Shown: positions 1-64,000 of the stretch, one piece after another | Layout: the number at the start of each line of letters is the position of its first letter | How positions within the stretch are numbered: the stretch's first letter is position 1 | Source of the DNA: Nocardioides sp. HDW12B | Lineage (GTDB): Bacteria; Actinomycetota; Actinomycetes; Propionibacteriales; Nocardioidaceae | Length of the DNA: 64,000 bases | Direction: 5' to 3' | Assembly (NCBI RefSeq): GCF_011299595.1 | Contig: NZ_CP049867.1 | Coordinates: 3,844,001 to 3,908,000 of the forward strand | Translations under genes and position numbers: made by a program | The notes under the pieces: model-generated | Told to the model about the DNA's origin: nothing | The model's database searches: none | What the model saw: the letters and a program-made list of their open reading frames with translations, nothing else

Positions 1-1
1 C

Positions 2-531
2 ATGGAGACGCTGTCCCTCGGGCCGGCCTTCCTGGCCGCGTTCGCCGACCCCGGCGAGTGGGGCCCCGGCTTCACCGAGGTCATGGACGCCTACGAGAAC
101 ACCGCCGGCATGTGGGTGGTGGGCGAGGACCTGCCGCAGGAGACCAACCGGGTCACGCTCAACCCCGGCCTCAAGGACCAGTGGGGCCTGCCCGCCCCCG
201 ACGTGTCGTTCAACGACCACCCCAACGACGTGGCGATGCGCGAGCACGGCTACGGCCGCGCCGACATGCTCTACGAGGCCGTGGGCGCGGTCGGCACCCA
301 CCACACCCCGCCGTACCCGGCGACGCACAACCTCGGCACCTGCCGGATGAGCGCGCGCCCGGAGGACGGTGTCGTGGGGGCGTACGGTGAGGCGCACGAC
401 GTACCGGGCCTGTTCGTGAGCGACGGCTCGGTCATGACGACCGGTGCAGCGGCGAACCCGACGCTGACCATCGTCGCGCTGGCGATCCGGCAGGCCGAGC
501 ACATCGCCGACCGGCTCGGGAAGGGTGAGCT

Positions 532-535
<4 letters not shown>
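2..535 (+). CDS. GMC-family oxidoreductase, C-terminal part (gene starts before the window)
   Basis: This is the C-terminal part of a flavoprotein of the glucose-methanol-choline oxidoreductase family, which oxidises alcohols or sugars with FAD. The visible 177 residues contain the conserved THNLGTCRM segment with the usual catalytic histidine (about residue 109 of the visible part), and the closing GLFVSDGSVMTTG and NPTLTIVALA segments that contact FAD. Family members are typically over 500 residues, so the ATG at position 2 is internal and the gene is cut by the window edge. Its stop overlaps the apparent start of the next gene by two bases, so the two oxidoreductases are probably one transcript. 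The substrate cannot be told from this fragment. Confidence 0.9.
521..534 (+). promoter_or_regulatory. Ribosome binding site and CTG start of the FAD/Fe-S dehydrogenase
   Basis: AAGGGTGAG at 521-529 precedes a CTG at 532-534, which overlaps the upstream stop TGA (533-535) as CTGA. This has the geometry of the common GTGA/ATGA coupled starts, but with CTG as the initiator. The start is inferred because the conserved domain needs this upstream sequence and no conventional start codon is available. Confidence 0.5.
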
Positions 536-3312
<2,777 letters not shown>

Positions 3313-3334
3313 CCGGCCGACCCAGCCCGTGGTC

Positions 3335-4579
3335 TCAGCCCGGTACGGCGACCGCCGGCTCGGCCTCGTAGTCCTCGAGGTCGCGCAGCCGTCGCACGGG
3401 GCTGGCCAGCAGGATGAGCGGGCTCACCACCGTGACCGCGGCCAGCGCGACGAGCGCCCCGCGCGGCCCGAGCCAGGCGCCGAGGGACCCGGCGACGAGG
3501 CCGCCGAGGGGGATCGCGCCCCACGACACGAACCGCACCGTCGCCATGACGCGCGAGAGCATCTCCGGCGGGCTGGCGATCTGGCGGTAGGTCCGGGTCG
3601 TGGTGCTCAGCAGCACCACGCCGAGCGCGAACACGACGTTGCCGAGGGCGAACACCGCCGCCCCCACCGCACCGTCCCCGACCGGGATCAGGAATGCGCC
3701 GACCACGGAGACGACCCCGCCGGCCAGGCAGACCCGCGCCGAGCCGAACGCCCGCACCAGCCGCGGCGCGAGGGCAGCGCCGACGAGCGAGCCGACGCCC
3801 TCCGCGGCCAGCAGGACACCGACGAGTGCGGGCGTCGCGTCGAGGTCGCGCACGAGGTAGACGGCGAACAGCGCCATCTGCCCGCCGCACACGAAGTTCG
3901 TCACCGTGGCGTCCCACATGCACGGGGCCATCACCCGGTGACGGGTCACGAAGTGCCAGCCCTCGCGGATCATGTCCCGCATCGGCTGACGGGCGACCTG
4001 CGGGGCCTGCGCCTCCGGCAGCCGTCGCAGCAGCAGCGCGGAGACGAGGTAGCTGACGGCGTCGAGCAGCAGCGCCGGGGCCGCGCCGACGAGCGCCACC
4101 GCGCCGCCCCCGACCGGTGGGCCGCTGAGCTGGGTGGCGGCGAAGGTGCCGCTCATCAGGCTGTTGCGCGACTGCAGCTGCTCGCGAGGCACCACGCTCG
4201 GCAGGAAGGTCGAGTTGGCGACGTCGAACAGCACGCTCGCGCACCCCACGACCAGCGCCACCAGCAGCAGGTGGGCCAGGGTGAGCCCGCCGAGCCACCA
4301 CACGAGCGGCACCGAGGCGACGGCGAGGGCGCGGACGAGGTCGGTCGTCAGCTGCAGCCGCCGCAGCGGGAGCCGTTGGGTGATGACACCGGCGGGCAGG
4401 CCGAGCACCAGCCAGGCGGCGTACGACGCGGCGGTGAGCAGGCCCATCTCGAAGGTCGAGGCGTCGAGCACCAGCAGGGCCGTCAGCGGCAGGGCCACCG
4501 CGCTCACGGCGGAGCCGACGGCACTGGTCGTGCTGGCACCCCAGTAGGTCCAGAAGCGGCGGGCGTCGTCGTGGGTCAC
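3335..4579 (-). CDS. MFS transporter (MFS_3 / EntS-like exporter)
   Basis: A 414-residue integral membrane protein of the major facilitator superfamily, with about 12 hydrophobic segments and the TQRLPLRR loop after TM2. It most resembles the MFS_3/EntS group of drug and siderophore exporters. The GTG at 4579 is chosen because GAGGAG sits just upstream and the next start in frame lies deep inside the neighbouring gene. It is divergent from an HxlR-type regulator gene, with a palindrome only 14 bases before this start, so it is probably the regulator's target. Its stop lies 22 bases from the stop of the convergent dehydrogenase. The exported compound is unknown; an electrophile or oxidant is a reasonable guess from the partner. 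Confidence 0.88.
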   Translation of the reverse strand: MTHDDARRFWTYWGASTTSAVGSAVSAVALPLTALLVLDASTFEMGLLTAASYAAWLVLGLPAGVITQRLPLRRLQLTTDLVRALAVASVPLVWWLGGLTLAHLLLVALVVGCASVLFDVANSTFLPSVVPREQLQSRNSLMSGTFAATQLSGPPVGGGAVALVGAAPALLLDAVSYLVSALLLRRLPEAQAPQVARQPMRDMIREGWHFVTRHRVMAPCMWDATVTNFVCGGQMALFAVYLVRDLDATPALVGVLLAAEGVGSLVGAALAPRLVRAFGSARVCLAGGVVSVVGAFLIPVGDGAVGAAVFALGNVVFALGVVLLSTTTRTYRQIASPPEMLSRVMATVRFVSWGAIPLGGLVAGSLGAWLGPRGALVALAAVTVVSPLILLASPVRRLRDLEDYEAEPAVAVPG

Positions 4580-4592
4580 GGGCTCTCCTCGT

Positions 4593-4621
4593 CTAGTGGG
4601 TTCTAAATCGGAACCTACTAG
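4593..4621. promoter_or_regulatory. Inverted repeat, probable HxlR-type operator
   Basis: CTAGTGGGTTC (4593-4603) and GAACCTACTAG (4611-4621) form 11-bp arms with one mismatch around a 7-bp TAAATCG centre. It sits between the divergent MFS and HxlR-peroxiredoxin genes, where an autoregulatory operator is expected. The TAGT...ACTA ends resemble published HxlR/YodB-type sites. Confidence 0.7.
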
Positions 4622-4678
4622 GATGGGTCGGGATCTGTCGAGCCGCCGCGGTCTCGACGGGTGGGAGAGGATGGGCTC

Positions 4679-5566
4679 ATGCGACGCGAGGACCTGGCCG
4701 ACGCCGACTGCGGCATCGCGCAGGCCCTCGGCGTCGTCGGCGACTGGTGGACCGTGCTGGTGCTGCGCGAGGTCGCCGGCGGGGTCACCCGCTTCGACGG
4801 CCTCCAAGGTGCGCTCGGCGTCAGCCGCCGCACGCTGACCGAGAAGCTCGCCGGCCTCGTCGACCACGGCGTGCTGGAGCGCCGGGCGTACTCGACCCGG
4901 CCGCCACGGCACGACTACGTGCTCACCCCCCGCGGCGAGGGGCTGCTCCCGGTGCTCGTCGCGCTCCAGGAGTTCGGCGACCGGCACCTCCTCGGCGACG
5001 GCTCGCTGACCGCCACCGCCGCCAGCACCTCGGCCGAGTCGGCGCGCGTGCACGCCCTGGTCGGGCGGACGGTCCCGTCGACGGTGCTGACCGGGGCGGA
5101 CGGCGGAGCTCACGACGTACGGCGGGAAGAGGGGTGGCGGGTGGTCTTCTGCTTCCCCGGTGCCTTCGCGCCGGGCGCTGCCGACGGCCCCGGGCCCTAC
5201 CCGCCGGGCTGGGGCGACATCCCCGGCACCCGCGGCTGCACGCTCGAGGTGACGACGTACGCCGCGGCGTACGACCGGTTCCTCGCCGCCGGCGCCGACG
5301 TCGTCGGGGTCAGCAGCCAGCGTCCCGACGAGCTGCGCGCCTTCGGCGACCACGTCGGCGCACCGTTCCCGCTGCTCTCGGACGACGACCTGCGGCTGGC
5401 CTCGACGCTCCGGCTTCCGGTGTTCCGCTCGGCCGGCCAGGAGCGCTACAAGCGGCAGACGCTGCTGCTGGACCCCGCCGGGGTGGTGCGGGCGGCGCAG
5501 ATGCCGATCACCGACCCGGCCGGCTCGGTCGCCGAGATGCTCGCCGAGCTGACCCGCCTCACCTGA
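4679..5566 (+). CDS. HxlR-family regulator fused to a peroxiredoxin-like domain
   Basis: A 295-residue fusion. Residues 1-105 are a winged-helix HxlR domain (CGIAQALGVVGDWW with Cys11; recognition region near SRRTLTEKLAGL). Residues 125-295 are an AhpC/TSA-like domain with the FPGAFAPG loop, a GCTLE motif (Cys187, the expected peroxidatic position) and the DVVGVSSQ and DPAGVVRAAQ strands. Classical HxlR proteins are about 110-150 residues, so the enzyme half is extra. Cys11 is where thiol-sensing HxlR proteins keep their sensor cysteine. The ATG at 4679 has GAGAGG eight bases upstream; a GTG at 4661 is the alternative. I infer a repressor with built-in peroxide or electrophile detection controlling the divergent exporter. 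Confidence 0.85.
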   Translation: MRREDLADADCGIAQALGVVGDWWTVLVLREVAGGVTRFDGLQGALGVSRRTLTEKLAGLVDHGVLERRAYSTRPPRHDYVLTPRGEGLLPVLVALQEFGDRHLLGDGSLTATAASTSAESARVHALVGRTVPSTVLTGADGGAHDVRREEGWRVVFCFPGAFAPGAADGPGPYPPGWGDIPGTRGCTLEVTTYAAAYDRFLAAGADVVGVSSQRPDELRAFGDHVGAPFPLLSDDDLRLASTLRLPVFRSAGQERYKRQTLLLDPAGVVRAAQMPITDPAGSVAEMLAELTRLT

Positions 5567-5594
5567 GCCCGCCTGCCAGCCCGCCCGCCCGGCG

Positions 5595-7994
5595 CTACTG
5601 GCGCAGCAGCTCGCGGAACGACGGGGCCGACCAGCCGGTGCCGGAGGCGGCGGGCGGGGCCGGCAGGTTCTCCCCGCCGTAGATGGGCGCCCCGCCAGCG
5701 GTGCCGTAGCGCAGCCAGGTCTCGGCCGGGCCCTGCCCGACCCCGGGACGCGACCAGTCGCAGACGCCGTCGGCGAAGAGCTCCTCCAGCGCGGCCCACT
5801 GCTCGTCGGTGAACGGCACCGGCAGGTCACCCGCGTCGTAGACGTAGTCGCTGCGGTCGAGCGGCTGCGTCACGCAGGCGACCGTGTCGTTGGCCACCGG
5901 CCCACCGGCGACCTGCCGCGGCGTCCCGAGCCGGGTCTGCAGCGCGGGCATCCGGCACACCGGCTCGGCCGGCGTCCCGACCGTCTCGAAGCCCTCGACC
6001 TGGCAGCGGTCCGTGACGTCGGCCGGACGGTCGTCGGCGACCTTGGCGGCCAGCGGGACCGAGCGACGGTCGGCCTCGACGGCGCTCAGCCAGCGGTCCA
6101 TCGCGAACAGCGCGTCCTTCGCCCAGTCGAGGTCGCCGATGAGCGGGGTCGGGCCGAACCACATGACCCGGTTGCCGGTGTCGCCCTGGTCGGCGAGCAG
6201 CCGCTCCTCGGTCCAGAACGCGTGGCTGTAGTCGTGGGCGATGCCCGGGTCGGGCCCGCCGTGGTTGATGATCGCGACCTCGTCGAGGTGGTTCGCCTCG
6301 TTGACGAGCCCGCTGCGGTAGACGTTCTCGATCGCCGTGCGGTCGCCGGCGAGACGCTCGGGCACCGGGTCGGCGTTGATGTCGAGGCCGCCCACCTTCA
6401 CGTTGAGGTCGACGAACTGCGCCGGCGTGATGAGCCCCTTCTGCAGCGCCCCGAGGCCGTACTGCACGCCGGTGTTGGCGAACGGCACGCCGGTGAAGCC
6501 TCGCCCGGCCGCCTGCTCGGTCGCGCTCCAGTCCGACTCCGGACGTACGCCGAGCGTGGTCGCCATCATGTCGAGGATCGAGCACCGCACCCCGCCGGGG
6601 TTGGTCTCGGAGTCGAAGCGGGTCGACTCGTCGCCGGCCACGGTGTCGCGGGTCCCGGGGCAGGCGCTCTCCGGGTTGATCGCCTCCTTGAACAGCCCCT
6701 CGTCGGCGGCGATCGCGTTCATGTGCGAGAGGTGCCCCTCCACCTCCGCCATCTGCGGCTCGGTCCACACCGCGCCGCCGCCCCACCGCGACGGGTCCTC
6801 GAAGTAGCGCCGCAGCAGGTGGTAGTCGGCGAACTGCGCCCCGGCGGTCAACGTGTCGGGGTAGGAGCAGCTGGTGACCAGGCCCTGGTAGATGCCGGGG
6901 TAGGCGTTGGCGATGGTGTGCTGCGCGATCGAGCCGCCGGAGCAGCCGGTGCCGATGGTGTAGCGGATCGGGCCGTACTGCTCGACGAGCCGCTCCTTGG
7001 CCATCATCATCGACTCCGCCTCGATGGGCAGGTTGCAGTTGTGGCCGGTGTTGTTCAGCGCCGTCGACAGCACCGCGAAGCCCTGGCCGAGCGCGGCGAC
7101 GTAGCTCTGCTCGTAGCCGGGCGTCTCCGGGATCGTGCCCGAGTAGTCGTCGAGCCGCGGGTCGCCGGGGGCGTAGGCGGCGCCGCAGTTGCCGCCGTGC
7201 GGCACCACGACCTTCTCGTTCCACTGGTCCTGCGCCTTCCACGGCTTCCAGTCCCGACCGGGCCGGAAGAGCGTCAGGATCGTGTAGCGGTCGCGGTCCT
7301 GGAAGCCGTCCTCGCGCCGCACGATGAACGGCACCCGCACGCCCTCGTCGGTGGTGGTGGAGGCGACGTCCTGCGGCGGGTTGTCCCGGTCGTAGGGCTG
7401 CAGCCCCGGCTTGCGGGGGTCGGTGGACTTGTAGAGGAACGAGTACGTCGCCGGCTGGCGGCACTGCGCGTCGAGGGCGCCGGCCTGGCACGTGTAGGGC
7501 TGCAGCTGCGGGCCGGAGAAGATCGGTCCGCCGTCGGGGTGGTTCACGACCGTACGGCGACCCTCGCGGCCCGGCGCCCGGGCCACCAGCACGTTGCGGC
7601 CGACGTCGAGCCCGCGCACCAGTGCCTGGAAGCGGCCGTTGGGCCGCACCCGGAACTGCCGGGTGACGTCGTCGCCGTTGAGGCGCACCCGGACGTCGCG
7701 CGGCGCCACCCGAGGCGGCAGCACCACCGTGGTCAGTGCGTCCCCGCCCGAGACGAGGTCGGCCCGGTTGGACTCGACGCGGATGGCCAGCGGCTTCACG
7801 GCCGCCCGGGCGCGGCTCACCGCCACGCTCGCTGCGCTCGGGCCGGTCGCGCTCGCGGACGTCGGCGCGGAGGCGGCCGGGCCGGCCGCGACCAGCGGCG
7901 CGGCGAGGAGGCCGGCCAGCACGGTCGCCGCGAGAGCGGCTCCCGGACCGGTGGTGAGGGGCGCGCGACGACGCGCGGGACGACTGACAGGCAT
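5595..7994 (-). CDS. Secreted DUF6351-type alpha/beta hydrolase-like protein
   Basis: A 799-residue exported protein. The N-terminus is basic then hydrophobic (AALAATVLAGLLAAPLVAA) and ends in an Ala-rich signal peptidase-like region. An Ig-like or beta-rich stretch follows, with a long domain that has the nucleophile-like motif GTGCSGGSIAQ, the HGGNCGAAYAPGDPR segment and a late NHGGPDPGIAHDYSHAFW segment. This pattern matches what I know as DUF6351, a family of uncharacterised secreted proteins in actinobacteria with an alpha/beta hydrolase appearance. The many paired cysteines fit secretion. The ATG at 7994 is preferred over 8021 because GGAGGAG lies directly before it. It stands alone, convergent with the peroxiredoxin fusion and divergent from the kinase gene. 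The substrate is unknown. Confidence 0.75.
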   Translation of the reverse strand: MPVSRPARRRAPLTTGPGAALAATVLAGLLAAPLVAAGPAASAPTSASATGPSAASVAVSRARAAVKPLAIRVESNRADLVSGGDALTTVVLPPRVAPRDVRVRLNGDDVTRQFRVRPNGRFQALVRGLDVGRNVLVARAPGREGRRTVVNHPDGGPIFSGPQLQPYTCQAGALDAQCRQPATYSFLYKSTDPRKPGLQPYDRDNPPQDVASTTTDEGVRVPFIVRREDGFQDRDRYTILTLFRPGRDWKPWKAQDQWNEKVVVPHGGNCGAAYAPGDPRLDDYSGTIPETPGYEQSYVAALGQGFAVLSTALNNTGHNCNLPIEAESMMMAKERLVEQYGPIRYTIGTGCSGGSIAQHTIANAYPGIYQGLVTSCSYPDTLTAGAQFADYHLLRRYFEDPSRWGGGAVWTEPQMAEVEGHLSHMNAIAADEGLFKEAINPESACPGTRDTVAGDESTRFDSETNPGGVRCSILDMMATTLGVRPESDWSATEQAAGRGFTGVPFANTGVQYGLGALQKGLITPAQFVDLNVKVGGLDINADPVPERLAGDRTAIENVYRSGLVNEANHLDEVAIINHGGPDPGIAHDYSHAFWTEERLLADQGDTGNRVMWFGPTPLIGDLDWAKDALFAMDRWLSAVEADRRSVPLAAKVADDRPADVTDRCQVEGFETVGTPAEPVCRMPALQTRLGTPRQVAGGPVANDTVACVTQPLDRSDYVYDAGDLPVPFTDEQWAALEELFADGVCDWSRPGVGQGPAETWLRYGTAGGAPIYGGENLPAPPAASGTGWSAPSFRELLRQ

Positions 7995-8152
7995 GAGCAC
8001 TCCTCCGGACGGTCTGATCACGACCGTTTCCCCTCGACGCTACCGTTCGGAGCGGGTCCGCGACACGGCTTGGCCCGACGAGAACCGTCCGTTCCCTCCC
8101 GCTCGGTGGGTGGACAGACGTACTCTCGACCTGGTGCAGAGGGGGGATTGAC

Positions 8153-10009
8153 GTGTCGGAGACCGGGACCTCTCCCGAGGTGCTCGCCCTCCGCAGCCTG
8201 CACGCCATCATCACCTCCGTCCACGAGATGGAGGACCTCCAGGGCGTGCTGCAGACCGCCGCCCAGGGCGTCGTCGACGTCCTCGGCTTCGAGGTCGCCG
8301 TCATCGACTGCGTCGACGACCACGGCTACGTCGAGGCGCTGGCCGTGGCCGGCGACCCGGACGCCGTCGCGACCATGAAGTCACGACGGATCCCGCTCAT
8401 CGAGATCCTCGCCGAGTTCGACATCGCCGAGCCGTGGGGACTGCTCAAGTTCGTCCCCCACGACCGGCTCGAGGCCGACGCCGAGACCAGCTGGGTCCCC
8501 GACATCGAGCCGCTCGACGTGCCGGACGCGTGGCACCCGCTCGACGCCCTCTACGCGCCGCTCGAGGGACCGACCGGCGAGCTCGTCGGGGTGCTGAGCG
8601 TCGACGTCCCGGTCAACCGCCGCCGCCCCGGGCCGCTGGCGCGCCAGGTCCTCGAGATGTACGCCGTGCAGGCCGGTCTGGCCATCCACCACGCGCAGGA
8701 GCGCGCTCGCCTCAACGAGCGGATCCGGCTGGGGGCGGCGGTCCGGACGATCCTGGAGACCGCGTCGCGCGAGCTCGACCTGAGGACGATCATCGACGAC
8801 AGCTTCGTGCCGCTGGCCGACGGCTTCCGCTGCGACCGGCTCCTCATCCGGGTGCTCGACCAGGTCGACGACCAGGGCAGGTCCGGTGCGGGGCACGCTC
8901 CCGGGGCCGGTGCGACGTACCCCCCGGACCTGCTGGACTCGATGGCGCCGCGCCTGGCCGAGCTGGGGGAGCGCCTGAGCGGCGTCGAGCTGCTCGCCCT
9001 CGGCGAGCGGATCGCCCGGGAGTGCTGGGCGCGCAAGACCACCTGCGTCGTCGACGAGCTCGCGGTGCCGCCGGAGGACCTCGTGGGCCCGGTCGACCTG
9101 GCGCTGCTGCGCATCATGATGACCGGGCTCGACGCCACCGGGGTGATGCTGGTGCCGCTGGGCTCGGGCGCCAGCTGCGTGGGCTACCTGACGCTGGTGC
9201 GCGCGGCCGAGGGGTCGGCCTGGACCGAGGCGGAGAGCGACGCCGCCCTGGAGGTCGGGCGCGAGATGGGGCGCGTGGTCCACCGGACGCACCTCTACCA
9301 GCGCGAGCGCGAGCTGGTCGCGGAGCTGCAGGAGCTCGACCGCTACAAGGGCGAGATGATCGCGACGATCACCCACGAGCTGAAGAACCCGCTGACCGCG
9401 ATCCGCGGCTACGTCGAGCTGCTCTCCGAGCAGGGGGTCGGCGGGCGCGGCATGGAGGCGATCGAGCGCAACGTGACCCGCCTGGTCAACCTCACCGACG
9501 ACCTGCTGCTGCTGGCCAAGGTCAGCGACCCGCACCGGGTGCTGGTCTCGAGCCCGGTGCCGCTCGGCCCCCTCGTCGAGGAGGTCGTCGACGCGGTGGG
9601 CGTGCAGGCGCAGCGCAAGGGGCTGCGGATCGACGTCGCGCGGCCGGAGCGCGACCTGGTCGTGAGCGGGGAGCGCGACGAGCTGGCCCGGATGATGGTC
9701 AACATCGTCGGCAACGCGGTGAAGTACACCCCCGAGGGCGGGTCGGTCACGCTGTGCCTGGAGCCGGTCGACGGGCGCGCCGCCTTCCGCTGCTCCGACA
9801 CCGGGCTCGGGATCTCCGCCGACGACCTCGGGCGGCTGTTCGACGAGTTCGACCGGTCCTCCAACCCCGACGCCCAGGCGCAGCCCGGCAGCGGGCTCGG
9901 GCTCGCCATCGTGCAGCGCATCGTCGAGCGCCACCGCGCCGAGCTCGTCGTCGACTCCGAGCTCGGCACCGGCAGCACCTTCTCGGTGCTCCTCCCCCTC
10001 GCCCCCTGA
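8153..10009 (+). CDS. Double-GAF sensor histidine kinase (orphan)
   Basis: A 618-residue soluble histidine kinase. Two GAF-type sensor domains (about 20-185 and 200-385) precede a HisKA dimerisation domain whose phosphoacceptor is His408 (ATITHELKNPLTAIRGY), then a HATPase_c domain with the N box (MMVNIVGNAVKYTPEGG), G1 (CSDTGLGIS), F box (LFDEFDRSSN) and G2 (GSGLGLAIV). No transmembrane segment is visible, so the signal is cytoplasmic, perhaps a small ligand or redox state. The GTG at 8153 follows a GGGGGG-containing Shine-Dalgarno. No response regulator lies next to it, so it is an orphan kinase within this window. Confidence 0.9.
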   Translation: MSETGTSPEVLALRSLHAIITSVHEMEDLQGVLQTAAQGVVDVLGFEVAVIDCVDDHGYVEALAVAGDPDAVATMKSRRIPLIEILAEFDIAEPWGLLKFVPHDRLEADAETSWVPDIEPLDVPDAWHPLDALYAPLEGPTGELVGVLSVDVPVNRRRPGPLARQVLEMYAVQAGLAIHHAQERARLNERIRLGAAVRTILETASRELDLRTIIDDSFVPLADGFRCDRLLIRVLDQVDDQGRSGAGHAPGAGATYPPDLLDSMAPRLAELGERLSGVELLALGERIARECWARKTTCVVDELAVPPEDLVGPVDLALLRIMMTGLDATGVMLVPLGSGASCVGYLTLVRAAEGSAWTEAESDAALEVGREMGRVVHRTHLYQRERELVAELQELDRYKGEMIATITHELKNPLTAIRGYVELLSEQGVGGRGMEAIERNVTRLVNLTDDLLLLAKVSDPHRVLVSSPVPLGPLVEEVVDAVGVQAQRKGLRIDVARPERDLVVSGERDELARMMVNIVGNAVKYTPEGGSVTLCLEPVDGRAAFRCSDTGLGISADDLGRLFDEFDRSSNPDAQAQPGSGLGLAIVQRIVERHRAELVVDSELGTGSTFSVLLPLAP

Positions 10010-10022
10010 CGCCGCCCCCCAC

Positions 10023-10209
10023 CGCGAAACGTCAGTCGTGCACGCGCGAAACGTCACTCGTGCACGCGCGAAGCGTCACTCGTGCACGCGCGAAGCGTCA
10101 CTCGTGCACGCGCGAAGCGTCACTCGTGCACGCGCAAAGCGTCGGTCATGTTCGCGCGAAACGTCACTCGTGCACGCGCGAAACGTCAGCTGTGGACGCG
10201 CGAGGCGTC
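10023..10209. repeat. 22-bp tandem repeat array, about 8.5 units
   Basis: Eight units of exactly 22 bp run from 10023 to 10198, with a ninth partial unit. The consensus begins CGCGAARCGTCACTCGTGCA; units 2-5 and 7 are nearly identical, unit 6 is the most diverged. The array fills the gap between the convergent kinase and Xre genes, and the last unit's GTCA supplies the Xre gene's stop codon. The same 22-bp family recurs near 25.9 kb and 52.4 kb. There are no spacers, so it is not a CRISPR array. Confidence 0.9.
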
Positions 10210-10417
10210 AATCCGTGTCGACGTACCTCAGCAGGTCGCCCGGCTGGCAGTCGAGCTCCCGGCAGATCGCCTCGAGCGTCCCGAACCGCACCGCCTTGGC
10301 CTTGCCGGTCTTGAGCACCGACAGGTTGGCCACCGTGATCCCGACCCGATCGGCGAGCTCGGTCAGCGTCATCCGCCGCTCCAGCAGCATGTGGTCGAGC
10401 CGCACCTCGATGCCCAT
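10208..10417 (-). CDS. Small Xre-family (YozG-like) transcriptional regulator
   Basis: A 69-residue protein that is little more than a helix-turn-helix (LTELADRVGITVANLSVLKT, residues 19-38), with the AVRFGTLEAICRELDCQPGD tail typical of the small Xre regulators paired with DUF2975 proteins. Its ATG (10417-10415) overlaps the stop of the upstream DUF2975 gene by one base (TGATG), indicating translational coupling. The stop codon lies in the last unit of the 22-bp repeat array. It probably represses its own operon through the inverted repeats just upstream of the DUF2975 gene. Confidence 0.9.
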   Translation of the reverse strand: MGIEVRLDHMLLERRMTLTELADRVGITVANLSVLKTGKAKAVRFGTLEAICRELDCQPGDLLRYVDTD

Positions 10418-11184
10418 CAGACGGTCAGTCGCTGCTCGTCGGCCAGGTCCGCGCCGCGTCGGAACACCTGCGCCAGCAGGAGCAGCAGTGCGCCGAAGGC
10501 CATCACGGTCAGGCTCGGCCCGCCGGGCTCCATCGAGCCGAGCTGCAGCCACCCCGTCGGCCCGAAGCCGCCCTCGTTGTAGTCCCACGCCTTCGGACTC
10601 AGGAACAGCCACAGCACCGGCTCGACCAGCTCCCAGCCCAGCAGCAGCGCGCCCATCGTCCGCAGGCGGCGTACCGCCTCGCCGGTGAACGGCTCCCCGC
10701 GCGCCGCCGTCCGCAGCAGCCGCCACAGCTGGAAGAGCGTCACCGTGACGACCAGCAGCGCCAGCACCTGCATCGCGAACAGCGAGGCGAGCAGCGCGTT
10801 CCAGCCCGGCTCCGCGTCGAGGACGAGCGGGCCGCGGAGCTCGATCGACTGGGGCACGACGTCTCCCTGCCGCACGACGCCACCGACCTGGGAGTCGCCC
10901 GAGCCGTCGTCGAGGATGAACCCGAGGCACTCCGTCGGGTAGTCGCGCAGGTCGACCTCCGCGCAGATCTCGCGCACACCGCCCGCCTCCCACGTCGGGG
11001 CGACGTCGAGCTCGACGAGGCCCAGGCCGCCGGACAGGTCGACGCGCTGGACGAACGAGTCGCTCCATCCGGCCAGCCCCGCGACCCCGACGCCGGCGGT
11101 GACGACCGCTGCGAGCAGGGCGCCGACCCACCCGACCAGGACGGCGACGGAGGCGGCGCGCATGCCGCGTGAGGAGCCGACCAT
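10417..11184 (-). CDS. DUF2975-like membrane protein
   Basis: A 255-residue membrane protein with about four hydrophobic segments: one near the N-terminus, then two flanking a large extracytoplasmic loop rich in acidic residues, and two near the C-terminus. The size, topology (GEPFTGEAVRRLRTMG loop between segments) and the coupled small Xre gene identify the DUF2975/YozG-type pair, whose role is unknown. I place the start at ATG 11184, with AAGGA about 10 bases upstream; a further ATG (11241) lies inside the operator palindrome and is unlikely. Confidence 0.8.
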   Translation of the reverse strand: MVGSSRGMRAASVAVLVGWVGALLAAVVTAGVGVAGLAGWSDSFVQRVDLSGGLGLVELDVAPTWEAGGVREICAEVDLRDYPTECLGFILDDGSGDSQVGGVVRQGDVVPQSIELRGPLVLDAEPGWNALLASLFAMQVLALLVVTVTLFQLWRLLRTAARGEPFTGEAVRRLRTMGALLLGWELVEPVLWLFLSPKAWDYNEGGFGPTGWLQLGSMEPGGPSLTVMAFGALLLLLAQVFRRGADLADEQRLTV

Positions 11185-11198
11185 GTCGATCACGTCCT

Positions 11199-11258
11199 TA
11201 CTGTTTCGCGGAGAGGACTTACTGCGCAACAGTATGTGCATATCGTTTCACGATATGC
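11199..11258. promoter_or_regulatory. Two inverted repeats upstream of the DUF2975/Xre operon
   Basis: GCATATCG (11238-11245) and CGATATGC (11251-11258) are perfect 8-bp arms around TTTCA. Closer to the gene, TACTGTT (11199-11205) and AACAGTA (11228-11234) form a second, wider inverted repeat. Position and symmetry suggest operator sites for the Xre partner. The first palindrome lies only 7 bases beyond the convergently placed stop of the HAD gene. Confidence 0.6.
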
Positions 11259-11264
11259 AAGGCG

Positions 11265-11933
11265 TCAGGTGAGCTCCGAGGCGAGGTGCTCGAAGGAGCG
11301 GACCGTCAGGTCGGGCGCGGCGAAGTAGGTGGGGTACGTCGAGCCGCGCCGGTTCACCCACACCGTCCGCAGGCCGGCGTGCTCGGCGCCGTGCAGGTCC
11401 CACGGGTGGACGGCGACCATCGCGGCGTCCGCGGGATCGTCGAGGCCGCAGGCGTCGAGCGCCACCTGGTACGCCGCTGCGGCCGGCTTCCAGCCCCCGG
11501 CGCCCTCGACCGAGAGGACCTGGCCGACGGTGTCGCGCAGCCCGTCGCGCTCGAGCAACGTCTCGGCCACCGACGCCGACCCGTTGCTCAGGGTCACCAC
11601 GGGCACGCCCTGGCGCGCGAGCGCCCGCAGGCCTGGAGCGACGTCGCGGTGCAGCGGCAGCTGGGCGAAGGCGCGGACGAAGGTGTCCACGAGCTCGTCG
11701 TCGAGGTCGGGCGCGAGCTGGCGCAGGCAGTGGGCGGCGATGTCGGCGAAGCCCGCCTCCTCGCCGACGGCCGCCAGGGCGAAGCCGTCGCGCAGGACCT
11801 GGGCGAACCACAGGTCGACGATCGTCCACGGCAGGCCGGCCTCCTCCACGAGCCGGCGCAGGTGGCTGAGGTCGGACAGTGTCTCGTTCACGTCGAGGAC
11901 CAGGACGCGGGGGCGGGGGTCGAGGGCGGTCAT
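11265..11933 (-). CDS. Haloacid dehalogenase type II-like HAD hydrolase
   Basis: A 222-residue HAD-superfamily hydrolase. Motif I is LVLDVNETL (Asp nucleophile), motif II is VVTLSNGS, the conserved lysine is in GAGGWKPAAAAYQVA, and motif III is MVAVHPWDLHGAEHAGLRT followed by VNRRGS. This is the pattern of (S)-2-haloacid dehalogenases (type II), although many such proteins act on other substrates. The ATG at 11933 follows GGGAGG. It is divergent from the ArsR operon and its promoter region contains the proposed ArsR operators, so it may be co-controlled. Confidence 0.88.
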   Translation of the reverse strand: MTALDPRPRVLVLDVNETLSDLSHLRRLVEEAGLPWTIVDLWFAQVLRDGFALAAVGEEAGFADIAAHCLRQLAPDLDDELVDTFVRAFAQLPLHRDVAPGLRALARQGVPVVTLSNGSASVAETLLERDGLRDTVGQVLSVEGAGGWKPAAAAYQVALDACGLDDPADAAMVAVHPWDLHGAEHAGLRTVWVNRRGSTYPTYFAAPDLTVRSFEHLASELT

Positions 11934-11980
11934 GACCCCATCCTCCCGCCGCTGAGAAGCCGACCCCGTTTGCGGCTTGT

Positions 11981-12041
11981 TCAACCGAAGGGTTGACAAA
12001 GAGTCCGAGGCGGGAGCATGGTTGTTCAACCAGATAGTTGA
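11981..12041. promoter_or_regulatory. Two matching 16-bp palindromes, probable ArsR operators
   Basis: TCAACCGAAGGGTTGA (11981-11996) and TCAACCAGATAGTTGA (12026-12041) share the frame TCAACC-N5-GTTGA and are spaced 45 bases apart, about four helical turns. They lie between the HAD gene and the ArsR gene, the second ending 10 bases before the ArsR start. Autorepression by the ArsR protein is the natural reading. Confidence 0.7.
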
Positions 12042-12051
12042 GGACGGTGTC

Positions 12052-12432
12052 ATGGTCGACCAGCTCTCCCGGGTGTTCGCGGCGCTCGCCGACCCCACCC
12101 GGCGCGACATGGTCGCCCGGCTCACCGACGCCGACGCCACGGTCACCGAGCTCGCGGCGCCGTACGACGTGAGCCTGCAGGCGGTCTCGAAGCACCTCAA
12201 GGTCCTCGAGGACGCCGGGCTCGTGAGCCGGACGCGCGAGCAGCAGCGGCGCCCGGTGCACCTGGAGGCGGAGGTGTTCGACCTGATGACGAAGTGGATC
12301 GAGCGCTACCGCCAGCAGGCCGAGGAGCGCTACCGCCGCCTCGACGACGTCCTGGCCCGGATGGATGCCGACTGCACCCTCAGACCCGAGACCCCCGAGA
12401 CCCCGCACACCATGGAAGGAACAGCGTCATGA
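12052..12432 (+). CDS. ArsR-family transcriptional regulator
   Basis: A 126-residue winged-helix regulator: FAALADPTRRDMVARL (helix 1-2), DVSLQAVSKHLKVLEDAGLV (recognition helix) and REQQRRPVHLE (wing). No metal-binding cysteine pairs are visible, so it belongs to the SdpR-like ArsR proteins that sit in front of SRPBCC genes rather than to metal sensors. An earlier in-frame start (11977) would run through the operators, so ATG 12052 is chosen. It overlaps the SRPBCC gene by four bases (ATGA). Confidence 0.9.
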   Translation: MVDQLSRVFAALADPTRRDMVARLTDADATVTELAAPYDVSLQAVSKHLKVLEDAGLVSRTREQQRRPVHLEAEVFDLMTKWIERYRQQAEERYRRLDDVLARMDADCTLRPETPETPHTMEGTAS

Positions 12433-12932
12433 GCAACCTCGCGACCCACCCCCAGGCCACCATCGAGGCCGACCCCACCGTGCCGGCCATCCACATCACG
12501 CGCGAGTTCCGCGCGACGAAGGCGCAGCTGATCCGGGCCCACACCGACCCCGAGATCTTCGCGCAGTGGATCGGCCCTCGCGACCTCGAGACCCGCATCG
12601 ACCACTGGGACGCCCGCTCCGGCGGCAGCTTCCGCTTCACCAACATCCGCCAGGGAGACGAGGGACCGGAGGAGTACTCGTTCCGCGGCTGCTTCCACGA
12701 GGTCGGCGACCGCCTCGTCCAGACGTTCACCTGGGAGGGCATGCCCGAGGGTGTCTCGCTGGAGACGCTGACCTTCGAGGAGCTCGGTGACGGCCGCACC
12801 CGCCTGCACGCGATGTCCCTCTGCGACAGCTTCGAGGGCCGCGACGGCTGGCTGCGCAGCGGCATGGAGGTCGGCGTCAACGACGGCTACGCCAAGCTCG
12901 ACGACCTCGCCGCCGCCGGCGCGCTCGCCTGA
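12429..12932 (+). CDS. SRPBCC-domain protein (AHSA1/CalC-like)
   Basis: A 167-residue protein of the START/SRPBCC ligand-binding fold, AHSA1 branch: ITREFRATKAQLIRAHTDPE, FAQWIGPRDLETRIDHWDAR, GGSFRF, YSFRGCFHEV, FTWEGMPEGVSLETLTFEEL and LRSGMEVGVNDGYAKLDDLA are standard landmarks. ATG 12429 overlaps the ArsR stop as ATGA, with GGAAGGA just upstream. ArsR-SRPBCC pairs are common and the hydrophobic ligand is usually unknown. Confidence 0.9.
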   Translation: MSNLATHPQATIEADPTVPAIHITREFRATKAQLIRAHTDPEIFAQWIGPRDLETRIDHWDARSGGSFRFTNIRQGDEGPEEYSFRGCFHEVGDRLVQTFTWEGMPEGVSLETLTFEELGDGRTRLHAMSLCDSFEGRDGWLRSGMEVGVNDGYAKLDDLAAAGALA

Positions 12933-13546
12933 TGGCCCTCCCCACCGACGAGGCGGCCCGCCACCGGGAGGTCGCGGGCCGCTTCAGCGACCTGGTCCGC
13001 GGTACGACGACCTGGGACGCCCCCGCGCCCGTCGAGGGCTGGACCGCCCGCGACGTCGTGGAGCACCTCACCACCTGGCTGCCCGGCCTCCTCGCGTCGG
13101 TCGACATTCCGTTCACAAGAACGGTCAGAACCCGCGATGAGAACGGGGACGGGGGTTCTGACCGTTCTTTTGAACGGAATGTGCACCCCGTGGTGGCTGA
13201 GTGGGAGGCCCACGCGGCGGCCGTCCAGGCCCTCCTCGACGACCCCGCCAGCCGGGAGCGCCCGGTCACCAGCCCGCACTTCCCGGAGATGTCGCTGACG
13301 CAGATGATCGACCGGCTCTACACGACCGACGTCTTCATGCACTCCTGGGACCTGGCCCGCGCGACCGGCCAGCCCGACCGCCTCGACGCCGACCACGCCA
13401 CCGAGCTGCTCGCCGGGATGCAGCCGCTGGACGAGATGCTGCGGGCCTCCGGCCAGTACGGCCCCAAGGTCGAGCCAGGTCCCGGCGCCGACGCGACCGA
13501 CCGGCTCATGGCCTTCGTCGGTCGCGACCCGGCCTGGACGCCCTGA
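12932..13546 (+). CDS. DinB-like / maleylpyruvate isomerase N-terminal domain protein (TIGR03086-like)
   Basis: A 204-residue protein of the mycothiol-dependent maleylpyruvate isomerase/DinB four-helix fold. Landmarks are APVEGWTARDVVEHLTTWLP near the N-terminus and MIDRLYTTDVFMHSWDLARA, with metal-binding-type histidines. ATG 12932 overlaps the previous TGA by one base. It is odd inside: residues of roughly 58-83 (DIPFTRTVRTRDENGDGGSD and after) are encoded by a 77-bp near-perfect palindrome and do not look like the family. The frame stays open through it, so the protein is probably made with an extra loop. Confidence 0.8.
   Translation: MALPTDEAARHREVAGRFSDLVRGTTTWDAPAPVEGWTARDVVEHLTTWLPGLLASVDIPFTRTVRTRDENGDGGSDRSFERNVHPVVAEWEAHAAAVQALLDDPASRERPVTSPHFPEMSLTQMIDRLYTTDVFMHSWDLARATGQPDRLDADHATELLAGMQPLDEMLRASGQYGPKVEPGPGADATDRLMAFVGRDPAWTP
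13105..13181. repeat. 77-bp palindrome inside the DinB-like coding region
   Basis: The 29-bp arms at 13105-13133 and 13153-13181 are complementary with a single mismatch, around a 19-base centre. The outer end reads CATTCCGTTCA. It lies wholly within an open reading frame. The strength of the pairing is far beyond chance and the translated stretch does not resemble the family, which suggests an inserted palindromic element that kept the frame. Confidence 0.85.
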
Positions 13547-13550
13547 CGGT

Positions 13551-13622
13551 CCGGACGGCAGGCAGCTCGCCGACATCGGGGCCGTTTCCGGGCCGATGCG
13601 CGCCAACTGCCTGCCCGTCGGC
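13551..13622. repeat. Intergenic inverted-repeat element (family copy 1)
   Basis: Imperfect terminal repeats (ACGGCAGGCAG on the left, CTGCCTGCCCGTCGG on the right at 13608) flank a second inner stem with CATCGG and CCGATG around GGCCGTTTCCGGG. The right end, CTGCCTGCCCGTCGGC, is identical to that of the element at 26168-26243. It lies between convergent genes and may act as a bidirectional terminator. Confidence 0.6.
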
Positions 13623-13628
13623 CCCCGG

Positions 13629-14048
13629 TCAGGCAACCGGCACGGCAGCGGCGGGGACGCGGTCCGACCCGGCCCGGTGCAGCCGCAGCGTGATGGCCAG
13701 GAGGGCCGCCGCCACCACCCACAGGTTGACCTCGGTGTAGGCCCAGTGGCGGTCGGCGTCGGGCGGCACGATGCTGCTCACGAGCGTGTCGATGCCGGCG
13801 GCGACAGCGAAGCCGGCCACCACGACCCCCAGCCCGGCCAGCGCGCGGACAGGCACCGCGCGGCGAGGGAGAACCGCGACGCCCAGCGCCACGGAGGCGA
13901 TGACGAACGAGGCCAGCCCGGTGAGGAAGAACGGCCCCTCGAACGGGCTCTCGCCCAGTCCTCCGGCTGACCCGATGGCCAGACCCTTGAGGGCCCAGAG
14001 GGCCGCTGCGGCAGATGCTGCGATGAAGGAAACACGAGTTGATGTCAT
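13629..14048 (-). CDS. Uncharacterised four-helix membrane protein
   Basis: A 139-residue protein with four predicted hydrophobic helices (SFIAASAAAALWALKGLAI; FFLTGLASFVIASVALGVAV; ALAGLGVVVAGFAVAAGI; VNLWVVAAALLAITLRL). I recognise no family motif. The ATG at 14048 is the only reasonable start. It is divergent from the two-component kinase gene, so it might be a target or accessory of that system, which is only an inference from position. Confidence 0.65.
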   Translation of the reverse strand: MTSTRVSFIAASAAAALWALKGLAIGSAGGLGESPFEGPFFLTGLASFVIASVALGVAVLPRRAVPVRALAGLGVVVAGFAVAAGIDTLVSSIVPPDADRHWAYTEVNLWVVAAALLAITLRLHRAGSDRVPAAAVPVA

Positions 14049-14135
14049 GGCGACAACAGTCGACGCAGCGCTGGCCTCGACGCATCACTCGCGGGAGTGA
14101 TGTCGGACGACGTCCTCCTTCCCTACGCTTCCAGG

Positions 14136-15887
14136 ATGTCCCGTCGCACGCTCGCCGGCGCCGCGCTCCTGGTCCTGGCCGGAGCGTTGCCGCTGCTCGC
14201 GGTCGCGCTCGACCAGGACTGGTACCTCGACGGGCCGCTGCTGGTCCTGCTCGCCATCGCCGGTGGCTACGCGGCCGGCGCCTGGCTGCCTCGGGAGGCG
14301 GCCGCCGCCGGGTGCGTCGGCGCCGTGGGCGCTCTGGTGCTGGCCAACCAGCTGCACGGGGCGACCTACCACCCGGTCGACGACCTGGTGTTCTTCCTCG
14401 CGATCGTCGGCGGTCCCGCGGCCGCGGGCGCGGCGGTGTCGCTGCGGGCCGCCCAGGTCGCGCGCCTCGAGCGGCTCCAGGCGGACCTGACCGCCCAGCA
14501 GGAGGTCGAGGTCCGCGCGGCCCGGGTGGAGGAGCAGGTCCGTGTCGAGCAGGAGGTGCACGCCCGCCTCGCCGAGCGCATCGCCGCCATCGCGGTCCTC
14601 GCCGAGGGCGCGCAGAGGACCCCCGACAACGGCGTCCTGCCCGTGATCGAGGGCGAGGCGCGCGGGGTGCTCGACCAGCTCCGCGGCGCGCTGGGCGCCC
14701 TCAGCACCGAGTCGCCGCCCGCGTCGGAGGACCAGGGGGCCGCCGCGGACGCCTCAGAAGGTGCCGCCCCGGGCGTCGGCGTCTGGGACGTGGCTCTCGC
14801 CGCGGGTCTCGGAGCGGCCCTCGCAGTCGAGTGTGCCGTCGCCCCGGCCGCTCGCGGCCCGCTCTGGCTCAACGCGGTCGCAGCCGCGGTCGTGGCCGCC
14901 CCCCTCGTCGTACGTCGCTCCCGCCCGCTCCTCGCGGTGGTCGCCTTCAGCCTCGCCGGCGTGCTGATGAGCGCCTGGCTGACCCCGTTGCCGGCGACCG
15001 TGACCGGGGTCGCCCTGCTGCTCGTCGTCTTCTACAGCGTCGGCGCCTGGTGCCGACGGTGGTGGTGGGTCGCGGGCTGGGCGCTCGCGCTCGCGGGGTC
15101 GGTGGTCATGGACACGGTGGCCGGCCTCGACGACGACGCCGACTCCGGTGACGCCGCCTGGATCGTCGTGGTGCTGACCGTCGGGGCGGTGGCCGTCGGC
15201 CGGGTCACGGCCGGGTGGCAGGAACGGCTGCGGCGCACCGAGGTGGTGGTGGGTGAGCTCGAGGTCCGAGCCGGCGCCGCCGTACGCCTCGCCCGTGCCG
15301 AGGAGCGCCAGGCGCTCGCGAGCCGGTTGCACGACACCGTCGCGCACGCGATGACGGTGGTGTGCCTGCAAGCGGCCGGTCACCAGCGGGCAGGGTCCGA
15401 CCCCGGACCGGCGCTGCGGACGATCGTCGACGCCGCCGGCACGGGCCTGGCCGAGCTCCGCGACGGCCTGGACGCCATCGAGACCGGCGCGAACCCGCTC
15501 GAGGGCTCACGCATCGCCGCGGTCGGGCGACGCATGGGCGTCGACCTCGAGGTCGACAGCGAGGTGGGCAGCGAGGTCGGCGAGCCCGACCACCCAGCAG
15601 GCCCGGCCGCAGGCCTCGCCTTCCGCGTCGTCAGGGAAGCGGTCGTCAACGTCGCCCGGCACGCCCCCGGGGCGTCGGCCCACGTCCACGTGCGCCGTGT
15701 CGGCCCGGCGCTCGAGGTGGAGGTGGCCGACGACGGGCGCGGTGGCCTCCCGGTCGTGACCGGAGCCGGTCGTGGGCTGACCGGCCTGCGCGACACCGTC
15801 GTCGGCGGAGGCGGGCGGCTCGAGTGGGGCCCGCGCGCCGACGGCGGGTTCAGCGTCCGTGCCCGCATCCCGGAGGAGACGCCGTGA
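14136..15887 (+). CDS. NarL-type sensor histidine kinase with a duplicated DHp-like segment
   Basis: About 583 residues. An N-terminal membrane block is followed by a coiled segment with EQEVHARLAERIAAIA (His142), which looks like a degenerate HisKA_3 helix; then a second membrane block (about 215-375) and a full HisKA_3 domain, QALASRLHDTVAHAMTVV with His399, and a HATPase domain (VREAVVNVARHAPG, VADDGRGG, GRGLTGLRD). The second half alone would be a normal DesK/NarX-type kinase. It overlaps its response regulator by four bases (GTGA). I place the start at ATG 14136; ATG 14100 and GTG 14097 are also in frame. The signal is unknown. Confidence 0.85.
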   Translation: MSRRTLAGAALLVLAGALPLLAVALDQDWYLDGPLLVLLAIAGGYAAGAWLPREAAAAGCVGAVGALVLANQLHGATYHPVDDLVFFLAIVGGPAAAGAAVSLRAAQVARLERLQADLTAQQEVEVRAARVEEQVRVEQEVHARLAERIAAIAVLAEGAQRTPDNGVLPVIEGEARGVLDQLRGALGALSTESPPASEDQGAAADASEGAAPGVGVWDVALAAGLGAALAVECAVAPAARGPLWLNAVAAAVVAAPLVVRRSRPLLAVVAFSLAGVLMSAWLTPLPATVTGVALLLVVFYSVGAWCRRWWWVAGWALALAGSVVMDTVAGLDDDADSGDAAWIVVVLTVGAVAVGRVTAGWQERLRRTEVVVGELEVRAGAAVRLARAEERQALASRLHDTVAHAMTVVCLQAAGHQRAGSDPGPALRTIVDAAGTGLAELRDGLDAIETGANPLEGSRIAAVGRRMGVDLEVDSEVGSEVGEPDHPAGPAAGLAFRVVREAVVNVARHAPGASAHVHVRRVGPALEVEVADDGRGGLPVVTGAGRGLTGLRDTVVGGGGRLEWGPRADGGFSVRARIPEETP

Positions 15888-16534
15888 CCTCGATCCTGCT
15901 GGTCGACGACCAGGAGCTGGTGCGCACCGGCCTGCGCATGATCCTGTCGGCCGAGCCCGACCTCGAGGTGGTCGGCGAGGCGGCCGACGGCGCCGCCGCG
16001 GTCGAGCAGGTCCACGCGCTGACGCCCGACGTGGTCCTCATGGACATCCGGATGCCCGGCGTCGACGGGATCGAGGCGACCCGGCGGATCACCGCGACGA
16101 CGAGCGCGACCCGCGTGGTGATGCTGACGACGTTCGACCGCTCGCCGCTGGTCTACGACTCGCTGCTGGCCGGCGCCAGCGGCTTCCTGCTCAAGGACAC
16201 CCCCGGCGACCAGCTCGCCTCCGCGGTGCGCGCCGTCGCGCGCGGCGAGGAGCTGCTCTCGCCCCGCATCACCCGCCGTCTGATCGAGGAGTTCACCCGT
16301 CCCGGGCGCCAGGGCGGCCCCGCCGGCTACGACCAGCTCACCGAGCGCGAGGCCGAGGTGCTCCAGCTCGTGGCCCGTGGCCGCTCCAACGCCGAGATCG
16401 CGGGCGAGCTCTTCGTGAGCCTGCAGACCGTCAAGACCCACGTCGCCCGGGTGCTGGCCAAGCTCGGGGTGCGCGACCGCGTGCAGGCGGTGGTCCTGGC
16501 CTACGAGCACGGGCTGGTGCGCCCCGGGGAGTGA
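15884..16534 (+). CDS. NarL/LuxR-family response regulator
   Basis: A 216-residue regulator with a receiver domain (acidic pocket DD at 8-9, phosphoacceptor Asp54 in VVLMDIRMPG, conserved Thr in VVMLTTFDR, Lys in GFLLKDTP) and a C-terminal LuxR helix-turn-helix (LTEREAEVLQLVARGRSNAE, SLQTVKTHVARVLAKLGVRD). The GTG start overlaps the kinase stop (GTGA), so the two form a coupled two-component system. The targets are not evident; the kinase's divergent neighbour is one candidate. Confidence 0.93.
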   Translation: MTSILLVDDQELVRTGLRMILSAEPDLEVVGEAADGAAAVEQVHALTPDVVLMDIRMPGVDGIEATRRITATTSATRVVMLTTFDRSPLVYDSLLAGASGFLLKDTPGDQLASAVRAVARGEELLSPRITRRLIEEFTRPGRQGGPAGYDQLTEREAEVLQLVARGRSNAEIAGELFVSLQTVKTHVARVLAKLGVRDRVQAVVLAYEHGLVRPGE

Positions 16535-16577
16535 GGCCGCCGCAGGCCGTGTCGGAGGTGGGGGACAGGATGACCGC

Positions 16578-16925
16578 GTGACCCTGATCGAGACCCGCAA
16601 CGACGTCCTGATGCTGGTGGGCCGCGAGGACTTCACGCCGCCGCGCTCCTTCGGCGGAGCCAGCGCCACCGCCACCCACGACTGCGTCGCCTTCGCCGTG
16701 GGCGAGGGCCCGGTCACGGTCGAGCTGACCCCGGTCGCCGCGGGCGGCCTCCAGCCGCTGGGCGAGTTCGTCATCGAGGCCGAGGGACTGCTGTCGCTGC
16801 GCGACGTCTGGAACAAGGAGTACGACGCCGCCGGCGTCACCCCCGGCCTGACCCGGGTCGCCGTGCTGGGTGACGACCCCGACGCCCCGACCCACGTCGC
16901 GCTGGTCTTCTCCGCGGCCGACTGA
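16578..16925 (+). CDS. Hypothetical 115-residue protein
   Basis: A short acidic soluble protein without signal peptide or membrane segment. It starts MTLIETRNDVLMLVGREDF with a GTG preceded by GGGGGACAGG. The only pattern is alternating hydrophobic residues suggesting a beta-rich domain (CVAFAVGEGPVTVELTPV). Codon usage matches its neighbours, supporting real coding. It follows the response regulator by 43 bases on the same strand and could be co-transcribed. I do not recognise the family. Confidence 0.6.
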   Translation: MTLIETRNDVLMLVGREDFTPPRSFGGASATATHDCVAFAVGEGPVTVELTPVAAGGLQPLGEFVIEAEGLLSLRDVWNKEYDAAGVTPGLTRVAVLGDDPDAPTHVALVFSAAD

Positions 16926-16974
16926 GCCGCGCGGGCTCCGTCCGCGGTGGCTCGTGCCGCCACGCGTGACGCGG

Positions 16975-17051
16975 CGCTCGCCCGGACGGGCAGCTCTCCC
17001 CGGATCCGGCTCCCGCGCCCCTTGCCGAGCCCTGAGCTGCCCGTTCGAGCG
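16975..17051. repeat. Intergenic inverted-repeat element (family copy 2)
   Basis: ACGGGCAGCTC (16986-16996) and GAGCTGCCCGT (17034-17044) are perfect 11-bp arms, extended outward by CGCTCG (16975-16980) and CGAGCG (17046-17051). The same ends recur in the element at 56585-56656. It lies between two genes on the same strand, just before the promoter region of the next gene. Confidence 0.75.
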
Positions 17052-17110
17052 TGCGGGTGCCCCGACCTAGACTGGCCGGGACAGCCGCACGGACCGTCGA
17101 GGGAGCAGGC

Positions 17111-17707
17111 ATGAGGGGCAGCGCCGCACGTGGCGTGCTCAGCGGCGCCGTAGCCGGCGCCGGCGCCTGGGTCGCCCACACCGTCTCCGGCGGCGAGGTC
17201 ACCCCGACCGCCGGGCTGGTCGCGCTCGCCCTCGCGCTCGCCCTCGGCCCGCTTCTCCTCGCCCCCTCCCGTACGTCGCCCCGCTCGCCCGAGCGGGCTG
17301 CCGCGCCCGCCGACCCGCTCCGCGTCGCCGCCCTCATGCTGGCGACCCAGGGCGTCTGGCACCTCGTCTTCATGGTCGGCGCCGCTCCGGCCGCCGCCCT
17401 GCCCGCGAACACCCCGGCCGCCACTTCGGCCGGACCCGAGCACACCGCGCTCATGCTCGCCGCCCACCTGCTGGTCGCCTTCGCCGCGACCACGGTGGCC
17501 GTGGGTCTCGACCAAGCGCTCGTGCAGGCGGCCGTCCGGGTCACCGCCGCACTCCTGCCCCGCCCGGTCGTCGACGTCACCCCGCTCCCCGTCCCGAACC
17601 GACCCGCCCCGGTCCGCACCGCGGCCCCGCCGCCACTCACGTCGGCCCGTCTCCTCCTCACGCGCGTCCTGCGCGGCCCGCCGACGGGCGCCCTGCCGGT
17701 CCGCTGA
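17111..17707 (+). CDS. Hypothetical membrane protein upstream of the copper/thiol operon
   Basis: A 198-residue protein with hydrophobic stretches near residues 5-25, 35-52, 73-100 and 115-135, and a proline-rich cytoplasmic-looking tail. The ATG at 17111 follows GGGAG. The segments MLATQGVWHLVFMVGAA and ALMLAAHLLVAFAATTVAVG, and its place just ahead of DsbA-like, CopC and CopD genes, suggest a membrane partner in copper handling, as small membrane proteins often accompany CopC/CopD. This is inference from context only. Confidence 0.6.
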   Translation: MRGSAARGVLSGAVAGAGAWVAHTVSGGEVTPTAGLVALALALALGPLLLAPSRTSPRSPERAAAPADPLRVAALMLATQGVWHLVFMVGAAPAAALPANTPAATSAGPEHTALMLAAHLLVAFAATTVAVGLDQALVQAAVRVTAALLPRPVVDVTPLPVPNRPAPVRTAAPPPLTSARLLLTRVLRGPPTGALPVR

Positions 17708-17731
17708 GCTCCCCTCACCCGCGACCGGCAC

Positions 17732-17768
17732 CCGCGTCCCCGCCGCCGGTGCGCCGGCGGATATCCCG
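17732..17768. terminator. GC-rich hairpin between the membrane protein and DsbA-like gene
   Basis: CGCCGCCGGTG and CGCCGGCGG can pair as a compact GC-rich stem shortly after the upstream stop, followed by a second short stem (CCCGTGCGCCC with GGGCGCGC). No T tract follows. It is a weak terminator or attenuator candidate only. Confidence 0.3.
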
Positions 17769-17811
17769 TGCGCCCGGATCACGGGCGCGCCCAAGTCGTG
17801 AGGAGACCTGA

Positions 17812-18591
17812 GTGAGCAGCACGAACAAGAACGCGAGCAGCAAGAAGAAGAGAGCCGCCGACCCGCAGCGCTCGGAGGCCGCCCGTCGGGCCGCCGAGAT
17901 GATGAGGGCCCAGCAGGCCCAGGCCCGTCGCCGCACCGTGATGATCCAGGTCGGCGCGGCCGCGCTGGTCGTCGTGGTGGTGCTGGCCGTGACGATCGCG
18001 GTCCTGCGGGCCCAGGACGGCGCCGAGCCGTCCGCCGTGCCCCCGGAGGTCGACGACCAGGGCGCCCTGGTCCTCGGCAACCCCGAGGCCGCCGTGACGG
18101 TGCAGGTCGTCGAGGACTTCCAGTGCCCCGCGTGCCGCGCCTTCGAGGCCGCCAACGGCGACCTGCTGCGCTCCTACGTCGAGGGTGACGAGGTCCAGGT
18201 CGCCTACCGCGGCATCGCGTTCCTGGACCGGGCGTCGTCCACCGACTACTCCAGCCGGTCCCTCAACGCGTCCGCCTGCGTGATGGCCGAGGGCGGCGAC
18301 GTGTGGTCGCGCTTCCACCGCAGCCTCTTCGAGCAGCAACCGCCGGAGGGCGGGGCGGGTCTCAGCGACGACCAGCTGGTGCGTCTGGCCGAGGCCGCCG
18401 GCGCGGACGAGGACGCCGTACGCACCTGCGTCGACGACGGCACCTACGCCGACTGGGTCGCCTCGACCACGACGCAGGCCGGTGACGACGGGGTCGACGG
18501 CACGCCCACCGTCTACGTGGACGGCGAGGAGCTGGAGGACACCACCGCCCTCGAGGCCACCGTCGACGCCGCGCTGCAGGACGCCTCGTGA
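17812..18591 (+). CDS. Membrane-anchored DsbA-family thiol oxidoreductase
   Basis: A 259-residue protein with a basic N-terminal tail, one membrane anchor (about 43-65) and an extracytoplasmic thioredoxin-fold domain carrying a CPAC active site (Cys105/Cys108, VVEDFQCPACRAF) and the cis-Pro motif DGTPTVYVDG. A second cysteine pair (ASACVM and RTCVDD) is in the helical insert. The GTG start follows GAGGAG. It overlaps the VKOR-like gene by four bases (GTGA); DsbA-VKOR pairs form exported disulfides in actinobacteria, the VKOR reoxidising the DsbA. The downstream CopC/CopD genes suggest a link to copper-protein maturation. Confidence 0.92.
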   Translation: MSSTNKNASSKKKRAADPQRSEAARRAAEMMRAQQAQARRRTVMIQVGAAALVVVVVLAVTIAVLRAQDGAEPSAVPPEVDDQGALVLGNPEAAVTVQVVEDFQCPACRAFEAANGDLLRSYVEGDEVQVAYRGIAFLDRASSTDYSSRSLNASACVMAEGGDVWSRFHRSLFEQQPPEGGAGLSDDQLVRLAEAAGADEDAVRTCVDDGTYADWVASTTTQAGDDGVDGTPTVYVDGEELEDTTALEATVDAALQDAS

Positions 18592-19205
18592 CAACCACGA
18601 GCACGCCGGTCACCCCCGTGCCGGTCGACGACCGGGCCGCTGACCTCCGGCCCCTCGGGCGCGGCCTGGCGGTCCTGGGGGCGATCGGCCTGGCCGCCGC
18701 CTTCGCGCTGACCGTCGACAAGATCCGCCTGCTGCAGGACCCCGACTTCGTGCCCGGCTGCGACCTCAACCCGGTGCTGTCGTGCGGCTCGGTGATGCGC
18801 ACCGACCAGGCGGAGGCGTTCGGGTTCCCCAACCCGCTCCTCGGCCTGGTCGGCTTCGGGGTCGTCGTCACGGTCGGCGTGCTGCTGGCCACCGGGTTCC
18901 GCCCGGCCCGCGGGGTGCTCGCCGGGCTGGCCCTGGGGTCCCTGGCCGGCGCCGGTTTCGTGCACTGGCTGGCGTTCCAGAGCCTCTACCGCATCGGCGC
19001 GCTGTGCCCCTGGTGCCTGGTGGTGTGGGCGGTGACGATCCCGATCATGGTGTGGTCCGTGCTCACCGCGTGGCGCACGATCCGGCCGTCCCGCGCCGCC
19101 GAGCGCCTGTGGTCGGTGCGCTACCTGCTCGTGGCAGCGTGGTACCTCACCGTCGTCGTGCTCGCCCTCGTCCGCTTCTGGAGCTACTGGAGGACCCTGC
19201 TGTGA
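18588..19205 (+). CDS. Vitamin K epoxide reductase family protein (disulfide-forming VKOR)
   Basis: A 205-residue membrane protein with four to five helices. It has the VKOR cysteines: loop pair Cys58 (VPGCDLNPV) and Cys66 (LSCGSV), and the quinone-side CPWC at 140-143 (ALCPWCLVVW). Bacterial VKORs pass electrons from DsbA-like proteins to membrane quinones, replacing DsbB. The GTGA overlaps on both sides (with the DsbA-like and CopC genes) show tight translational coupling. Confidence 0.92.
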   Translation: MTTTSTPVTPVPVDDRAADLRPLGRGLAVLGAIGLAAAFALTVDKIRLLQDPDFVPGCDLNPVLSCGSVMRTDQAEAFGFPNPLLGLVGFGVVVTVGVLLATGFRPARGVLAGLALGSLAGAGFVHWLAFQSLYRIGALCPWCLVVWAVTIPIMVWSVLTAWRTIRPSRAAERLWSVRYLLVAAWYLTVVVLALVRFWSYWRTLL

Positions 19206-19822
19206 GCACCGTGTCCCGAGGGCTGCGGGCGCTCGCGCTCGCCCTCCTCGTCCTCGGCCTGCTGCCGGTCGGCACCGGCCCGGCCGCCGCGCACGCCGCG
19301 CTGGTCTCCAGCGACCCGCGCGACGGCGCCCGCCTCGAGCAGCTGCCGGGCCGGGTCATGCTGACCTTCACCGAGGAGGTCTCGAGCCCGGCGTACGTCG
19401 TGGTGCGCACGTCCGGCGGGACGCAGCTGGCCTCCGGCGACCCGGAGGTCGACGGCGCCACCGTCTTGCAGCCGCTCGCCGCCGACGGGGTGTCCGGCGG
19501 GGTGTCCGGCGAGGTCACGGTGGCCTACCGCGTCGTCTCGGTCGACGGCCACCCGGTCACCGGCGAGATCTCCTTCACGGTGGCCCCGCCGTCCGGGTCC
19601 GCCGCGGACCCCTCGACCGGCCCGAGCGAGCCGGCTGCGGAGCCGTCGGCCGGCGACGCCGCAGGCGGGAGCGGCTCGGAGCCCGCCGCCGAGGCGGCGG
19701 CCGCCGAGCCCGCGTCCGAGGGGTTCTGGGCTTCGCACGGCTCCCACTACGTGCTGGGTGGTTTCCTGGTCCTCGTGGCGGGCGGGTTGCTGTGGATGGC
19801 GCGAGGGCGGGCGAGCCCGTGA
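19202..19822 (+). CDS. CopC-domain copper resistance protein with C-terminal membrane anchor
   Basis: A 206-residue exported protein: a signal peptide ending at PAAA, a mature N-terminus HAALVSSDPRDGARL whose first histidine is the classic CopC copper ligand, a beta-sandwich to about residue 130 with VVSVDGHPVTGEISFTV (second His), then a low-complexity Ala/Glu/Ser/Pro linker and a C-terminal helix. This is the actinobacterial CopC/YcnJ-type periplasmic copper carrier tethered to the membrane. GTG 19202 overlaps the VKOR stop; its own stop overlaps the CopD-like gene by four bases. Confidence 0.9.
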   Translation: MSTVSRGLRALALALLVLGLLPVGTGPAAAHAALVSSDPRDGARLEQLPGRVMLTFTEEVSSPAYVVVRTSGGTQLASGDPEVDGATVLQPLAADGVSGGVSGEVTVAYRVVSVDGHPVTGEISFTVAPPSGSAADPSTGPSEPAAEPSAGDAAGGSGSEPAAEAAAAEPASEGFWASHGSHYVLGGFLVLVAGGLLWMARGRASP

Positions 19823-21888
19823 CCCCGCCCACCACCACGGAGCCGGCGGCGAACACCCGCGACACCCCCGCGCGCGGGCTGACCGGCAGCCGTCTGGCGC
19901 TGCTCGTGCTCCTGCCCGCGCTGGTGGCCGGCGGCGTGCTGCTCGCGCTCGCGGGCGGCGTACCGGCCGCAGCGCCCGTCGGCCTGCCCGATCCCGGCCG
20001 GGTGACCACGCTCGGGCTGCCGCTGGCCGGCCTGCTCGACCAGCTGCTCGCCGTGCTCGTCGTGGGCTCGTTGCTGGTGCCGCTGCTGACGATGCGACGC
20101 CCCGACGAGGAGGTCCGCGGGCGGGCGTTCAAGGCTTTGTGGACGGTGCGCCGGCTGGCGCTGGCGTGGGTCGTCGTGACGGCGGCTGTGATCGTGCTGA
20201 CCGTCTCCGACCAGTTCGCCGTGCCGGTCTGGCAGCTCACCCCCGACCTCGTGGGGCAGGTCATCGGGCAGTCCGACCTCGGGCTGGCGCTCTTCGTGCA
20301 GCTGCTGCTGGTCACCACCGTGGCGGTGGCGAGCCGGTGGGCCCTCAAGGCCCGCGAGGTCGGCGCCGTGCTCGGCCTCGCGCTGGCGGCCGTCGTCCCT
20401 GCCGTGCTCACCGGGCACGCCGCCTCCTCCGGCAGCCACGACACCGCCGTCGTCAGCATGCTCGTGCACGTCTGGGGCGTGGTGATCTGGATGGGCGGCG
20501 TCGTCGCGCTGGCCTGGCACCTCGGCTCCGACGACGAGCGCCGCGCGCTCGCGGCCCGACGCTTCTCCCCGCTCGCCGCCTGGTGCTTCGCGCTCGTCGG
20601 GCTGTCGGGCGCGCTCAACGCCGCCGTCCGGCTGGGCTCGTGGTCAGCGCTGGTCACCACCGGGTACGGCGCCGGCGTCGTCGCCAAGGTCCTCGTGCTC
20701 GTGGCCGTCGGTCTGGTCGCGGCCCGGCTGCGGAGCGGCGTACGCGCGTCCTCCGAGGCGACCGGGCGCGGGGTGCTGGCCCGGCTCCTGGCCCTCGAGG
20801 TCGCCGTCCTCTCGGCCGCCATCGGCCTCGGGGTCGCGCTGTCGCGCACACCCACCCCGGTCGGCGAGCCCTACACGAGCGCGGCCGAGAGCCTGCTCGG
20901 CGGGCCGCTGCCGCCGGCGCCGACGCTCGGACGGCTGCTGTGGTCGTTCACCCCGTCCGGGGTCGGGCTGGTCGTGGTCGGGCTCGGCGCGGCGCTCTAC
21001 CTGCGCGGGCTGCTGCGGCTGCGGCAGCGCGGCGACCGCTGGCCGGTGGGCCGCACGGTGGCGTGGTTCGCCGGTCTGGCGACCGTCGGCTACGTGACGA
21101 TCGGCGGTCTCGGCGTCTACTCGCACGTCGCGTTCAGCGCCCACATGACCGCCCACATGGCGCTGTCGATGCTCGCGCCGATCCTGCTCGTGGTGGGCGC
21201 CCCGGTCACGCTCGCCCTGCGCGCGCTGCCCGGGCCGGACGTGCCCGGCGGGGTCGGCCCGCGCCAGATGCTCGCTGCGCTGCTGCGCTCACGCTTCGTC
21301 GCGTTCTGGGCGCACCCGCTGGTCGCCTCGCTGCTCTTCGTCGTGAGCCTGTACGGCGTCTACTTCTCCGGGCTGTTCGGGGCGCTGATGATGAACCACC
21401 TCGGGCACGCCCTGATGGAGGTCCACTTCCTGCTGACCGGCTACCTCTTCTTCGAGGTGCTCATCGGCGATGCCCCGATCCCGCGCCGGCTGCCACACCT
21501 CGCGCGGCTCGGGCTGCTCATCGTGGTGATGCCGTTCCACGCGTTCTTCTCGATCGCGATGATGAACACCGAGCCGCCGGTCGGGGGCGAGTTCTACGCG
21601 CTGCTGGACCGGCCGTGGGCCTCGGACCTGTCGGCCGACCAGTACCTCGGCGGCTCGATCGCCTGGGGCCTCGGTGAGGTCCCGATCGTGATGGTCGTGA
21701 TCGTGGTGCTGTTCCAGTGGTTCCGCCAGGACCGCACGCGTGCCGCCCGTGCGGACGCCCGCGCCGACCGTGACGACGACGCCGAGCTGCGCGCCTACAA
21801 CGAGCGGCTGGCGGCCATCGCGGGCCGGGACGCCGGGGACGCGGGGCCCAGGGGGCAGCGCGCCGAGCCGGCTGAGCGCCCGGACTGA
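19819..21888 (+). CDS. CopD-CtaG fusion: copper transport and cytochrome oxidase assembly membrane protein
   Basis: A 689-residue polytopic protein. The first half is a CopD domain (DQLLAVLVVGSLLVPLLTMR, GHAASSGSHDTAVVSMLVHV, VVIWMGGVVALAWHL with conserved histidines). The second half is a caa3-type oxidase assembly factor (CtaG, DUF1404-like): HMTAHMALSMLAPILLVVGA, NHLGHALMEVHFLLTGYLFF and VMPFHAFFSIAMMNTEP. Fusing copper import to an oxidase copper-delivery domain is a known actinobacterial arrangement. The GTG at 19819 overlaps the CopC stop and is preferred over ATG 19792, which lies inside CopC. It ends the operon; a strong hairpin follows. Confidence 0.9.
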   Translation: MTPPTTTEPAANTRDTPARGLTGSRLALLVLLPALVAGGVLLALAGGVPAAAPVGLPDPGRVTTLGLPLAGLLDQLLAVLVVGSLLVPLLTMRRPDEEVRGRAFKALWTVRRLALAWVVVTAAVIVLTVSDQFAVPVWQLTPDLVGQVIGQSDLGLALFVQLLLVTTVAVASRWALKAREVGAVLGLALAAVVPAVLTGHAASSGSHDTAVVSMLVHVWGVVIWMGGVVALAWHLGSDDERRALAARRFSPLAAWCFALVGLSGALNAAVRLGSWSALVTTGYGAGVVAKVLVLVAVGLVAARLRSGVRASSEATGRGVLARLLALEVAVLSAAIGLGVALSRTPTPVGEPYTSAAESLLGGPLPPAPTLGRLLWSFTPSGVGLVVVGLGAALYLRGLLRLRQRGDRWPVGRTVAWFAGLATVGYVTIGGLGVYSHVAFSAHMTAHMALSMLAPILLVVGAPVTLALRALPGPDVPGGVGPRQMLAALLRSRFVAFWAHPLVASLLFVVSLYGVYFSGLFGALMMNHLGHALMEVHFLLTGYLFFEVLIGDAPIPRRLPHLARLGLLIVVMPFHAFFSIAMMNTEPPVGGEFYALLDRPWASDLSADQYLGGSIAWGLGEVPIVMVVIVVLFQWFRQDRTRAARADARADRDDDAELRAYNERLAAIAGRDAGDAGPRGQRAEPAERPD

Positions 21889-21977
21889 CCTCGACGGGGA
21901 ATCCGCGTGTCACCTGGTGACCTCCCGGTTCCCCGCTGACGCCGGTCCAGCGCCGGCGATCCGGGCGCGGACCTGAC

Positions 21978-22011
21978 GAACCGGCCCCGGGAGGACTCCC
22001 GGGACCGGTTC
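21978..22011. terminator. Strong bidirectional hairpin between convergent operons
   Basis: GAACCGGCCCCGGGAG (21978-21993) and CTCCCGGGACCGGTTC (21996-22011) pair over 16 bases with one mismatch around a two-base loop. It sits between the convergent CopD-CtaG and DUF3618 genes and can work in both directions. A related, weaker GACTCCCGGGGCCGGCTG stretch follows near 22045. Confidence 0.75.
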
Positions 22012-22071
22012 GGTGGTGTCAGCCGCGCAAGCGGCAGATCGGGTGGACTCCCGGGGCCGGCTGCGTTGCTC

Positions 22072-22389
22072 TCAGCGGCGCGAGCGCCAGACCGCCAGGA
22101 CGACGAGGCCGGCGACGAGGGCGCCGACGCCGAAGGCCAGCTCCCGTCCGTGCTGGTCGGAGACCTGACGGGCGGTCCGCTGGGTCGCGGTCTTCTTCTC
22201 CTCGGCCCAGCCCTTGGTGCGCGACTTGACGTCGAGCTTGGCGCCGAGCGCCTCGACGGTGGCGCCGAGCTGCTTACGCGTCCGCTCGAGGTCACGCTCG
22301 ATCTCGTCGACCGTGCGGTTGTCGGGCTGCCCGTTGGCGGACGCGGTGCCGCCGGCCGGGGTGCCGGTGCTGCTGGACGACTCGGTCAT
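22072..22389 (-). CDS. DUF3618 protein
   Basis: A 105-residue protein with a Ser/Thr/Gly-rich start, a charged helix with the DUF3618 signature (TVDEIERDLERTRKQLGATV, EALGAKLDVKSRTK) and a C-terminal membrane helix ending in RRSRR. Such proteins accompany the holin-superfamily membrane protein found next to it. ATG 22389 overlaps the upstream stop by four bases (ATGA). The function is unknown; an envelope-associated role is inferred. Confidence 0.85.
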   Translation of the reverse strand: MTESSSSTGTPAGGTASANGQPDNRTVDEIERDLERTRKQLGATVEALGAKLDVKSRTKGWAEEKKTATQRTARQVSDQHGRELAFGVGALVAGLVVLAVWRSRR

Positions 22390-22826
22390 GAGCGCGCCTC
22401 CTTCACGGCCGCGATGTCGCGGGCGACGTTGCGCTTGGTGGCCTCGACGGGCGGGGCCGCCTGCTGGACCTTCTTCTTGCCGGCCAGCGCGGCCACGCCG
22501 GCGATCGCGAAGAGCACGACCGTGACGATCAGGGCCGCCAACCAGCCGTCGAGGAACGTGCTCAGCCCGAGGATGACGGTCGCCACCAGGGCGCCGCCGC
22601 CGTACAGGGCGAGCACGCCCGAGGCGCCGAAGAGCCCCGCACCGCGACCGACGTCCTTGACGGTCTGCTGGATCTCCGCCTTGGCCAGCTCCATCTCGGA
22701 GCGCACAAGGGTGGAGGTCTGCTCGGTCATGCGCGAGACGAGCTGCGCGGTGCTGAGCTGTGACGGGTCGGCCGGGTCGGTGGTGGTGACCGTCGTGGTG
22801 CCGCCCGCCGGGGACGCTCCGGTCAC
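22386..22826 (-). CDS. Phage holin superfamily III-like membrane protein (YqjE/DUF1469 type)
   Basis: A 146-residue protein with a soluble N-terminal helix (LSTAQLVSRMTEQTSTLVRS, EMELAKAEI) and two membrane helices (GLFGASGVLALYGGGALVAT; GWLAALIVTVVLFAIAGVAAL). This is the actinobacterial 'phage holin family' (Actinobacteria_holin/DUF1469) found in chromosomal envelope clusters with DUF3618. Nothing around it is phage-like, so it is not evidence of a prophage. It overlaps both neighbours by four bases. Confidence 0.85.
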   Translation of the reverse strand: MTGASPAGGTTTVTTTDPADPSQLSTAQLVSRMTEQTSTLVRSEMELAKAEIQQTVKDVGRGAGLFGASGVLALYGGGALVATVILGLSTFLDGWLAALIVTVVLFAIAGVAALAGKKKVQQAAPPVEATKRNVARDIAAVKEARS

Positions 22827-23200
22827 GGGAGGTTCCCCTGGGGGCCGGGGCCCGCCTGGCCGACGGTCTCGCTCAGCGGCGTGCCGGCGTCACCGTTGTC
22901 GGCACCGGCGGGCGCCGCAGAAGCGTTGCCGGTCGACGAGGCGGAGCCCGACGAGTCCGACGAGTCGCTGCTGGAGCGGACCTCGCTGACCTTGTCGCTC
23001 ACCTTCTCCTGCACGGTCGAGGCGGCGGTCTTGGCCTTGTCCTGGGCGACGTCCTGGGCCTGGGCGACCTTCTCCTGCACGCGCGGGTCGCGGCGTACCT
23101 CGCCGGCCTTGGCCGACAGCTTCTCGTACGGGCCGCGCCCGGCGCGTGAGCCGAGGACGAAGCCGATGGCGCCTGCGGTCAGCGTGACAATTCTGCTCAT
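22823..23200 (-). CDS. YtxH-like small membrane protein
   Basis: A 125-residue protein beginning MSRIVTLTAGAIGFVLGSRA with a single N-terminal membrane helix and the G-SRAGR motif, then a long charged helix with VQEKVAQAQDVAQDKAKTAA repeats and a Ser/Asp/Gly-rich tail, as in YtxH-type proteins. ATG 23200 has GGAGG five bases upstream. It heads a three-gene cluster with the holin-like and DUF3618 genes, all joined by four-base overlaps. Confidence 0.8.
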   Translation of the reverse strand: MSRIVTLTAGAIGFVLGSRAGRGPYEKLSAKAGEVRRDPRVQEKVAQAQDVAQDKAKTAASTVQEKVSDKVSEVRSSSDSSDSSGSASSTGNASAAPAGADNGDAGTPLSETVGQAGPGPQGNLP

Positions 23201-23342
23201 GTGAGCCTCCAACGTGTTGTGTGGCCAGCCGAGTCGGCCGTCCTCCGAGTAGGACCGGCGCGGAGCAGCCCGTGAGGGCGCTCAGCGCACGTCACCTGTC
23301 CCGTACCCCGTGCGGCACCGCTCAATCGGGTGCCGGCCGCGG

Positions 23343-24962
23343 TCAGACGGGGTCGCGACCCTCCGCGGCCCGCCCGGGGGCGTGCGCCAGGTAGGTCCAC
23401 CGCGCCTCCTCGGCGGCCGACTGCGCTCCGCTGGCGCTCGCGACGGCGGCGACGAAGGCCGGGCTGCTGATCGAGTACAGCTCGGTCGGGCCCTCCGCGC
23501 GGACCGTCATGGTGCGGGTCGTGGGGCCCAGCAGGGCGATCTCGCCGAAGCCCTCGCCCGCGCCCATGGTGCGCACCAGCCGCTCGCCGTCGAGGATCTC
23601 GACCGCGCCCTGCTCGACCACGTAGAAGCTGTCGCCGGGGGCCCCGGCCTCGAAGAGCACCTCGCCGGGGCTGAGCGTGACCCGCCCGAGCCCGCGACCC
23701 AGCTGCTCGAGGACGGGCACCGGCAGCGGCCGCAGCATCGGCACCTGCCGCAGCACGCCCAGCTCGTCGGTGCGGGTCGACACCGAGCGGTCGATCCGCG
23801 TGAGGCTGCGCCACGCCAGGAGGCACACGGCGGGCGCGACGAGGCCGACGAGGACCAGGGCGGCCTCGGTGCCCAGCAGCTCGATGGCCAGCGGGGCGGT
23901 CAGCGAGCCGACACCGACGGCGAGCGCGCCGGCGCTCTCGAGGACGCCGAAGACGCGCGCCATCACGTCGTTCGGCACCATGCGGGCCAGCAGCGTGAAG
24001 GCGGTGACGTCGACGAGGCTGTTGCCGATCCCGATGACGGCGGCGGCGAGCAGCGCGACGGGGTACGACGGCAGCACCCCCATGATCGCCAGGGGCGCAC
24101 CCCACAGCACGACCGCGATCCCCAGCCACCGGGTCATGGCCCGGCTGCCGACGAGCATCACGCACGCCAGGCTGCCGGCGAGGGCCCCGACGCCGACCAG
24201 GCCCTGGATGACGCCGACGCTCGACTCGGGCCGACCGAGCAGGTCGATGGCGACCACGATGACGAACACCGAGAAGGCCCCGCGGATGGCGGCCTGGAGC
24301 ACGACCAGCGACACCACGACCGTGACGCCGCGGTCGGAGGCGACCGCCGTCCAGCCCTCGCGGATCTCGGTGACCAGGCGGCGCTGGGCCGGGGGAACCG
24401 GGATGCGCTCGTAGTCGAGGGCGAGCAGGAGCGCGGCCGAGACCAGCGCGCAGACGCCGGCGAAGACGAACACGGCGGCGACGTCGCCGATCCCGACCAG
24501 CAGCGCGGCCACGAGCGGGCCGACGATGACGCTGAAGGAGTCGAGGCCGCCGCGGACGACGTTGACCGAGGTCAGCTCGTCGGGGGTGCGGCACAGCGAC
24601 GGCATGAGGGCCGAGTGGCCCGCGCGGAATGGGGTGAACGCGATGGTCGAGGCGATCGCCAGCACGTAGACGAGCACGGTCGGGCCGTCGGCGAGCAGCA
24701 CCGGGGCGGCGGCGAGGGTGGTGAGTCCCCGCACCGCGCTGGAGGCGATGAGGACGCGCTCACGCGGCAACCGGTCGGCGTACGCCGTGATGAGGGGGGC
24801 GAGGAGCGCGGCCGGCAGGAGGCGCAGCAGACCGACGACGCCGACCGCGACCGCGCCGCCGTCGGCGAACGCCACGAGACCGATCGCGACGGTGAACGCC
24901 CACTCGGCGGTGAAGGCGAAGCCGAACGATCCGAGGGACCGGACGAGCGCCGGGTTGCGCAT
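23343..24962 (-). CDS. MFS transporter with C-terminal cyclic-nucleotide-binding domain
   Basis: A 539-residue fusion. Residues 1-400 form an MFS transporter of the MFS_3 type with about 12 helices and the loop ITAYADRLPRERVL after TM2. Residues about 415-510 are a cNMP-binding domain: PGEVLFEAGAPGDSFYVVEQ, then GFGEIALLGPTTRTMTV, the phosphate-binding cassette pattern of CRP-like domains. The domain suggests the transporter is gated by cAMP or a similar nucleotide. ATG 24962 has GGGGG nine bases upstream; GTG 24983 is an alternative. It is transcribed away from the lipoate ligase-like gene's 3' end. Confidence 0.88.
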   Translation of the reverse strand: MRNPALVRSLGSFGFAFTAEWAFTVAIGLVAFADGGAVAVGVVGLLRLLPAALLAPLITAYADRLPRERVLIASSAVRGLTTLAAAPVLLADGPTVLVYVLAIASTIAFTPFRAGHSALMPSLCRTPDELTSVNVVRGGLDSFSVIVGPLVAALLVGIGDVAAVFVFAGVCALVSAALLLALDYERIPVPPAQRRLVTEIREGWTAVASDRGVTVVVSLVVLQAAIRGAFSVFVIVVAIDLLGRPESSVGVIQGLVGVGALAGSLACVMLVGSRAMTRWLGIAVVLWGAPLAIMGVLPSYPVALLAAAVIGIGNSLVDVTAFTLLARMVPNDVMARVFGVLESAGALAVGVGSLTAPLAIELLGTEAALVLVGLVAPAVCLLAWRSLTRIDRSVSTRTDELGVLRQVPMLRPLPVPVLEQLGRGLGRVTLSPGEVLFEAGAPGDSFYVVEQGAVEILDGERLVRTMGAGEGFGEIALLGPTTRTMTVRAEGPTELYSISSPAFVAAVASASGAQSAAEEARWTYLAHAPGRAAEGRDPV

Positions 24963-25046
24963 CAGACCGGACCCCCGCTTCACCGCTCGATGCTCACACG
25001 GCAGGGGCCCGGGTGGTCAGGGGCGTACGACCTGATCCGGGGCGAA

Positions 25047-25898
25047 TCAGACAGGCCTGGTCGGCGGATCCACGCGGTGCTGGTCGAGCAGGTCACGGGC
25101 CGCGGCGAGAAGGTCCGGTGGGACGGCGTCGGGGCTCGACCCGGGTGGTACGGCGGGTCGGCTGTCCAGGCTGCGCGGGCCCGAGGCGTCGCTCTCACCA
25201 ACCGGGGCGAAGGCCGCGACGACGGCCTCCTCGATCGCCGCGACGTCGAGGCCGGGCAGCTCCTCGGCGAGCGCGCCGACCGAGGCGGTGTCGAAGTCCT
25301 GGTCGAGGCAGCGGTAGACCTCGGCGAGCACCGGGCGGAGGCGGTCGGTGTCGCCGACGACGAGCAGCGAGCTGAACAGCCAGGCGCCGGGCGTCATGCG
25401 CTGGGCGGTGCCGACGAGCTTGCGGGTGCCGTGGGCGTTGATGCTGTGCGCGCCAGGACAGTACTCGCCCGGGACGGCGCCGAGGCGGGCGTCGACGCCG
25501 TACCCCCGGAACAGCGTGACGAAGCGCTGACCGAACTCCTCGAACCGCTCGTCCTGCCCGCCGATCGCGCCGACCTCCGCCCGGACGTGGTCGACCACCA
25601 GCGCGGCGTCGGTGTAGGCGACCGCTCGGCCGCCGACCGCGCGGACGACGGGCTCGAACCCGGCCGCCCGGGCCGCCGCCACCGCCGCCGGGAAGCCCGG
25701 CAGCCGGGTGTCGCGGCGCCCGAACGCGACGGTCGGCGAACGCGGCCGGTAGACCCGGACCGCCTCGTCGAGGCCCCCCGCCTTGGCCTGGTTGAGCATC
25801 GCCCGCGCCACCGCCAGCTCCAGCCCCGCCTCCACCCCACCCGCCCCGACGCCGTCCGCTCCGACCCCACCCGCCAGGGGACCCCGCATCAGCCGCAT
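25047..25898 (-). CDS. Lipoate-protein ligase A-like protein (biotin/lipoate transferase fold)
   Basis: A 283-residue BPL_LplA_LipB-fold protein. Landmarks: SPTVAFGRRDTRLPGF, VRAVGGRAVAYTDAALVVDH (the RR/G-GG binding loop), and INAHGTRKLVGTAQRMTPGAWLFSSLLV with the conserved lysine contacting lipoyl-AMP. These proteins attach or transfer lipoate or octanoate to E2 subunits. ATG 25898 follows GGGAGG. The first 25 residues contain a short Gly-Val-Gly-Ala repeat. Free-standing, it could be an LplA or an octanoyltransferase of LipM type; the sequence alone does not decide. Confidence 0.82.
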   Translation of the reverse strand: MRLMRGPLAGGVGADGVGAGGVEAGLELAVARAMLNQAKAGGLDEAVRVYRPRSPTVAFGRRDTRLPGFPAAVAAARAAGFEPVVRAVGGRAVAYTDAALVVDHVRAEVGAIGGQDERFEEFGQRFVTLFRGYGVDARLGAVPGEYCPGAHSINAHGTRKLVGTAQRMTPGAWLFSSLLVVGDTDRLRPVLAEVYRCLDQDFDTASVGALAEELPGLDVAAIEEAVVAAFAPVGESDASGPRSLDSRPAVPPGSSPDAVPPDLLAAARDLLDQHRVDPPTRPV

Positions 25899-25916
25899 GC
25901 CCCCATCCTCCCGCCC

Positions 25917-26004
25917 CGCCGAAGCGTCGCGTATGTCCCGCCGAAGCGTCGCCTGTGTCTCGCCGAAGCGTCACGTGTGTACGACCGAGACGTCACATCC
26001 GGCG
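25917..26004. repeat. 22-bp tandem repeat array, 4 units (same family as at 10 kb)
   Basis: Four units of exactly 22 bp start at 25917, 25939, 25961 and 25983. Each has the core CGAAGCGTC (GAGACGTC in the last), matching the core of the 10-kb array. The units are more diverged here than at 10 kb. It lies between the start of the lipoate ligase-like gene and the inverted-repeat elements downstream of the carboxylase gene. Confidence 0.8.
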
Positions 26005-26063
26005 TCCCGCCTCTGCTGGCCGGGCTCGCGCTCACCGTCGCAGTGGGTCCTCGTGCCCGGAGG

Positions 26064-26140
26064 GGTCCGTCGGACGTGCAGTTCGCCTCTCAGCCCCGTG
26101 ATCTGGCCCGTTCCTAGCCGAGCTGCACGTCCGACGGCTC
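26064..26140. repeat. Intergenic inverted-repeat element (family copy 3)
   Basis: CCGTCGGACGTGCAG (26067-26081) and CTGCACGTCCGACGG (26123-26137) are perfect 15-bp arms. The centre contains CTGGCCCGTTCCTAGCCGA, which recurs in the neighbouring element. Together with it, this fills the otherwise gene-free stretch 25899-26248, which also holds the 22-bp array; nothing else is seen there. Confidence 0.75.
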
Positions 26141-26167
26141 CGGCAGTCGAGAGACCTCGACGGGCGT

Positions 26168-26243
26168 GCCGACGGGCGGGGAAGCTCGTGACCCGAGCAG
26201 CCCGATCTGGTCCGTTCCTGGGCCGACCTGCCTGCCCGTCGGC
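26168..26243. repeat. Intergenic inverted-repeat element (family copy 4)
   Basis: GCCGACGGGC (26168-26177) and GCCCGTCGGC (26234-26243) form perfect arms, extended imperfectly inward. The centre CTGGTCCGTTCCTGGGCCGA matches copy 3, and the right end CTGCCTGCCCGTCGGC is identical to copy 1 at 13 kb. It ends six bases before the stop of the carboxylase gene, so it is well placed as that gene's terminator. Confidence 0.75.
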
Positions 26244-26248
26244 TCGTC

Positions 26249-29200
26249 TCAGCTGAGCTTGGCGAGGCCCTCCTCGACGGCCTGCACGAGCCGCGGCCGC
26301 AGCTGGGCCGCGGTGATGACCTCGTCGACCGACCCGACCCGGACGGCCCGGTGGATGTCGTGGACGCCGTCGAACTCGGCGGCCACCTCACCGATCTTCT
26401 CCGGGCGTACGGCGGCCCGCAGCTCAGCCAGCTCCACCACGAGGCGTCCCTTCTCGGTCCCGGACGCCTCGGCGATCCGGGCCTCCAGGTCGGCGATCCG
26501 GGCGTCGGCGGAGACCCGCTTGGCGACCTCGCCGGCGAAGACCACGGCCGCCGCCGGCGCGCCGCCGATCACCGACGCGTAGGAGCCCTCGAGCGCCAGC
26601 ACCGTCATGTTCGGGTTCAGCGCCTTGGAGAACACCACGAACGCGCCACCGTGGTAGCGCGAGATCACCACGAACGCGATCGGCCCCTCGAAGTTCACGA
26701 TCGCGCGCCCGATCTCAGCGCCGTACTCCAGCTGGAGGTTGCGCATCGAGTCCGGCGACCCGTCGAAGCCCGACAGGTTCGCCAGCACCACGAGCGGACG
26801 GTTGCCGCTGGCCGCGTTGATCGCGCGCGCCGCCTTCTTCGACGACCGCGGGAAGAGCGTCCCCGCCGTGTAGGTGTCGGGCCCGTCGGTGGGAGGGAAC
26901 CCGCGCCGCGGCACCGGCCGCGACTCGATGCCGAGCAGGGCCACCGGGTGCCCGCCGAGGTGCGCGTCCTGCACCACCGCGGTGTCGGCGTCGGCCATGC
27001 CGGCCCAGCGCTCGAGCGTCGGATGGTCCTGGTCGGCGACGGCGCGCATCACGGTGCGGATGTCGAAGGCCCGCTTGCGGTCTGGGTTCGTCTCGCTCGA
27101 GAAGATCTCCCCGACGGTGGTGAAGTCGCTGTCGGGGTGCGTGTGCGGGAACGGCGACACGTCGCGGTCGACCGGGTCGCTCGTCTCGGCCTGACGCGGC
27201 CGTGCCTCACCCGGTACGACGTACGTGTGGTCGTAGTGGGCCATCAGCACGCCGAACGCGCCGGCGAGGTCGGGCGCCCAGTACTGCGCCTGGCCGTTCG
27301 GGCCCATGACGCGGTCGTAGCCGCCGATGCCGTAGTTGTCCTCGGCCGAGACGCCACCGGAGAAGTCCAGCGACTGCTTGCCGGTGAGCACCATGGCGCT
27401 ATCTGGTGTCATGACAAGAATGCCCTTGGTGTGCATGAGCATCGTGGCCTCGGCGTTCCAGTAGGGCTGCGCGCCCACGTTGATGCCCGCCACCACGACG
27501 TTGATCTCGCCGCCGGCCTGGGTGAACGTGATGATCCGCTTCAGCGCGGCCGCCACCCAGTCCATGTTCTCGGTGCCGGAGTCCATCGAGATCCGGGCAC
27601 CGGCCGACAGAGCGAACCACTCGACGGGCACGCCCATCCGCTCGGCGAGGTCGATGGCGGCGATGACCCGCGCGCACTCCGGCTCCGACACGGCGCCGAG
27701 CGCCTTGGTCGGGTCGCCGCACAGCACGACCCGCGTCACGCCCTCGGGGTGCAGCGCGGTCGGCGTGGTCACGACGGCGACGAGGATGCCCGCCTTGTTG
27801 AGCCCGCGGGGCCGGTCCACCGGCACGAGGTCGCCCTTGTCGTCGAGGTCGTGCTCGACCAGCGACCCGTTCGGCCCGGCCAGCACGCCCTCGAGCTCGT
27901 AGGGGTAGACCAGCCCGCGACGCCGGGCGCGCACGACCTTGGAGGCGTATTCGTCCAGCGGCGCCAGCGGCTCGGTCGGCGGCTCCTCGAAGGACGCCGT
28001 CACCCCGGCGCCGGGCTGGGCGTGGAAACGGATCGCCAGCGGCACCGGGCCGTCGGGCGAGGCCACCCGGCCCTGGGCCAGCACCTCGGCGATGCCGGTG
28101 CCGTCGGTCAGCGGCGTGATCTTGCCCTGCAGCGCGGTCAGCTGCTCGGGGTCGGCCTCGACCAGCGGCCACACCTGCACCCAGACGTGGTTGTTGTCGA
28201 GCTTGCTGCCGGCGGCGCCACGCGAGCTGCGCGTGCGCCGAATAGCCTCAAGGCAGTTCTCGACGGCCCGCTCGGCGTGGGGCATGCCGGTGACGTTGCC
28301 GTCGTCGTCGCGCACGACGGCGAGCTGGCGCACCTGCGCCAGCGCGACGAGTCGCCGGTCCTGCGGGTTCTCCTTCGCGACGCACTCGTAGAGCAGCACG
28401 TCCTCGGGAGCCTCGACGCGCGTGACGTCGAAGTGGCGCAGCCGCCACAGGTTCAGCCGGCGGCCGACCATCGGGTGCACGCCGCGCACCAGGTCGTCCT
28501 CGAAGACGCCGCCCTCGGGCGACGGCCGGTAGGTGTAGTAGCCGACGGGACGGTCGTCCCCGGCACTCACCGCGACCGCGACACGACGTACGTCGCTGGC
28601 GAACGGCAGCGCGCCGACGACACCCGCCAGCTCGGCGGCCGCCTCGTCCGCGGACTCCGGCGCCTCCGGCCAGTGCAGGTAGAGGTCGACGACCCCGTGC
28701 TGACCGGCAGCTCGCTCGGCGAGCTCCTCACCCAGCGCGGTCGCCAACGAGCCGGAGTCGTCGGAGAGCTCGGCGAAGGTGCCGAGCGTGGAGACCAGCC
28801 GGGTCGGCCGGTCGTCGAGCGTGTAGTCGGCCACCGCGAACGGCCGCCCGCCCCGCTGGCGCGACTCGAGGCCGGTGAGGTCGTACTCGCGGTAGTGGCG
28901 GCGCACGAGCACCTCGAGCATCGGCTCGTGCGCCGGTACGCCGTCCGCGAGCCGCTCGGCGAGGAAGCGCACGATCGGCTCGGGGATGTTGGTCAGCGTC
29001 TCGATGCGCTCGGCGCGGTCGGCCATGCCCGGGTCGGCGGCGAGCGCGGCTACCTGGTCGCGGACCTCGGCGAGCACGCTGGTGCGCTCGGCGTCAACGA
29101 GTGGCTGGTCGAACCAGCGGAACCGCACGCTGCGCGCGAGGTCGCCGACCACGGGGAAGCGCAGCTGGGTGGCGCGCACGAGCCGCTCGAGGGTCTCGCG

Positions 29201-31807
29201 GGCGGGCCCGGCGATGTCGTCGGCCGGCGGCGGCTCGGCGATCCAGCGCTGCAGCAGTGAGGTCGCGAGGTGCACGTCGGAGGTGGAGCGCGACTGGGCG
29301 AGGAAGACGCGGAAGACGGCCTCCTCGAGCGCCGACGTGCGCTCGGCCTCGGTGACGCCGTAGCGCGCGAGCACGCGGGCGAGCCGGTCGCGGAACTCCT
29401 GCGGCAGCGCGCCGCGGTCGGCGTCGAGGCTCTGCAGGTAGGTGTGGAAGTGCTCGCGCGAGCTGTGGATGCGCAGCTCGGTGTGCAGCTCCTCGCCGGC
29501 GGGGCGGTTGCGGCTGAGCTCGGCGAAGTCGGCGAACAGCGCGAGCAGCTCCAGCTCGTCACGCACCACGTCGACGCCGTCGGCCTTGAGCTCCTCGCGG
29601 GCGGCGAGGTAGTCGTTCAGCGCGAGGCCGGGCGTCTGCGGGTCGACGTCGAAGCCGAGCAGCTGCGCGGTCAGGTCCGCGCGAGCGCGGGCGGCGCGCA
29701 CGGCGGCCGGGGCGTCGGTGGGCTCCGCGGGCAGGTCGAGCTCGGGCCCGGTCACTGCGGCGGCGCCGGCCTCGGCGGGGTCGCCGACGGGCTCGAGCCG
29801 CGCCAGCGGTGCGCCGGTCTCGACCTGGCTGCCGGTCATGACCATGAGCTCGCGCACCTTCGCCTCGAAGGGCGCGCGCAGCACGGTCTCCATCTTCATC
29901 GACTCGAGCACGAGGACGGGCGCTCCGGCCGGCACGACGTCGTCGACCGCGACGGGGGAGCCGACGACGAGCGCCGGGGCGGGGGAGCGCAGCACGCCGC
30001 CCTCGTCGCGCGTGACGCGGTGGGCGACGCCGTCGACCTCGATGAGGTGGACCGGCTCGTGGGTGGCGGTGACGAGGCGGTACACGCTGGTCGAGCTTCC
30101 GGTGGTCGAGCTCGTCGAGACCCCCTCGATCAGCAGCCGCGCGTGGAACTCGCTACGTCGCTCGAGCTCGGCCACGACGACCTGCTCGACGTCGCCGGAG
30201 GCCACGCCGACCCGGAAGCGGTGGGGCCCGGTCTGCAGGACCGCCACCTTGTACGGCGTACCGCGCAGCTTGAAGTCGACCGGGTGGCCGACGCGGTGCT
30301 GGACCTGCGGGCGGCCGCCGTGGGCGCTCTCGAGCAGGCGGGTGATCTCGAGCTGGGCCTCGTCCTCGTAGGCCTCGATGCCGGCGGCGACGAGCGCGAT
30401 GCCGGAGTGCTTGTGGGAGACGAGGCGGCCGGCCTCGCGGGCGCGGTCGATCCAGGCGGTGTCGGCCCAGTCGGTGCCCGAGGGACCGCCGTCGACGACC
30501 TCGGGCTGGTCGAGCAGGTCGAGGACGAAGCTCTTGTTGGTGGCGCCGCCCTCGATGACGACGGTGGTCTCGGCCATGGCGCGGCGCAGGCGGGCGAGCG
30601 CCTCGTCGCGGGTGCGGCCGTAGGCGATGATCTTGGCGATCATCGAGTCGAACTCCGAGGGGATGGTGTCGCCCTCGCTGACGCCGGTGTCGACGCGGAT
30701 GCCGGGGCCGGCGGGCAGCTCGAGCAGGGCGATGCGGCCCGGGGACGGCGAGAAGTCGCGGTCGGGGTCCTCGGCGTTGAGCCGCGCCTCGACGGCGTGG
30801 CCCTTCTCGACGGGCTTCTCGCCCTCGAGGCGGCCGCCGGACGACACGTGGATCTGGGCCTTGACGAGGTCGAGGTCGGTGGTGAGCTCGGTGATGGGGT
30901 GCTCGACCTGGAGGCGGGTGTTGACCTCGAGGAAGGCGAAGGTTTTCTCGCCCGGGTGGTAGAGGAACTCGACAGTTCCGGCGCCGCGGTAGTCGACGGC
31001 GATCGCGAGCCGCTCGGCCGAGGCCTTGAGCTCGTCGGTCTGGCTGTCGTCGAGCAGCGGGGAGGCGGACTCCTCGATGACCTTCTGGTTGCGTCGCTGC
31101 ACGGTGCAGTCGCGTACGCCGACGGCCCACGCGGTGCCCTGGCCGTCGGCGATGACCTGGACCTCGACGTGGCGGGCGCCGGTGACCAGCCGCTCGAGGA
31201 AGACGATGCCGCTGCCGAAGGCGCGCTCGGCCTCGTCGCGGGTGCGCTGGTAGGCGTCCTCGAGCTCGGCCGCGGACTCGACCTTGCGGATGCCGCGCCC
31301 GCCGCCACCGGCGGTGGCCTTGAGCATGAGGGGGTAGCCGATGGACTGCGCGGCCTCGAGGGCCTGCTCGAGAGTCTCGACCCCGCCGCGCGACCAGGGC
31401 GCGACCGGTACGCCGACCTCCTCGGCGATCAGCTTGGAGCCGATCTTGTCGCCGAGCTTGCGCATGGCCTCGCCGCTGGGGCCGATGAAGGTGATGCCGA
31501 GCCGCTCGCAGAGGTCGGCGAAGTTGGGGTCCTCGGCGACGAAGCCCCAGCCGACCCAGACGGCGTCGGCCTTCGTGGCGACCAGGGCGCGCTCGAGGGC
31601 GGCGTGGTCGAGGTAGGGCCGGCTCGCGGCCGGGCCGAGCGCGTGGGCCTCGTCGGCCTCGCGGGCGAACATCGCCGTGCGTTCCTCGTCGACGTGGAGG
31701 GCGATCGTGCGGATCTGCTGCCCGCCCTCGGCGTTGAGGTCGCGTACGGCGTGGATCAGCCGCATGGCGGCTTCACCGCGGTTGACGATGGCGATGCGCT
31801 TGAACAC
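26249..31807 (-). CDS. Single-chain acyl-CoA carboxylase (biotin carboxylase - BCCP - central - carboxyltransferase)
   Basis: A 1852-residue multi-enzyme. Residues 1-450 are a biotin carboxylase (RIAIVNRGEAAMR, ATP-grasp KATAGGGGRGIRKV, EVNTRLQVEHPITEL). Residues about 600-675 are a biotinyl domain with VLVLESMKMETVL, the biotinylated residue being Lys638. A central region (about 690-1200) lacks an obvious enzyme motif. Residues about 1250-1850 are a carboxyltransferase (LSGFDGSPDSMRN, GGAFVVFSKALNPNMTVLAL). The order resembles eukaryotic acetyl-CoA carboxylase more than the usual split bacterial AccA/AccB-type subunits. It is often annotated as a fused acetyl/propionyl-CoA carboxylase; the acyl-CoA used is not evident. 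It stands alone, with no other lipid genes nearby. Confidence 0.9.
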   Translation of the reverse strand: MFKRIAIVNRGEAAMRLIHAVRDLNAEGGQQIRTIALHVDEERTAMFAREADEAHALGPAASRPYLDHAALERALVATKADAVWVGWGFVAEDPNFADLCERLGITFIGPSGEAMRKLGDKIGSKLIAEEVGVPVAPWSRGGVETLEQALEAAQSIGYPLMLKATAGGGGRGIRKVESAAELEDAYQRTRDEAERAFGSGIVFLERLVTGARHVEVQVIADGQGTAWAVGVRDCTVQRRNQKVIEESASPLLDDSQTDELKASAERLAIAVDYRGAGTVEFLYHPGEKTFAFLEVNTRLQVEHPITELTTDLDLVKAQIHVSSGGRLEGEKPVEKGHAVEARLNAEDPDRDFSPSPGRIALLELPAGPGIRVDTGVSEGDTIPSEFDSMIAKIIAYGRTRDEALARLRRAMAETTVVIEGGATNKSFVLDLLDQPEVVDGGPSGTDWADTAWIDRAREAGRLVSHKHSGIALVAAGIEAYEDEAQLEITRLLESAHGGRPQVQHRVGHPVDFKLRGTPYKVAVLQTGPHRFRVGVASGDVEQVVVAELERRSEFHARLLIEGVSTSSTTGSSTSVYRLVTATHEPVHLIEVDGVAHRVTRDEGGVLRSPAPALVVGSPVAVDDVVPAGAPVLVLESMKMETVLRAPFEAKVRELMVMTGSQVETGAPLARLEPVGDPAEAGAAAVTGPELDLPAEPTDAPAAVRAARARADLTAQLLGFDVDPQTPGLALNDYLAAREELKADGVDVVRDELELLALFADFAELSRNRPAGEELHTELRIHSSREHFHTYLQSLDADRGALPQEFRDRLARVLARYGVTEAERTSALEEAVFRVFLAQSRSTSDVHLATSLLQRWIAEPPPADDIAGPARETLERLVRATQLRFPVVGDLARSVRFRWFDQPLVDAERTSVLAEVRDQVAALAADPGMADRAERIETLTNIPEPIVRFLAERLADGVPAHEPMLEVLVRRHYREYDLTGLESRQRGGRPFAVADYTLDDRPTRLVSTLGTFAELSDDSGSLATALGEELAERAAGQHGVVDLYLHWPEAPESADEAAAELAGVVGALPFASDVRRVAVAVSAGDDRPVGYYTYRPSPEGGVFEDDLVRGVHPMVGRRLNLWRLRHFDVTRVEAPEDVLLYECVAKENPQDRRLVALAQVRQLAVVRDDDGNVTGMPHAERAVENCLEAIRRTRSSRGAAGSKLDNNHVWVQVWPLVEADPEQLTALQGKITPLTDGTGIAEVLAQGRVASPDGPVPLAIRFHAQPGAGVTASFEEPPTEPLAPLDEYASKVVRARRRGLVYPYELEGVLAGPNGSLVEHDLDDKGDLVPVDRPRGLNKAGILVAVVTTPTALHPEGVTRVVLCGDPTKALGAVSEPECARVIAAIDLAERMGVPVEWFALSAGARISMDSGTENMDWVAAALKRIITFTQAGGEINVVVAGINVGAQPYWNAEATMLMHTKGILVMTPDSAMVLTGKQSLDFSGGVSAEDNYGIGGYDRVMGPNGQAQYWAPDLAGAFGVLMAHYDHTYVVPGEARPRQAETSDPVDRDVSPFPHTHPDSDFTTVGEIFSSETNPDRKRAFDIRTVMRAVADQDHPTLERWAGMADADTAVVQDAHLGGHPVALLGIESRPVPRRGFPPTDGPDTYTAGTLFPRSSKKAARAINAASGNRPLVVLANLSGFDGSPDSMRNLQLEYGAEIGRAIVNFEGPIAFVVISRYHGGAFVVFSKALNPNMTVLALEGSYASVIGGAPAAAVVFAGEVAKRVSADARIADLEARIAEASGTEKGRLVVELAELRAAVRPEKIGEVAAEFDGVHDIHRAVRVGSVDEVITAAQLRPRLVQAVEEGLAKLS

Positions 31808-32003
31808 GTGTCTCTCCTGCGGCGGCTCGGGGAGGTGCCGTCTTCGGAGGCTGTCACGGGTCGTGGGTTACGGGCGAGTCACCAATCGGAACGGGGGCGT
31901 CTCTTGTAGGAACCCTCCAAACGCTGTCGTTTGCAGGTGTCGGGATCGTCCTCGCGCGGCAAGAGCCGATGTGCCGGCACGACGTCCGCCGGGTCCGCGG
32001 TGT

Positions 32004-32213
32004 ATGGCGACACGGCTGTGGGTGGCGGACACGCACGTACCCCGGCTGGCACGGGACCTGCCGACGCAGGTGTGGGGCGCCCTGGAGAGCGTGGACTTCG
32101 TTGTCAACGCGGGCGACTGGGTCGAGGAGGCGCTCTTGGGCGAGTGCGATTCACAGGCCCGCGGCACAAACGAATCGACGGTTAGATCAGGGCGTCTCCT
32201 TTCGCCCAGATAG
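32004..32213 (+). pseudogene. Truncated metallophosphoesterase (N-terminal remnant)
   Basis: The start of a YfcE/MJ0936-type phosphodiesterase is clear: VADTHVPRLARDLPTQVWG (metal-binding D and H) and DFVVNAGDWVEEALL (second Asp). The family continues with a GNCD/GNND motif and further histidines to about 160 residues. Here homology stops after ECDSQARG (about base 32155) and the frame closes at 32213. From that point the DNA becomes less GC-rich and accessory genes begin. It is best read as a gene broken by acquisition of the accessory block. I did not find the missing C-terminal half in the window. The 461-base interval 31808-32268 otherwise holds only promoter-like sequence. Confidence 0.65.
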
Positions 32214-32268
32214 ACGGAGGTGGTTGCTTGACGCCCGGTCACAACCCAATGACGCCGGCGATGTCGGG

Positions 32269-32814
32269 CTACATCGTCAACAAGTCTGCTGCGGTCCGAG
32301 GCAACGCCGGGCTTCGTCCTTCCGCGACCATCTGTTCCAGCATGGCGAAACCGTCCGCTGGTGTTCTAACGAACCCCCATTGAACGGCTTCGGCGACGAG
32401 GTGCTGCGTCTCTCGAACGCGTATCCCCTGGTGTCGCGCCACTCGCAGCGATTCCTGATCATCACTGATCCAGGTCGAGCCCGCGTAGTCAGACCAGCGC
32501 GAGATTACGTGGATTGTCTGAGCCTCCCCGAGGTGCTGGGTGGCCAGTGCTGCCGTGCCGCCGAAGACAGCCCTGCGGATGCCTTCTACCTGTAGTTGCT
32601 CGACTTCGTCGCTGATTTCTACCGGGTCGCTCAGCAATCCCTCATCAGCGATGGACTTGAGGCCAGGATAGATAGTCGCCGACTTATCACACTCGTACGC
32701 GACAGCCTCTACCCACCGGCCGTTGCCGTCCAGTAGCTTCGCCAGCAACGGCAACTGACCGACGCATACGAAGTTGCACAGCACTGTGTTGTCAGGGAAC
32801 AGGTATGTGCTCAC
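32269..32814 (-). CDS. PIN-like toxin candidate paired with Xre-ImmA protein
   Basis: A 181-residue protein starting MSTYLFPDNTVLCNFVCVGQ, a first strand with an Asp (D8) like that of PIN-domain ribonucleases, followed by acidic residues (AVAYECDKS; EAQTIHVISRW; STWISDDQESLRVARHQG) in PIN-like spacing, the DDQE segment resembling the third and fourth acidic positions. The GTG start overlaps the stop of the Xre-ImmA gene (GTGA), so the two are translationally coupled. This is the arrangement of toxin-antitoxin modules in which the ImmA/IrrE-type protein controls the partner. The PIN assignment is by motif reading, not proven. Confidence 0.6.
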   Translation of the reverse strand: MSTYLFPDNTVLCNFVCVGQLPLLAKLLDGNGRWVEAVAYECDKSATIYPGLKSIADEGLLSDPVEISDEVEQLQVEGIRRAVFGGTAALATQHLGEAQTIHVISRWSDYAGSTWISDDQESLRVARHQGIRVRETQHLVAEAVQWGFVRTPADGFAMLEQMVAEGRSPALPRTAADLLTM

Positions 32815-33941
32815 GGCGCAAAGTCGTCCGCCTCATCCGCTCCAGACGGCTGAGGCGCAGATTCAACTGCGCTCCGCAGCACCTCAACCGGTACGTGCAA
32901 CAGGTTAGCGAGCGGTCGAAGAGTCGTCTTTCCTTCGACGTAGGCCTGGAATAGGTCCTGTACGAGGCGTACCGGGATGCGGGGCTGACTACTTGCTTCG
33001 ACCCACCTTGCGTACTCATTCATCCGCTCGGCAACGGCGGCACAGTCGACGGTTCGCATCGCTCCCAACTGTGCGCGTCGCTCCGAGGACAGAACCTTCA
33101 AGTTAAAGAGGCGCCAGGCGAGGGAACTCGGCGACACCTTGAGGTCCATGACTGCCTCAGCAAATACCCGCTCGGTCACGACGGGCTGGTCGAAGCGGTC
33201 CGCTAGGGCGGACTCGGGCATGAGCAGTGCTGCCGCGAAAGCGTTTGCCCTGACTTCTGAGGATTCGCCGCGTGATCCGGCCATGACGTTCTCGTCGATA
33301 TGGAGGCCCTGATCGTCACCGCACAAGAGATGAGACAACTCGTGCGCCATCGTGAAGCGCTGGCGCGTGGGATTCTCGGTTGCGGCGACGAGCAGCACCC
33401 TCGCGCCGCCTCTCGTCGAAAGCGCCAGTCCGTCGCAACCACCGTCCAGTTCCATCACACGCACGTCGATGCCAAACGCTCGTTCGATGGCGGTCGCAAA
33501 GGTTTCAGACGTGTCGAGCACGTGCGGCACGCCTAGATGAGATATGGCGAACTCTGCAAGCTCTGCTCCCTGTTCGATCCAGAGGTGGCTCTGTGGTGTC
33601 GGCGGTTTTGGCCAGTCATGAGCTCCGCCGAGGTGCAGCACGTTGTCGCGCGACTCAGCGAGGTTCGATGCTTCGCCCACCGCAAGGCTGATTGCGGACC
33701 CGTGCGCGGAAACCCGCGCAGCGACGGCCGGCCCCTCCTCGCCAGACAGAAGCCAGTCCACGGTCACATCGCACGTCTCGGCGATGCGCGCGAGTTCGAG
33801 CGAGGTGAATCGACGCCGGCCATTCAGCGCCTTCGACAACTTGGAACTGTCGAGGCCGATCGCCGCGCCAAACGTCTCTTGCGTATGGCCAGAGCGAGCG
33901 ATCAACTCACGGACTCTGTCTTCGAGCATGACTGAGGGCAC
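32811..33941 (-). CDS. Xre helix-turn-helix fused to ImmA/IrrE-type metallopeptidase
   Basis: A 376-residue protein. An Xre domain occupies residues about 8-66 (TQETFGAAIGLDSSKLSKAL, VDWLLSGEE). An ImmA/IrrE-family zinc peptidase follows at about 135-300, with the HExxH motif in FTMAHELSHLLCG (His200, Glu201, His204) and downstream EVRANAFAAALLMPES giving the third ligand region. Such COG2856 proteins cleave repressors or serve as antitoxins. A sigma70-like promoter (TTGCCA, 17 bases, CACAAT) ends five bases before GTG 33941, implying a leaderless transcript and fixing the start there. It is divergent from the ubiquitin-like operon across 229 bases. Confidence 0.88.
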   Translation of the reverse strand: MPSVMLEDRVRELIARSGHTQETFGAAIGLDSSKLSKALNGRRRFTSLELARIAETCDVTVDWLLSGEEGPAVAARVSAHGSAISLAVGEASNLAESRDNVLHLGGAHDWPKPPTPQSHLWIEQGAELAEFAISHLGVPHVLDTSETFATAIERAFGIDVRVMELDGGCDGLALSTRGGARVLLVAATENPTRQRFTMAHELSHLLCGDDQGLHIDENVMAGSRGESSEVRANAFAAALLMPESALADRFDQPVVTERVFAEAVMDLKVSPSSLAWRLFNLKVLSSERRAQLGAMRTVDCAAVAERMNEYARWVEASSQPRIPVRLVQDLFQAYVEGKTTLRPLANLLHVPVEVLRSAVESAPQPSGADEADDFAP

Positions 33942-33946
33942 GCGTC

Positions 33947-33975
33947 ATTGTGCGCCCTGCTTGCGATTCTGGCAA
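33947..33975 (-). promoter_or_regulatory. Sigma70-like promoter giving a leaderless Xre-ImmA transcript
   Basis: Reading the minus strand, TTGCCA (33975-33970) and CACAAT (33952-33947) are separated by 17 bases. The expected transcription start is at or next to the GTG start codon at 33941, and no Shine-Dalgarno is visible. This supports leaderless translation, which is common in actinobacteria. Confidence 0.6.
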
Positions 33976-34059
33976 GCGAAACGCCGGGACCGCGGAGGTA
34001 CTGGAGGTGTGCGCGGCCCGATCCCTCACCTCAGCCCGCTTAGTAGGAGCGCGTTGCGA

Positions 34060-34087
34060 TTTGCGACCCACGAGGGGATGCTATGCT
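34060..34087 (+). promoter_or_regulatory. Candidate promoter of the ubiquitin-like operon
   Basis: TTTGCG (34060-34065) and an extended minus-10, TGC then TATGCT (34079-34087), are 16 bases apart. Two direct heptamers (TTGCGAT, TTGCGAC at 34054-34067) overlap the minus-35, and a small inverted repeat TTGCG/CGCAA (34087-34101) follows; these could be binding sites for the divergent Xre-ImmA regulator. It implies a 5' leader of about 75 bases. Confidence 0.45.
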
Positions 34088-34170
34088 TGCGAAAACCGCA
34101 AACCCCCCCCACTCCCCCTTCGCTGGAGAGGTGTTCCCCCCTGGGCGGGTCCATGGATCGGAGAAACCGC

Positions 34171-34431
34171 ATGACTGCAACGCAAGCAACGACCGGCACC
34201 ACGAAACTCGCCACGATCGTCGTCAACACCAAGCGACATGAATGGACGGAGAAGAAGATCACCTACGAGCAGGTCGTAGAGCTCGCCTTCCCGGGCCAGC
34301 CGTACGACCCGGCCGGCACCTTGGTGGAGTACAGCCGAGGGGAAGGTCCAGATCACTCGCTGCGTCCGGGGAAGGACGTACCGGTCAAGGACGGAATGGT
34401 CTTCGATGTCGAGCCCGCCAACCGCTCCTGA
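34171..34431 (+). CDS. Multiubiquitin-type beta-grasp (ubiquitin-like) protein
   Basis: An 86-residue protein with one beta-grasp unit of the multiubiquitin family (TIVVNTKRHEWTEKKITYEQ, VVELAFPGQPYDPAGTLVEY, SLRPGKDVPVKDGMVFDVEP). The lysine-rich first hairpin, the 'VVELAF' helix and the 'G-PV-DGM-F-V' last strands are standard for these Ubls. It has only one unit, while many relatives carry several. It ends EPANRS with no di-glycine, so it is not an obvious ready-to-conjugate tail. ATG 34171 has GGAG seven bases upstream. It overlaps the E1-like gene by 26 bases. Known from comparative genomics to co-occur with E1-like and DUF6527 genes; the biological role is unknown. Confidence 0.88.
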   Translation: MTATQATTGTTKLATIVVNTKRHEWTEKKITYEQVVELAFPGQPYDPAGTLVEYSRGEGPDHSLRPGKDVPVKDGMVFDVEPANRS

Positions 34432-35569
34432 CGAACAGGTCGCCCGTCTGGTGGCCGACGGCTACGACATGGTGCTCTCAGGTGGGCACCTCGTCGTACG
34501 TCGGCTTCCATACGCCACACCCTCTGGCCTCCGAGCCGACGGCCGGCTTGTTCTGCCCGTTACCTACGCGGGAGGCATGGTGGCTGATGCAACCGACCAT
34601 CGGATCTGGTTCGCCGGCGAGGAGCCCTGCGATGACAAGGGTGCACCCCTTGCCACAGGCGGGCAGGCGCACGGGTTCGGGAACGGCGAGACGGCCGATT
34701 ACATGCTGTCCTTCAAACCCCCGAGCGGCGCCTACGCCAACCTCTTCGAGAAGATCAAGCAGTACTCTTCTATCTTGCTCAGCGCAGCGCGCCAGGTCGA
34801 CGCGTCTGCTACCGCTACTCCCGGCGGGTCTCTCCAGGTCGTTCCAGACGATCTGCCGCTGGTGTACTCCGACTCGAGTACAGCCCGTGTCGGTCTGACG
34901 AACCTGAGTGGCCTCTTTCGCGGGCACACAGTTGCCATCGTGGGCGTAGGCGGCACGGGCAGCTACATCCTGGACCACCTCGCCAAGACCTGGGTGGACC
35001 GCATCATCCTCATCGATGGAGACAGGTTCGAGCACCACAACGCCTACCGCGCCCCTGGCGCAGCGGCAGAGCAGGTCGTCCTGACCGAACCGAACAAGGC
35101 CGAATACTTCGCCAGCGAGTACTCGCGGATGCACACCGGCATCAGCGCCCACCCCGTCGCGCTCACCGCCGACAACCTGAGCCTGCTCGAGGGTGCCACC
35201 TTTGTGTTTGTCGCAGCAGCGGATGCAGAGGCAAGACCAGTGATCATGCGATGGCTCCGAGACCGGGGGGTGCCCTTCATCGATGTCGGGATGAGTTTCC
35301 GCGAAGGGGAAGGTGGGCTCACGGGCATCGCGAAGGTAGAGGCGTACCTACCCGGTGACGACAGATCCCTGCCGACAGCGCCAGCCGTTCCACCGGGACA
35401 GGACGACTACAGCAGCAACGTGCAAATTGCAGAACTAAACGCACTCAATGCGGCGCTGGCGGTCATCCGCTGGAAGCGCTACCTCGGCTTTTATGCGAGC
35501 CACGAGACGTCGAACCAGACGATCTACAAGCTCTACCTCAACGAGCTGCGAAACGGGGACACGCAGTGA
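34406..35569 (+). CDS. DUF6791-ThiF family E1-like adenylyltransferase
   Basis: A 387-residue protein. The N-terminal part (about 10-150) matches the DUF6791 domain: GGHLVVRRLPYATPSG, DHRIWFAGEEPCDDKGAPL, then a KPPSGAYANLFEKIKQY segment. The C-terminal part (about 165-375) is a ThiF/MoeB-type E1 fold with nucleotide loop AIVGVGGTGSYILDHLAKTW (180-199) and Mg/ATP acidic residues in RIILIDGDRFEHHNAYRAPG. The only cysteine in the whole protein is Cys75, in the GEEPC motif of the N-terminal domain; the E1 part has no candidate catalytic cysteine. It probably adenylates the adjacent ubiquitin-like protein. Its GTGA overlap with the DUF6527 gene makes a three-gene coupled operon. Confidence 0.88.
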   Translation: MSSPPTAPDEQVARLVADGYDMVLSGGHLVVRRLPYATPSGLRADGRLVLPVTYAGGMVADATDHRIWFAGEEPCDDKGAPLATGGQAHGFGNGETADYMLSFKPPSGAYANLFEKIKQYSSILLSAARQVDASATATPGGSLQVVPDDLPLVYSDSSTARVGLTNLSGLFRGHTVAIVGVGGTGSYILDHLAKTWVDRIILIDGDRFEHHNAYRAPGAAAEQVVLTEPNKAEYFASEYSRMHTGISAHPVALTADNLSLLEGATFVFVAAADAEARPVIMRWLRDRGVPFIDVGMSFREGEGGLTGIAKVEAYLPGDDRSLPTAPAVPPGQDDYSSNVQIAELNALNAALAVIRWKRYLGFYASHETSNQTIYKLYLNELRNGDTQ

Positions 35570-35964
35570 CGCGTACCGAGCAATACACCGTCGAATTCGT
35601 CGAGTCCTTTCCCTCACCGATGGAGCCCGGCGTCCTATACGCATCCATTCCCTACTCTACGGCCGGACATATCTGCGCCTGTGGGTGCGGCCGTGAGGTT
35701 GTCACCAAGCTCTCGCCAGCACGCTATCGAGTCGTCTTCGACGGTGAGGTCTCGCTGCGACCTTCTGTCGCAGCGACTGGATTGCCCTGTAACTCTCACT
35801 ACTTCATCACTCGGGGACAGGTGGAGTGGCACCCGAATCTTGACTCCAAGCAGGTGGCGCGAGCACGTGCCGTCGATCGACGCGCTGTAGAAGATCACCG
35901 GCCCGCGAACCGGCAGGCGCCGAGCAGCTGGTGGAGGCGCATCGCGCGGCGCCATCGTGCCTAG
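35566..35964 (+). CDS. DUF6527 cysteine-rich protein of the ubiquitin-like operon
   Basis: A 132-residue protein with the DUF6527 pattern: PGVLYASIPYSTAGHICACG with His35 and Cys37/39/41, a central SLRPSVAATGLP segment, and PCNSHYFITRGQVEW with Cys75 and His78. The Cys/His set looks like a metal site. The family regularly accompanies multiubiquitin and DUF6791-ThiF genes; whether it is a protease, ligase adaptor or substrate binder is not known to me. The GTG start overlaps the E1-like stop (GTGA). The C-terminal 45 residues are basic and Arg-rich and seem extra to the domain. Confidence 0.85.
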   Translation: MTRTEQYTVEFVESFPSPMEPGVLYASIPYSTAGHICACGCGREVVTKLSPARYRVVFDGEVSLRPSVAATGLPCNSHYFITRGQVEWHPNLDSKQVARARAVDRRAVEDHRPANRQAPSSWWRRIARRHRA

Positions 35965-36166
35965 TTACGTGGAAGAGGCGAAGAATACGGATATGACCGT
36001 CGGTTCAGCACTTCACAGAGATGTCGGGTGGCTATAACGGCCAGTCGCCAGGGCCCCACAGAAGTGAGGCTCTCCAACCAGCAGAAGCCAGTCGAAGAGC
36101 CGCCACGTCGTAGCAGCGAGGAGACTACTCGGCGGACCTTCTGCGTGAGGGTCAGGAGGACCCACC

Positions 36167-36385
36167 GTGGCCAGAGGCCGCAGTTCAGGTAAGGCGTACC
36201 GATCCGCGAGGACCGGGCGCTACGTCACCAAGGGAACGGCGACGCGGAGTCCGCGTACGACCGTCGCCGAGTCCGGAGGCAACAAGAGCACCGGCAAGGC
36301 GTACCGCTCCGCCATCAGCGGCCGGTACGTGACGAAGGGGCACGCGCAGCGTTCTCCCTCGACCACAGTTACCGAGAACGGGTGA
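36167..36385 (+). CDS. Small basic protein with two internal repeats (GRYVTK repeat)
   Basis: A 72-residue, Arg/Ser/Thr/Lys-rich protein made of two nearly identical units: TGKAYRSA or SGKAYRSA, then GRYVTKG, then RSP-TTV followed by a short acidic end. Short proteins with this GR-V-K...P-TTV motif occur widely in bacteria with no known role; some are misnamed multidrug transporters. GTG 36167 is fixed by AGGAGG eight bases upstream. It stands 200 bases after the DUF6527 gene on the same strand and may be a separate cargo gene. A strong hairpin follows its stop. Confidence 0.75.
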   Translation: MARGRSSGKAYRSARTGRYVTKGTATRSPRTTVAESGGNKSTGKAYRSAISGRYVTKGHAQRSPSTTVTENG

Positions 36386-36395
36386 CTTAGCTCGA

Positions 36396-36435
36396 CGACT
36401 GCGGGTGCCGGCTGGGGAAGCGGCGCCCGCAGTCG
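36396..36435. terminator. Hairpin terminator between convergent genes
   Basis: CGACTGCGGGTGCCG (36396-36410) and CGGCGCCCGCAGTCG (36421-36435) pair over 15 bases with one mismatch around a ten-base loop, followed by CTATTTCG on the plus strand. It separates the small repeat protein from the minus-strand gene and probably ends both. Confidence 0.75.
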
Positions 36436-36532
36436 CTATTTCGCGTCCCGCTTCGATATCTGGTCGACCAGCTGCGCTAATCGGGAGCCGTCCGACCTAG
36501 CCCATTCCGCCGCTAGGCGCTCGCGCCAGCCT

Positions 36533-36997
36533 TCAGGCAGGGTCCAACTTAAGGAGACGTCTCGCGAGAGCCTGGAACTCGTCAACCGCATCAACTGCTT
36601 GCTGCCGCGACCCTGAAGTGAAGGCCCAGCCATGTAGGTGCTTCGAGGCCTCGAGAGCAGCATCTGCGGCTTCCTTCGGCCCAATGATGAGTACCAAGTC
36701 GAGGGCGCCGATGACCCGCTTCAGCGGCCCTTCATGGCCGTGATCTCCAGGCAGCTCGCCCTGATGGTCGAAGTCATATTGGTCCGTCTCGTTGATCGCC
36801 GTCTGGCACGCGGCAGCGAAACCGACGTAGGCGTCCCGTCGGCTCTCGAAACGTGCCTCGTCTATCTCGTGGCGTCGTTGAGACTCGTCGCGCGCAAGTT
36901 GTCTCCTCTCGGCACGGACGTCCCGAACCAGTCCTAGTCCCCCGGCTACCAGCACGCCCGCCAATGTGCTGACCGTTCCAATCCATTGCGGGTCCAT
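36533..36997 (-). CDS. Uncharacterised membrane-anchored protein
   Basis: A 154-residue protein with one N-terminal membrane helix (WIGTVSTLAGVLVAGGLGLV), then a long charged helix (RAERRQLARDESQRRHEIDE) likely to form a coiled coil, and a helical C-terminal half. This topology (short anchor, coiled coil, helical domain) is common among small island-encoded proteins of unknown role. A minus-strand frame 36436-36684 overlapping its end carries a plausible continuation (TLPEGWRERLAAEWARSDGS) up to the terminator, so a frameshift near 36545 is possible. I do not recognise a family. Confidence 0.55.
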   Translation of the reverse strand: MDPQWIGTVSTLAGVLVAGGLGLVRDVRAERRQLARDESQRRHEIDEARFESRRDAYVGFAAACQTAINETDQYDFDHQGELPGDHGHEGPLKRVIGALDLVLIIGPKEAADAALEASKHLHGWAFTSGSRQQAVDAVDEFQALARRLLKLDPA

Positions 36998-37105
36998 GGG
37001 GCGGACTTTGCCACGGGCCGGGGACAGCGTCTTCCTAAGCGCATGATTGCGCGAGATAACGCCGCGTTCGCGCCCAGGGCGTGCAGTGCTCAGCCACCAG
37101 GGCGA

Positions 37106-37756
37106 TCAGGCGTCGGGGATTAGCGGGTAGCGCGCGGCGAGGTCGTCGATATTGGGAAAAAACTCGCCGGGGCTGCTCAACAAGAGAACCTCTTCCCCAC
37201 TCGCATCGTCCACGATGTCCGTCGTCCATCCAGCTGGGAAGCCAAGGCCAGCTTCAAGTTCATCGATGGAACCGGACCACACCACTGGTACCTCGACTCC
37301 CCACATGGCTCGGAAGTCGTACAACCACTCTTGAACTAGTCGAACCAGCACACCCATATGTCGCTCGGAAAGCGCGAAGGCGTCGAGGTCTTGCTCTCGG
37401 GACGACAACTTCGCCGTAAGCGATTTGGGAAAGAACTGCTGAGCTCGTTGACCGGGACCTCCCACCCCGGAGTTGAGACCGACATCGCCCACCTTCTGCG
37501 TGATGTTGCGCATGTTGACCATGAACCGGCCCCTTGGGCCGGCCAGGAGGCGGTTGCGCCTCTCTTCGTACCAGTCGTCCCACTCACCGTGGCCGGACAT
37601 AACGGCTTGCATGGTGAACGTGACGCTGCGCGCAGACGCTAGGAAGGCAGTGAAGTCACATTGGAAAGCCCAAACGTTGAAGCCAGCTTCGCCCATGCGC
37701 CCGAGGAAGTAGTCGGCCTCGCGCAACTTATTCTCAACCAGATCCACGGATCGCAC
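37106..37756 (-). CDS. Uncharacterised protein, possibly HEPN-like
   Basis: A 216-residue soluble protein. The segment LREADYFLGRMGEAGFNVWA followed by FQCDFTAFLASARSVTFTMQ resembles helical proteins annotated HEPN-like or AbiU2-like, in which a helix with AFLSAARSV is typical. I do not see the canonical R-x4-6-H ribonuclease motif with certainty, so catalysis cannot be claimed. The GTG start at 37756 is the best available. Composition matches the accessory block. It could be a stand-alone defence or regulatory protein. Confidence 0.5.
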   Translation of the reverse strand: MRSVDLVENKLREADYFLGRMGEAGFNVWAFQCDFTAFLASARSVTFTMQAVMSGHGEWDDWYEERRNRLLAGPRGRFMVNMRNITQKVGDVGLNSGVGGPGQRAQQFFPKSLTAKLSSREQDLDAFALSERHMGVLVRLVQEWLYDFRAMWGVEVPVVWSGSIDELEAGLGFPAGWTTDIVDDASGEEVLLLSSPGEFFPNIDDLAARYPLIPDA

Positions 37757-37850
37757 CGGCCCAGCGTAGGTGTGGTTGGTCTTCCTCGCTCATGACAGGT
37801 CACGTGGAGCAGCGGGAGGCACTCGCGTCACTTCGCCGCGAGCTGGCCGC

Positions 37851-38654
37851 TCACCCGATCTCGAACCACAGCGGCGAATGGTCCGATAGCTCTCCCGCGA
37901 TCACGCGCTCGCGGGACCAAGTGGCGTCCACGCGAGGGGCATGCGCAACTTGGTCTGCGACGCTTGCTGAAGCCAGCACATGGTCCAGCTGGTAAGCCAA
38001 GCCGTCGTGTGTGAAGGCGGTCTGCTTCTCGCCCGCCTCGTCGCGGTGGGTGAGTGAGACCAGTCCGGAGTCAGCGACCCGTGCGAAGTACTCCTCACCC
38101 CACGCGCCGTGATGCGTGGTGTCCCAAGCCAGGCATTCATTGAAGTCCCCGGCGGCTAGGACAAGCCCCCGGCGGGCGAGCTGAGCCAGAGTGGCGAGCA
38201 CGAAGTCCGAGTCCCACAGTTCACCCGGTGCTGCTGAGGCCCGAGGCTCAGGAATCGGAGCGGCCGTGTGGACCCACTGTTTGAGGTACTCCGCTGCGAC
38301 GACCGTCGGGCTGGCGTGCACGGAGACCGCAACCGTCTCGCCAACGACCGGCAGGTCTAACCGCGCCGCAGCCAGGTACGAACCGTGGTACCCCGCCGTG
38401 GGCAGAGGGAAGGCCTCACCGGTCACCGCGCCCCTGCGCCACAAGAGGACACTCCGCACGCGGTAGTTGGAATCGGGCTCTGTCGCCATGTCGAAACCCG
38501 CCTGATCACCGACCGCCGCCCAATCCACGCTGAGGGGCACCTCCTGGAGAAAGACGAGGTCGACGGCGTGATTGGCCCTCGACCCGAGGATGTCTCGCGC
38601 CCATCTTGCCGCGGCAATGCGTCGCCCAAGGTTGGCGGAGACGGCTCGAATCAT
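37851..38654 (-). CDS. Endonuclease/exonuclease/phosphatase (EEP) family protein
   Basis: A 267-residue EEP-fold metal-dependent phosphohydrolase. Landmarks in order: MIRAVSANLG (N-terminal Asn), VDLVFLQEVP (Glu metal ligand), VSVHASP (His), AAGDFNECLAW (Asp and Asn), YQLDHVLAS (Asp-His) and GELSDHSPLWFEI (catalytic Asp-His). The family includes DNases, phosphodiesterases and sphingomyelinases; no signal peptide is present, so a nucleic-acid or nucleotide substrate is more likely. It lies next to a possible HEPN-like gene on the same strand, in the accessory block. Confidence 0.85.
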   Translation of the reverse strand: MIRAVSANLGRRIAAARWARDILGSRANHAVDLVFLQEVPLSVDWAAVGDQAGFDMATEPDSNYRVRSVLLWRRGAVTGEAFPLPTAGYHGSYLAAARLDLPVVGETVAVSVHASPTVVAAEYLKQWVHTAAPIPEPRASAAPGELWDSDFVLATLAQLARRGLVLAAGDFNECLAWDTTHHGAWGEEYFARVADSGLVSLTHRDEAGEKQTAFTHDGLAYQLDHVLASASVADQVAHAPRVDATWSRERVIAGELSDHSPLWFEIG

Positions 38655-38744
38655 GTAGTCAGACTAGAACTGGGCGTCGACACTGCGCGGTTATCGTTCC
38701 GCCCCAGTCGTGTAGCGCTGGCGCCAGCCTCGATAGGTGCAGTT

Positions 38745-38762
38745 CGCGAGTGCGCACTCGCG
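38745..38762. promoter_or_regulatory. Perfect 18-bp palindrome upstream of the EEP gene
   Basis: CGCGAGTGCGCACTCGCG is a perfect palindrome about 90 bases upstream of the EEP start and about 115 bases past the end of the next minus-strand gene. It could be an operator for a dimeric regulator; no regulator gene is adjacent. Confidence 0.4.
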
Positions 38763-38878
38763 GCGCGACTCCGTTGCCGCGCGCACGTGCCGGGTTGCGT
38801 CACACCCCCGCGAGTTCTCCAGTGCAGCGCAGGGTCTCGGAGGTCCAGGAGCCCTTGTCAGCTCCTGGCGTTCAACGG

Positions 38879-40057
38879 TCAGGATGCGAGCTCGCGGGCG
38901 AGCGTACGGAGTTCTTGTTCCCGAAAGGGGTACCCAAGGAGGGTGCCAACGCGGCCGAGGATCAGCTCGACCCCGTCGGCGCTCGCAACGACGTCCCCGT
39001 CGAAGTCCTCCTCGGCGTAGAGGAGGTCCTCGAGGTCACTAACGGCGGCAAGTTCGAGTCCGGCGACGAGGTCGGCCTGGTCGAAGTACACGTCGTCGGC
39101 GTAGCGCAGGGCGTACTCCCGCGAGGTGACCTCGGGGTCGTGGAAGACCCGGGGGTCGACAGTAAGGAAGCGATACGGCGAGCGCAGCAGCCGCTGCCAC
39201 ACCTCCGATACGGTGCCACCGATGGCTCGCTGCTCGGCCCGCGGCAGCGACCCTTGGTATGCGACGTTGGCCGGAGACAGGACATGCAGGACCCGGACCG
39301 TGGAAGCTCCCTCGGCGCTCGCCTTCTCGAGCTCGTGGGCGAGGAGTTGCTGACGCACCAGTTGGTAGAGCGGCTCGTCGAGGAGCAGTCCGAAGTCGAG
39401 TACGTCGTCGCGGACCGGACCCTCGGGGTCAGCAACGAACGCGGCGTATCGTCTGGCGCGGACCTCGTCCCTCTTGGCCTCCGGCCGGCGTTTGCGGTAC
39501 GACTCGGTGTACTTCCACTCGACGAGAGCGAGTTCGACCTGCCCCTCGGTGGTGCGATAGCAGAAGGCGGCGTCGACGCTCGTGCAGTGGGCGCCACGCA
39601 CACGGTCACCGCTGGGACTCTCCCCGAAGAAGTCGGTCGGCCCGATGTACTCGAACGTCAGGTGCCGGCCCGGCTCTATCTCGAGGACCTCGGCGATGTC
39701 GAGGTGCTGCCCGAAGGCCGCGATGACCCGGGCGGGGTCTCGCACCATTGGGGCGAGAGCGTTGACGCACTGGACCTGCGAGGACAGCAGATGGTTGCTT
39801 GGCCCACCGCCGGATCCGTCGACGCCGGCGTGCCAGGGGATGCCCAGCTCCGCGAACATCGTCAAGGCCAGGTCGCGCGCCTCCGGCAGCAGCGATAGAG
39901 CAGAGTGCCGGGCGGGCAGACAGAAGGGGTACGGCGTTCCGTCCGACCGACCGGACTTCGTCACGTATGGAGCCGGGATGCGGGCACTCTCGGGCAGAGT
40001 GGTCGATGTGGCCTTCCAGCGGGCCGCGCGCTGTCGTTCTCGAGCTGTGTAGTTCAT
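38879..40057 (-). CDS. PGN_0703-like putative restriction endonuclease (PD-(D/E)XK)
   Basis: A 392-residue protein resembling the PGN_0703 putative restriction endonuclease group: SSQVQCVNALAPMVRDPARV near residue 92 and a nuclease core RGAHCTSVDAAFCYRT (Asp162) followed by ELALVEWKYTESY (Glu180, Lys182), a PD-(D/E)XK-type D...ExK arrangement. Further on come conserved helices with LLLDEPLYQLVRQQLLAHEL. No methyltransferase gene is adjacent, which argues against a classical restriction-modification pair. ATG 40057 is chosen as the first residue of the conserved region's open frame. Confidence 0.7.
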   Translation of the reverse strand: MNYTARERQRAARWKATSTTLPESARIPAPYVTKSGRSDGTPYPFCLPARHSALSLLPEARDLALTMFAELGIPWHAGVDGSGGGPSNHLLSSQVQCVNALAPMVRDPARVIAAFGQHLDIAEVLEIEPGRHLTFEYIGPTDFFGESPSGDRVRGAHCTSVDAAFCYRTTEGQVELALVEWKYTESYRKRRPEAKRDEVRARRYAAFVADPEGPVRDDVLDFGLLLDEPLYQLVRQQLLAHELEKASAEGASTVRVLHVLSPANVAYQGSLPRAEQRAIGGTVSEVWQRLLRSPYRFLTVDPRVFHDPEVTSREYALRYADDVYFDQADLVAGLELAAVSDLEDLLYAEEDFDGDVVASADGVELILGRVGTLLGYPFREQELRTLARELAS

Positions 40058-40124
40058 CGAGTTCAATCTAGGCGCGACCACCGACAACCATGGGTGCCGA
40101 TCTACAGTGCGATTGGTCGTTGCG

Positions 40125-41093
40125 TCACGCGAGAGGAGTGAGGTTGCCGGTGATGGAGACCTCAAGGATCTCGACAGGTGGCAGCCCGAGGGCGGCGTAC
40201 GGCAGGGCATCGCGCACGGCGATCATGCGCTCTTTCTGCTTCTGCCCTGCCCCGCGCTGGAGCGCGACCACCGGCGCGACCGGCAGGCTCAAATCCACCA
40301 GAAACGGCGCGTCGAACAGGCCGAGCTTCTGCCGCTGCTGGACTGTCCCTCGCACGATGTCCTCCGCCCGGTCATCTGCGGCGATCCACTCATTGAGCAG
40401 ACGGGCATACATCGTCGCCTGTGCGGCGACCCATGCGATACCGGCGCCGTCGTAAGGTTTGACCTCGATGGCGACCAGCTGGCCCGTGTCGGGGCGCAAG
40501 GCCAGCAGGTCGCACTCCGGGCCGAACTTCTTTGGGGTCACCCCTGGGATGTCCGACGGGAGCGCGGCCACGATGGGCTCGTAACACCGGGTGAGGATCC
40601 TCTTCCTGGTGTCCTGGTCGCGGAAGCTCGTGACGACCTCACGGTCGAGCATGACCCATGACTTGTCCCGTGACATGCTGACCGCCGCCTGCACTGCCCC
40701 CTCGGTGACTCCGTGCGACTTGGTCGCCGCTGGGATGACCCGCTCGAGGTAGAGCTCGACGTCGGTCCACGCGCTCGCAAGCTCGTCCTTGGAGAGGTCG
40801 GACCTCCAGTGCTGATCGAAACCGTACTTCGACTTCTTGCTCCAAGTGTCGTGGGCGCTGAGCCGAAATCCTCGTGACCGATCCTCGACGTTCAGAACCG
40901 CGGTGAGGCCGGCATAAACGGTTGCCCATTGCCGACCGGTCTTCGCATCCTTCCGAAACTGCAGATCGAGCGGAAATGCCGCATCACGGGCCATCGGCGC
41001 CAGTGATGCCGCTACCCCACCCCCCAGGAAATGGCTCAGGAACTCTCCTGTGACGACGCGGTCGTATCTGATCTCGAAGTCTTGCCTGGCCAT
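40125..41093 (-). CDS. Putative PD-(D/E)XK nuclease-like protein
   Basis: A 322-residue protein. The segment FGPECDLLALRPDTGQLVAI followed by EVKPYD gives Asp195, Glu210 and Lys212, the D-x(n)-ExK pattern of PD-(D/E)XK nucleases and Holliday-junction-type folds. The N-terminal 180 residues are of unknown fold, with an aromatic- and charge-rich stretch (DTWSKKSKYGFDQHW). It precedes the PGN_0703-like gene on the same strand by 67 bases and may be co-transcribed, giving two nuclease-like genes side by side. ATG 41093 has GGGG about nine bases upstream. The role is unassigned. Confidence 0.6.
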   Translation of the reverse strand: MARQDFEIRYDRVVTGEFLSHFLGGGVAASLAPMARDAAFPLDLQFRKDAKTGRQWATVYAGLTAVLNVEDRSRGFRLSAHDTWSKKSKYGFDQHWRSDLSKDELASAWTDVELYLERVIPAATKSHGVTEGAVQAAVSMSRDKSWVMLDREVVTSFRDQDTRKRILTRCYEPIVAALPSDIPGVTPKKFGPECDLLALRPDTGQLVAIEVKPYDGAGIAWVAAQATMYARLLNEWIAADDRAEDIVRGTVQQRQKLGLFDAPFLVDLSLPVAPVVALQRGAGQKQKERMIAVRDALPYAALGLPPVEILEVSITGNLTPLA

Positions 41094-41603
41094 TCGCCCA
41101 GTCCCCTCGTTGCAAGATGACCCCTGTCTCCGGCAACCCTCGCTCATGCACGCGCACGTTGGCCCCTAAAGGTCCCATTTCTTCGCTCGAACCGGCGGCG
41201 CCGCTACCAACGTCGTGGCCGCTCCACATAGCGCGGTGGGTGCGAGCCGTGTACACCCGTGGCACGCGCGCTGGCGTCCTCCGAACAAGACGCACCCAAC
41301 ACCGCCACTGGAGGAGCCGAGTAGTGGCTCCTGATCGCCACCCGCGCCCTCCGCAGAAGACGCCAAACCTCGGGGGCTGCGAAGTGATTGGGCCTTCGGT
41401 TGTGCGTCATTCCGCCGCGAATGCAGCGGCGCGGCTTGCCGCCACCTGGCGGCGTGCAGCCGAGCGTCAGCGGAGCCCACCCTTCCGGGGCACTGGACAG
41501 CCCACGACCGAGGTGCCAACTCAGAGCCTCGACCCGATCCGCCGGTTCTCGCAGCGTCGCGCTGATGCCCCCAGTGCGGCGCCGGGAGGGCGAGCGATCG
41601 TTC
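41094..41603. other. Gene-free interval at the right edge of the accessory block
   Basis: No convincing coding frame is present in these 510 bases; the open frames lack family resemblance and have poor codon character. Two small perfect hairpins are visible: AGGAGCC with GGCTCCT (41312-41332) and GCCGCCA with TGGCGGC (41438-41453). I saw no attachment site, tRNA or remnant of the broken metallophosphoesterase gene. Confidence 0.5.
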
Positions 41604-42386
41604 CTAGCCGGTGCCGTCCAAGATCAGTCGCGCAGCCTCGTCCGGGGCGTCCCACTGCGGGAAGTGACCGCACCGCTCGAACCAGTGCAGAACCGCGTCG
41701 GGGAACAACTCCGTTGCGCGGCCGGCCTGCCCCGGCACGGTCACCAAATCGCGCCGACCCCAACCGATCGTGACCCGACCAGGCACCGTGCCTGCCGGAG
41801 CGCCTTGCTGCTTGGGTCCCTTGGTCAGAGCGTCCATCGCCGCGCCGGTCGAAGGCGCGTCGGCCAGCCCCCGCACATCGGGCAGAACGGTGTCACGCGA
41901 GAGCGCCCAGGGCCGCGCCGACAGTTGCGCCAACAGCACGGTTCTGCCTGCTCGGGTGTCGAGCAGAGTCGGCAAGGTGGCCCGCATCGCGCGGACCAAG
42001 GCGATCGATGGCCGCAACGTGGCGCTGAAGACCTGACGCTCGCGGTCGCTCCAGAAGCCGCCCGGGTCGAGCGCCACGGTGTCGCCACCAACCCCTCGCC
42101 GCGCGAGCTCAAGGACTATCCGACCGCCCATCGACTGCCCGGCGGTTGCGACCCCGTCCAACCCCTGCTCACGGATGAAGTCCGCGACGGAGTCGGTCAA
42201 GGTCGCGATCGAGACCTCGCCGGGCAACGGCGGCGTCTCACCGAATCCCGGCAGGTCCACGGCGATCACCTCACGGCGCTCCGCCAGCGCATCCATGATC
42301 GGAAGCCAAGATCTCCACCCCGCCCCCAGACCGTGCACCAGCAACAATGGGGTGCCGCTTCCGCGTCTCACGTGGTTCAAGGTCAC
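41604..42386 (-). CDS. Alpha/beta hydrolase
   Basis: A 260-residue alpha/beta-hydrolase fold enzyme. It has the oxyanion segment LLLVHGLGAGWRSW, the nucleophile elbow TAGQSMGGRIVLEL (Ser in GQSMGG), the acid region TIGWGRRDLVTVPG and the catalytic histidine in ERCGHFPQWDAP. The substrate (ester, epoxide or other) cannot be told from sequence. The GTG at 42386 begins right at the first beta strand. It is divergent from the HrpB gene and marks the return to high-GC chromosomal sequence. Confidence 0.9.
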   Translation of the reverse strand: MTLNHVRRGSGTPLLLVHGLGAGWRSWLPIMDALAERREVIAVDLPGFGETPPLPGEVSIATLTDSVADFIREQGLDGVATAGQSMGGRIVLELARRGVGGDTVALDPGGFWSDRERQVFSATLRPSIALVRAMRATLPTLLDTRAGRTVLLAQLSARPWALSRDTVLPDVRGLADAPSTGAAMDALTKGPKQQGAPAGTVPGRVTIGWGRRDLVTVPGQAGRATELFPDAVLHWFERCGHFPQWDAPDEAARLILDGTG

Positions 42387-42514
42387 TTCGGGAACGCTAT
42401 CTCGCGCAACCTGAGTGTCCGGTCGTCCGATACCTGTGCATCGGTGCAGTGAGCGGACATCCCGCGCCGACGCTGACCCGCGGAGCCCGGTCGAACCTTC
42501 TCGGAGGTAGGCAC

Positions 42515-44521
42515 GTGGGCAAGCGTCAACAGTCTCGTCCGCTGACGCACCTGAGGCACACTGCTGGAGTGTCCGACCCGCTGCGCAGCCTGCTCGCCGC
42601 GCCGCCGGACCTCCCGGTCACCGCTGGCCTGGCCGCTCTCGACCAGGTGCTTCGCGACCGCGGAGTCGCGGTGGTCCAGGCACCGCCGGGCACCGGCAAG
42701 ACGACCTTGGTCCCACCCGCGGTCGCCGATGTCGTCGCCGGACGGGTTGTCGTCACGCAGCCCAACCGCATCGCCGCCCGTGCGGCTGCCCGCCGGCTGG
42801 CGCACCTGCTGGGCGAGCCCGTCGGGGAGACGGTCGGGTTCTCCGTGCGCGGAGAGCGGCGCACCGGTCGACGTACGCGTGTCGAGGTGGTCACGACCGG
42901 TCTGCTGCTCCGGCGGATCCAGCACGATCCCGAGCTGGCCGGCGTCGGGGCCGTCGTGCTCGACGAGGTGCACGAGCGCCACCTCGACGCCGACCTGACT
43001 CTGGCACTGCTGGTCGACATCCGGGCCAACCTGCGCGAGGACCTGTCGCTGGTGGCGATGTCGGCCACCATCGAGGCCGAGCGGACGGCCGCGCTGCTCG
43101 GTGGGGCCGACGAGCCTGATGGTCCCGACGATCCCCGGGGCGCTCCGGTCATCCGCGTCCCCGGTGCACTGCATCCGGTGCAGGCGGTCTGGTGCCCGTT
43201 GCCTGCGGGGTTGCGCCGCACCGACGACCGCGGGATCACCCCGGCCTTCCACGACCACGTCGCCGCGACCGTACGATGTGCGCTGGCTGAGCACGAGGGT
43301 GACGTCCTGGTCTTCGTGCCGGGGGTCGCGGAGGTCGAGGCGACCGTACGGCGCCTGGCTGGCGTGGACGCCTCGGTGCACGCCCTGCACGGACGCCTTT
43401 CCGGCGCCGAGCAGGACCGTGTGCTCAGTGAGGGCCCGCGTCGACGGGTGATCGTCTCGACCGCTGTCGCCGAGTCGTCGCTGACGGTGCCCGGGGTGCG
43501 GGTCGTGGTGGACGCCGGGTTCTCGCGCGAGCCGCGCACCGACCACCGTCGTGGACTGGCGTCCCTCGTCACGGTCGCGGTGAGCCGAGCGGCGGCCGAG
43601 CAGCGGGCGGGACGGGCCGGACGGCTGGGGCCGGGTGCCGTGCTGCGTTGCTGGTCCGAGGCGGAGCACGCGCACCTGGCCGCCCACCCCGAGCCCGAGA
43701 TCGCCACCGCCGATCTCACGGCCTTCGCCGTTGAGGTGGCGTGCTGGGGAGGCGACATGGGTGACCTGGCCCTGCTCGACCAGCCGCCGGCCCACGCGCT
43801 GGCAGCCGCCCGGGATGTCCTGGTGGACCTGGGGGCGATGACGGAGGACGGAAGAGCCACCCCACGGGGTCGGGTGATCGCTGACGTGCCGGTCGATCCC
43901 CGGCTGGCGCGCGCCCTCATCGACGGCGCCGAGCTTGTCGGAGCCCGGCGGGCCGCAGAGGTGGTCGCGATGCTGAGCGAGGACGTGCGCGCTCCCGGCG
44001 GCGACCTCGTGGCTGGTCTCCGGTCGTTGCGCGGCAGCAGGTCGGCGGGCGCGTGGCGCAGCCAGGTCACCCGGCTGGAGAAGATCGCGGAGAAGTACGG
44101 CGCCGCCGGCGACCGGAAAGAGGCGGCGCACGCTTGGGCCCTCACCGAAGACGTGGCCGTGGGGCTGGTCGTGGGTCTGGCGCACCCGGACCGGATCGCG
44201 CGCAAGCGTTCCGGTGGCTCGAGCTACCTGATGACGTCCGGGACGGGTGCGGCGCTCGACCCGCGTGCTACGGGTCCGCTGGTCGGTCTGGAGTGGCTGG
44301 CGGTCGGTGACGCGGAGCGGCGTACCGGGGCGCGTGAGGCCCGGATCCGATCGGCCGCCCCGCTCACCGAGGACCTGGCGCTCGAGGTGGCGGCCGCCCA
44401 GTGGCGGGAGGTGGACGAGGTGACCTGGACCGGAGGGCGGGTGCTCGCCCGCCGACGCACGATGCTGGGCGCGATCGAGCTCGCCTCCGTCCCGCTCGCC
44501 GATCGCCGGTGGAGGCGGTGA
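42515..44521 (+). CDS. hrpB: ATP-dependent helicase HrpB, helicase part (frame closes early)
   Basis: A 668-residue DEAH-type helicase. Motifs: Walker A VVQAPPGTGKTTLVPPAV, motif Ia TQPNRIAARAAA, DEVH box VVLDEVHERHLDAD, SAT motif VAMSATIEAE, motif V VSTAVAESSLTVPGV and motif VI RAAAEQRAGRAGRLGPG, followed by HA2-like and HrpB helical domains. The frame ends at TGA 44519-44521, just where the HrpB C-terminal domain should continue; that domain follows at once in another frame. GTG 42515 is chosen because GGAGG lies seven bases upstream; GTG 42569 is an alternative. HrpB function in most bacteria is poorly defined. Confidence 0.9.
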   Translation: MGKRQQSRPLTHLRHTAGVSDPLRSLLAAPPDLPVTAGLAALDQVLRDRGVAVVQAPPGTGKTTLVPPAVADVVAGRVVVTQPNRIAARAAARRLAHLLGEPVGETVGFSVRGERRTGRRTRVEVVTTGLLLRRIQHDPELAGVGAVVLDEVHERHLDADLTLALLVDIRANLREDLSLVAMSATIEAERTAALLGGADEPDGPDDPRGAPVIRVPGALHPVQAVWCPLPAGLRRTDDRGITPAFHDHVAATVRCALAEHEGDVLVFVPGVAEVEATVRRLAGVDASVHALHGRLSGAEQDRVLSEGPRRRVIVSTAVAESSLTVPGVRVVVDAGFSREPRTDHRRGLASLVTVAVSRAAAEQRAGRAGRLGPGAVLRCWSEAEHAHLAAHPEPEIATADLTAFAVEVACWGGDMGDLALLDQPPAHALAAARDVLVDLGAMTEDGRATPRGRVIADVPVDPRLARALIDGAELVGARRAAEVVAMLSEDVRAPGGDLVAGLRSLRGSRSAGAWRSQVTRLEKIAEKYGAAGDRKEAAHAWALTEDVAVGLVVGLAHPDRIARKRSGGSSYLMTSGTGAALDPRATGPLVGLEWLAVGDAERRTGAREARIRSAAPLTEDLALEVAAAQWREVDEVTWTGGRVLARRRTMLGAIELASVPLADRRWRR

Positions 44522-45129
44522 CCGACGCGATCCGGGAGGCGTTGGCGAGCGAGGGGATCGGTCTCCTCCCCTGGACCGACGCGGCGACGGCGCTACGTGC
44601 ACGTCTCGACTTCCTGCACCGCGCGCTCGGTGACCCGTGGCCCGACGTGAGCGACGAGGCACTGACGCAGAACCTCGAGTCGTGGCTCGGGCCGCAGCTG
44701 GCGCGGGTCCGCTCGGCGGCTCACCTTCGTCGCATCGACGTGGCTGCCGCGCTGCGCGCGACGCTGCCGTGGCCGCAAGCGGGAAGGCTCGACGAGCTGG
44801 CACCGGAGCGGGTGCAGGTCCCCAGCGGGTCGAACGTGCGGATCGACTACTCCGCCGAGCAGCCCGTGCTCGCCGTACGACTGCAAGAGGTCTTCGGCTG
44901 GACCGCAGCGCCGGCCCTCGCCGACGGTCGCGTCCCCCTCCTGCTGCACCTGCTCTCACCTGCACGGCGCCCAGCAGCCGTCACGGCAGACCTGGAGTCC
45001 TTCTGGGTCAACGGCTACCCGGGCGTCCGGGCTGACCTCCGGGGGCGGTATCCCAAGCACGCCTGGCCCGAGGACCCGCTCAAGGAGCCGGCCACCGCGC
45101 GGACGAAGAACCCTCGCCCACGGGGCTGA
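44518..45129 (+). CDS. HrpB C-terminal domain in a separate frame
   Basis: A 203-residue frame carrying the HrpB C-terminal domain: EGIGLLPWTDAATALRARLD, LESWLGPQLARVRSAAHLRR, SNVRIDYSAEQPVLAVRLQE and VNGYPGVRADLRGRYPKHAW with EDP. In normal HrpB it is continuous with the helicase. The two frames differ by one base; the join that best restores homology is near 44503. The GTG at 44518 overlaps the upstream TGA as GTGA, so a split pair made by coupling is possible, though the GGAGG at 44511 is too close for a good ribosome site. A sequencing error or recent mutation is the simpler reading. Confidence 0.75.
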   Translation: MTDAIREALASEGIGLLPWTDAATALRARLDFLHRALGDPWPDVSDEALTQNLESWLGPQLARVRSAAHLRRIDVAAALRATLPWPQAGRLDELAPERVQVPSGSNVRIDYSAEQPVLAVRLQEVFGWTAAPALADGRVPLLLHLLSPARRPAAVTADLESFWVNGYPGVRADLRGRYPKHAWPEDPLKEPATARTKNPRPRG

Positions 45130-45325
45130 CTGGCTTGGCGCGCTGCTTCCGCGAGCCGAGCTCATCGAGAACGGGCTGATACAGGCACCTTCTATGGGCG
45201 TGCCCGGCTCGATTTGGGCTTCTGGTCCGCTGTTGACAAGGCGAGGTGGCACGGTGCCGCCAGCATTACGGTGAGAGCGAGCCACGTGTAGCTCAGTTTC
45301 CATCGCAACCTCGAAGGTAAAGAGA

Positions 45326-45910
45326 ATGCACCTCCTGCTGAGAATCCCGGCCCAGCATCAGAGAGCGGTAGTGAAGTACCTGCTGCTTGGCGCAACGATG
45401 TGCTTTCTCTTCGCAGTTCTGTTGATCATGGCGTTCGGCGAGGAGTCGGAGACTTCAGGACACCTGTGGTGGAAGTCGACTCGCGAGGTGCCGTACGACC
45501 AGCGGCTTCCCTACCTACTGGGAGGAATCGCGCTGGTCGCCCTGGCAGCGATTCTCTTTGCAGCCGCAACGTGGTTGACCCTCCACCCGAAAGCTCGGGG
45601 GCAACGCGCCGAGCAGCGCAGACTCGCAGAGAAGCTCGCCTTCCAGACGAGCACGGACGAGGGGCGCGCGCAGCGCGCCTACGAGCGAGGAGACAGAGGC
45701 TTTGCTGTCACCCTGCGAGTTGACGACGGCAGTCACTGGCCCACCCTCCGAGAAGTCGAGCTGCAGGGTTGGCGGCAGACAGACATGCGCCTGCGCAAGG
45801 CGATCAAGACATCGGACGTGACTCCGCACTGGGACGGCAGTCACACAGTCGTTCACAACTACACGCAAGAGGCCACCATCTACTTCGTGAGACGCGACCA
45901 CCCGAACTAG
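45326..45910 (+). CDS. Uncharacterised two-helix membrane protein
   Basis: A 194-residue protein with two membrane helices (VVKYLLLGATMCFLFAVLLI; YLLGGIALVALAAILFAAAT) and a soluble C-terminal half with a mixed alpha/beta look (GFAVTLRVDDGSHWPTLREV; HTVVHNYTQEATIYFVRRDH). AAGGTAAAGAGA precedes the ATG. Codons and the preceding 195-base gap are less GC-rich than the surroundings, suggesting a second, small acquired segment at 45.13-45.92 kb. No family is recognised. Confidence 0.6.
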   Translation: MHLLLRIPAQHQRAVVKYLLLGATMCFLFAVLLIMAFGEESETSGHLWWKSTREVPYDQRLPYLLGGIALVALAAILFAAATWLTLHPKARGQRAEQRRLAEKLAFQTSTDEGRAQRAYERGDRGFAVTLRVDDGSHWPTLREVELQGWRQTDMRLRKAIKTSDVTPHWDGSHTVVHNYTQEATIYFVRRDHPN

Positions 45911-46009
45911 TGACGGCGCGAAGGGACGGGCCTCACGGTCGCAGTCGGGCGAGTCATGGCGTAACGAAGCGACTGAGCGGGCGCCTCGCGTGCTCGAGTG
46001 GTTCCGCGA

Positions 46010-47698
46010 TCAGCGGAAGCGGGCCTGGCTGCCGATGGTCGGGATCACGAGCGAGGAGCCTCCCACGAGCCGCCCCGCGGCTCCCTCGGCAATGTCGACC
46101 GTGCCGGGGTTCCCCGGCACCGCCCAGACCGTGTTGGAGCTCTGAACCCGCAGCCCGATCCGGTGACCGGCAGCCACGGTGTAGTCCTGCGGCAGCAGAC
46201 GCACCGACGCGTCCAGCCAGCGCCCGGTGGCAGGGTCTGCTGAGCCCAGCCCCTTGCGGTAGTCGACGTGCAGGAACCCACGCTCGATGGTGCGCTCGGT
46301 CCCGTCCGGCGCGACGTCGACCAGCACCGGCGTCAGGTGCATCGTCTCGCTCGAGACCCGCACCTTCGCGCGCAAGACCGCGGAGCCGACCAGTCGGGTA
46401 GCCCGCGCCAGCGGCTTCGACGCGTAGCTCAACCCGTTGACCAGCGGAGCTTCCTCCACTGACGTCCCCGTCTCGACGTACGACGCGACCCGGCCGGACC
46501 GCGGCGCGGCGCCGGCGAGCCGACCGTCCTGCAGCCAGAGCCGCGTGCTCTGGGTGCTCGGCAGCGGGTAGCCCGCCGCCGTCGTGAACGCGCCGTCGCC
46601 GCTGCTCGTGCGGCCCTGGGTGATGACCGGGCCCTCGCCGGCGATACCCGTCCGCTCACCCTTCAGCGTCCGCGCGAAGAACCGCTCCAGCAGGCCGTCC
46701 CACTGCGGGCCGTCCGTGGCGCCGCCGTGCGTGCCCTGGGTCAGGTAGGCGAGCTTGAACGGCACGCCCTCGACCGCGCGCGTTGCGGGACGGTCGACGG
46801 GGATCCGGCGGAAGAGCTCGGTGCCCTCCTCCTGCTTGACGTTGTAGTCCTGCCACCCGTGCGCCAGCAGCACGGCCGCGCGGAAGTTGCGCGCGTCCTT
46901 GCGGTAGTCGCGCTGGCGCCAGAAGCCGTCGTAGTCGGGGTTGCGGGAGTAGCCCTCCTCGGTGTGCTCCACCGCCCCGCACTCCGCCGCCCGGTCGCGG
47001 ATCGTGTCGGCGAAGGTCTGCCCCATCGGGTCGGCCGCGACCGTCTTGCCGAAGCCGAGGTCGAAGGCGAGCGGGGTGTCGAAGCCCTCGTCGGTGGGCT
47101 CCTGCGAGTTGAGGAAGTAGCGCACACCGTTGCCGTAGGCGTAGCCGTACCACCGGCTGATCGCGGCGATCGGCACGATCGCCTTCAGCTCGGGGACGTC
47201 GGCGCCGCGGGCGGCGACCATCGACGCGGTCGTGCCGTTGTAGGAGCCACCGATCATCGCGACCTTGCCGTTCGACCACGTCCGGTCGGCGAGCCACTTC
47301 ACGACGTCGACGCCGGACTGCTGCTCCTTCGGGCCGCCGTAGTCCCAGCACCCGGTCGAGCCGCGCGTGCCCAGCACGTCAGCGACCGCGCGGGCGTAGC
47401 CCTCCGGCACGAAGGTCTCGCCGACCGAGTCGCGCGCGGTCTCGGGCTCGGCGAGGGAGTTGTACGGCGAGTACGTCAGGATCACGGGCTGCTTGGCAGC
47501 GTCGTACGACGCGTCGCGCCAGATCTCGACCCGGATCACGGCATCGCCCACCGTCGGCACGTAGCGGACCTCGTAGACCTGGTCGGACTCGGCGGCGACG
47601 GCCTGGGGCGCGGGCGACCCCGGCGTCACGCCGGCGAGCGCGAGCGAGGCCGCGACCGACCCGGTGAGAAGTACGGCGATGGCTCTGCGCAGCTGCAC
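46010..47698 (-). CDS. Secreted CocE/NonD-family hydrolase (X-Pro dipeptidyl-peptidase S15 type)
   Basis: A 562-residue exported alpha/beta hydrolase. It has a signal peptide (AIAVLLTGSVAASLALAGV, cleavage near AVAAES), S15-type core with LTYSPYN, the DVLGTRGSTGCWDYGG strand, the nucleophile motif MIGGSYNGTTASM, a LLAHGWQDYNVKQEEGTELF segment with the catalytic acid and a later LTQGTHGG histidine, and a C-terminal jelly-roll domain (LVDVAPDGTERTIERGFLHV; HRIGLRVQSSNT). Members include X-Pro dipeptidyl peptidases and cocaine-esterase-like enzymes. GTG 47698 is chosen for the GAGGGAG upstream. Substrate unknown. Confidence 0.9.
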   Translation of the reverse strand: MQLRRAIAVLLTGSVAASLALAGVTPGSPAPQAVAAESDQVYEVRYVPTVGDAVIRVEIWRDASYDAAKQPVILTYSPYNSLAEPETARDSVGETFVPEGYARAVADVLGTRGSTGCWDYGGPKEQQSGVDVVKWLADRTWSNGKVAMIGGSYNGTTASMVAARGADVPELKAIVPIAAISRWYGYAYGNGVRYFLNSQEPTDEGFDTPLAFDLGFGKTVAADPMGQTFADTIRDRAAECGAVEHTEEGYSRNPDYDGFWRQRDYRKDARNFRAAVLLAHGWQDYNVKQEEGTELFRRIPVDRPATRAVEGVPFKLAYLTQGTHGGATDGPQWDGLLERFFARTLKGERTGIAGEGPVITQGRTSSGDGAFTTAAGYPLPSTQSTRLWLQDGRLAGAAPRSGRVASYVETGTSVEEAPLVNGLSYASKPLARATRLVGSAVLRAKVRVSSETMHLTPVLVDVAPDGTERTIERGFLHVDYRKGLGSADPATGRWLDASVRLLPQDYTVAAGHRIGLRVQSSNTVWAVPGNPGTVDIAEGAAGRLVGGSSLVIPTIGSQARFR

Positions 47699-47810
47699 GG
47701 TGTCTCCCTCGTGAGGATGTGTCCGAGGGCTCAACGAGCGGGTCAGGCACACGTCACTCGGGGACGCACGCTCCGACGTCGAGCAGGTGGCCGCGATGGC
47801 GCGGTGAGCG

Positions 47811-48194
47811 TCAAAGCGCGCCGCGGGCGTGGGCGCGGAGGCGCTCCACCAGGGTCATCGGCTGACCCACCGGGAGTCGCGCGTGGGCGACCCCGTCGAC
47901 GTACTCGACGGGGTAGTGGGTCAGCTCGTACTGCTGAGCGGCGGCGAGGCTGGCGCGGCAACGGCCGGTGCCGAGCTCGAAGGCGTACCAGTGCTCGGGG
48001 CAGACGATCGCGCCGCGGCGGATGACGCCCTCGAGAAGGGGGAGGGCCTTGTGGGGGCACATCGCGGCGGTAACGAGGAGCTGGTCGTCGTGGCGCCAGA
48101 CGATGTACTGGTTGCTGTGGTGCGTCAGGAGCCAGCGGTCGCGGCCAGCTGGCTCGTCCAGGGGGACGAGCTCGGTGGGGCGGGGGTCATTCAC
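47811..48194 (-). CDS. Rieske 2Fe-2S domain protein
   Basis: A 127-residue single-domain Rieske protein with the ligand pattern CPHKALPLLEG (Cys, His) and VCPEHWYAFELGTGRC (Cys, His). It starts with GTG 48194. Small Rieske proteins act as ferredoxins for ring-hydroxylating or other oxygenases. It lies just downstream of two meta-cleavage pathway genes on the same strand (68-base gap), so it may serve an aromatic or steroid ring-degradation pathway whose oxygenase is not in this window. The role is inferred. Confidence 0.85.
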   Translation of the reverse strand: MNDPRPTELVPLDEPAGRDRWLLTHHSNQYIVWRHDDQLLVTAAMCPHKALPLLEGVIRRGAIVCPEHWYAFELGTGRCRASLAAAQQYELTHYPVEYVDGVAHARLPVGQPMTLVERLRAHARGAL

Positions 48195-48262
48195 GGGTCA
48201 CCAGGTCTCGACGACGGTCGCTGGCGCTCCCTGCTCGCCCAGTGGGATCTCGACGAGCTCGA

Positions 48263-49012
48263 TCAACGGACGGGGAGCTCGACGGTGCCGATGCGGTCGA
48301 TGGACACGGCGACGACGTCGCCGGCCTTCACCGGGGTCGCCGCGGTCAGGCCGCCGGACAGGATGACGTCGCCGGCCCGCAGGCCCTCGCCCTCCTCGGC
48401 CAACGACCGCACGAGCCAGGCGACCGCTGCGGCCGGGTGGCCCAGCGACGCCGCCCCGGACGCCGTCGCGACCACGTCGCCGTTCTGCTCGAGGACGACC
48501 CCGACGAGCGCCAGGTTGATCCCGTCCAGCGGCACGGTCGGCCCCACGACGTACCGCCTCGCCGAGGCGTTGTCGGCCACCACGTCCGGCATCGTGAAGC
48601 GGTAGTCGGTGTAGCGCGAGTCCAGCACCTCGATCCCCACGGCCACACCGGCCGTCGCGGCCAGCACCTCGGTCGCCGTGCAGTGCGCGCCCGACAGGTC
48701 GCGGCCCATCACGAAGACGATCTCCGGCTCGCAGCGCGGGTTGATGTGCTCGGCCGCCACCAGCGGCTCGCCGAGCTCGAGGGCGTGGTCGGTCGCCAGG
48801 AAGCCGCGGATGGGGGAGTCGACCCCGACCTGCTTCTGCTTCGCCCGCGACGTCACGCCGAGCTTCCAGCCGATGACGTCGCCACGCCCCGCGCGCTGCT
48901 CGCGCTGTACGGCGTACGCCGCCGGCAGGTCGAGGGAGATCGTGTCCGAGAGCTGGGGGATCGCCTGGCGCTCGAGCCGGGCCGAGGTCAGCAGGTCGCT
49001 GGCTGTCGACAT
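48263..49012 (-). CDS. 2-oxo-3-hexenedioate decarboxylase / 2-keto-4-pentenoate hydratase family enzyme (second copy)
   Basis: A 249-residue member of the DmpE/DmpH (MhpD) family. Typical segments: AAYAVQREQRAGRGDVIGWK, LGVTSRAKQKQVGVDSPIRG, CEPEIVFVMGRDLSG with metal-binding Glu residues, and GDVVAVSIDRIGTVEL at the end. DmpE hydrates 2-hydroxypenta-2,4-dienoate and DmpH decarboxylates 4-oxalocrotonate; they are paralogues and form a complex. Its ATG overlaps the stop of its paralogue upstream by one base (TGATG). Which of the two is the decarboxylase cannot be settled by eye. Confidence 0.85.
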   Translation of the reverse strand: MSTASDLLTSARLERQAIPQLSDTISLDLPAAYAVQREQRAGRGDVIGWKLGVTSRAKQKQVGVDSPIRGFLATDHALELGEPLVAAEHINPRCEPEIVFVMGRDLSGAHCTATEVLAATAGVAVGIEVLDSRYTDYRFTMPDVVADNASARRYVVGPTVPLDGINLALVGVVLEQNGDVVATASGAASLGHPAAAVAWLVRSLAEEGEGLRAGDVILSGGLTAATPVKAGDVVAVSIDRIGTVELPVR

Positions 49013-49797
49013 CAGTCCACCACTCTCAACGTGACCGGACCCAGCCGGTCGAAGTCGGCCCGGAAGACGTCTCCGGCGTTCATGGGCACGGCCGCGTGCA
49101 GCGCCCCGGTCATCACCAGGTGCCCGGGCTCCAGCGCGATCCCGTTCTCCCCCAGCGTGTTCGCCAGCCACGCCACCACCGCCAGCGGGTCGCCGAGAGC
49201 GGCCGCCCCGGCGCCGGTGTCCACCAGCTCGCCGTTGCGCGTCAGCGTCATCCCGATCAGCCGGGTGTCGACCTCCGACAGCGGCACCACCCGGCTGCTG
49301 ACCGCGGCCGCGCCGTTGGAGGCCAGGTCGGCGACGGTGTCGGCGAGCTTGATCCGCCAGTCCTCGAAGCGCGAGTCGACGATCTCCACCGCCGCGCACA
49401 CCCCGGCCACCGCCCGCGCCGCGTCGAGCACGCTCACGCCCGGACCGCGCAGCTCCGCGCCCATGACGGCGACGATCTCGGCCTCCATCTTGGGCTGGAT
49501 GAAGTCGCTCATCGACACCTCGCCGCGGTCGGCGTACAGCGTCGAGCCGAGCACCGGGCCGTAGTCGGGGGAGTCGACGCCGATCATCTTCTGCATCGGC
49601 TTCGACGTCAGCCCGACCTTGTAACCGATGATCGTGTCCCCGTCGCCGAGTATCAGCTCGACCAGGTCCTTCTGCACGGCGTAGCCGTCGGCCATCCCGA
49701 GCGTGGGGTCCTCGTCGGTGAACGGCGGGATCTGGGTTCGGGTCCGCCGCGCGTCGTACAACGCACGCGCCTTCCCCGGCACGTCGGTGATGGGCAT
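49012..49797 (-). CDS. 2-keto-4-pentenoate hydratase / oxohexenedioate decarboxylase family enzyme (first copy)
   Basis: A 261-residue paralogue of the following gene: AVQKDLVELILGDGDTIIGY, KVGLTSKPMQKMIGVDSPDY, KMEAEIVAVMGAEL (metal-binding acidic residues), ALEPGHLVMTGALHAAVPMN and GDVFRADFDRLGPVTLRVV. It heads a three-gene minus-strand unit (hydratase, hydratase/decarboxylase, Rieske). The ATG at 49797 has GAGGGAG upstream. No aldolase, dehydrogenase or ring-cleavage dioxygenase is in the window, so the pathway is incomplete here and may be finished elsewhere in the genome. Confidence 0.87.
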   Translation of the reverse strand: MPITDVPGKARALYDARRTRTQIPPFTDEDPTLGMADGYAVQKDLVELILGDGDTIIGYKVGLTSKPMQKMIGVDSPDYGPVLGSTLYADRGEVSMSDFIQPKMEAEIVAVMGAELRGPGVSVLDAARAVAGVCAAVEIVDSRFEDWRIKLADTVADLASNGAAAVSSRVVPLSEVDTRLIGMTLTRNGELVDTGAGAAALGDPLAVVAWLANTLGENGIALEPGHLVMTGALHAAVPMNAGDVFRADFDRLGPVTLRVVD

Positions 49798-49908
49798 GGG
49801 CACTCCCTCGGTCGGGACAGCGGGTGCCGGACCATCCTGGCCGAGAGTGGTCGGCCGTCTGGGCGCTGGGTCCGCTGAGCGGACCGGGGTCGGCCTACCT
49901 TCCCCAGC

Positions 49909-49976
49909 GAAACCGGCGCTTCCCGAGTGATGCAACGCTCGGGAAGCGCCGGTTTCACTAGGTACCTGGTGAAACC
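49909..49976. promoter_or_regulatory. Two overlapping, mutually exclusive hairpins
   Basis: Hairpin 1 has perfect 19-bp arms, GAAACCGGCGCTTCCCGAG (49909-49927) and its complement (49938-49956), with a ten-base loop. Hairpin 2 pairs GGTTTCAC (49951-49958) with GTGAAACC (49969-49976) around AGGTACCT. They share GGTTTC at 49951-49956, so only one can form at a time. The site is in the divergent spacer before the DUF305 gene; an attenuator, a terminator for read-through, or a protein site are all possible. Confidence 0.65.
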
Positions 49977-50070
49977 GGCACCCCCAGCACGCTGTGACGC
50001 GTGTGACGGATGGGGTTCGGTGGATGGCCCGCCTACAGTGGAGGCAGCACCGACCCAGGAGGCCTTCCCC

Positions 50071-50691
50071 ATGCGCACACTCACCCAGGTCATGACGGCC
50101 GCGACCGCCGTCGCCGCCCTCACCCTCGCGGGATGCGGCAGCGCGACGGAGGACGGGAGCGGCACCGGGGACGCCGAGAACACCGCTTCCGAGGTGTCCT
50201 CGGAGCACAACACCGCCGACGTCGACTTCGCCGCCGGCATGATCCCGCACCACGCCCAGGCCCTTGAGATGGTCGACATGGCCGACGGCCGTCCGCTCGA
50301 CCCGGAGGTCGAGGAGCTGGCGTCCGCCATCGCCGAGGCGCAGCAGCCCGAGATCGAGACCCTCACCGGCTGGCTGGAGACCTGGGGCGAGGACGTCCCC
50401 GACGTCGACTCCATGACCGCCAAGGACATGGAGAGCATGGAGGGGATGGACGGCATGGAGGGGATGATGTCCGCGATGTCGATGCGCCAGCTCGAGAACG
50501 CCCCCGACCAGGCCTTCCAGGACGTCTGGCTCGCGCTGATGCTCGCCCACCACAAGGGCGCCGTCGCGATGGCCGAGACCGAGATCGCGGAGGGTGAGAA
50601 CCCCGAGGCGGTCGCCCTGGCCGAGGACATCAAGGACAGCCAGAGCGCCGAGATCGAGACCATGAAGTCGCTCATCGGCGGGGGCGCCTGA
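50071..50691 (+). CDS. DUF305 lipoprotein
   Basis: A 206-residue exported lipoprotein: signal peptide with lipobox LTLAGC, an acidic linker, then two DUF305 halves with the histidine pairs MIPHHAQALEMVDMA and LMLAHHKGAVAMAETEI, separated by a Met/Asp/Gly-rich loop (MESMEGMDGMEGMMSAMSM). DUF305 proteins have a four-helix ferritin-like bundle and are often linked to copper handling; the methionine-rich loop fits metal binding. ATG 50071 has AGGAGG nine bases upstream. It stands alone behind the hairpin region. Confidence 0.92.
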   Translation: MRTLTQVMTAATAVAALTLAGCGSATEDGSGTGDAENTASEVSSEHNTADVDFAAGMIPHHAQALEMVDMADGRPLDPEVEELASAIAEAQQPEIETLTGWLETWGEDVPDVDSMTAKDMESMEGMDGMEGMMSAMSMRQLENAPDQAFQDVWLALMLAHHKGAVAMAETEIAEGENPEAVALAEDIKDSQSAEIETMKSLIGGGA

Positions 50692-50806
50692 GCCTCCTCG
50701 GAGGGCTCTGCTGAGATTTCTCCTCATCCGGTGTCGCAGCCGGTCGCTCCCGTGCGTGGAGTGGGTGAGGGCGCCACGGGGGCGCCCCGAACGAGAGGAG
50801 CCGATC

Positions 50807-51154
50807 ATGAGCGAGTACCTGCTGTCCGTCATCCACGGTGAGGACAACGCGGTCCCCGAGGGCACCGACATCGAGGCCGTCTTCGGTGCCGTCGACGCCT
50901 TCAACACCGAGCTCCAGGCCCAGGGCGCCTGGGTCTTCGCCGGCGGGCTCCAGCCGATCGGCGCCGCCACCACGGTCGACGCCGTCGGCGCCGAGACGGT
51001 CGTGACCGACGGGCCCTACGCCGAGACCAAGGAGTACCTCGGCGGCTTCTGGGTGATCCAGGCCGCCGACCTCGACGAGGCGCACGCCTGGGCGACGAAG
51101 GCCTCCAAGGCCTGCGTCCACGCCGTCGAGGTGCGGCCCTTCCAGGGCGAGTGA
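50807..51154 (+). CDS. YCII-related (DGPF) protein
   Basis: A 115-residue protein of the YCII/DGPF superfamily: MSEYLLSVIHGEDN, WVFAGGLQPI, VVTDGPYAETKEYLGGFWVI, and conserved C-terminal AVEVRPFQ. It overlaps the next gene by four bases (GTGA). YCII/DGPF proteins are the constant neighbours of ECF42 sigma factors and probably are their targets or partners. Confidence 0.92.
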   Translation: MSEYLLSVIHGEDNAVPEGTDIEAVFGAVDAFNTELQAQGAWVFAGGLQPIGAATTVDAVGAETVVTDGPYAETKEYLGGFWVIQAADLDEAHAWATKASKACVHAVEVRPFQGE

Positions 51155-52413
51155 GCTCCTCGGGCAGCGACTCGGAGGTCGACCCGGGGAACGGCCCGGA
51201 GGTCGACCCGGTGCTCGACGCCGCGATCGCCGAGGCGGTTCGCGCCGAGCACGCCCGGGTCGTCGGCTCGCTGGTCCGTCGCTTCGGTGACGTCGGGCTC
51301 GCCGAGGACGCCGCCGGCGAGGCGGTCGTGACGGCCGTGGAGACGTGGCGGCGCGACGGCGTACCCCCGAACCCGGGCGGGTGGCTGACCACCACCGCCG
51401 TACGGCGTGCGCTGGACCGGCTCCGGCGCGAGCAGTCGCGACCCCAGCGCGAGAGGGAGGCGGACCGGATGGACGAGGCCTCCCGCTCCGACGCCCTGCC
51501 GCTGGGGGTCGTCGACGACGACCGGCTCCGGCTGCTGTTCATGTGCTGCCACCCGGCGCTGGCGCCCGACGTACGGGTCGCGCTGACGCTGCGGCTGGTG
51601 GCCGGGCTGACGATGCCTGAGATCGGGCGTGCGCTGCTGACCCCGGAGCGCACGGTGGCCCAACGCATCACCCGGGCCAAGCGCAAGATCGCCGCGACGA
51701 ACCTGCCCTTCACGATCCCGGCGGCTGCGGACCTGCCGGCGCGGGTGGCGGGGGTGCGGACCGTCGTCTACCTCGTCTTCAACGAGGGCCACCTGGGCTC
51801 GACCGACCCGGTGCGCGACGACCTGGCCGCCGAGGCGGTCCGGCTGGGGCGGATGCTGGTCGCCCTCGTCCCGGACGACCCGGAGTCGCAGGGGCTGCTG
51901 GCGCTGATGCTGCTCACCCAGGCGCGGCGGCCGGCGCGGGTCGTCGAGGGGTCGATCGTGCTGCTGGCCGACCAGGACCGCTCGCGCTGGGACCGGGAGC
52001 TCGTCGAAGAGGGGCACGCGATCGTGCGGCGCCTGCTGGCGCGCAACCAGCCCGGACCGCTGCAGATCCAGGCCGCGATCAACGCCGTCCACACCTCGGC
52101 CGCGACGGCCGCCGCGACCGACTGGCGCCAGGTCGTCGCGCTCTACGACCAGCTGCTGGCGATCGCGCCGTCACCGGTGGTGGCGACCAACCGGGCCGTC
52201 GCGCTGGCCGAGCTCGCCGGCCCCGAGACCGGGCTGCTCGAGCTCGACCTCCAGCCGTTGGCCGACTACCACCCCTGGCGGCTGGCCCGTGGTCACCTGC
52301 TGGCCCTCCTCGGGCGCAGCGAGGAGGCCGAGACCGAGCTGCGGGCGGCGTTGGCGCTGACCTCCAACCCGGCCGAGCAGTCCGAGATCCTGCGGCGGCT
52401 CGCTGCGCTCTGA
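51151..52413 (+). CDS. ECF sigma factor with C-terminal extension (ECF42 / DUF6596 type)
   Basis: A 420-residue extracytoplasmic-function-type sigma factor. Sigma2 region: ARVVGSLVRRFGDVGLAEDA with the PPNPGGWLTTTAVRRALDRL segment. Sigma4 region: DDRLRLLFMCCHPALAPDVR and LTMPEIGRALLTPERTVAQR. A long C-terminal helical extension (about 200-410) includes RTVVYLVFNEGH and TPR-like repeats ending RAALALTSNPAEQSEILRRL. This is the ECF42 group, which lacks an anti-sigma factor and uses the extension for control. The YCII partner gene overlaps its GTG start. Confidence 0.93.
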   Translation: MSSSGSDSEVDPGNGPEVDPVLDAAIAEAVRAEHARVVGSLVRRFGDVGLAEDAAGEAVVTAVETWRRDGVPPNPGGWLTTTAVRRALDRLRREQSRPQREREADRMDEASRSDALPLGVVDDDRLRLLFMCCHPALAPDVRVALTLRLVAGLTMPEIGRALLTPERTVAQRITRAKRKIAATNLPFTIPAAADLPARVAGVRTVVYLVFNEGHLGSTDPVRDDLAAEAVRLGRMLVALVPDDPESQGLLALMLLTQARRPARVVEGSIVLLADQDRSRWDRELVEEGHAIVRRLLARNQPGPLQIQAAINAVHTSAATAAATDWRQVVALYDQLLAIAPSPVVATNRAVALAELAGPETGLLELDLQPLADYHPWRLARGHLLALLGRSEEAETELRAALALTSNPAEQSEILRRLAAL

Positions 52414-52437
52414 GGGTCCTCGTCCGCGGACGTCGGC

Positions 52438-52525
52438 TGCACAACTGGCGTCTCGCGCCTGCACAAGTGGCGTCTCGCGCCTGCACAAGTGGCGTCTCGT
52501 GCCTGCACGACTGACCTCTTGCGGG
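52438..52525. repeat. 22-bp tandem repeat array, 4 units (reverse orientation of the 10-kb family)
   Basis: Units of exactly 22 bp start at 52438, 52460, 52482 and 52504. Three read TGCACAASTGGCGTCTCGCG on the plus strand, whose reverse complement (CGCGAGACGCCA...TTGTGCA) matches the 10-kb family (CGCGAARCGTCACTCGTGCA). The array fills the gap between the convergent ECF42 and glycosylase genes, and ends two bases before the glycosylase stop codon. Confidence 0.85.
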
Positions 52526-52526
52526 G

Positions 52527-53375
52527 TCAGGAGGGGGCGACCTGGCAGCCGGGGCACCACGTGAGCGTGCGCGCCACCATCTCGGCCGACCTGATCCGCT
52601 CGCCGCAGCGCCGGCACGCCTGCCCCGCTCGGCGGTACACCTCGTAGCTGGCCCGGAACCGGCCGCGGCCCTCCCAGTACAGCGTGCGCTCCAGGTCGTC
52701 CTCGCGCGTCACGATGCTGCCGACCTCGACACCGACCGCCATGAGCCGCACCAGGTCGGACCACAGCTCGTCGTACACCTCACGGGGGAGGTCGCGACCG
52801 GGCGTGAAGGGGTCGAGGCGTGCCCGGTGCAGCACCTCGGCGCGGTAGACGTTGCCGACGCCGGCGACGACCGACTGGTCCATGAGCAGCGCGCCGATGG
52901 AGCGGCGCGAGCGGCTGATCGTGCGCCAGCCCGCCTCGGGGTCGGCGTCCTCGCGCAGCGGGTCCGGACCGAGGCGGGCCAGCAGGGCGGCGACCTCGTC
53001 GGCGTCGACGAGCGTGCAGGCGGTCGGGCCGCGCAGGTCGCCGACGTGGGTGTCGTTGACGAGCCGCAGCCGGACCTGGCCGCGGACCGGCAGGTCGTCG
53101 GGGGCCGGTCGCGCCTTGCGGCGGTGCTGCCGCACCGAGAACCGGCCGAACAGCCCCAGGTGCACGTGCAGCCGGGTGCCGGCCAGCTCGCGCGGCAGGT
53201 CGAGACCGACCAGCAGGTGCTTGCCGAACGCCTCGGCGCCGAGCCACACCGACCCGTCGACGAGCGCGGCCCCCTCGGTGAAGCGGCCCTGGGGCGAGGT
53301 CGCCGCGACCACCCCGTCGGCGTACGCCGCGTCGAGCCGGCGGGCCAGCGCGTGGATGGTGTGGCCCTCTGGCAC
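52527..53375 (-). CDS. Fpg/Nei-family DNA glycosylase (AP lyase)
   Basis: A 282-residue base-excision repair enzyme. It begins PEGHTIHALARRLD, giving the catalytic Pro2 and Glu3 after processing, with the conserved lysine in AFGKHLLV, the H2TH region RSIGALLMDQSVVAGVGNVY and a C-terminal zinc finger CRRCGERI...TWCPGC. PEGHT (not PELPE) places it in the Nei branch that cuts oxidised pyrimidines. GTG 53375 is chosen because the Pro2-Glu3 start leaves no alternative. It is divergent from the flavoprotein gene across a striking inverted repeat. Confidence 0.93.
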   Translation of the reverse strand: MPEGHTIHALARRLDAAYADGVVAATSPQGRFTEGAALVDGSVWLGAEAFGKHLLVGLDLPRELAGTRLHVHLGLFGRFSVRQHRRKARPAPDDLPVRGQVRLRLVNDTHVGDLRGPTACTLVDADEVAALLARLGPDPLREDADPEAGWRTISRSRRSIGALLMDQSVVAGVGNVYRAEVLHRARLDPFTPGRDLPREVYDELWSDLVRLMAVGVEVGSIVTREDDLERTLYWEGRGRFRASYEVYRRAGQACRRCGERIRSAEMVARTLTWCPGCQVAPS

Positions 53376-53411
53376 CCCGCCAGCCTGCCAGCGCCTGCCA
53401 AGGGCGCTGTT

Positions 53412-53499
53412 GGTTTCCCACGGTATGCAGGCAGACTGGCACTCCCCATGGCGTCCGGAGCATGGGGAGTGCCAGGGATCCGGCATACCGTGGGAAACC
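53412..53499. repeat. Nested inverted repeat in the divergent spacer
   Basis: Outer arms GGTTTCCCACGGTATGC (53412-53428) and complement (53483-53499), perfect over 17 bases. Inner arms GGCACTCCCCATG (53438-53450) and complement (53461-53473), perfect over 13 bases, with a ten-base loop. Two nine-base segments separating outer from inner are not complementary. It lies 25 bases before the flavoprotein start and 37 bases upstream of the glycosylase start. Confidence 0.85.
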
Positions 53500-53523
53500 G
53501 GCATCCCCCGAGGGAGGGAACGG

Positions 53524-55221
53524 ATGAGCAACGACCCCGCGATCGTGATCGTCTCGGACGTGCACGGCGAGCACCTGCTCGACGAGTTCGGGCGCTACAC
53601 CCGCGACTACCAGCTGTACGTCGAGCCGTCGGCCGACCGTGCCGAGCAGCGGCTGGCCGACCTGCGCGCCGACGGCACCCCCGTCGCGCTGCTCGTCTCC
53701 GACACCGAGCTGCCCGACGCCGACGTGATGAGGGCGATGTACCGCCTGCGCGCCGTCGTGCCCACCGCCCGGCGTCTGGTCGTCGCCCACCACACCCGGT
53801 TCCTCCTCGACGCCGAGCGGCTGCGTCCCGGCCTGGCCACCGGCAAGTACGACGCCTACCTGCTGATGCCGCGTGGCCGGCGCGACGAGGAGTTCCACCA
53901 CGCCGTGAGCGAGCTGCTCAGCGACTGGGGCTCGACAGTGGCCAAGCCCGAGGTCGAGAGCGTCAGCATCGTGTCGCCGGTCCTGGACCAGGTCACGATG
54001 GGCGTGCGCGACTTCCTCGACCGGATGGGCATGCCCTACCGCGTGCACGCCCCGGACTCCGACGCCGGCGCCCGGATCCACGACGACCTCGTCGCCCAGG
54101 GCCACCCGGCCGACGCACCGTTCCCGTGGGTGGCCTCGCTCAAGGGCGACACCTTCCCCGCGCGAAGCGCCCGCGACGTGGCGGTGGCGATGAACGGACG
54201 CCCCGACGAGCTCGTCGTCGACCAGGTCGTCGACCTCTGCGTCGTCGGTGCCGGTCCGGCCGGCCTCGCCGCCGCGGTGTACGGCGCCTCCGAGGGCCTG
54301 TCGACCGTGGTGCTCGAGGCCGAGGCCGTCGGGGGACAGGCGGGCACCAGCTCGATGATCCGCAACTACCTCGGTTTCCCCCGCGGCATCTCCGGCATGC
54401 GGCTGTCCCAGCGCGCCCGCAACCAGGCGCTGCGCTTCGGCAGCCGGTTCTTCACCGGCTGGGACGTCACCCGCCTCGAGCCGGGTCGCGACGGCGAGCC
54501 CCACCTGCTCGTCACCGAGGGCGGCACGGTCCGCGCCCGCGCCGTGGTCGTGGCCAGCGGCGTGCGCTACCGCCGCCTCGGCGTGGAGAGCATCGAGGCG
54601 ATGACCGGTCTCGGCGTCACCTACGGCAGCGCGATGACGACCGCCCGCGAGCTCGAGGGACAGCACGCGGTCGTCGTCGGGGGCGGCAACTCCGCCGGCC
54701 AGGCCGCCGTCCACCTGGCCAAGTTCGCCGCGTCGGTCACCATCGTGATCCGGCGCCCCGAGCTGGCCGAGACGATGTCGGCCTACCTCGTCAACGAGAT
54801 CCGCTACCTCGACCGCATCACCGTCCGACCCTGCACCGAGGTCGTCGACGGCGGCGGCGCCGACCGGCTGGAGTGGCTGGACCTGCGCGACACCACCACC
54901 GGCACCACCGAGCGGGTGGAGGCGCGCGGGCTGTTCCTGCTGCTCGGTGCGGCGCCGCACTGCGACTGGCTGCCCTCGGACCTCGCGCTCGACGAGCGCG
55001 GCTTCGTGCTGACCGGGCGCGACGTGCCCAAGGAGCACTGGACCGACGGCCTGCCGCCGGAGAACCTCGCCACCACGGTGCCCGGCGTCTTCGCGGCCGG
55101 CGACATCCGGTCGGGGTCGATGAAGCGGGTTGCCTCGGCCAGCGGCGAGGGCGCCTCCGTGGTGCCGCTCGTCCACCAGTGGCTGACGTCCGCCGACGTC
55201 GTGGCGGCGCCGAGCACGTGA
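53524..55221 (+). CDS. Receiver-like / thioredoxin-fold / FAD-dependent oxidoreductase fusion
   Basis: A 565-residue fusion. Residues 1-125 look like a response-regulator receiver domain (IVIVSDVHGEHLLDEFGRY; LLVSDTELPDADVMRAMYRL). Residues about 145-235 resemble a glutaredoxin-like fold (VRDFLDRMGMPYRVHAPDSD). Residues about 238-560 are a thioredoxin-reductase-type flavoprotein: LCVVGAGPAGLAAAVYGASE (FAD), VVVGGGNSAGQAAVHLAKFA (NAD(P)H) and PGVFAAGDIRSGSMKRV. The usual CxxC redox motif before the NADPH site is absent (VTYGSAMTT instead). ATG 53524 has GAGGGAGGG upstream. It overlaps the AraC gene by four bases. Probably a redox regulator or reductase with a non-thiol acceptor. Confidence 0.85.
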   Translation: MSNDPAIVIVSDVHGEHLLDEFGRYTRDYQLYVEPSADRAEQRLADLRADGTPVALLVSDTELPDADVMRAMYRLRAVVPTARRLVVAHHTRFLLDAERLRPGLATGKYDAYLLMPRGRRDEEFHHAVSELLSDWGSTVAKPEVESVSIVSPVLDQVTMGVRDFLDRMGMPYRVHAPDSDAGARIHDDLVAQGHPADAPFPWVASLKGDTFPARSARDVAVAMNGRPDELVVDQVVDLCVVGAGPAGLAAAVYGASEGLSTVVLEAEAVGGQAGTSSMIRNYLGFPRGISGMRLSQRARNQALRFGSRFFTGWDVTRLEPGRDGEPHLLVTEGGTVRARAVVVASGVRYRRLGVESIEAMTGLGVTYGSAMTTARELEGQHAVVVGGGNSAGQAAVHLAKFAASVTIVIRRPELAETMSAYLVNEIRYLDRITVRPCTEVVDGGGADRLEWLDLRDTTTGTTERVEARGLFLLLGAAPHCDWLPSDLALDERGFVLTGRDVPKEHWTDGLPPENLATTVPGVFAAGDIRSGSMKRVASASGEGASVVPLVHQWLTSADVVAAPST

Positions 55222-55649
55222 GTGCACCCGTGCGCCGCGCGCCCGGCGACGTGCTGGTCCACCTGCGGCGGGCGCGCGACCACATCGACACCCACTACGC
55301 GCAGCCGCTCGACCTGGCGGCGGTGGCCGCGGTGGCGGGGATGAGCAAGTACCACTTCCAGCGCCTCTTCCTCGCGACGTACGGCGTCTCGCCGTCCGAG
55401 CACCTCACGCGTCGACGGCTGGAACGGGCCCAGGACCTGTTGCGCGCAACCGGTCTGTCGGTGACCGAGGTCTGCCACGCCGTCGGCTTCACGAGCCTCG
55501 GGACGTTCTCGCGGCGGTTCCGCGAGGTCGTCGGGGTCAGCCCGACCGAGTTCCAGGGCCGGTGGGGAGCCGGCGCGCCGCGGATCCCCGGATGCTTCGT
55601 CTTCATGTGGGGCCTGGCCGAGAAGGCCCCCGCCGAGCCCGAGGGGTGA
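55218..55649 (+). CDS. AraC-family transcriptional regulator (stand-alone DNA-binding domain)
   Basis: A 143-residue protein consisting of the two-helix-turn-helix AraC DNA-binding domain (LDLAAVAAVAGMSKYHFQRL; LSVTEVCHAVGFTSLGTFSR and RFREVVGVSPTEF) with a short C-terminal tail. No ligand-binding domain is present. The GTG overlaps the flavoprotein stop (GTGA), and a VOC family gene follows on the same strand; AraC-VOC pairs with this exact AraC subtype are frequent in actinobacteria. Confidence 0.9.
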   Translation: MSAPVRRAPGDVLVHLRRARDHIDTHYAQPLDLAAVAAVAGMSKYHFQRLFLATYGVSPSEHLTRRRLERAQDLLRATGLSVTEVCHAVGFTSLGTFSRRFREVVGVSPTEFQGRWGAGAPRIPGCFVFMWGLAEKAPAEPEG

Positions 55650-55666
55650 CCCGGCAGGATGGTGGG

Positions 55667-56038
55667 GTGATCCGTCGGCTGCTCGTCCTCGCTCCGCTGC
55701 TGCTCACCCTGGCCGCCTGCGGTGACGACGGTGAGCCGGCGGGGGTCGCCGGCATGCGGCTGATGGACGGTGGCCGCGTCGAGGTCGTCGTCGAGAGCGG
55801 CGGCTCGTGCGTCGAGCCGGGCCCGGTCGAGCTGGAGGAGTCGCGCACCGAGGTCACCGTGGCGGCGACCACGCTGCGCAGCGGTGGCGACTGCACCGAC
55901 GAGGGCGTCCTCGAGACGACGAAGATCCGGCTCACCTCACCGATCGGCGACCGGGCCGTGGTCGACGCGAGCACCGGCGACGAGGTGCCCTACGTCGTGT
56001 GTGAGGACGAGCCGGAGCACCCGCTCTGCGACGTCTGA
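55667..56038 (+). CDS. Hypothetical small lipoprotein
   Basis: A 123-residue protein with a lipoprotein signal (RRLLVLAPLLLTLAAC) and a beta-rich mature domain containing four cysteines (SGGSCVEPGP, GGDCTDEGV, VVCEDEPEH, PLCDV), probably two disulfides. GTG 55667 is the first codon of the signal peptide, 17 bases after the AraC stop. No known family is recognised. It may be inserted between the AraC gene and its VOC partner. Confidence 0.65.
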   Translation: MIRRLLVLAPLLLTLAACGDDGEPAGVAGMRLMDGGRVEVVVESGGSCVEPGPVELEESRTEVTVAATTLRSGGDCTDEGVLETTKIRLTSPIGDRAVVDASTGDEVPYVVCEDEPEHPLCDV

Positions 56039-56119
56039 CGCACGCGGGTCGACAAACGCCCCGGACCTCCGCAAGATCGGAGAAGCGGCTCGTGCCGGCC
56101 CCCGCCTAGCGTGAGCCGC

Positions 56120-56575
56120 ATGATCACCAACATCAGCCTGACCACCGTGTTCGTGAAGGACATCGAGGAGTCCAAGCGCTTCTACGTCGACGTCCTGGGG
56201 TTCGCCGAGGGCGACGACGTGGACCTCGGCGACTACCGCTGGTGCACCGTCCAGCACCCCAGCCAGCCCGAGCTGCACGTCCACCTCGCCGTCCCCGGCC
56301 CGCCGTTCTCGCCCGAGATGGTGTCCGCCATGGAGCGCTCGCTCGACGAGGGCGGCATGAACAGCGTCGGTGTCCACGTCGACGACTGCCGTGCGACCGT
56401 CGCAGATCTCAAGGCCAAGGGCGTGCAGTTCATCCAGGAGCCGGAGGAGCGGCCCTACGGCGTCGAGGCGCTCATGCGCGACAACTCCGGCAACTGGATG
56501 GTGCTCGTCGAGCCGCGGGAGTTCGACCCGCGCCAGATGGAGGCCGACGCGGCCGCGGCGAGCGCCGGCTCCTGA
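56120..56575 (+). CDS. VOC-family (glyoxalase-like) metalloprotein
   Basis: A 151-residue protein with the paired beta-alpha-beta-beta-beta fold of the vicinal oxygen chelate superfamily: VKDIEESKRFYVDVLGFAEG, the ELHVHLAVP strand (ligand His region), and VGVHVDDCRATVADLKAKGV with ALMRDNSGNWMVLVEP near the end. Substrate unknown. ATG 56120 is preferred; a GTG at 56111 lies three codons earlier. TAGCGT about ten bases upstream suggests a possible leaderless promoter. Confidence 0.9.
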   Translation: MITNISLTTVFVKDIEESKRFYVDVLGFAEGDDVDLGDYRWCTVQHPSQPELHVHLAVPGPPFSPEMVSAMERSLDEGGMNSVGVHVDDCRATVADLKAKGVQFIQEPEERPYGVEALMRDNSGNWMVLVEPREFDPRQMEADAAAASAGS

Positions 56576-56584
56576 CCGGTCGCA

Positions 56585-56656
56585 CGCTCCGACGGGCAGC
56601 TCTCGGCCCCGGAGCCCTGTGGAGGCCCCGCGAGCGGGAAGTTGCCCGTTCGAGCG
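56585..56656. repeat. Intergenic inverted-repeat element (family copy 5)
   Basis: CGCTCCGACGGGCAGC at the left and GTTGCCCGTTCGAGCG at the right form imperfect 16-bp terminal repeats. Both ends match the 16975-17051 element. It lies between the convergent VOC and ene-reductase genes. Confidence 0.7.
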
Positions 56657-56733
56657 GACGGGGTGCCGGGCGCAGACGCACGCTGGCCCGCCCCGGTGGA
56701 CCGGGACGGGCCAGACGTCGTGCGAGGTGAGCG

Positions 56734-57807
56734 TCAGCTCGCGAGGCGCGGGTAGTCGGTGTAGCCCTCCGCGCCGCCGCCGTAGAACGTGTCGGGGTCG
56801 GGCTCGTTGAGCTCGGCGCCGGTCTGCCAGCGCTTCGGCAGGTCGGGGTTGGCCAGGAACGGACGGCCCACGGCCACCGCGTCGGCCAAGCCCTCGGCGA
56901 GGATCTTCTCGACGTCGCCGAGGTCGGTGACGTCGGCGAAGCCGGAGTTGATGATGACCGGTCCACCGAAAAGGCCCTTGAGGTCCGCGACGAGGTCGGA
57001 GGACGGCGGGGCCAGGATGCTCAGGTAGGCCAGGCCCAGGTCGTTGATGCCGCCGACCAGGGTCTCGTAGGTCGCGCGGGTCTCCGCGGCGTCCTCCTCG
57101 AGGACGCCCTGGATGTTGTGCGACGGGGAGATCCGGATGCCGACGCGCTCGGCGCCGATGGCCTCGGCCACGGCGCGGGTCACGTCGACGACGAGCTTGG
57201 CGCGCGCCTCGGGCGAGCCGCCGTAGGAGTCGGTGCGCTCGTTGCTCGACGGGGCGAGGAACTGGTGCAGCAGGTAGCCGTTGGCGGCGTGGATCTCGAC
57301 GCCGTCGATGCCGGCCTTGCGGGCCTGGCGCGCGGCGTGGACGAACTCCTCGACGATGCCGGGGACCTCGTCGGTCTCCAGCGCACGCGGGGTGACGTGC
57401 GGGAAAGCGCCCCCGGCGGTGATCATCTCGCCGGGCGCGGCGATGGCGCTCGGCGCGACCGTCTCGAGGCCGTCCTTGTTGTCCGGGTGGGCGATGCGGC
57501 CCACGTGCATCAGCTGGACGACGATGCGGCCGTCGCGCTCGTGGACGGCGTCGGCGACCTTCGCCCAGCCGGCGACCTGCTCGTCGGAGTGGATGCCCGG
57601 GGTGTTGAGGTAGCCCTGGCCCGTCGCGCTGGGCTGGGTGCCCTCGCTGATGATCAGGCCGGCGTCGGCACGCTGGCCGTAGTACTCGACCGCGAGGTCG
57701 GTGGGCACCATGCCCTCACCGGCGCGGTTGCGGGTGAGGGGGGCCATCACGAAGCGCTGCGGGAGGTTCCAGTCGCCGATGGTCACGGACTCGAATGCCT
57801 GGGACAC
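56734..57807 (-). CDS. Old Yellow Enzyme family alkene reductase (NemA-like)
   Basis: A 357-residue FMN-dependent ene-reductase. Standard landmarks are VMAPLTRNRAGEGMVPT, IVVQLMHVGRIAHP, GVEIHAANGYLLHQFLAPSS (active-site His and Asn), SNERTDSYGGSPEAR and ADAVAVGRPFLANPDLP. It reduces activated C=C bonds of electrophiles (enones, maleimides, nitro compounds) with NAD(P)H. The upstream region has small inverted repeats (GTTGA with TCAAC; AACT with AGTT, around 57860-57885) that may bind a repressor. Confidence 0.93.
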   Translation of the reverse strand: MSQAFESVTIGDWNLPQRFVMAPLTRNRAGEGMVPTDLAVEYYGQRADAGLIISEGTQPSATGQGYLNTPGIHSDEQVAGWAKVADAVHERDGRIVVQLMHVGRIAHPDNKDGLETVAPSAIAAPGEMITAGGAFPHVTPRALETDEVPGIVEEFVHAARQARKAGIDGVEIHAANGYLLHQFLAPSSNERTDSYGGSPEARAKLVVDVTRAVAEAIGAERVGIRISPSHNIQGVLEEDAAETRATYETLVGGINDLGLAYLSILAPPSSDLVADLKGLFGGPVIINSGFADVTDLGDVEKILAEGLADAVAVGRPFLANPDLPKRWQTGAELNEPDPDTFYGGGAEGYTDYPRLAS

Positions 57808-58042
57808 GTGTTGCCTTTCGTCGGGTGCGGTGCAGCCGGTCGTCGTGCGGACCGGGTTGAAGTCTCAACTGTTAGTTACCCGGCGGGTGTTCCCGCAAAC
57901 ACCTCGTGGCGTGCCGTGGCGACGCTCACAGCGCCGGTCGTGCCGGCATGTCACCCATCCAGGGCGGGTATCTGTGCGAACGACGTACGTCGACCTCCTG
58001 CGCCGCCACCCGGCCGGGAGCCCCTGCACCGAGGAGACCTGC

Positions 58043-58537
58043 ATGCCCACGCTCACCGACTTCACCGCCCCGCTGCCCGACGGGACCGAGCAGCCGCTCG
58101 ACGCCTACGAGGGCAAGGTCGTGCTCGTGGTGAACACCGCCTCGCAGTGCGGGTTCACCCCGCAGCTGGAGGGCCTCGAGGAGCTGTCGAAGCAGTACGG
58201 CGGCGACGGTCTCGTGGTGCTCGGCTTCCCGTGCGACCAGTTCGGCGGCCAGGCGCCCGGCACCGGCGAGGAGCAGGGCGCGTTCTGCCAGAAGAACTAC
58301 GGCGTCACGTTCCCGGTCTTCGACAAGGTCGACGTCAACGGTGACACCGCCCACCCGCTCTTCGCGTGGCTGCGCAGCGAGAAGGGCGGCCTCATGGGCG
58401 AGAAGATCAAGTGGAACTTCACGAAGTTCCTCGTCGGGCGCGACGGCCGGGTCGTCAAGCGCTTCGGCTCGGTGACCAAGCCCGAGAAGCTGGCCAAGGA
58501 CATCGAGAAGCAGCTCGGCACCAAGGCCGCCGCCTGA
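58043..58537 (+). CDS. Glutathione peroxidase-family thiol peroxidase
   Basis: A 164-residue protein with the Gpx fold and catalytic Cys36 in VNTASQCGFTPQL; the FPCDQFGGQAPGT segment and KWNFTKFLVGRDG supply the Gln, Trp and Asn of the catalytic tetrad. It uses cysteine, not selenocysteine. As in other actinobacteria it is likely reduced by thioredoxin or mycothiol-linked systems. ATG 58043 has GAGGAG upstream. A second cysteine (AFCQKNYG) is the likely resolving residue. Confidence 0.93.
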   Translation: MPTLTDFTAPLPDGTEQPLDAYEGKVVLVVNTASQCGFTPQLEGLEELSKQYGGDGLVVLGFPCDQFGGQAPGTGEEQGAFCQKNYGVTFPVFDKVDVNGDTAHPLFAWLRSEKGGLMGEKIKWNFTKFLVGRDGRVVKRFGSVTKPEKLAKDIEKQLGTKAAA

Positions 58538-58601
58538 CGGTCCCGGCCACCGGCAAGCACATCTCAGCACGTCCCAGCACCGGGACCCCCAGAACAGCAG
58601 G

Positions 58602-58675
58602 CATGTAACGCGGGGTTACGGACCGGGGCCAAGGCGCCTGCGCCTTGGGCCCCGTCCGTAACCCCGCGTTACATG
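58602..58675. terminator. 74-bp near-perfect hairpin between convergent genes
   Basis: The outer 21 bases (58602-58622, beginning CATGTAACGCGGGG) pair perfectly with 58655-58675. The next 14 (58623-58636) pair almost fully with 58641-58654, leaving a CCTG loop. The site lies between the convergent glutathione peroxidase and CPBP protease genes, so bidirectional termination is plausible, but the arms are longer than termination needs. Confidence 0.7.
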
Positions 58676-58702
58676 GGGTTGGGGGTTCGTGGAGGAGGGG
58701 GA

Positions 58703-59494
58703 TCAGAAGATCAGGGGGAGCACGAAGAGCATCGTCATCGACCACGTCAGGTGGGTGATGATCGGGGCGACCAGGCCCCCGGTGGAACGCCGCTGCAGGC
58801 CGGTCACCACGCCGATGACGGCGGCGGCGAAGGCGAGCATCACGTTGCCGGTCAGGAGCGTCGCCACCACGTAGGCGACCGTCGTGACGAGCACCTGCCG
58901 CGGCTCCTTCACCGACGCGTAGAGCGCACCGCGGAAGAAGAACTCCTCGGCGATGCCGTTGATCAGCGTCGCAACCGCCAGCAGCAGCAGCGAGTTCTCC
59001 TCCGCGAAGCCGAGCACGTTGTTGGCCTGCTCGGCCAGCGGCGGGATCTGGCGGGTGATGAACGCCCCGACCACGAAGACGGTCGCGAGCACCGCCCCGA
59101 GGATGAGCGGCGGCCAGACCGGGCGACGCATCTGCCCCGAGACGCTGATCCGCCCGGCGTGCAGCTTGCCGGAGGCGAACGAGCCGACGAACCAGATGCA
59201 CGCCACCCCGAGCGTCGCGAGGGTGAAGTACGGCGACGCCCGGTCCATGCGCAGCGTCAGGGCCAGGCAGACGGCCCCGACGGCCAGCGTCGTCCACGCG
59301 ACCACCCGGCGGCGGTGGAACGCCGCGTCGGTGTCGCGCTGCTCGCGGGGCACCCGGTCGAGCAGCCCGGCGCTGAGCTGCGTCCACAGGCGTTGCGCGA
59401 TCCCGCCCTCGGGCCTGGCCGGCTCGCCCTCGCGGGAGCCCGGCTCGGAGGAGCTGGTCGTCATCGGTGTGCCACCGTCGGTCGGAGAGGTCAT
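58703..59494 (-). CDS. CPBP-family intramembrane metalloprotease
   Basis: A 263-residue membrane protein with eight or so hydrophobic segments. The CPBP (CAAX protease and bacteriocin-processing, ABI) motifs are AEEFFFRGALYASVK (two catalytic Glu and Arg), a middle VVATLLTGNVMLAFAAAVIG segment, and late GLVAPIITHLTWSMTM with a histidine. A hydrophilic N-terminal region of about 60 residues is rich in Ser, Glu and Pro. ATG 59494 gives the full tail; ATG 59464 is an alternative. The function in the cell is unknown. Confidence 0.87.
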   Translation of the reverse strand: MTSPTDGGTPMTTSSSEPGSREGEPARPEGGIAQRLWTQLSAGLLDRVPREQRDTDAAFHRRRVVAWTTLAVGAVCLALTLRMDRASPYFTLATLGVACIWFVGSFASGKLHAGRISVSGQMRRPVWPPLILGAVLATVFVVGAFITRQIPPLAEQANNVLGFAEENSLLLLAVATLINGIAEEFFFRGALYASVKEPRQVLVTTVAYVVATLLTGNVMLAFAAAVIGVVTGLQRRSTGGLVAPIITHLTWSMTMLFVLPLIF

Positions 59495-59630
59495 CGCGGG
59501 ACGTTTACCCAGGTGCGGCAGGATGAACAGCGCTCGGCGCGTGCCCTGCAGCACGTCGCGCCCGGGCCGACCCGGGAGCACCAGGCCCCGCGCTCCCGCC
59601 GACCCTACCGACCGTTGGAGGACGACCCGC

Positions 59631-61070
59631 ATGGCCGACCTGACCCCAGAGGAGTTCCGCCGCCTCGGGCACCGCCTGGTCGACTGGGTGGCGGACTACC
59701 GGGCCGGGCTCGGCGACCTGCCCGTCACGGCACCCCCGGTCCCGGGCCAGGTGCGCGACGCCCTGCCCGCCGCCCTCCCGGAGGACCCGGCCCCGGACCT
59801 CGGCGACGCCCTGGTCGGCCTCCTCGACGACGTCGTCGTGCCCGCCACCCTGCACTGGCAGCACCCCGGCTTCTTCGGCTACTTCCCGGCCAACGCCTCG
59901 CTGGCCTCGCTGCTCGGCGACATCGCCTCGGGCGGCATCGGCGCCCAGGGGATGCTGTGGTCGACCTCGCCGGCCGGCACCGAGCTCGAGCAGGTCGTGC
60001 TCGACGGCCTCGCCGCGGCCCTCGGGCTGGGTGAGGAGTTCACCTTCGCCGGCGGAGGTGGCGGCTCGCTGCAGGACTCCGCGTCGTCGGGGGCCCTCGT
60101 GGCGCTGCTGGCGGCGCTGCACCGGCTCACCCCGGACTGGCGCGCCACCGGCGTCAGCGGCCGCGAGCGGGTCTACCTCTCGGTCGACACCCACTCCTCG
60201 GTCGCCAAGGCGGTCCGGGTGGCCGGCCTGGGCGAGCGCGCCCTGCGGCCGGTGCCGTTCACGCCGGACACCCAGACCATCGACCCCGCGGCGCTGGCCG
60301 AGGCGATGCGGGTCGACGTCGAGGCCGGGCTCGTGCCCGTCATGGTCTGCCCCACCGTCGGTACGACGAGCACCGGCGCGGTCGACCCGGTGCGGGCGAT
60401 CGCCGAGGTCGCGGTCGCCCACGGCGCCTGGGTCCACGTCGACGCCGCCTGGGCCGGCGTCGCCGCGCTGTGCCCCGAGCACCGCGACCTGCTCGACGGG
60501 GTCGAGCTCGTCGACTCGTTCTGCACCGACGCCCACAAGTGGCTGATGACCGCCTTCGACGCGTCCTTCCTGTGGGTGCGTGACGGCGACGCGCTGCCGG
60601 CGGCACTGTCGATCACCCCGGAGTACCTCCGCAACGCCGCCACCGACTCCGGCCAGGTCGTCGACTACCGCGACTGGCAGGTGCCGCTGGGGCGTCGGAT
60701 GCGCGCGCTCAAGCTGTGGTCGGTCATCACCGGCCACGGGCTGTCCGGGCTGCGGGACGCGATCCGCGAGCACGTCGCGCTGGCCGGTTGGCTGGCCGAC
60801 CAGGTCCGCGACGACGCGGCCTTCCGGCTCGCCACCGAGCCCTCCCTGTCGCTGGTGTGCCTGCAGGTCACCGACGCCGACGGAGCGCCCGACGACGAGG
60901 CGACGCGGCGCCTGATGGCGGCGGTCAACGCGGAGGGGACGAGCTTCCTGACCCACACCGTGCTCGACGGGCGCTACGTCATCCGGGTCGCGATCGGGTC
61001 GGTGGCCACCGAGCGGCGCCACGTGGAGTCGCTGTGGGCCGACCTGCGGCGGTTGCGCGCGGGCGGCTGA
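59631..61070 (+). CDS. Pyridoxal-phosphate group II decarboxylase (aromatic L-amino acid decarboxylase-like)
   Basis: A 479-residue PLP enzyme of the DOPA/tryptophan decarboxylase group. Seen: LTPEEFRRLGHRLVDWVADY at the N-terminus, WQHPGFFGYFPANAS, substrate region CPTVGTTSTGAVDPVRAIAE, WVHVDAAWAGVAALCPEHR and Lys303 in TDAHKWLMTAFD, the PLP lysine. It decarboxylates an aromatic L-amino acid to its amine. TTGGAGG precedes the ATG by ten bases. The length matches the family. It is divergent from the CPBP gene. Confidence 0.92.
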   Translation: MADLTPEEFRRLGHRLVDWVADYRAGLGDLPVTAPPVPGQVRDALPAALPEDPAPDLGDALVGLLDDVVVPATLHWQHPGFFGYFPANASLASLLGDIASGGIGAQGMLWSTSPAGTELEQVVLDGLAAALGLGEEFTFAGGGGGSLQDSASSGALVALLAALHRLTPDWRATGVSGRERVYLSVDTHSSVAKAVRVAGLGERALRPVPFTPDTQTIDPAALAEAMRVDVEAGLVPVMVCPTVGTTSTGAVDPVRAIAEVAVAHGAWVHVDAAWAGVAALCPEHRDLLDGVELVDSFCTDAHKWLMTAFDASFLWVRDGDALPAALSITPEYLRNAATDSGQVVDYRDWQVPLGRRMRALKLWSVITGHGLSGLRDAIREHVALAGWLADQVRDDAAFRLATEPSLSLVCLQVTDADGAPDDEATRRLMAAVNAEGTSFLTHTVLDGRYVIRVAIGSVATERRHVESLWADLRRLRAGG

Positions 61071-61196
61071 GTCCCTCACGCGGGCCGCGGTCCGCCGTAC
61101 GACGATCGCCCCGCGGAAGCCGGTCGGTGGTCGCCAGGGCTGGGGCACGCCCCCGCGGTGTCCCAGCTCCGGCGACCCCTCAGCCCGCCCCCACCG

Positions 61197-61997
61197 CTAC
61201 CGCGGTTGCCCGAGCAGCCCCACGGGCTGCTCCGCCCCCTCCGGCAGGACCTCGATGAGGTGGTCCTGCGCCAGGAAGGCCCGTTGCAGGTCCTCCGGAA
61301 GGCCCTCGAAGGGGGACGTCTGCGACCGGTGGGCGCGGATCGCCCGCCAGCGTCGCTCCAGGTGGACCGCCGTGTCGAGGCGGTAGGTCACCTGCTCGTC
61401 GGGGGTGCCGAGCTCGAGCCCCCGCAGGTACGCCGAGCCGGGGTCGACCGTCGCGGTGTGGTCGGCCCACCGGCTCATCACCGACCGCGGCAGGCAGTGC
61501 AGGTAAAGCGGCAGCCGGAAGGTCGCGGCCACCCGCTCGGTGGCCTCCCGCACGGCGAGGTGGTCGCGGTGTCCGTCGCTGCCGTCGAGGGTGACCAGCG
61601 CGTCGGGCAGCAGGCACGCCACCACGTCGCTGACGTCCTCCTCGAGCAGCGACAGCGGGGCGCTGCAGAGCGTGCCGGCCGCCGGCTCGCCGTCCATCCC
61701 GGAGTCGAGGTAGGTCAGCGTGCGCACCTCCTCGACGCCGAGGATGCGTCCGGCCTCGCGCAGCTCCGCCTCCCGGAGGGCGCCGAGGCCCTGCTCGGGG
61801 AGCGTCACGCCGGGAGCCACCTCGCCCGCCTCGCCCCGGGTGGCACACAGCACGTGCACCTCGGCGCCGGCCTCACGCGCGTGCAGCACCAAGGACCCGC
61901 AGCCGAACGTCTCGTCGTCCGGGTGGGCCACCACGACCAGGAGGCGCAGGGCAGGGCGTCGCGTGCCGTGGCGGCTGAAGCGCGCGCGACCCGGCAT
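61197..61997 (-). CDS. PIG-L family deacetylase
   Basis: A 266-residue zinc-dependent deacetylase of the PIG-L/MshB family: VVVAHPDDETFGCGSLVLHA gives two zinc ligands (H and D) and the catalytic Asp, DGSDGHRDHLAVREATER contains the third zinc ligand. Family members deacetylate N-acetylglucosaminyl compounds such as mycothiol precursors or antibiotic intermediates. ATG 61997 follows GAGGAG. It is divergent from the PadR regulator gene and the palindrome between them makes it the likely regulated gene. Confidence 0.92.
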   Translation of the reverse strand: MPGRARFSRHGTRRPALRLLVVVAHPDDETFGCGSLVLHAREAGAEVHVLCATRGEAGEVAPGVTLPEQGLGALREAELREAGRILGVEEVRTLTYLDSGMDGEPAAGTLCSAPLSLLEEDVSDVVACLLPDALVTLDGSDGHRDHLAVREATERVAATFRLPLYLHCLPRSVMSRWADHTATVDPGSAYLRGLELGTPDEQVTYRLDTAVHLERRWRAIRAHRSQTSPFEGLPEDLQRAFLAQDHLIEVLPEGAEQPVGLLGQPR

Positions 61998-62041
61998 GCA
62001 GGCTCCTCGAGACGGGGGCGGAACAGGGACATCCGATACTG

Positions 62042-62055
62042 CATGGTGCACCATG
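62042..62055. promoter_or_regulatory. Perfect 14-bp palindrome, probable PadR operator
   Basis: CATGGTGCACCATG lies between the divergent PIG-L deacetylase (45 bases upstream of its start) and PadR (26 bases upstream of its start) genes. PadR regulators bind inverted repeats at such divergent promoters. The central TGCA makes it a clean two-fold symmetric site. Confidence 0.65.
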
Positions 62056-62080
62056 TCAACCCTTCGTGTCAGGATCGTCC

Positions 62081-62743
62081 GTGGCCTCGCCCCCGAACTC
62101 CACCTCGTACGCCCTCCTCGGGCTGCTCTCGGTGCGTTCCTGGTCGACCTACGAGCTGGCCCAGCAGGTGCACCGGTCCCTGCGCTGGTTCTGGCCGCGC
62201 ACCGAGCGACGCCTCTACGACGAGCCCAAGCGGCTCGCGGCGGCCGGTCTCGTCGCGGTCGAGGAGAGGTACGCCGGGCGTCGGCGCAGCCGGCACTACA
62301 CGATCACCGACGAGGGGCGTGAGGCGCTGTCGGCCTGGCTGGGCGAGCCGTCGGCGCCGCGGGTCACCGAGTTCGAGGCGATGGTGAAGGTGTTCTTCGC
62401 CGACGCCGGCGACCGCGACCAGCTGCGGCGGACGCTCGAGTCGATCGAGCGCGAGTCCCTCGAGCGGATCGCCGAGCTGCGGGACCTGTCGGGGCGGCCC
62501 ACCAACTTCCCGCACCGCCGCCACCTCCACGCCCTCTGCCTGCCGGCGATGCTCGGCGAGGTCGAGGCCACGCTGCTCTGGTCGCGGTGGGCCCGGGAGC
62601 GCGTGGAGGAGTGGGTGTCCGCGACCGACGCCGGGGCGTGGGACCCCCACGCCGAGCTCGCCCGGGTCGCGGCCCGGGCCACGGCCCTGCTCGCGGGCGG
62701 TGACGGGGTCGACGTACACCCGCGGGAGCCGGTGGCGGACTAG
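62081..62743 (+). CDS. PadR-family transcriptional regulator
   Basis: A 220-residue regulator with an N-terminal winged helix (YALLGLLSVRSWSTYELAQQ, RLYDEPKRLAAAGLVAVEER, HYTITDEGREALSAWL) and a C-terminal helical dimerisation domain (DRDQLRRTLESIERESLERI) typical of the Vir/PadR-like group. GTG 62081 has AGGA six bases upstream; GTG 62066 is in frame too. It likely represses the divergent deacetylase gene and itself. Confidence 0.9.
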   Translation: MASPPNSTSYALLGLLSVRSWSTYELAQQVHRSLRWFWPRTERRLYDEPKRLAAAGLVAVEERYAGRRRSRHYTITDEGREALSAWLGEPSAPRVTEFEAMVKVFFADAGDRDQLRRTLESIERESLERIAELRDLSGRPTNFPHRRHLHALCLPAMLGEVEATLLWSRWARERVEEWVSATDAGAWDPHAELARVAARATALLAGGDGVDVHPREPVAD

Positions 62744-62752
62744 CCTCGGGGC

Positions 62753-63430
62753 ATGCGAGCCGTCCGCTTCCTCCGGGAGAACCCCTGCGCGACGCTGCTG
62801 GCCGTCCAGCTGGGCGGGGTGCTGCTCTACCCGCTGATGGAGGACAGCGTCGAGGGACGCTCGCTGCTGGCCCTCTTCGGGCTGCTCGTGCTGGCCGTGG
62901 CGCTGCGCGCCGTGCGGGCCACCCCGGCGCTGCTGTGGGTGGCGCTGCTGCTCGCCGCACCCGCCGTGGTCCTGCTCGTGGCCCAGCTGGTGACAGGCGA
63001 GCAGACGATCGCGATCTGGGCGGCGGTCTTCGAGGCGCTGCTGTACTTCTACGCCGCCGGCGCGATGCTGCGCTACATGCACGCCGACGACGTCGTGACC
63101 ACCGACGAGCTGTTCGCGATCGGGGCGGTGTTCACCCTGGTCGCCTGGGCGTTCGCGCACACGTTCGTCGTGGTGCAGGCGCTCCAGCCGGAGAGCTTCA
63201 TCGCCGCCAGCATGCCGACCGCGGACCGGACCTGGACCGAGCTGCTGTTCCTGTCCGTGACGACCCTGTCGAGCACCGGGCTGTCCGACATCGTCCCGGT
63301 GCGCGGCCACGCGCGGAGCGTCGTGATGCTCGAGCAGATGGCCGGGCTGTTCTACATCGCGATGGTCGTGACGCGCCTGATCGGCATGCGTGCCGCCCGC
63401 GCCGCCGCTCGGCACGAGATGGGCCGCTGA
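62753..63430 (+). CDS. Two-TM-type ion channel protein (Ion_trans_2) with altered filter
   Basis: A 225-residue membrane protein with about six hydrophobic segments and a final pore region LFLSVTTLSSTGLSDIVPVR between the last two helices. The pore-helix and filter context matches potassium channels of the Ion_trans_2 group, but the filter reads STGLSD instead of (T)VGYGD. It may conduct other ions or be a channel-like protein. It begins ten bases after the PadR stop on the same strand, so it may be co-transcribed. Confidence 0.8.
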   Translation: MRAVRFLRENPCATLLAVQLGGVLLYPLMEDSVEGRSLLALFGLLVLAVALRAVRATPALLWVALLLAAPAVVLLVAQLVTGEQTIAIWAAVFEALLYFYAAGAMLRYMHADDVVTTDELFAIGAVFTLVAWAFAHTFVVVQALQPESFIAASMPTADRTWTELLFLSVTTLSSTGLSDIVPVRGHARSVVMLEQMAGLFYIAMVVTRLIGMRAARAAARHEMGR

Positions 63431-63436
63431 CCCCGC

Positions 63437-64000
63437 TCAGGAGAAGCGGACGGCGAGCATGGCGACGTCGTCGTCGAGGCGACGGTGGACCAGGTCGGCC
63501 AGCACGGCGTCGACGAAGTCCTCGACGTCGAGGTGGTGGTGCGCCCGGGCGGAGCGCCCGAGCCGGTCGAGGCCGGTCTCCAGGGGCTCGTCGCGCCGCT
63601 CCACCAGGCCGTCGGTGTAGAGCAGGACCGTGCCGCCGCCGGGGATCTCGGCCTGGAGGTCGGACCGCTCCAGGTCGGGGGCCACGCCGACCAGCGCATC
63701 GGGGGAGTCGCTCTCCAGCCAGGTGATCGACCCGTCGGCGCCGACCAGCAGCGGCGGCGGGTGGCCGGCGCTCGTCCACTGCAGCGTGTGGCCGCTCGCG
63801 GCGGCCGGGGTGTCCTCGAGGATCTGGGCGTAGACGAGGCTCGCCATCGTCTCCATCTCGAGGTCGGCCAGCGCCAGGTCGAGACGCCGCACGCTCTCCG
63901 ACGGCGTCTCGGGCACGGCGAGGGCGAAGGCGCGCAGCATGCTGCGGACCTGGCCCATCTTGGCCGCCGCCGAGATGTCGTGGCCGATGACGTCGCCGAT
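63437..64000 (-). CDS. SpoIIE-type PP2C serine phosphatase, C-terminal part (gene continues past the window)
   Basis: The last 188 or so residues of a PPM/SpoIIE phosphatase domain are visible. They contain HDISAAAKMGQVRSMLRAFA (the D-H-G-type region), LVYAQILEDT, LQWTSAGHPPPLLVGADG, GTVLLYTDGLVERRDEPLE (metal-binding Asp) and a final RRLDDDVAMLAVRFS (last metal Asp). Such proteins dephosphorylate anti-anti-sigma factors of the SpoIIAA/RsbV type. The 5' part, which usually has PAS or GAF sensor domains, lies outside the window. Its stop is six bases past the convergent channel gene's stop. Confidence 0.9.
   Translation of the reverse strand: MGDVIGHDISAAAKMGQVRSMLRAFALAVPETPSESVRRLDLALADLEMETMASLVYAQILEDTPAAASGHTLQWTSAGHPPPLLVGADGSITWLESDSPDALVGVAPDLERSDLQAEIPGGGTVLLYTDGLVERRDEPLETGLDRLGRSARAHHHLDVEDFVDAVLADLVHRRLDDDVAMLAVRFS

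Follow-up and report, generated by a model that had tools for sequence, protein, structure and literature searches.

Gene organization and genomic setting

The window analysed here is a stretch of 64,000 nucleotides that covers positions 3,844,001-3,908,000 in the single-contig 4.19-Mb genome of Nocardioides sp. HDW12B. Three coupled genes on its forward strand encode an 86-aa ubiquitin-like protein (Ubl) with a single multiubiquitin-type domain and the ending ...VFDVEPANRS (34171..34431), a 387-aa E1-like protein that joins DUF6791 (aa 11-156) to a ThiF adenylyltransferase domain (aa about 160-387; 34406..35569), and a 132-aa, Cys/His-rich DUF6527 protein (35566..35964). The Ubl and E1 genes overlap by 26 bases and the junction between the E1 and DUF6527 genes reads GTGA. 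All Pfam matches lie above cut-off, with 57.2 bits for Multi_ubiq (in one stretch), 99 bits for DUF6791, 51.3 bits for ThiF (aa 171-300) and 71.6 bits for DUF6527. Positions, overlap, junction and family assignments agree exactly with the preliminary description of the locus, as does its statement that the operon contains neither an E2 nor a JAB (open reading frames and Pfam). None of the ten proteins scanned in the 32-40 kb region matched a CD-NTase, E2 or JAB, and the single Prok-JAB match of the whole genome sits in a ClpS/CysO/CysM-type locus.

Divergent from the operon lies a gene for a probable regulator, an ImmA/CapP-like protein with an HTH domain and a Peptidase_M78 domain (32811..33941, reverse strand; HTH_3 29.3 bits, M78 70.4 bits) that also scores 73.3 bits with capP. 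Next to it, a 181-aa protein (32269-32814) has no recognised domain, with only weak, unrelated matches in Pfam (best 0.045), NCBIfam (0.0024) and PADLOC (0.0062) and no PDB match below 0.2. Of the PIN/ImmA pair that had been proposed here, the ImmA member therefore stands, as one protein with both HTH_3 and Peptidase_M78, and the PIN label is not supported, although the acidic residues of the 181-aa protein form a PIN-like pattern. The neighborhood had also been called defence-island-like, which is partly borne out by a drop in G+C content to 0.62-0.64 across 32-38 kb, against 0.71-0.76 across 26-32 kb, and by an REase-ARP gene at 38879-40210 (Pfam). An E1 match was absent from all four other genomes of the genus, one of which is only 82% complete, and was present in 3 of 58 relatives searched, counting the window's own genome and one marginal case. 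Because of the low-G+C patch and the missing E1 in the four other genomes of the genus, the three-gene block was probably acquired.

Distribution and co-occurrence of the three genes

A profile built from ten E1s retrieved at least 588 relatives from species genomes, the best 80 of which were used, and nine further loci were taken from plasmids. The resulting 90 loci (the window and L002-L090; L001, identical to the window, was dropped) were thus chosen by E1 similarity, and many are so akin that the counts given below do not represent independent events. Loci L002-L010 were left out of alignments A4 and A5; the latter, of DUF6527 proteins, holds 73 of 78 sequences, from which L018, L026, L037, L060 and L085 were removed as near duplicates. 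According to their record titles, hosts of E1 relatives belong to the Actinomycetota, Pseudomonadota, Bacteroidota, Chloroflexota, Acidobacteriota, Planctomycetota, Verrucomicrobiota, Spirochaetota and Patescibacteria, and include one uncultured archaeon and one cyanobacterium. At least 80% of the E1 is matched in 108 plasmid records, and no match was found in 50,697 phage records.

A Ubl gene is present in 89 of the 90 loci found through the E1, and a DUF6527 gene follows within 900 bases downstream in 86; of the four exceptions, one (L063) has a DUF6527 gene about 2 kb away and two (L067, L029) lie close to contig ends. The one locus without a Ubl, L016, in which the E1 match begins only at residue 64, was excluded from the tail counts. 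Independently of this E1-based selection, a survey of 396 genomes of the phylum detected DUF6791 in 3, DUF6527 in 4 and Multi_ubiq in 13 (11 above cut-off), and in all three DUF6791 genomes the Multi_ubiq, DUF6791 and DUF6527 matches stand in a row; the DUF6791 type is thus rare in the phylum. The fourth DUF6527 genome carries an operon of Ubl, Prok-E2_E, E1 and DUF6527 whose E1 has a JAB match of 17.6 bits, below cut-off. The grouping of the three families, which the preliminary description had expected to be conserved, is more than chance.

The Ubl tail and the overlap with the E1 gene

The window Ubl is predicted to adopt a beta-grasp fold on the strength of its Pfam match and a weak match (E 0.0075) to the third domain of a solved multi-ubiquitin protein, 9cd2; Ubls of two or three units occur in the relatives L006, L007, L008 and L010. 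Its tail follows a rule, F-x-V-x(5)-Ser, that is kept across many phyla. In 88 of 89 loci, the window included, the last residue is Ser (codon 34426..34428, forward strand, the predicted adenylation site), and in L048 it is Ala. The penultimate residue is Arg (44), Lys (33) or Gln (12) in all 89 loci, and Thr at -4 (81 loci), Val at -7 (81) and Phe at -9 (86) are nearly as constant. All 88 terminal Ser codons are of the TCN type, and since TCN and AGY codons cannot be interconverted by one step, this fits a Ser that was never given up.

The start codon of the E1 lies within the tail codons of the Ubl in a different frame (34406..34431). This overlap measures exactly 26 bases in 84 of 89 loci, 23 bases in three and none in two; at the 26-base position the E1 starts with ATG in 83 loci and GTG in one, and in the five exceptions it starts one codon later at TTG (three) or just past the Ubl stop (two). 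Starts were assigned by the 26-base rule, which reproduces the annotation in all nine plasmid records. In the five loci with a moved start (L041, L042, L062, L065, L087), the Asp or Asn at -8, which helps to spell the ATG, has become Ala or Thr, and [KR]-Ser is retained, which argues that the tail is kept for the sake of the Ubl itself. E1 residues 1-6 are modelled with pLDDT below 50, so that the fixed start is hardly explained by the E1 protein. The simplest reading of the overlap is that it would couple translation of the E1 to that of the Ubl. A Ubl-E1 fusion by frameshifting through the overlap is not favoured: Ubl stop codons are mixed (TGA 37, TAG 32 and TAA 20 of 89), and the reading frame of the E1 is, in many loci, blocked a few codons ahead of the start.

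We found no mention of the Ser tail or of the 26-base overlap in the literature searched; Chambers 2024, Ye 2026 and Gong 2025, which lie outside it, may treat this subset.

The E1-like protein

The structure model of the E1 (80 sequences; pLDDT 89.1, pTM 0.84) contains the nucleotide-binding fold expected for this gene. When it was compared with solved structures by Foldseek, Citrobacter BubCD took ranks 1-8 (E 2e-13), followed by MccB and UBA5, and BubCD is also the best PDB sequence match of the E1 profile (46.3 bits). VIA aligned 224 residues over aa 161-387 with BubCD (Z 24.1, rmsd 3.1), tied with ThiF at 23.5, and because of this tie the modelled fold would place the protein in the E1 superfamily first and near Bub second.

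All 80 sequences share seven residues of the ThiF half: G182, G183, G185, D204, D206, R215 and K231. The available text of PMC12355090 names MoeB Arg73, Lys86 and Asp130 in connection with the adenylation site. At the position that we equate with MoeB D130, the window and 10 relatives, which form one clade (FastTree support 1.0), have Ala, and the next position is Asp in all 11 members compared with 28 of the 69 other sequences; this neighbouring Asp may or may not compensate for the Ala.

Within the ThiF half, any given Cys is shared by at most 31 of 80 sequences. Tyr335 (35408..35410, forward strand), directly before the last long helix of this half, is present in 80 of 80 and is a candidate nucleophile. 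All 11 E1s of the JAB-type operons described below also have a Tyr in the crossover loop, aligned uncleanly with Tyr335 as a 13-column gap opens beside it. In BubCD, Tyr370 is replaced by Phe in 9eav (we count it as the Tyr of RGYITG, a numbering inferred by taking D104 as the JAMM Asp). It is plausible from these sequence comparisons that Tyr335 plays the same part as BubCD Tyr370.

DUF6791 is an alpha plus beta domain in the E1 model. Its motif H65...G71...P74-C75 (34598..34630, forward strand) has His and Gly in 80 of 80 sequences, Pro in 79 and Cys in 70, and P105 is also invariant. C75, the sole Cys of the E1 that is conserved in more than 31 of 80 sequences, is H, R, L or V in the remaining 10. 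The spacing H65-x9-C75 prompted us to consider a hidden UBC-type E2, a reading that hhalign did not support, with a probability of 0.7% against 11 Prok-E2_E sequences; it gave 0.1% against 11 JAB halves and 14% against DUF6527, and a Pfam scan of 80 members found no E2 or JAB family among 25 of 27 families, those shown. A cysteine-E2 mechanism is not favoured for DUF6791, since there is no sequence relation to Prok-E2_E and C75 is replaced in 10 of 80. The fold search with the whole E1 was taken up by the ThiF half and so says nothing on the novelty of the DUF6791 fold.

The DUF6527 protein and its viral copies

In the 73-sequence alignment of DUF6527, C37, C41, C75 and H78 are invariant and H35 and C39 are conserved in at least 90%, a set suited to a metal site, and the protein is probably zinc-binding. 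Its model (pLDDT 89.2) is beta-rich with a C-terminal helical part; Foldseek gave no PDB match at E <= 0.001 and a second look nothing above Z 3.2.

DUF6527 also occurs on its own in viral sequences. An 89-aa protein of the viral library, A0A8E7FZU2, matches DUF6527 at 7.6e-12 with 42% identity, three GenBank phages carry the domain (two of them larger than 240 kb), and a DUF6527 profile recovered 34 loci in viral contigs, 31 of which have neither a Ubl nor this E1 within up to 4 kb on each side, or less in several. None of the 31 distinct orphan proteins extends more than one residue past position 88; the medians are 48 in operons and 9 in seven JAB-type proteins. Thirty of the 31 fall in one clade with a modest support of 0.795. 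The core residues H35, C37, C39 and C41 are retained in 38 of 38 aligned DUF6527 proteins from viral contigs (seven of them with an E1), and C75 in 26. The pattern used for the viral scan was derived from the DUF6791 subtype, so that JAB-type copies could escape it; a tblastn search with one JAB-type DUF6527 (L117) gave no match in phages. The phage orphans might act as decoys or inhibitors; alternatively, they might represent an independent phage protein that was the source of the operon's DUF6527. The phage-borne core suggests where to seek a role in conflict with viruses.

Relation to JAB-type operons and other described systems

Eleven JAB-type operons (L108, L116-L125) were examined; the divergent L111 and L113 are not among them, and L109, L110, L112, L114 and L115 lie outside the tail reading. 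These operons combine a multiubiquitin-type Ubl with a Prok-E2_E-like protein, which is either encoded separately (117 bits in L108) or joined to the Ubl. A DUF6527 match or annotation is present in 9 of the 11 (62.8 bits in L108), and the five E1s inspected show the JAMM residues. The tail Gly is present in all 11 Ubls: two end exactly in TTTEG (L117, L120), two have INPG followed by two or three residues, and in seven TT[EA]G leads directly on to the E2-like domain. The residues beyond the Gly in 9 of 11 fit trimming by the JAB there, whereas Ubls of the DUF6791 type call for none. This difference in the need for cutting, 9 of 11 against none, is the clearest contrast we found between the two types. 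It is not a tidy rule, however, as L117 and L120 need no trimming and the Ubl of L111 ends in Ser beside a weak Prok-E2_E match.

The type itself has been in print since 2006. As the preliminary description had it, the genes fit the operons of Iyer, Burroughs and Aravind 2006, specifically the domain-X subset of type 6e, for which the accessible part of that paper (PMC1779556) gives a Ubl of one to three units, an E1 with another domain in the place of JAB, and a Cys/His protein. All three are found in the window: the Ubl, the E1 with an N-terminal domain instead of JAB, and the Cys/His partner. In contrast, type 6e in general is listed with an inactive E2/RWD-like protein, which the window operon lacks, and the DUF6527 spacing differs from the printed C-x3-C-x(35-38)-H-x2-C (PMC1779556). 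Domain X, described there as beta-rich with conserved charged residues and guessed to have a JAB-like role, may be DUF6791, by description and not by accession; the Cys/His protein was guessed to recognise targets (both from the same portion of PMC1779556). That portion makes no mention of the Ser tail or the 26-base overlap, and the names DUF6527 and DUF6791 were found in no paper in the literature searched.

The preliminary description also called the biochemistry of this DUF6791/DUF6527 type unsettled; the related Bub pathways, the closest relatives that have been studied, are now represented by PDB structures (9ea4, 9ea5, 9ea8, 9eae, 9eav) and by papers (Gong 2025, Ye 2026). Bub pathways consist of a Ubl (BubA), an E2-like protein (BubB) and a JAB-E1 (BubCD). 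The window shares with them the multiubiquitin-type Ubl and the E1 fold, and the JAB-type relatives additionally share DUF6527 and the HTH/ImmA neighbours. The window operon differs in having no BubB and no JAB, a Ubl that ends in Ser instead of Gly, and a shorter stretch around the crossover Tyr. To our knowledge, activated Ubls end in Gly; MccB, which acts on a peptide ending in Asn, illustrates that the E1 fold can do without a Gly tail. The paper by Ye reportedly describes ester as well as thioester intermediates. The solved protein 9cd2 (ZDHYS365) has three units, and its chain end ...FYVTQTDK plus one unprinted residue fits the F-x-V-x-x-T-x-K-S tail. Type II CBASS (Cap2) and Bil share the E1-like ThiF domain with the window, and the pairing of a CD-NTase with Cap2 (E2-E1) was not found at 32-40 kb. 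In PADLOC, the E1 had no more than weak E1-E2 matches, the strongest scoring 32.2 bits over 45 residues, and the Ubl and DUF6527 had none.

Neighbouring genes and regulation

With eight queries, an M78 relative was detected within 7 kb of the operon in at least 55 of 89 loci and divergent upstream in at least 40, many loci having less flanking sequence; a UvrD relative (two queries) occurs within the same distance in at least 10 of 89 and WYL (one query) in at least 1. Recent work describes HTH + M78 pairs as DNA-damage regulators of adjacent immune operons, and according to the accessible text of PMC13373217, 219 of 544 Bub operons are accompanied by CapW or CapH+CapP. The window resembles CapH+CapP in that an HTH domain and an M78 peptidase are divergent from the operon, here fused in one protein; the response to ssDNA and the cleavage belong to the known system, to which the window protein is likened by its domains. 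According to the same portion of PMC13373217, Bub was not shown to protect against phage, and a role of the window operon in phage defence is therefore a fair guess and no more.

Proposed mechanism and alternatives

We consider the operon to be a stripped-down relative of the Bub pathways that performs E1-driven conjugation of a Ser-tailed Ubl, with a probability of about 0.5. The E1 would bind the Ubl and use ATP to adenylate the carboxylate of its C-terminal Ser, as suggested by the fold and the conserved residues. No trimming should be required, as the Ubl gene ends exactly at this Ser, and the ready-made tail argues against a trimming task for DUF6791. The activated tail would then be handed to a nucleophile of the E1, most likely Tyr335, before it reaches target proteins. 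DUF6791, which takes the place of the JAB in Bub enzymes, may replace a separate E2 by holding the acceptor or the Ubl, and DUF6527 may recognise the Ubl, the E1 or the targets. Translation of the E1 would be coupled to that of the Ubl through the overlapping start codon, and the divergent HTH-M78 protein, by comparison with CapH+CapP, would repress the operon until DNA is damaged. The likely purpose would be a stress response or phage defence.

Several other uses of the same genes have to be weighed against conjugation. The Ubl might be adenylated for sulfur transfer or for the modification of a small molecule or peptide, as in ThiF-ThiS, MoeB-MoaD and MccB, with no protein tagged. Such a use is favoured by the operon having no recognisable E2 or E3, by C75 being the one Cys that more than 31 of 80 sequences share, and by MccB, UBA5 and ThiF being among the next structural matches, with ThiF equalling BubCD in VIA. 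However, in nine annotated plasmid loci the operon has no recurrent neighbour with a sulfur or biosynthetic function, the Ubl ends in Ser and not in Gly, and DUF6527 is common to JAB-type operons with an E2-like gene or domain. The VIA tie and the two JAB-type Ubls that need no trimming are the reasons why conjugation is placed at even odds and the sulfur-carrier use is judged unlikely without being dismissed. Distinctly unlikely is a non-covalent role, in which Ubl, E1 and DUF6527 form a complex with switch or effector function and the window clade has a weakened E1 enzyme. The lost canonical Asp of that clade, an operon with neither an E2 nor a deconjugating protease, and the two- or three-unit Ubls, which could assemble (oligomers appear in the title of Gong 2025), would suit this role, but the window clade keeps the other adenylation residues together with the tail Ser.

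The HTH-M78 gene, together with a partner, might instead be a toxin-antitoxin locus through which mobile DNA retains the Ubl cassette. Such stabilisation was the interpretation given in 2016 to the finding, in the accessible part of PMC4963859, that 70% of PF14452 proteins adjoin HTH/COG2856 loci, and it would agree with the plasmid records, the low-G+C patch and the absence of the E1 from the four other genomes of the genus. The more recent description of HTH + M78 pairs as regulators speaks against it, as do the 34 of 89 loci in which no M78 relative turned up within 7 kb, though many loci span less DNA, and we regard an addiction cassette as rather improbable. Returning to conjugation by the E1, a bolder version is that DUF6791-E1 alone carries out the whole cycle, in which a Ser modifier is adenylated, loaded onto Tyr and ligated with no separate E2, trimming or deconjugating protease, and that phages answer with a shortened, stand-alone DUF6527; this we consider doubtful.

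Implications

If a Ser-tailed Ubl is activated and ligated by one E1, the operon would rank with the smallest ubiquitin-like systems, and its modifier would break with the Gly ending of the activated Ubls known to us. The economy of an operon with no E2 or protease and a near-strict Ser tail is unexplained and deserves work, and a few simple mutations in the exact tail, at the invariant Tyr and in the fixed overlap would address the proposal.

Variation in the E1-like protein and gene neighbourhoods

In one clade of the E1-like proteins (11 of the 80 aligned sequences), which includes the protein encoded in the window (34406-35569, residues 272-273), the canonical Asp, taken as the counterpart of MoeB D130, is replaced by Ala, and the Asp at the next position is invariant. 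A UvrD-like helicase gene lies within 7 kb of the operon in at least 10 of the 89 loci that were found through the E1 and carry a Ubl gene (L006, L007, L010, L057, L077, L079, L081, L082, L084, and L085), and possibly represents a second kind of operon partner. A divergent multiubiquitin operon in genome G038 (L111) had a weak Prok-E2_E match, and its Ubl also ends in Ser.

Downstream of the window's operon, a 72-aa protein (36167-36382, + strand) consists of two copies of a repeat of about 35 residues (SGKAYRSA..GRYVTKG..), for which Pfam and NCBIfam gave no match at E ≤ 1 and PHROG a single weak one. A REase-ARP family nuclease (38879-40210, − strand; 115.5 bits) and its neighbours, an endonuclease/exonuclease/phosphatase family protein and two proteins without Pfam matches (36533-36997 and 37106-37756), form a defence-like block. 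The sole Prok-JAB match of the genome (L091, C1, about 946,700) adjoins genes resembling ClpS, CysO, and cysteine synthase in ORFs read by eye, an arrangement that is ordinary for actinobacteria.

Stand-alone DUF6527 proteins in phages

DUF6527 proteins that stand alone and lack the C-terminal part are encoded by phages MW812339.1, LC667451.1, and PP511379.1, two of which have genomes larger than 240 kb, and by the viral contigs (L132-L165). Neither Ubl nor E1 was found near DUF6527 in 31 of these 34 viral-contig loci within the flanking DNA, which spans at most 4 kb per side and is shorter in several. The stand-alone phage proteins may act as counter-defence decoys or may instead constitute an independent phage family.
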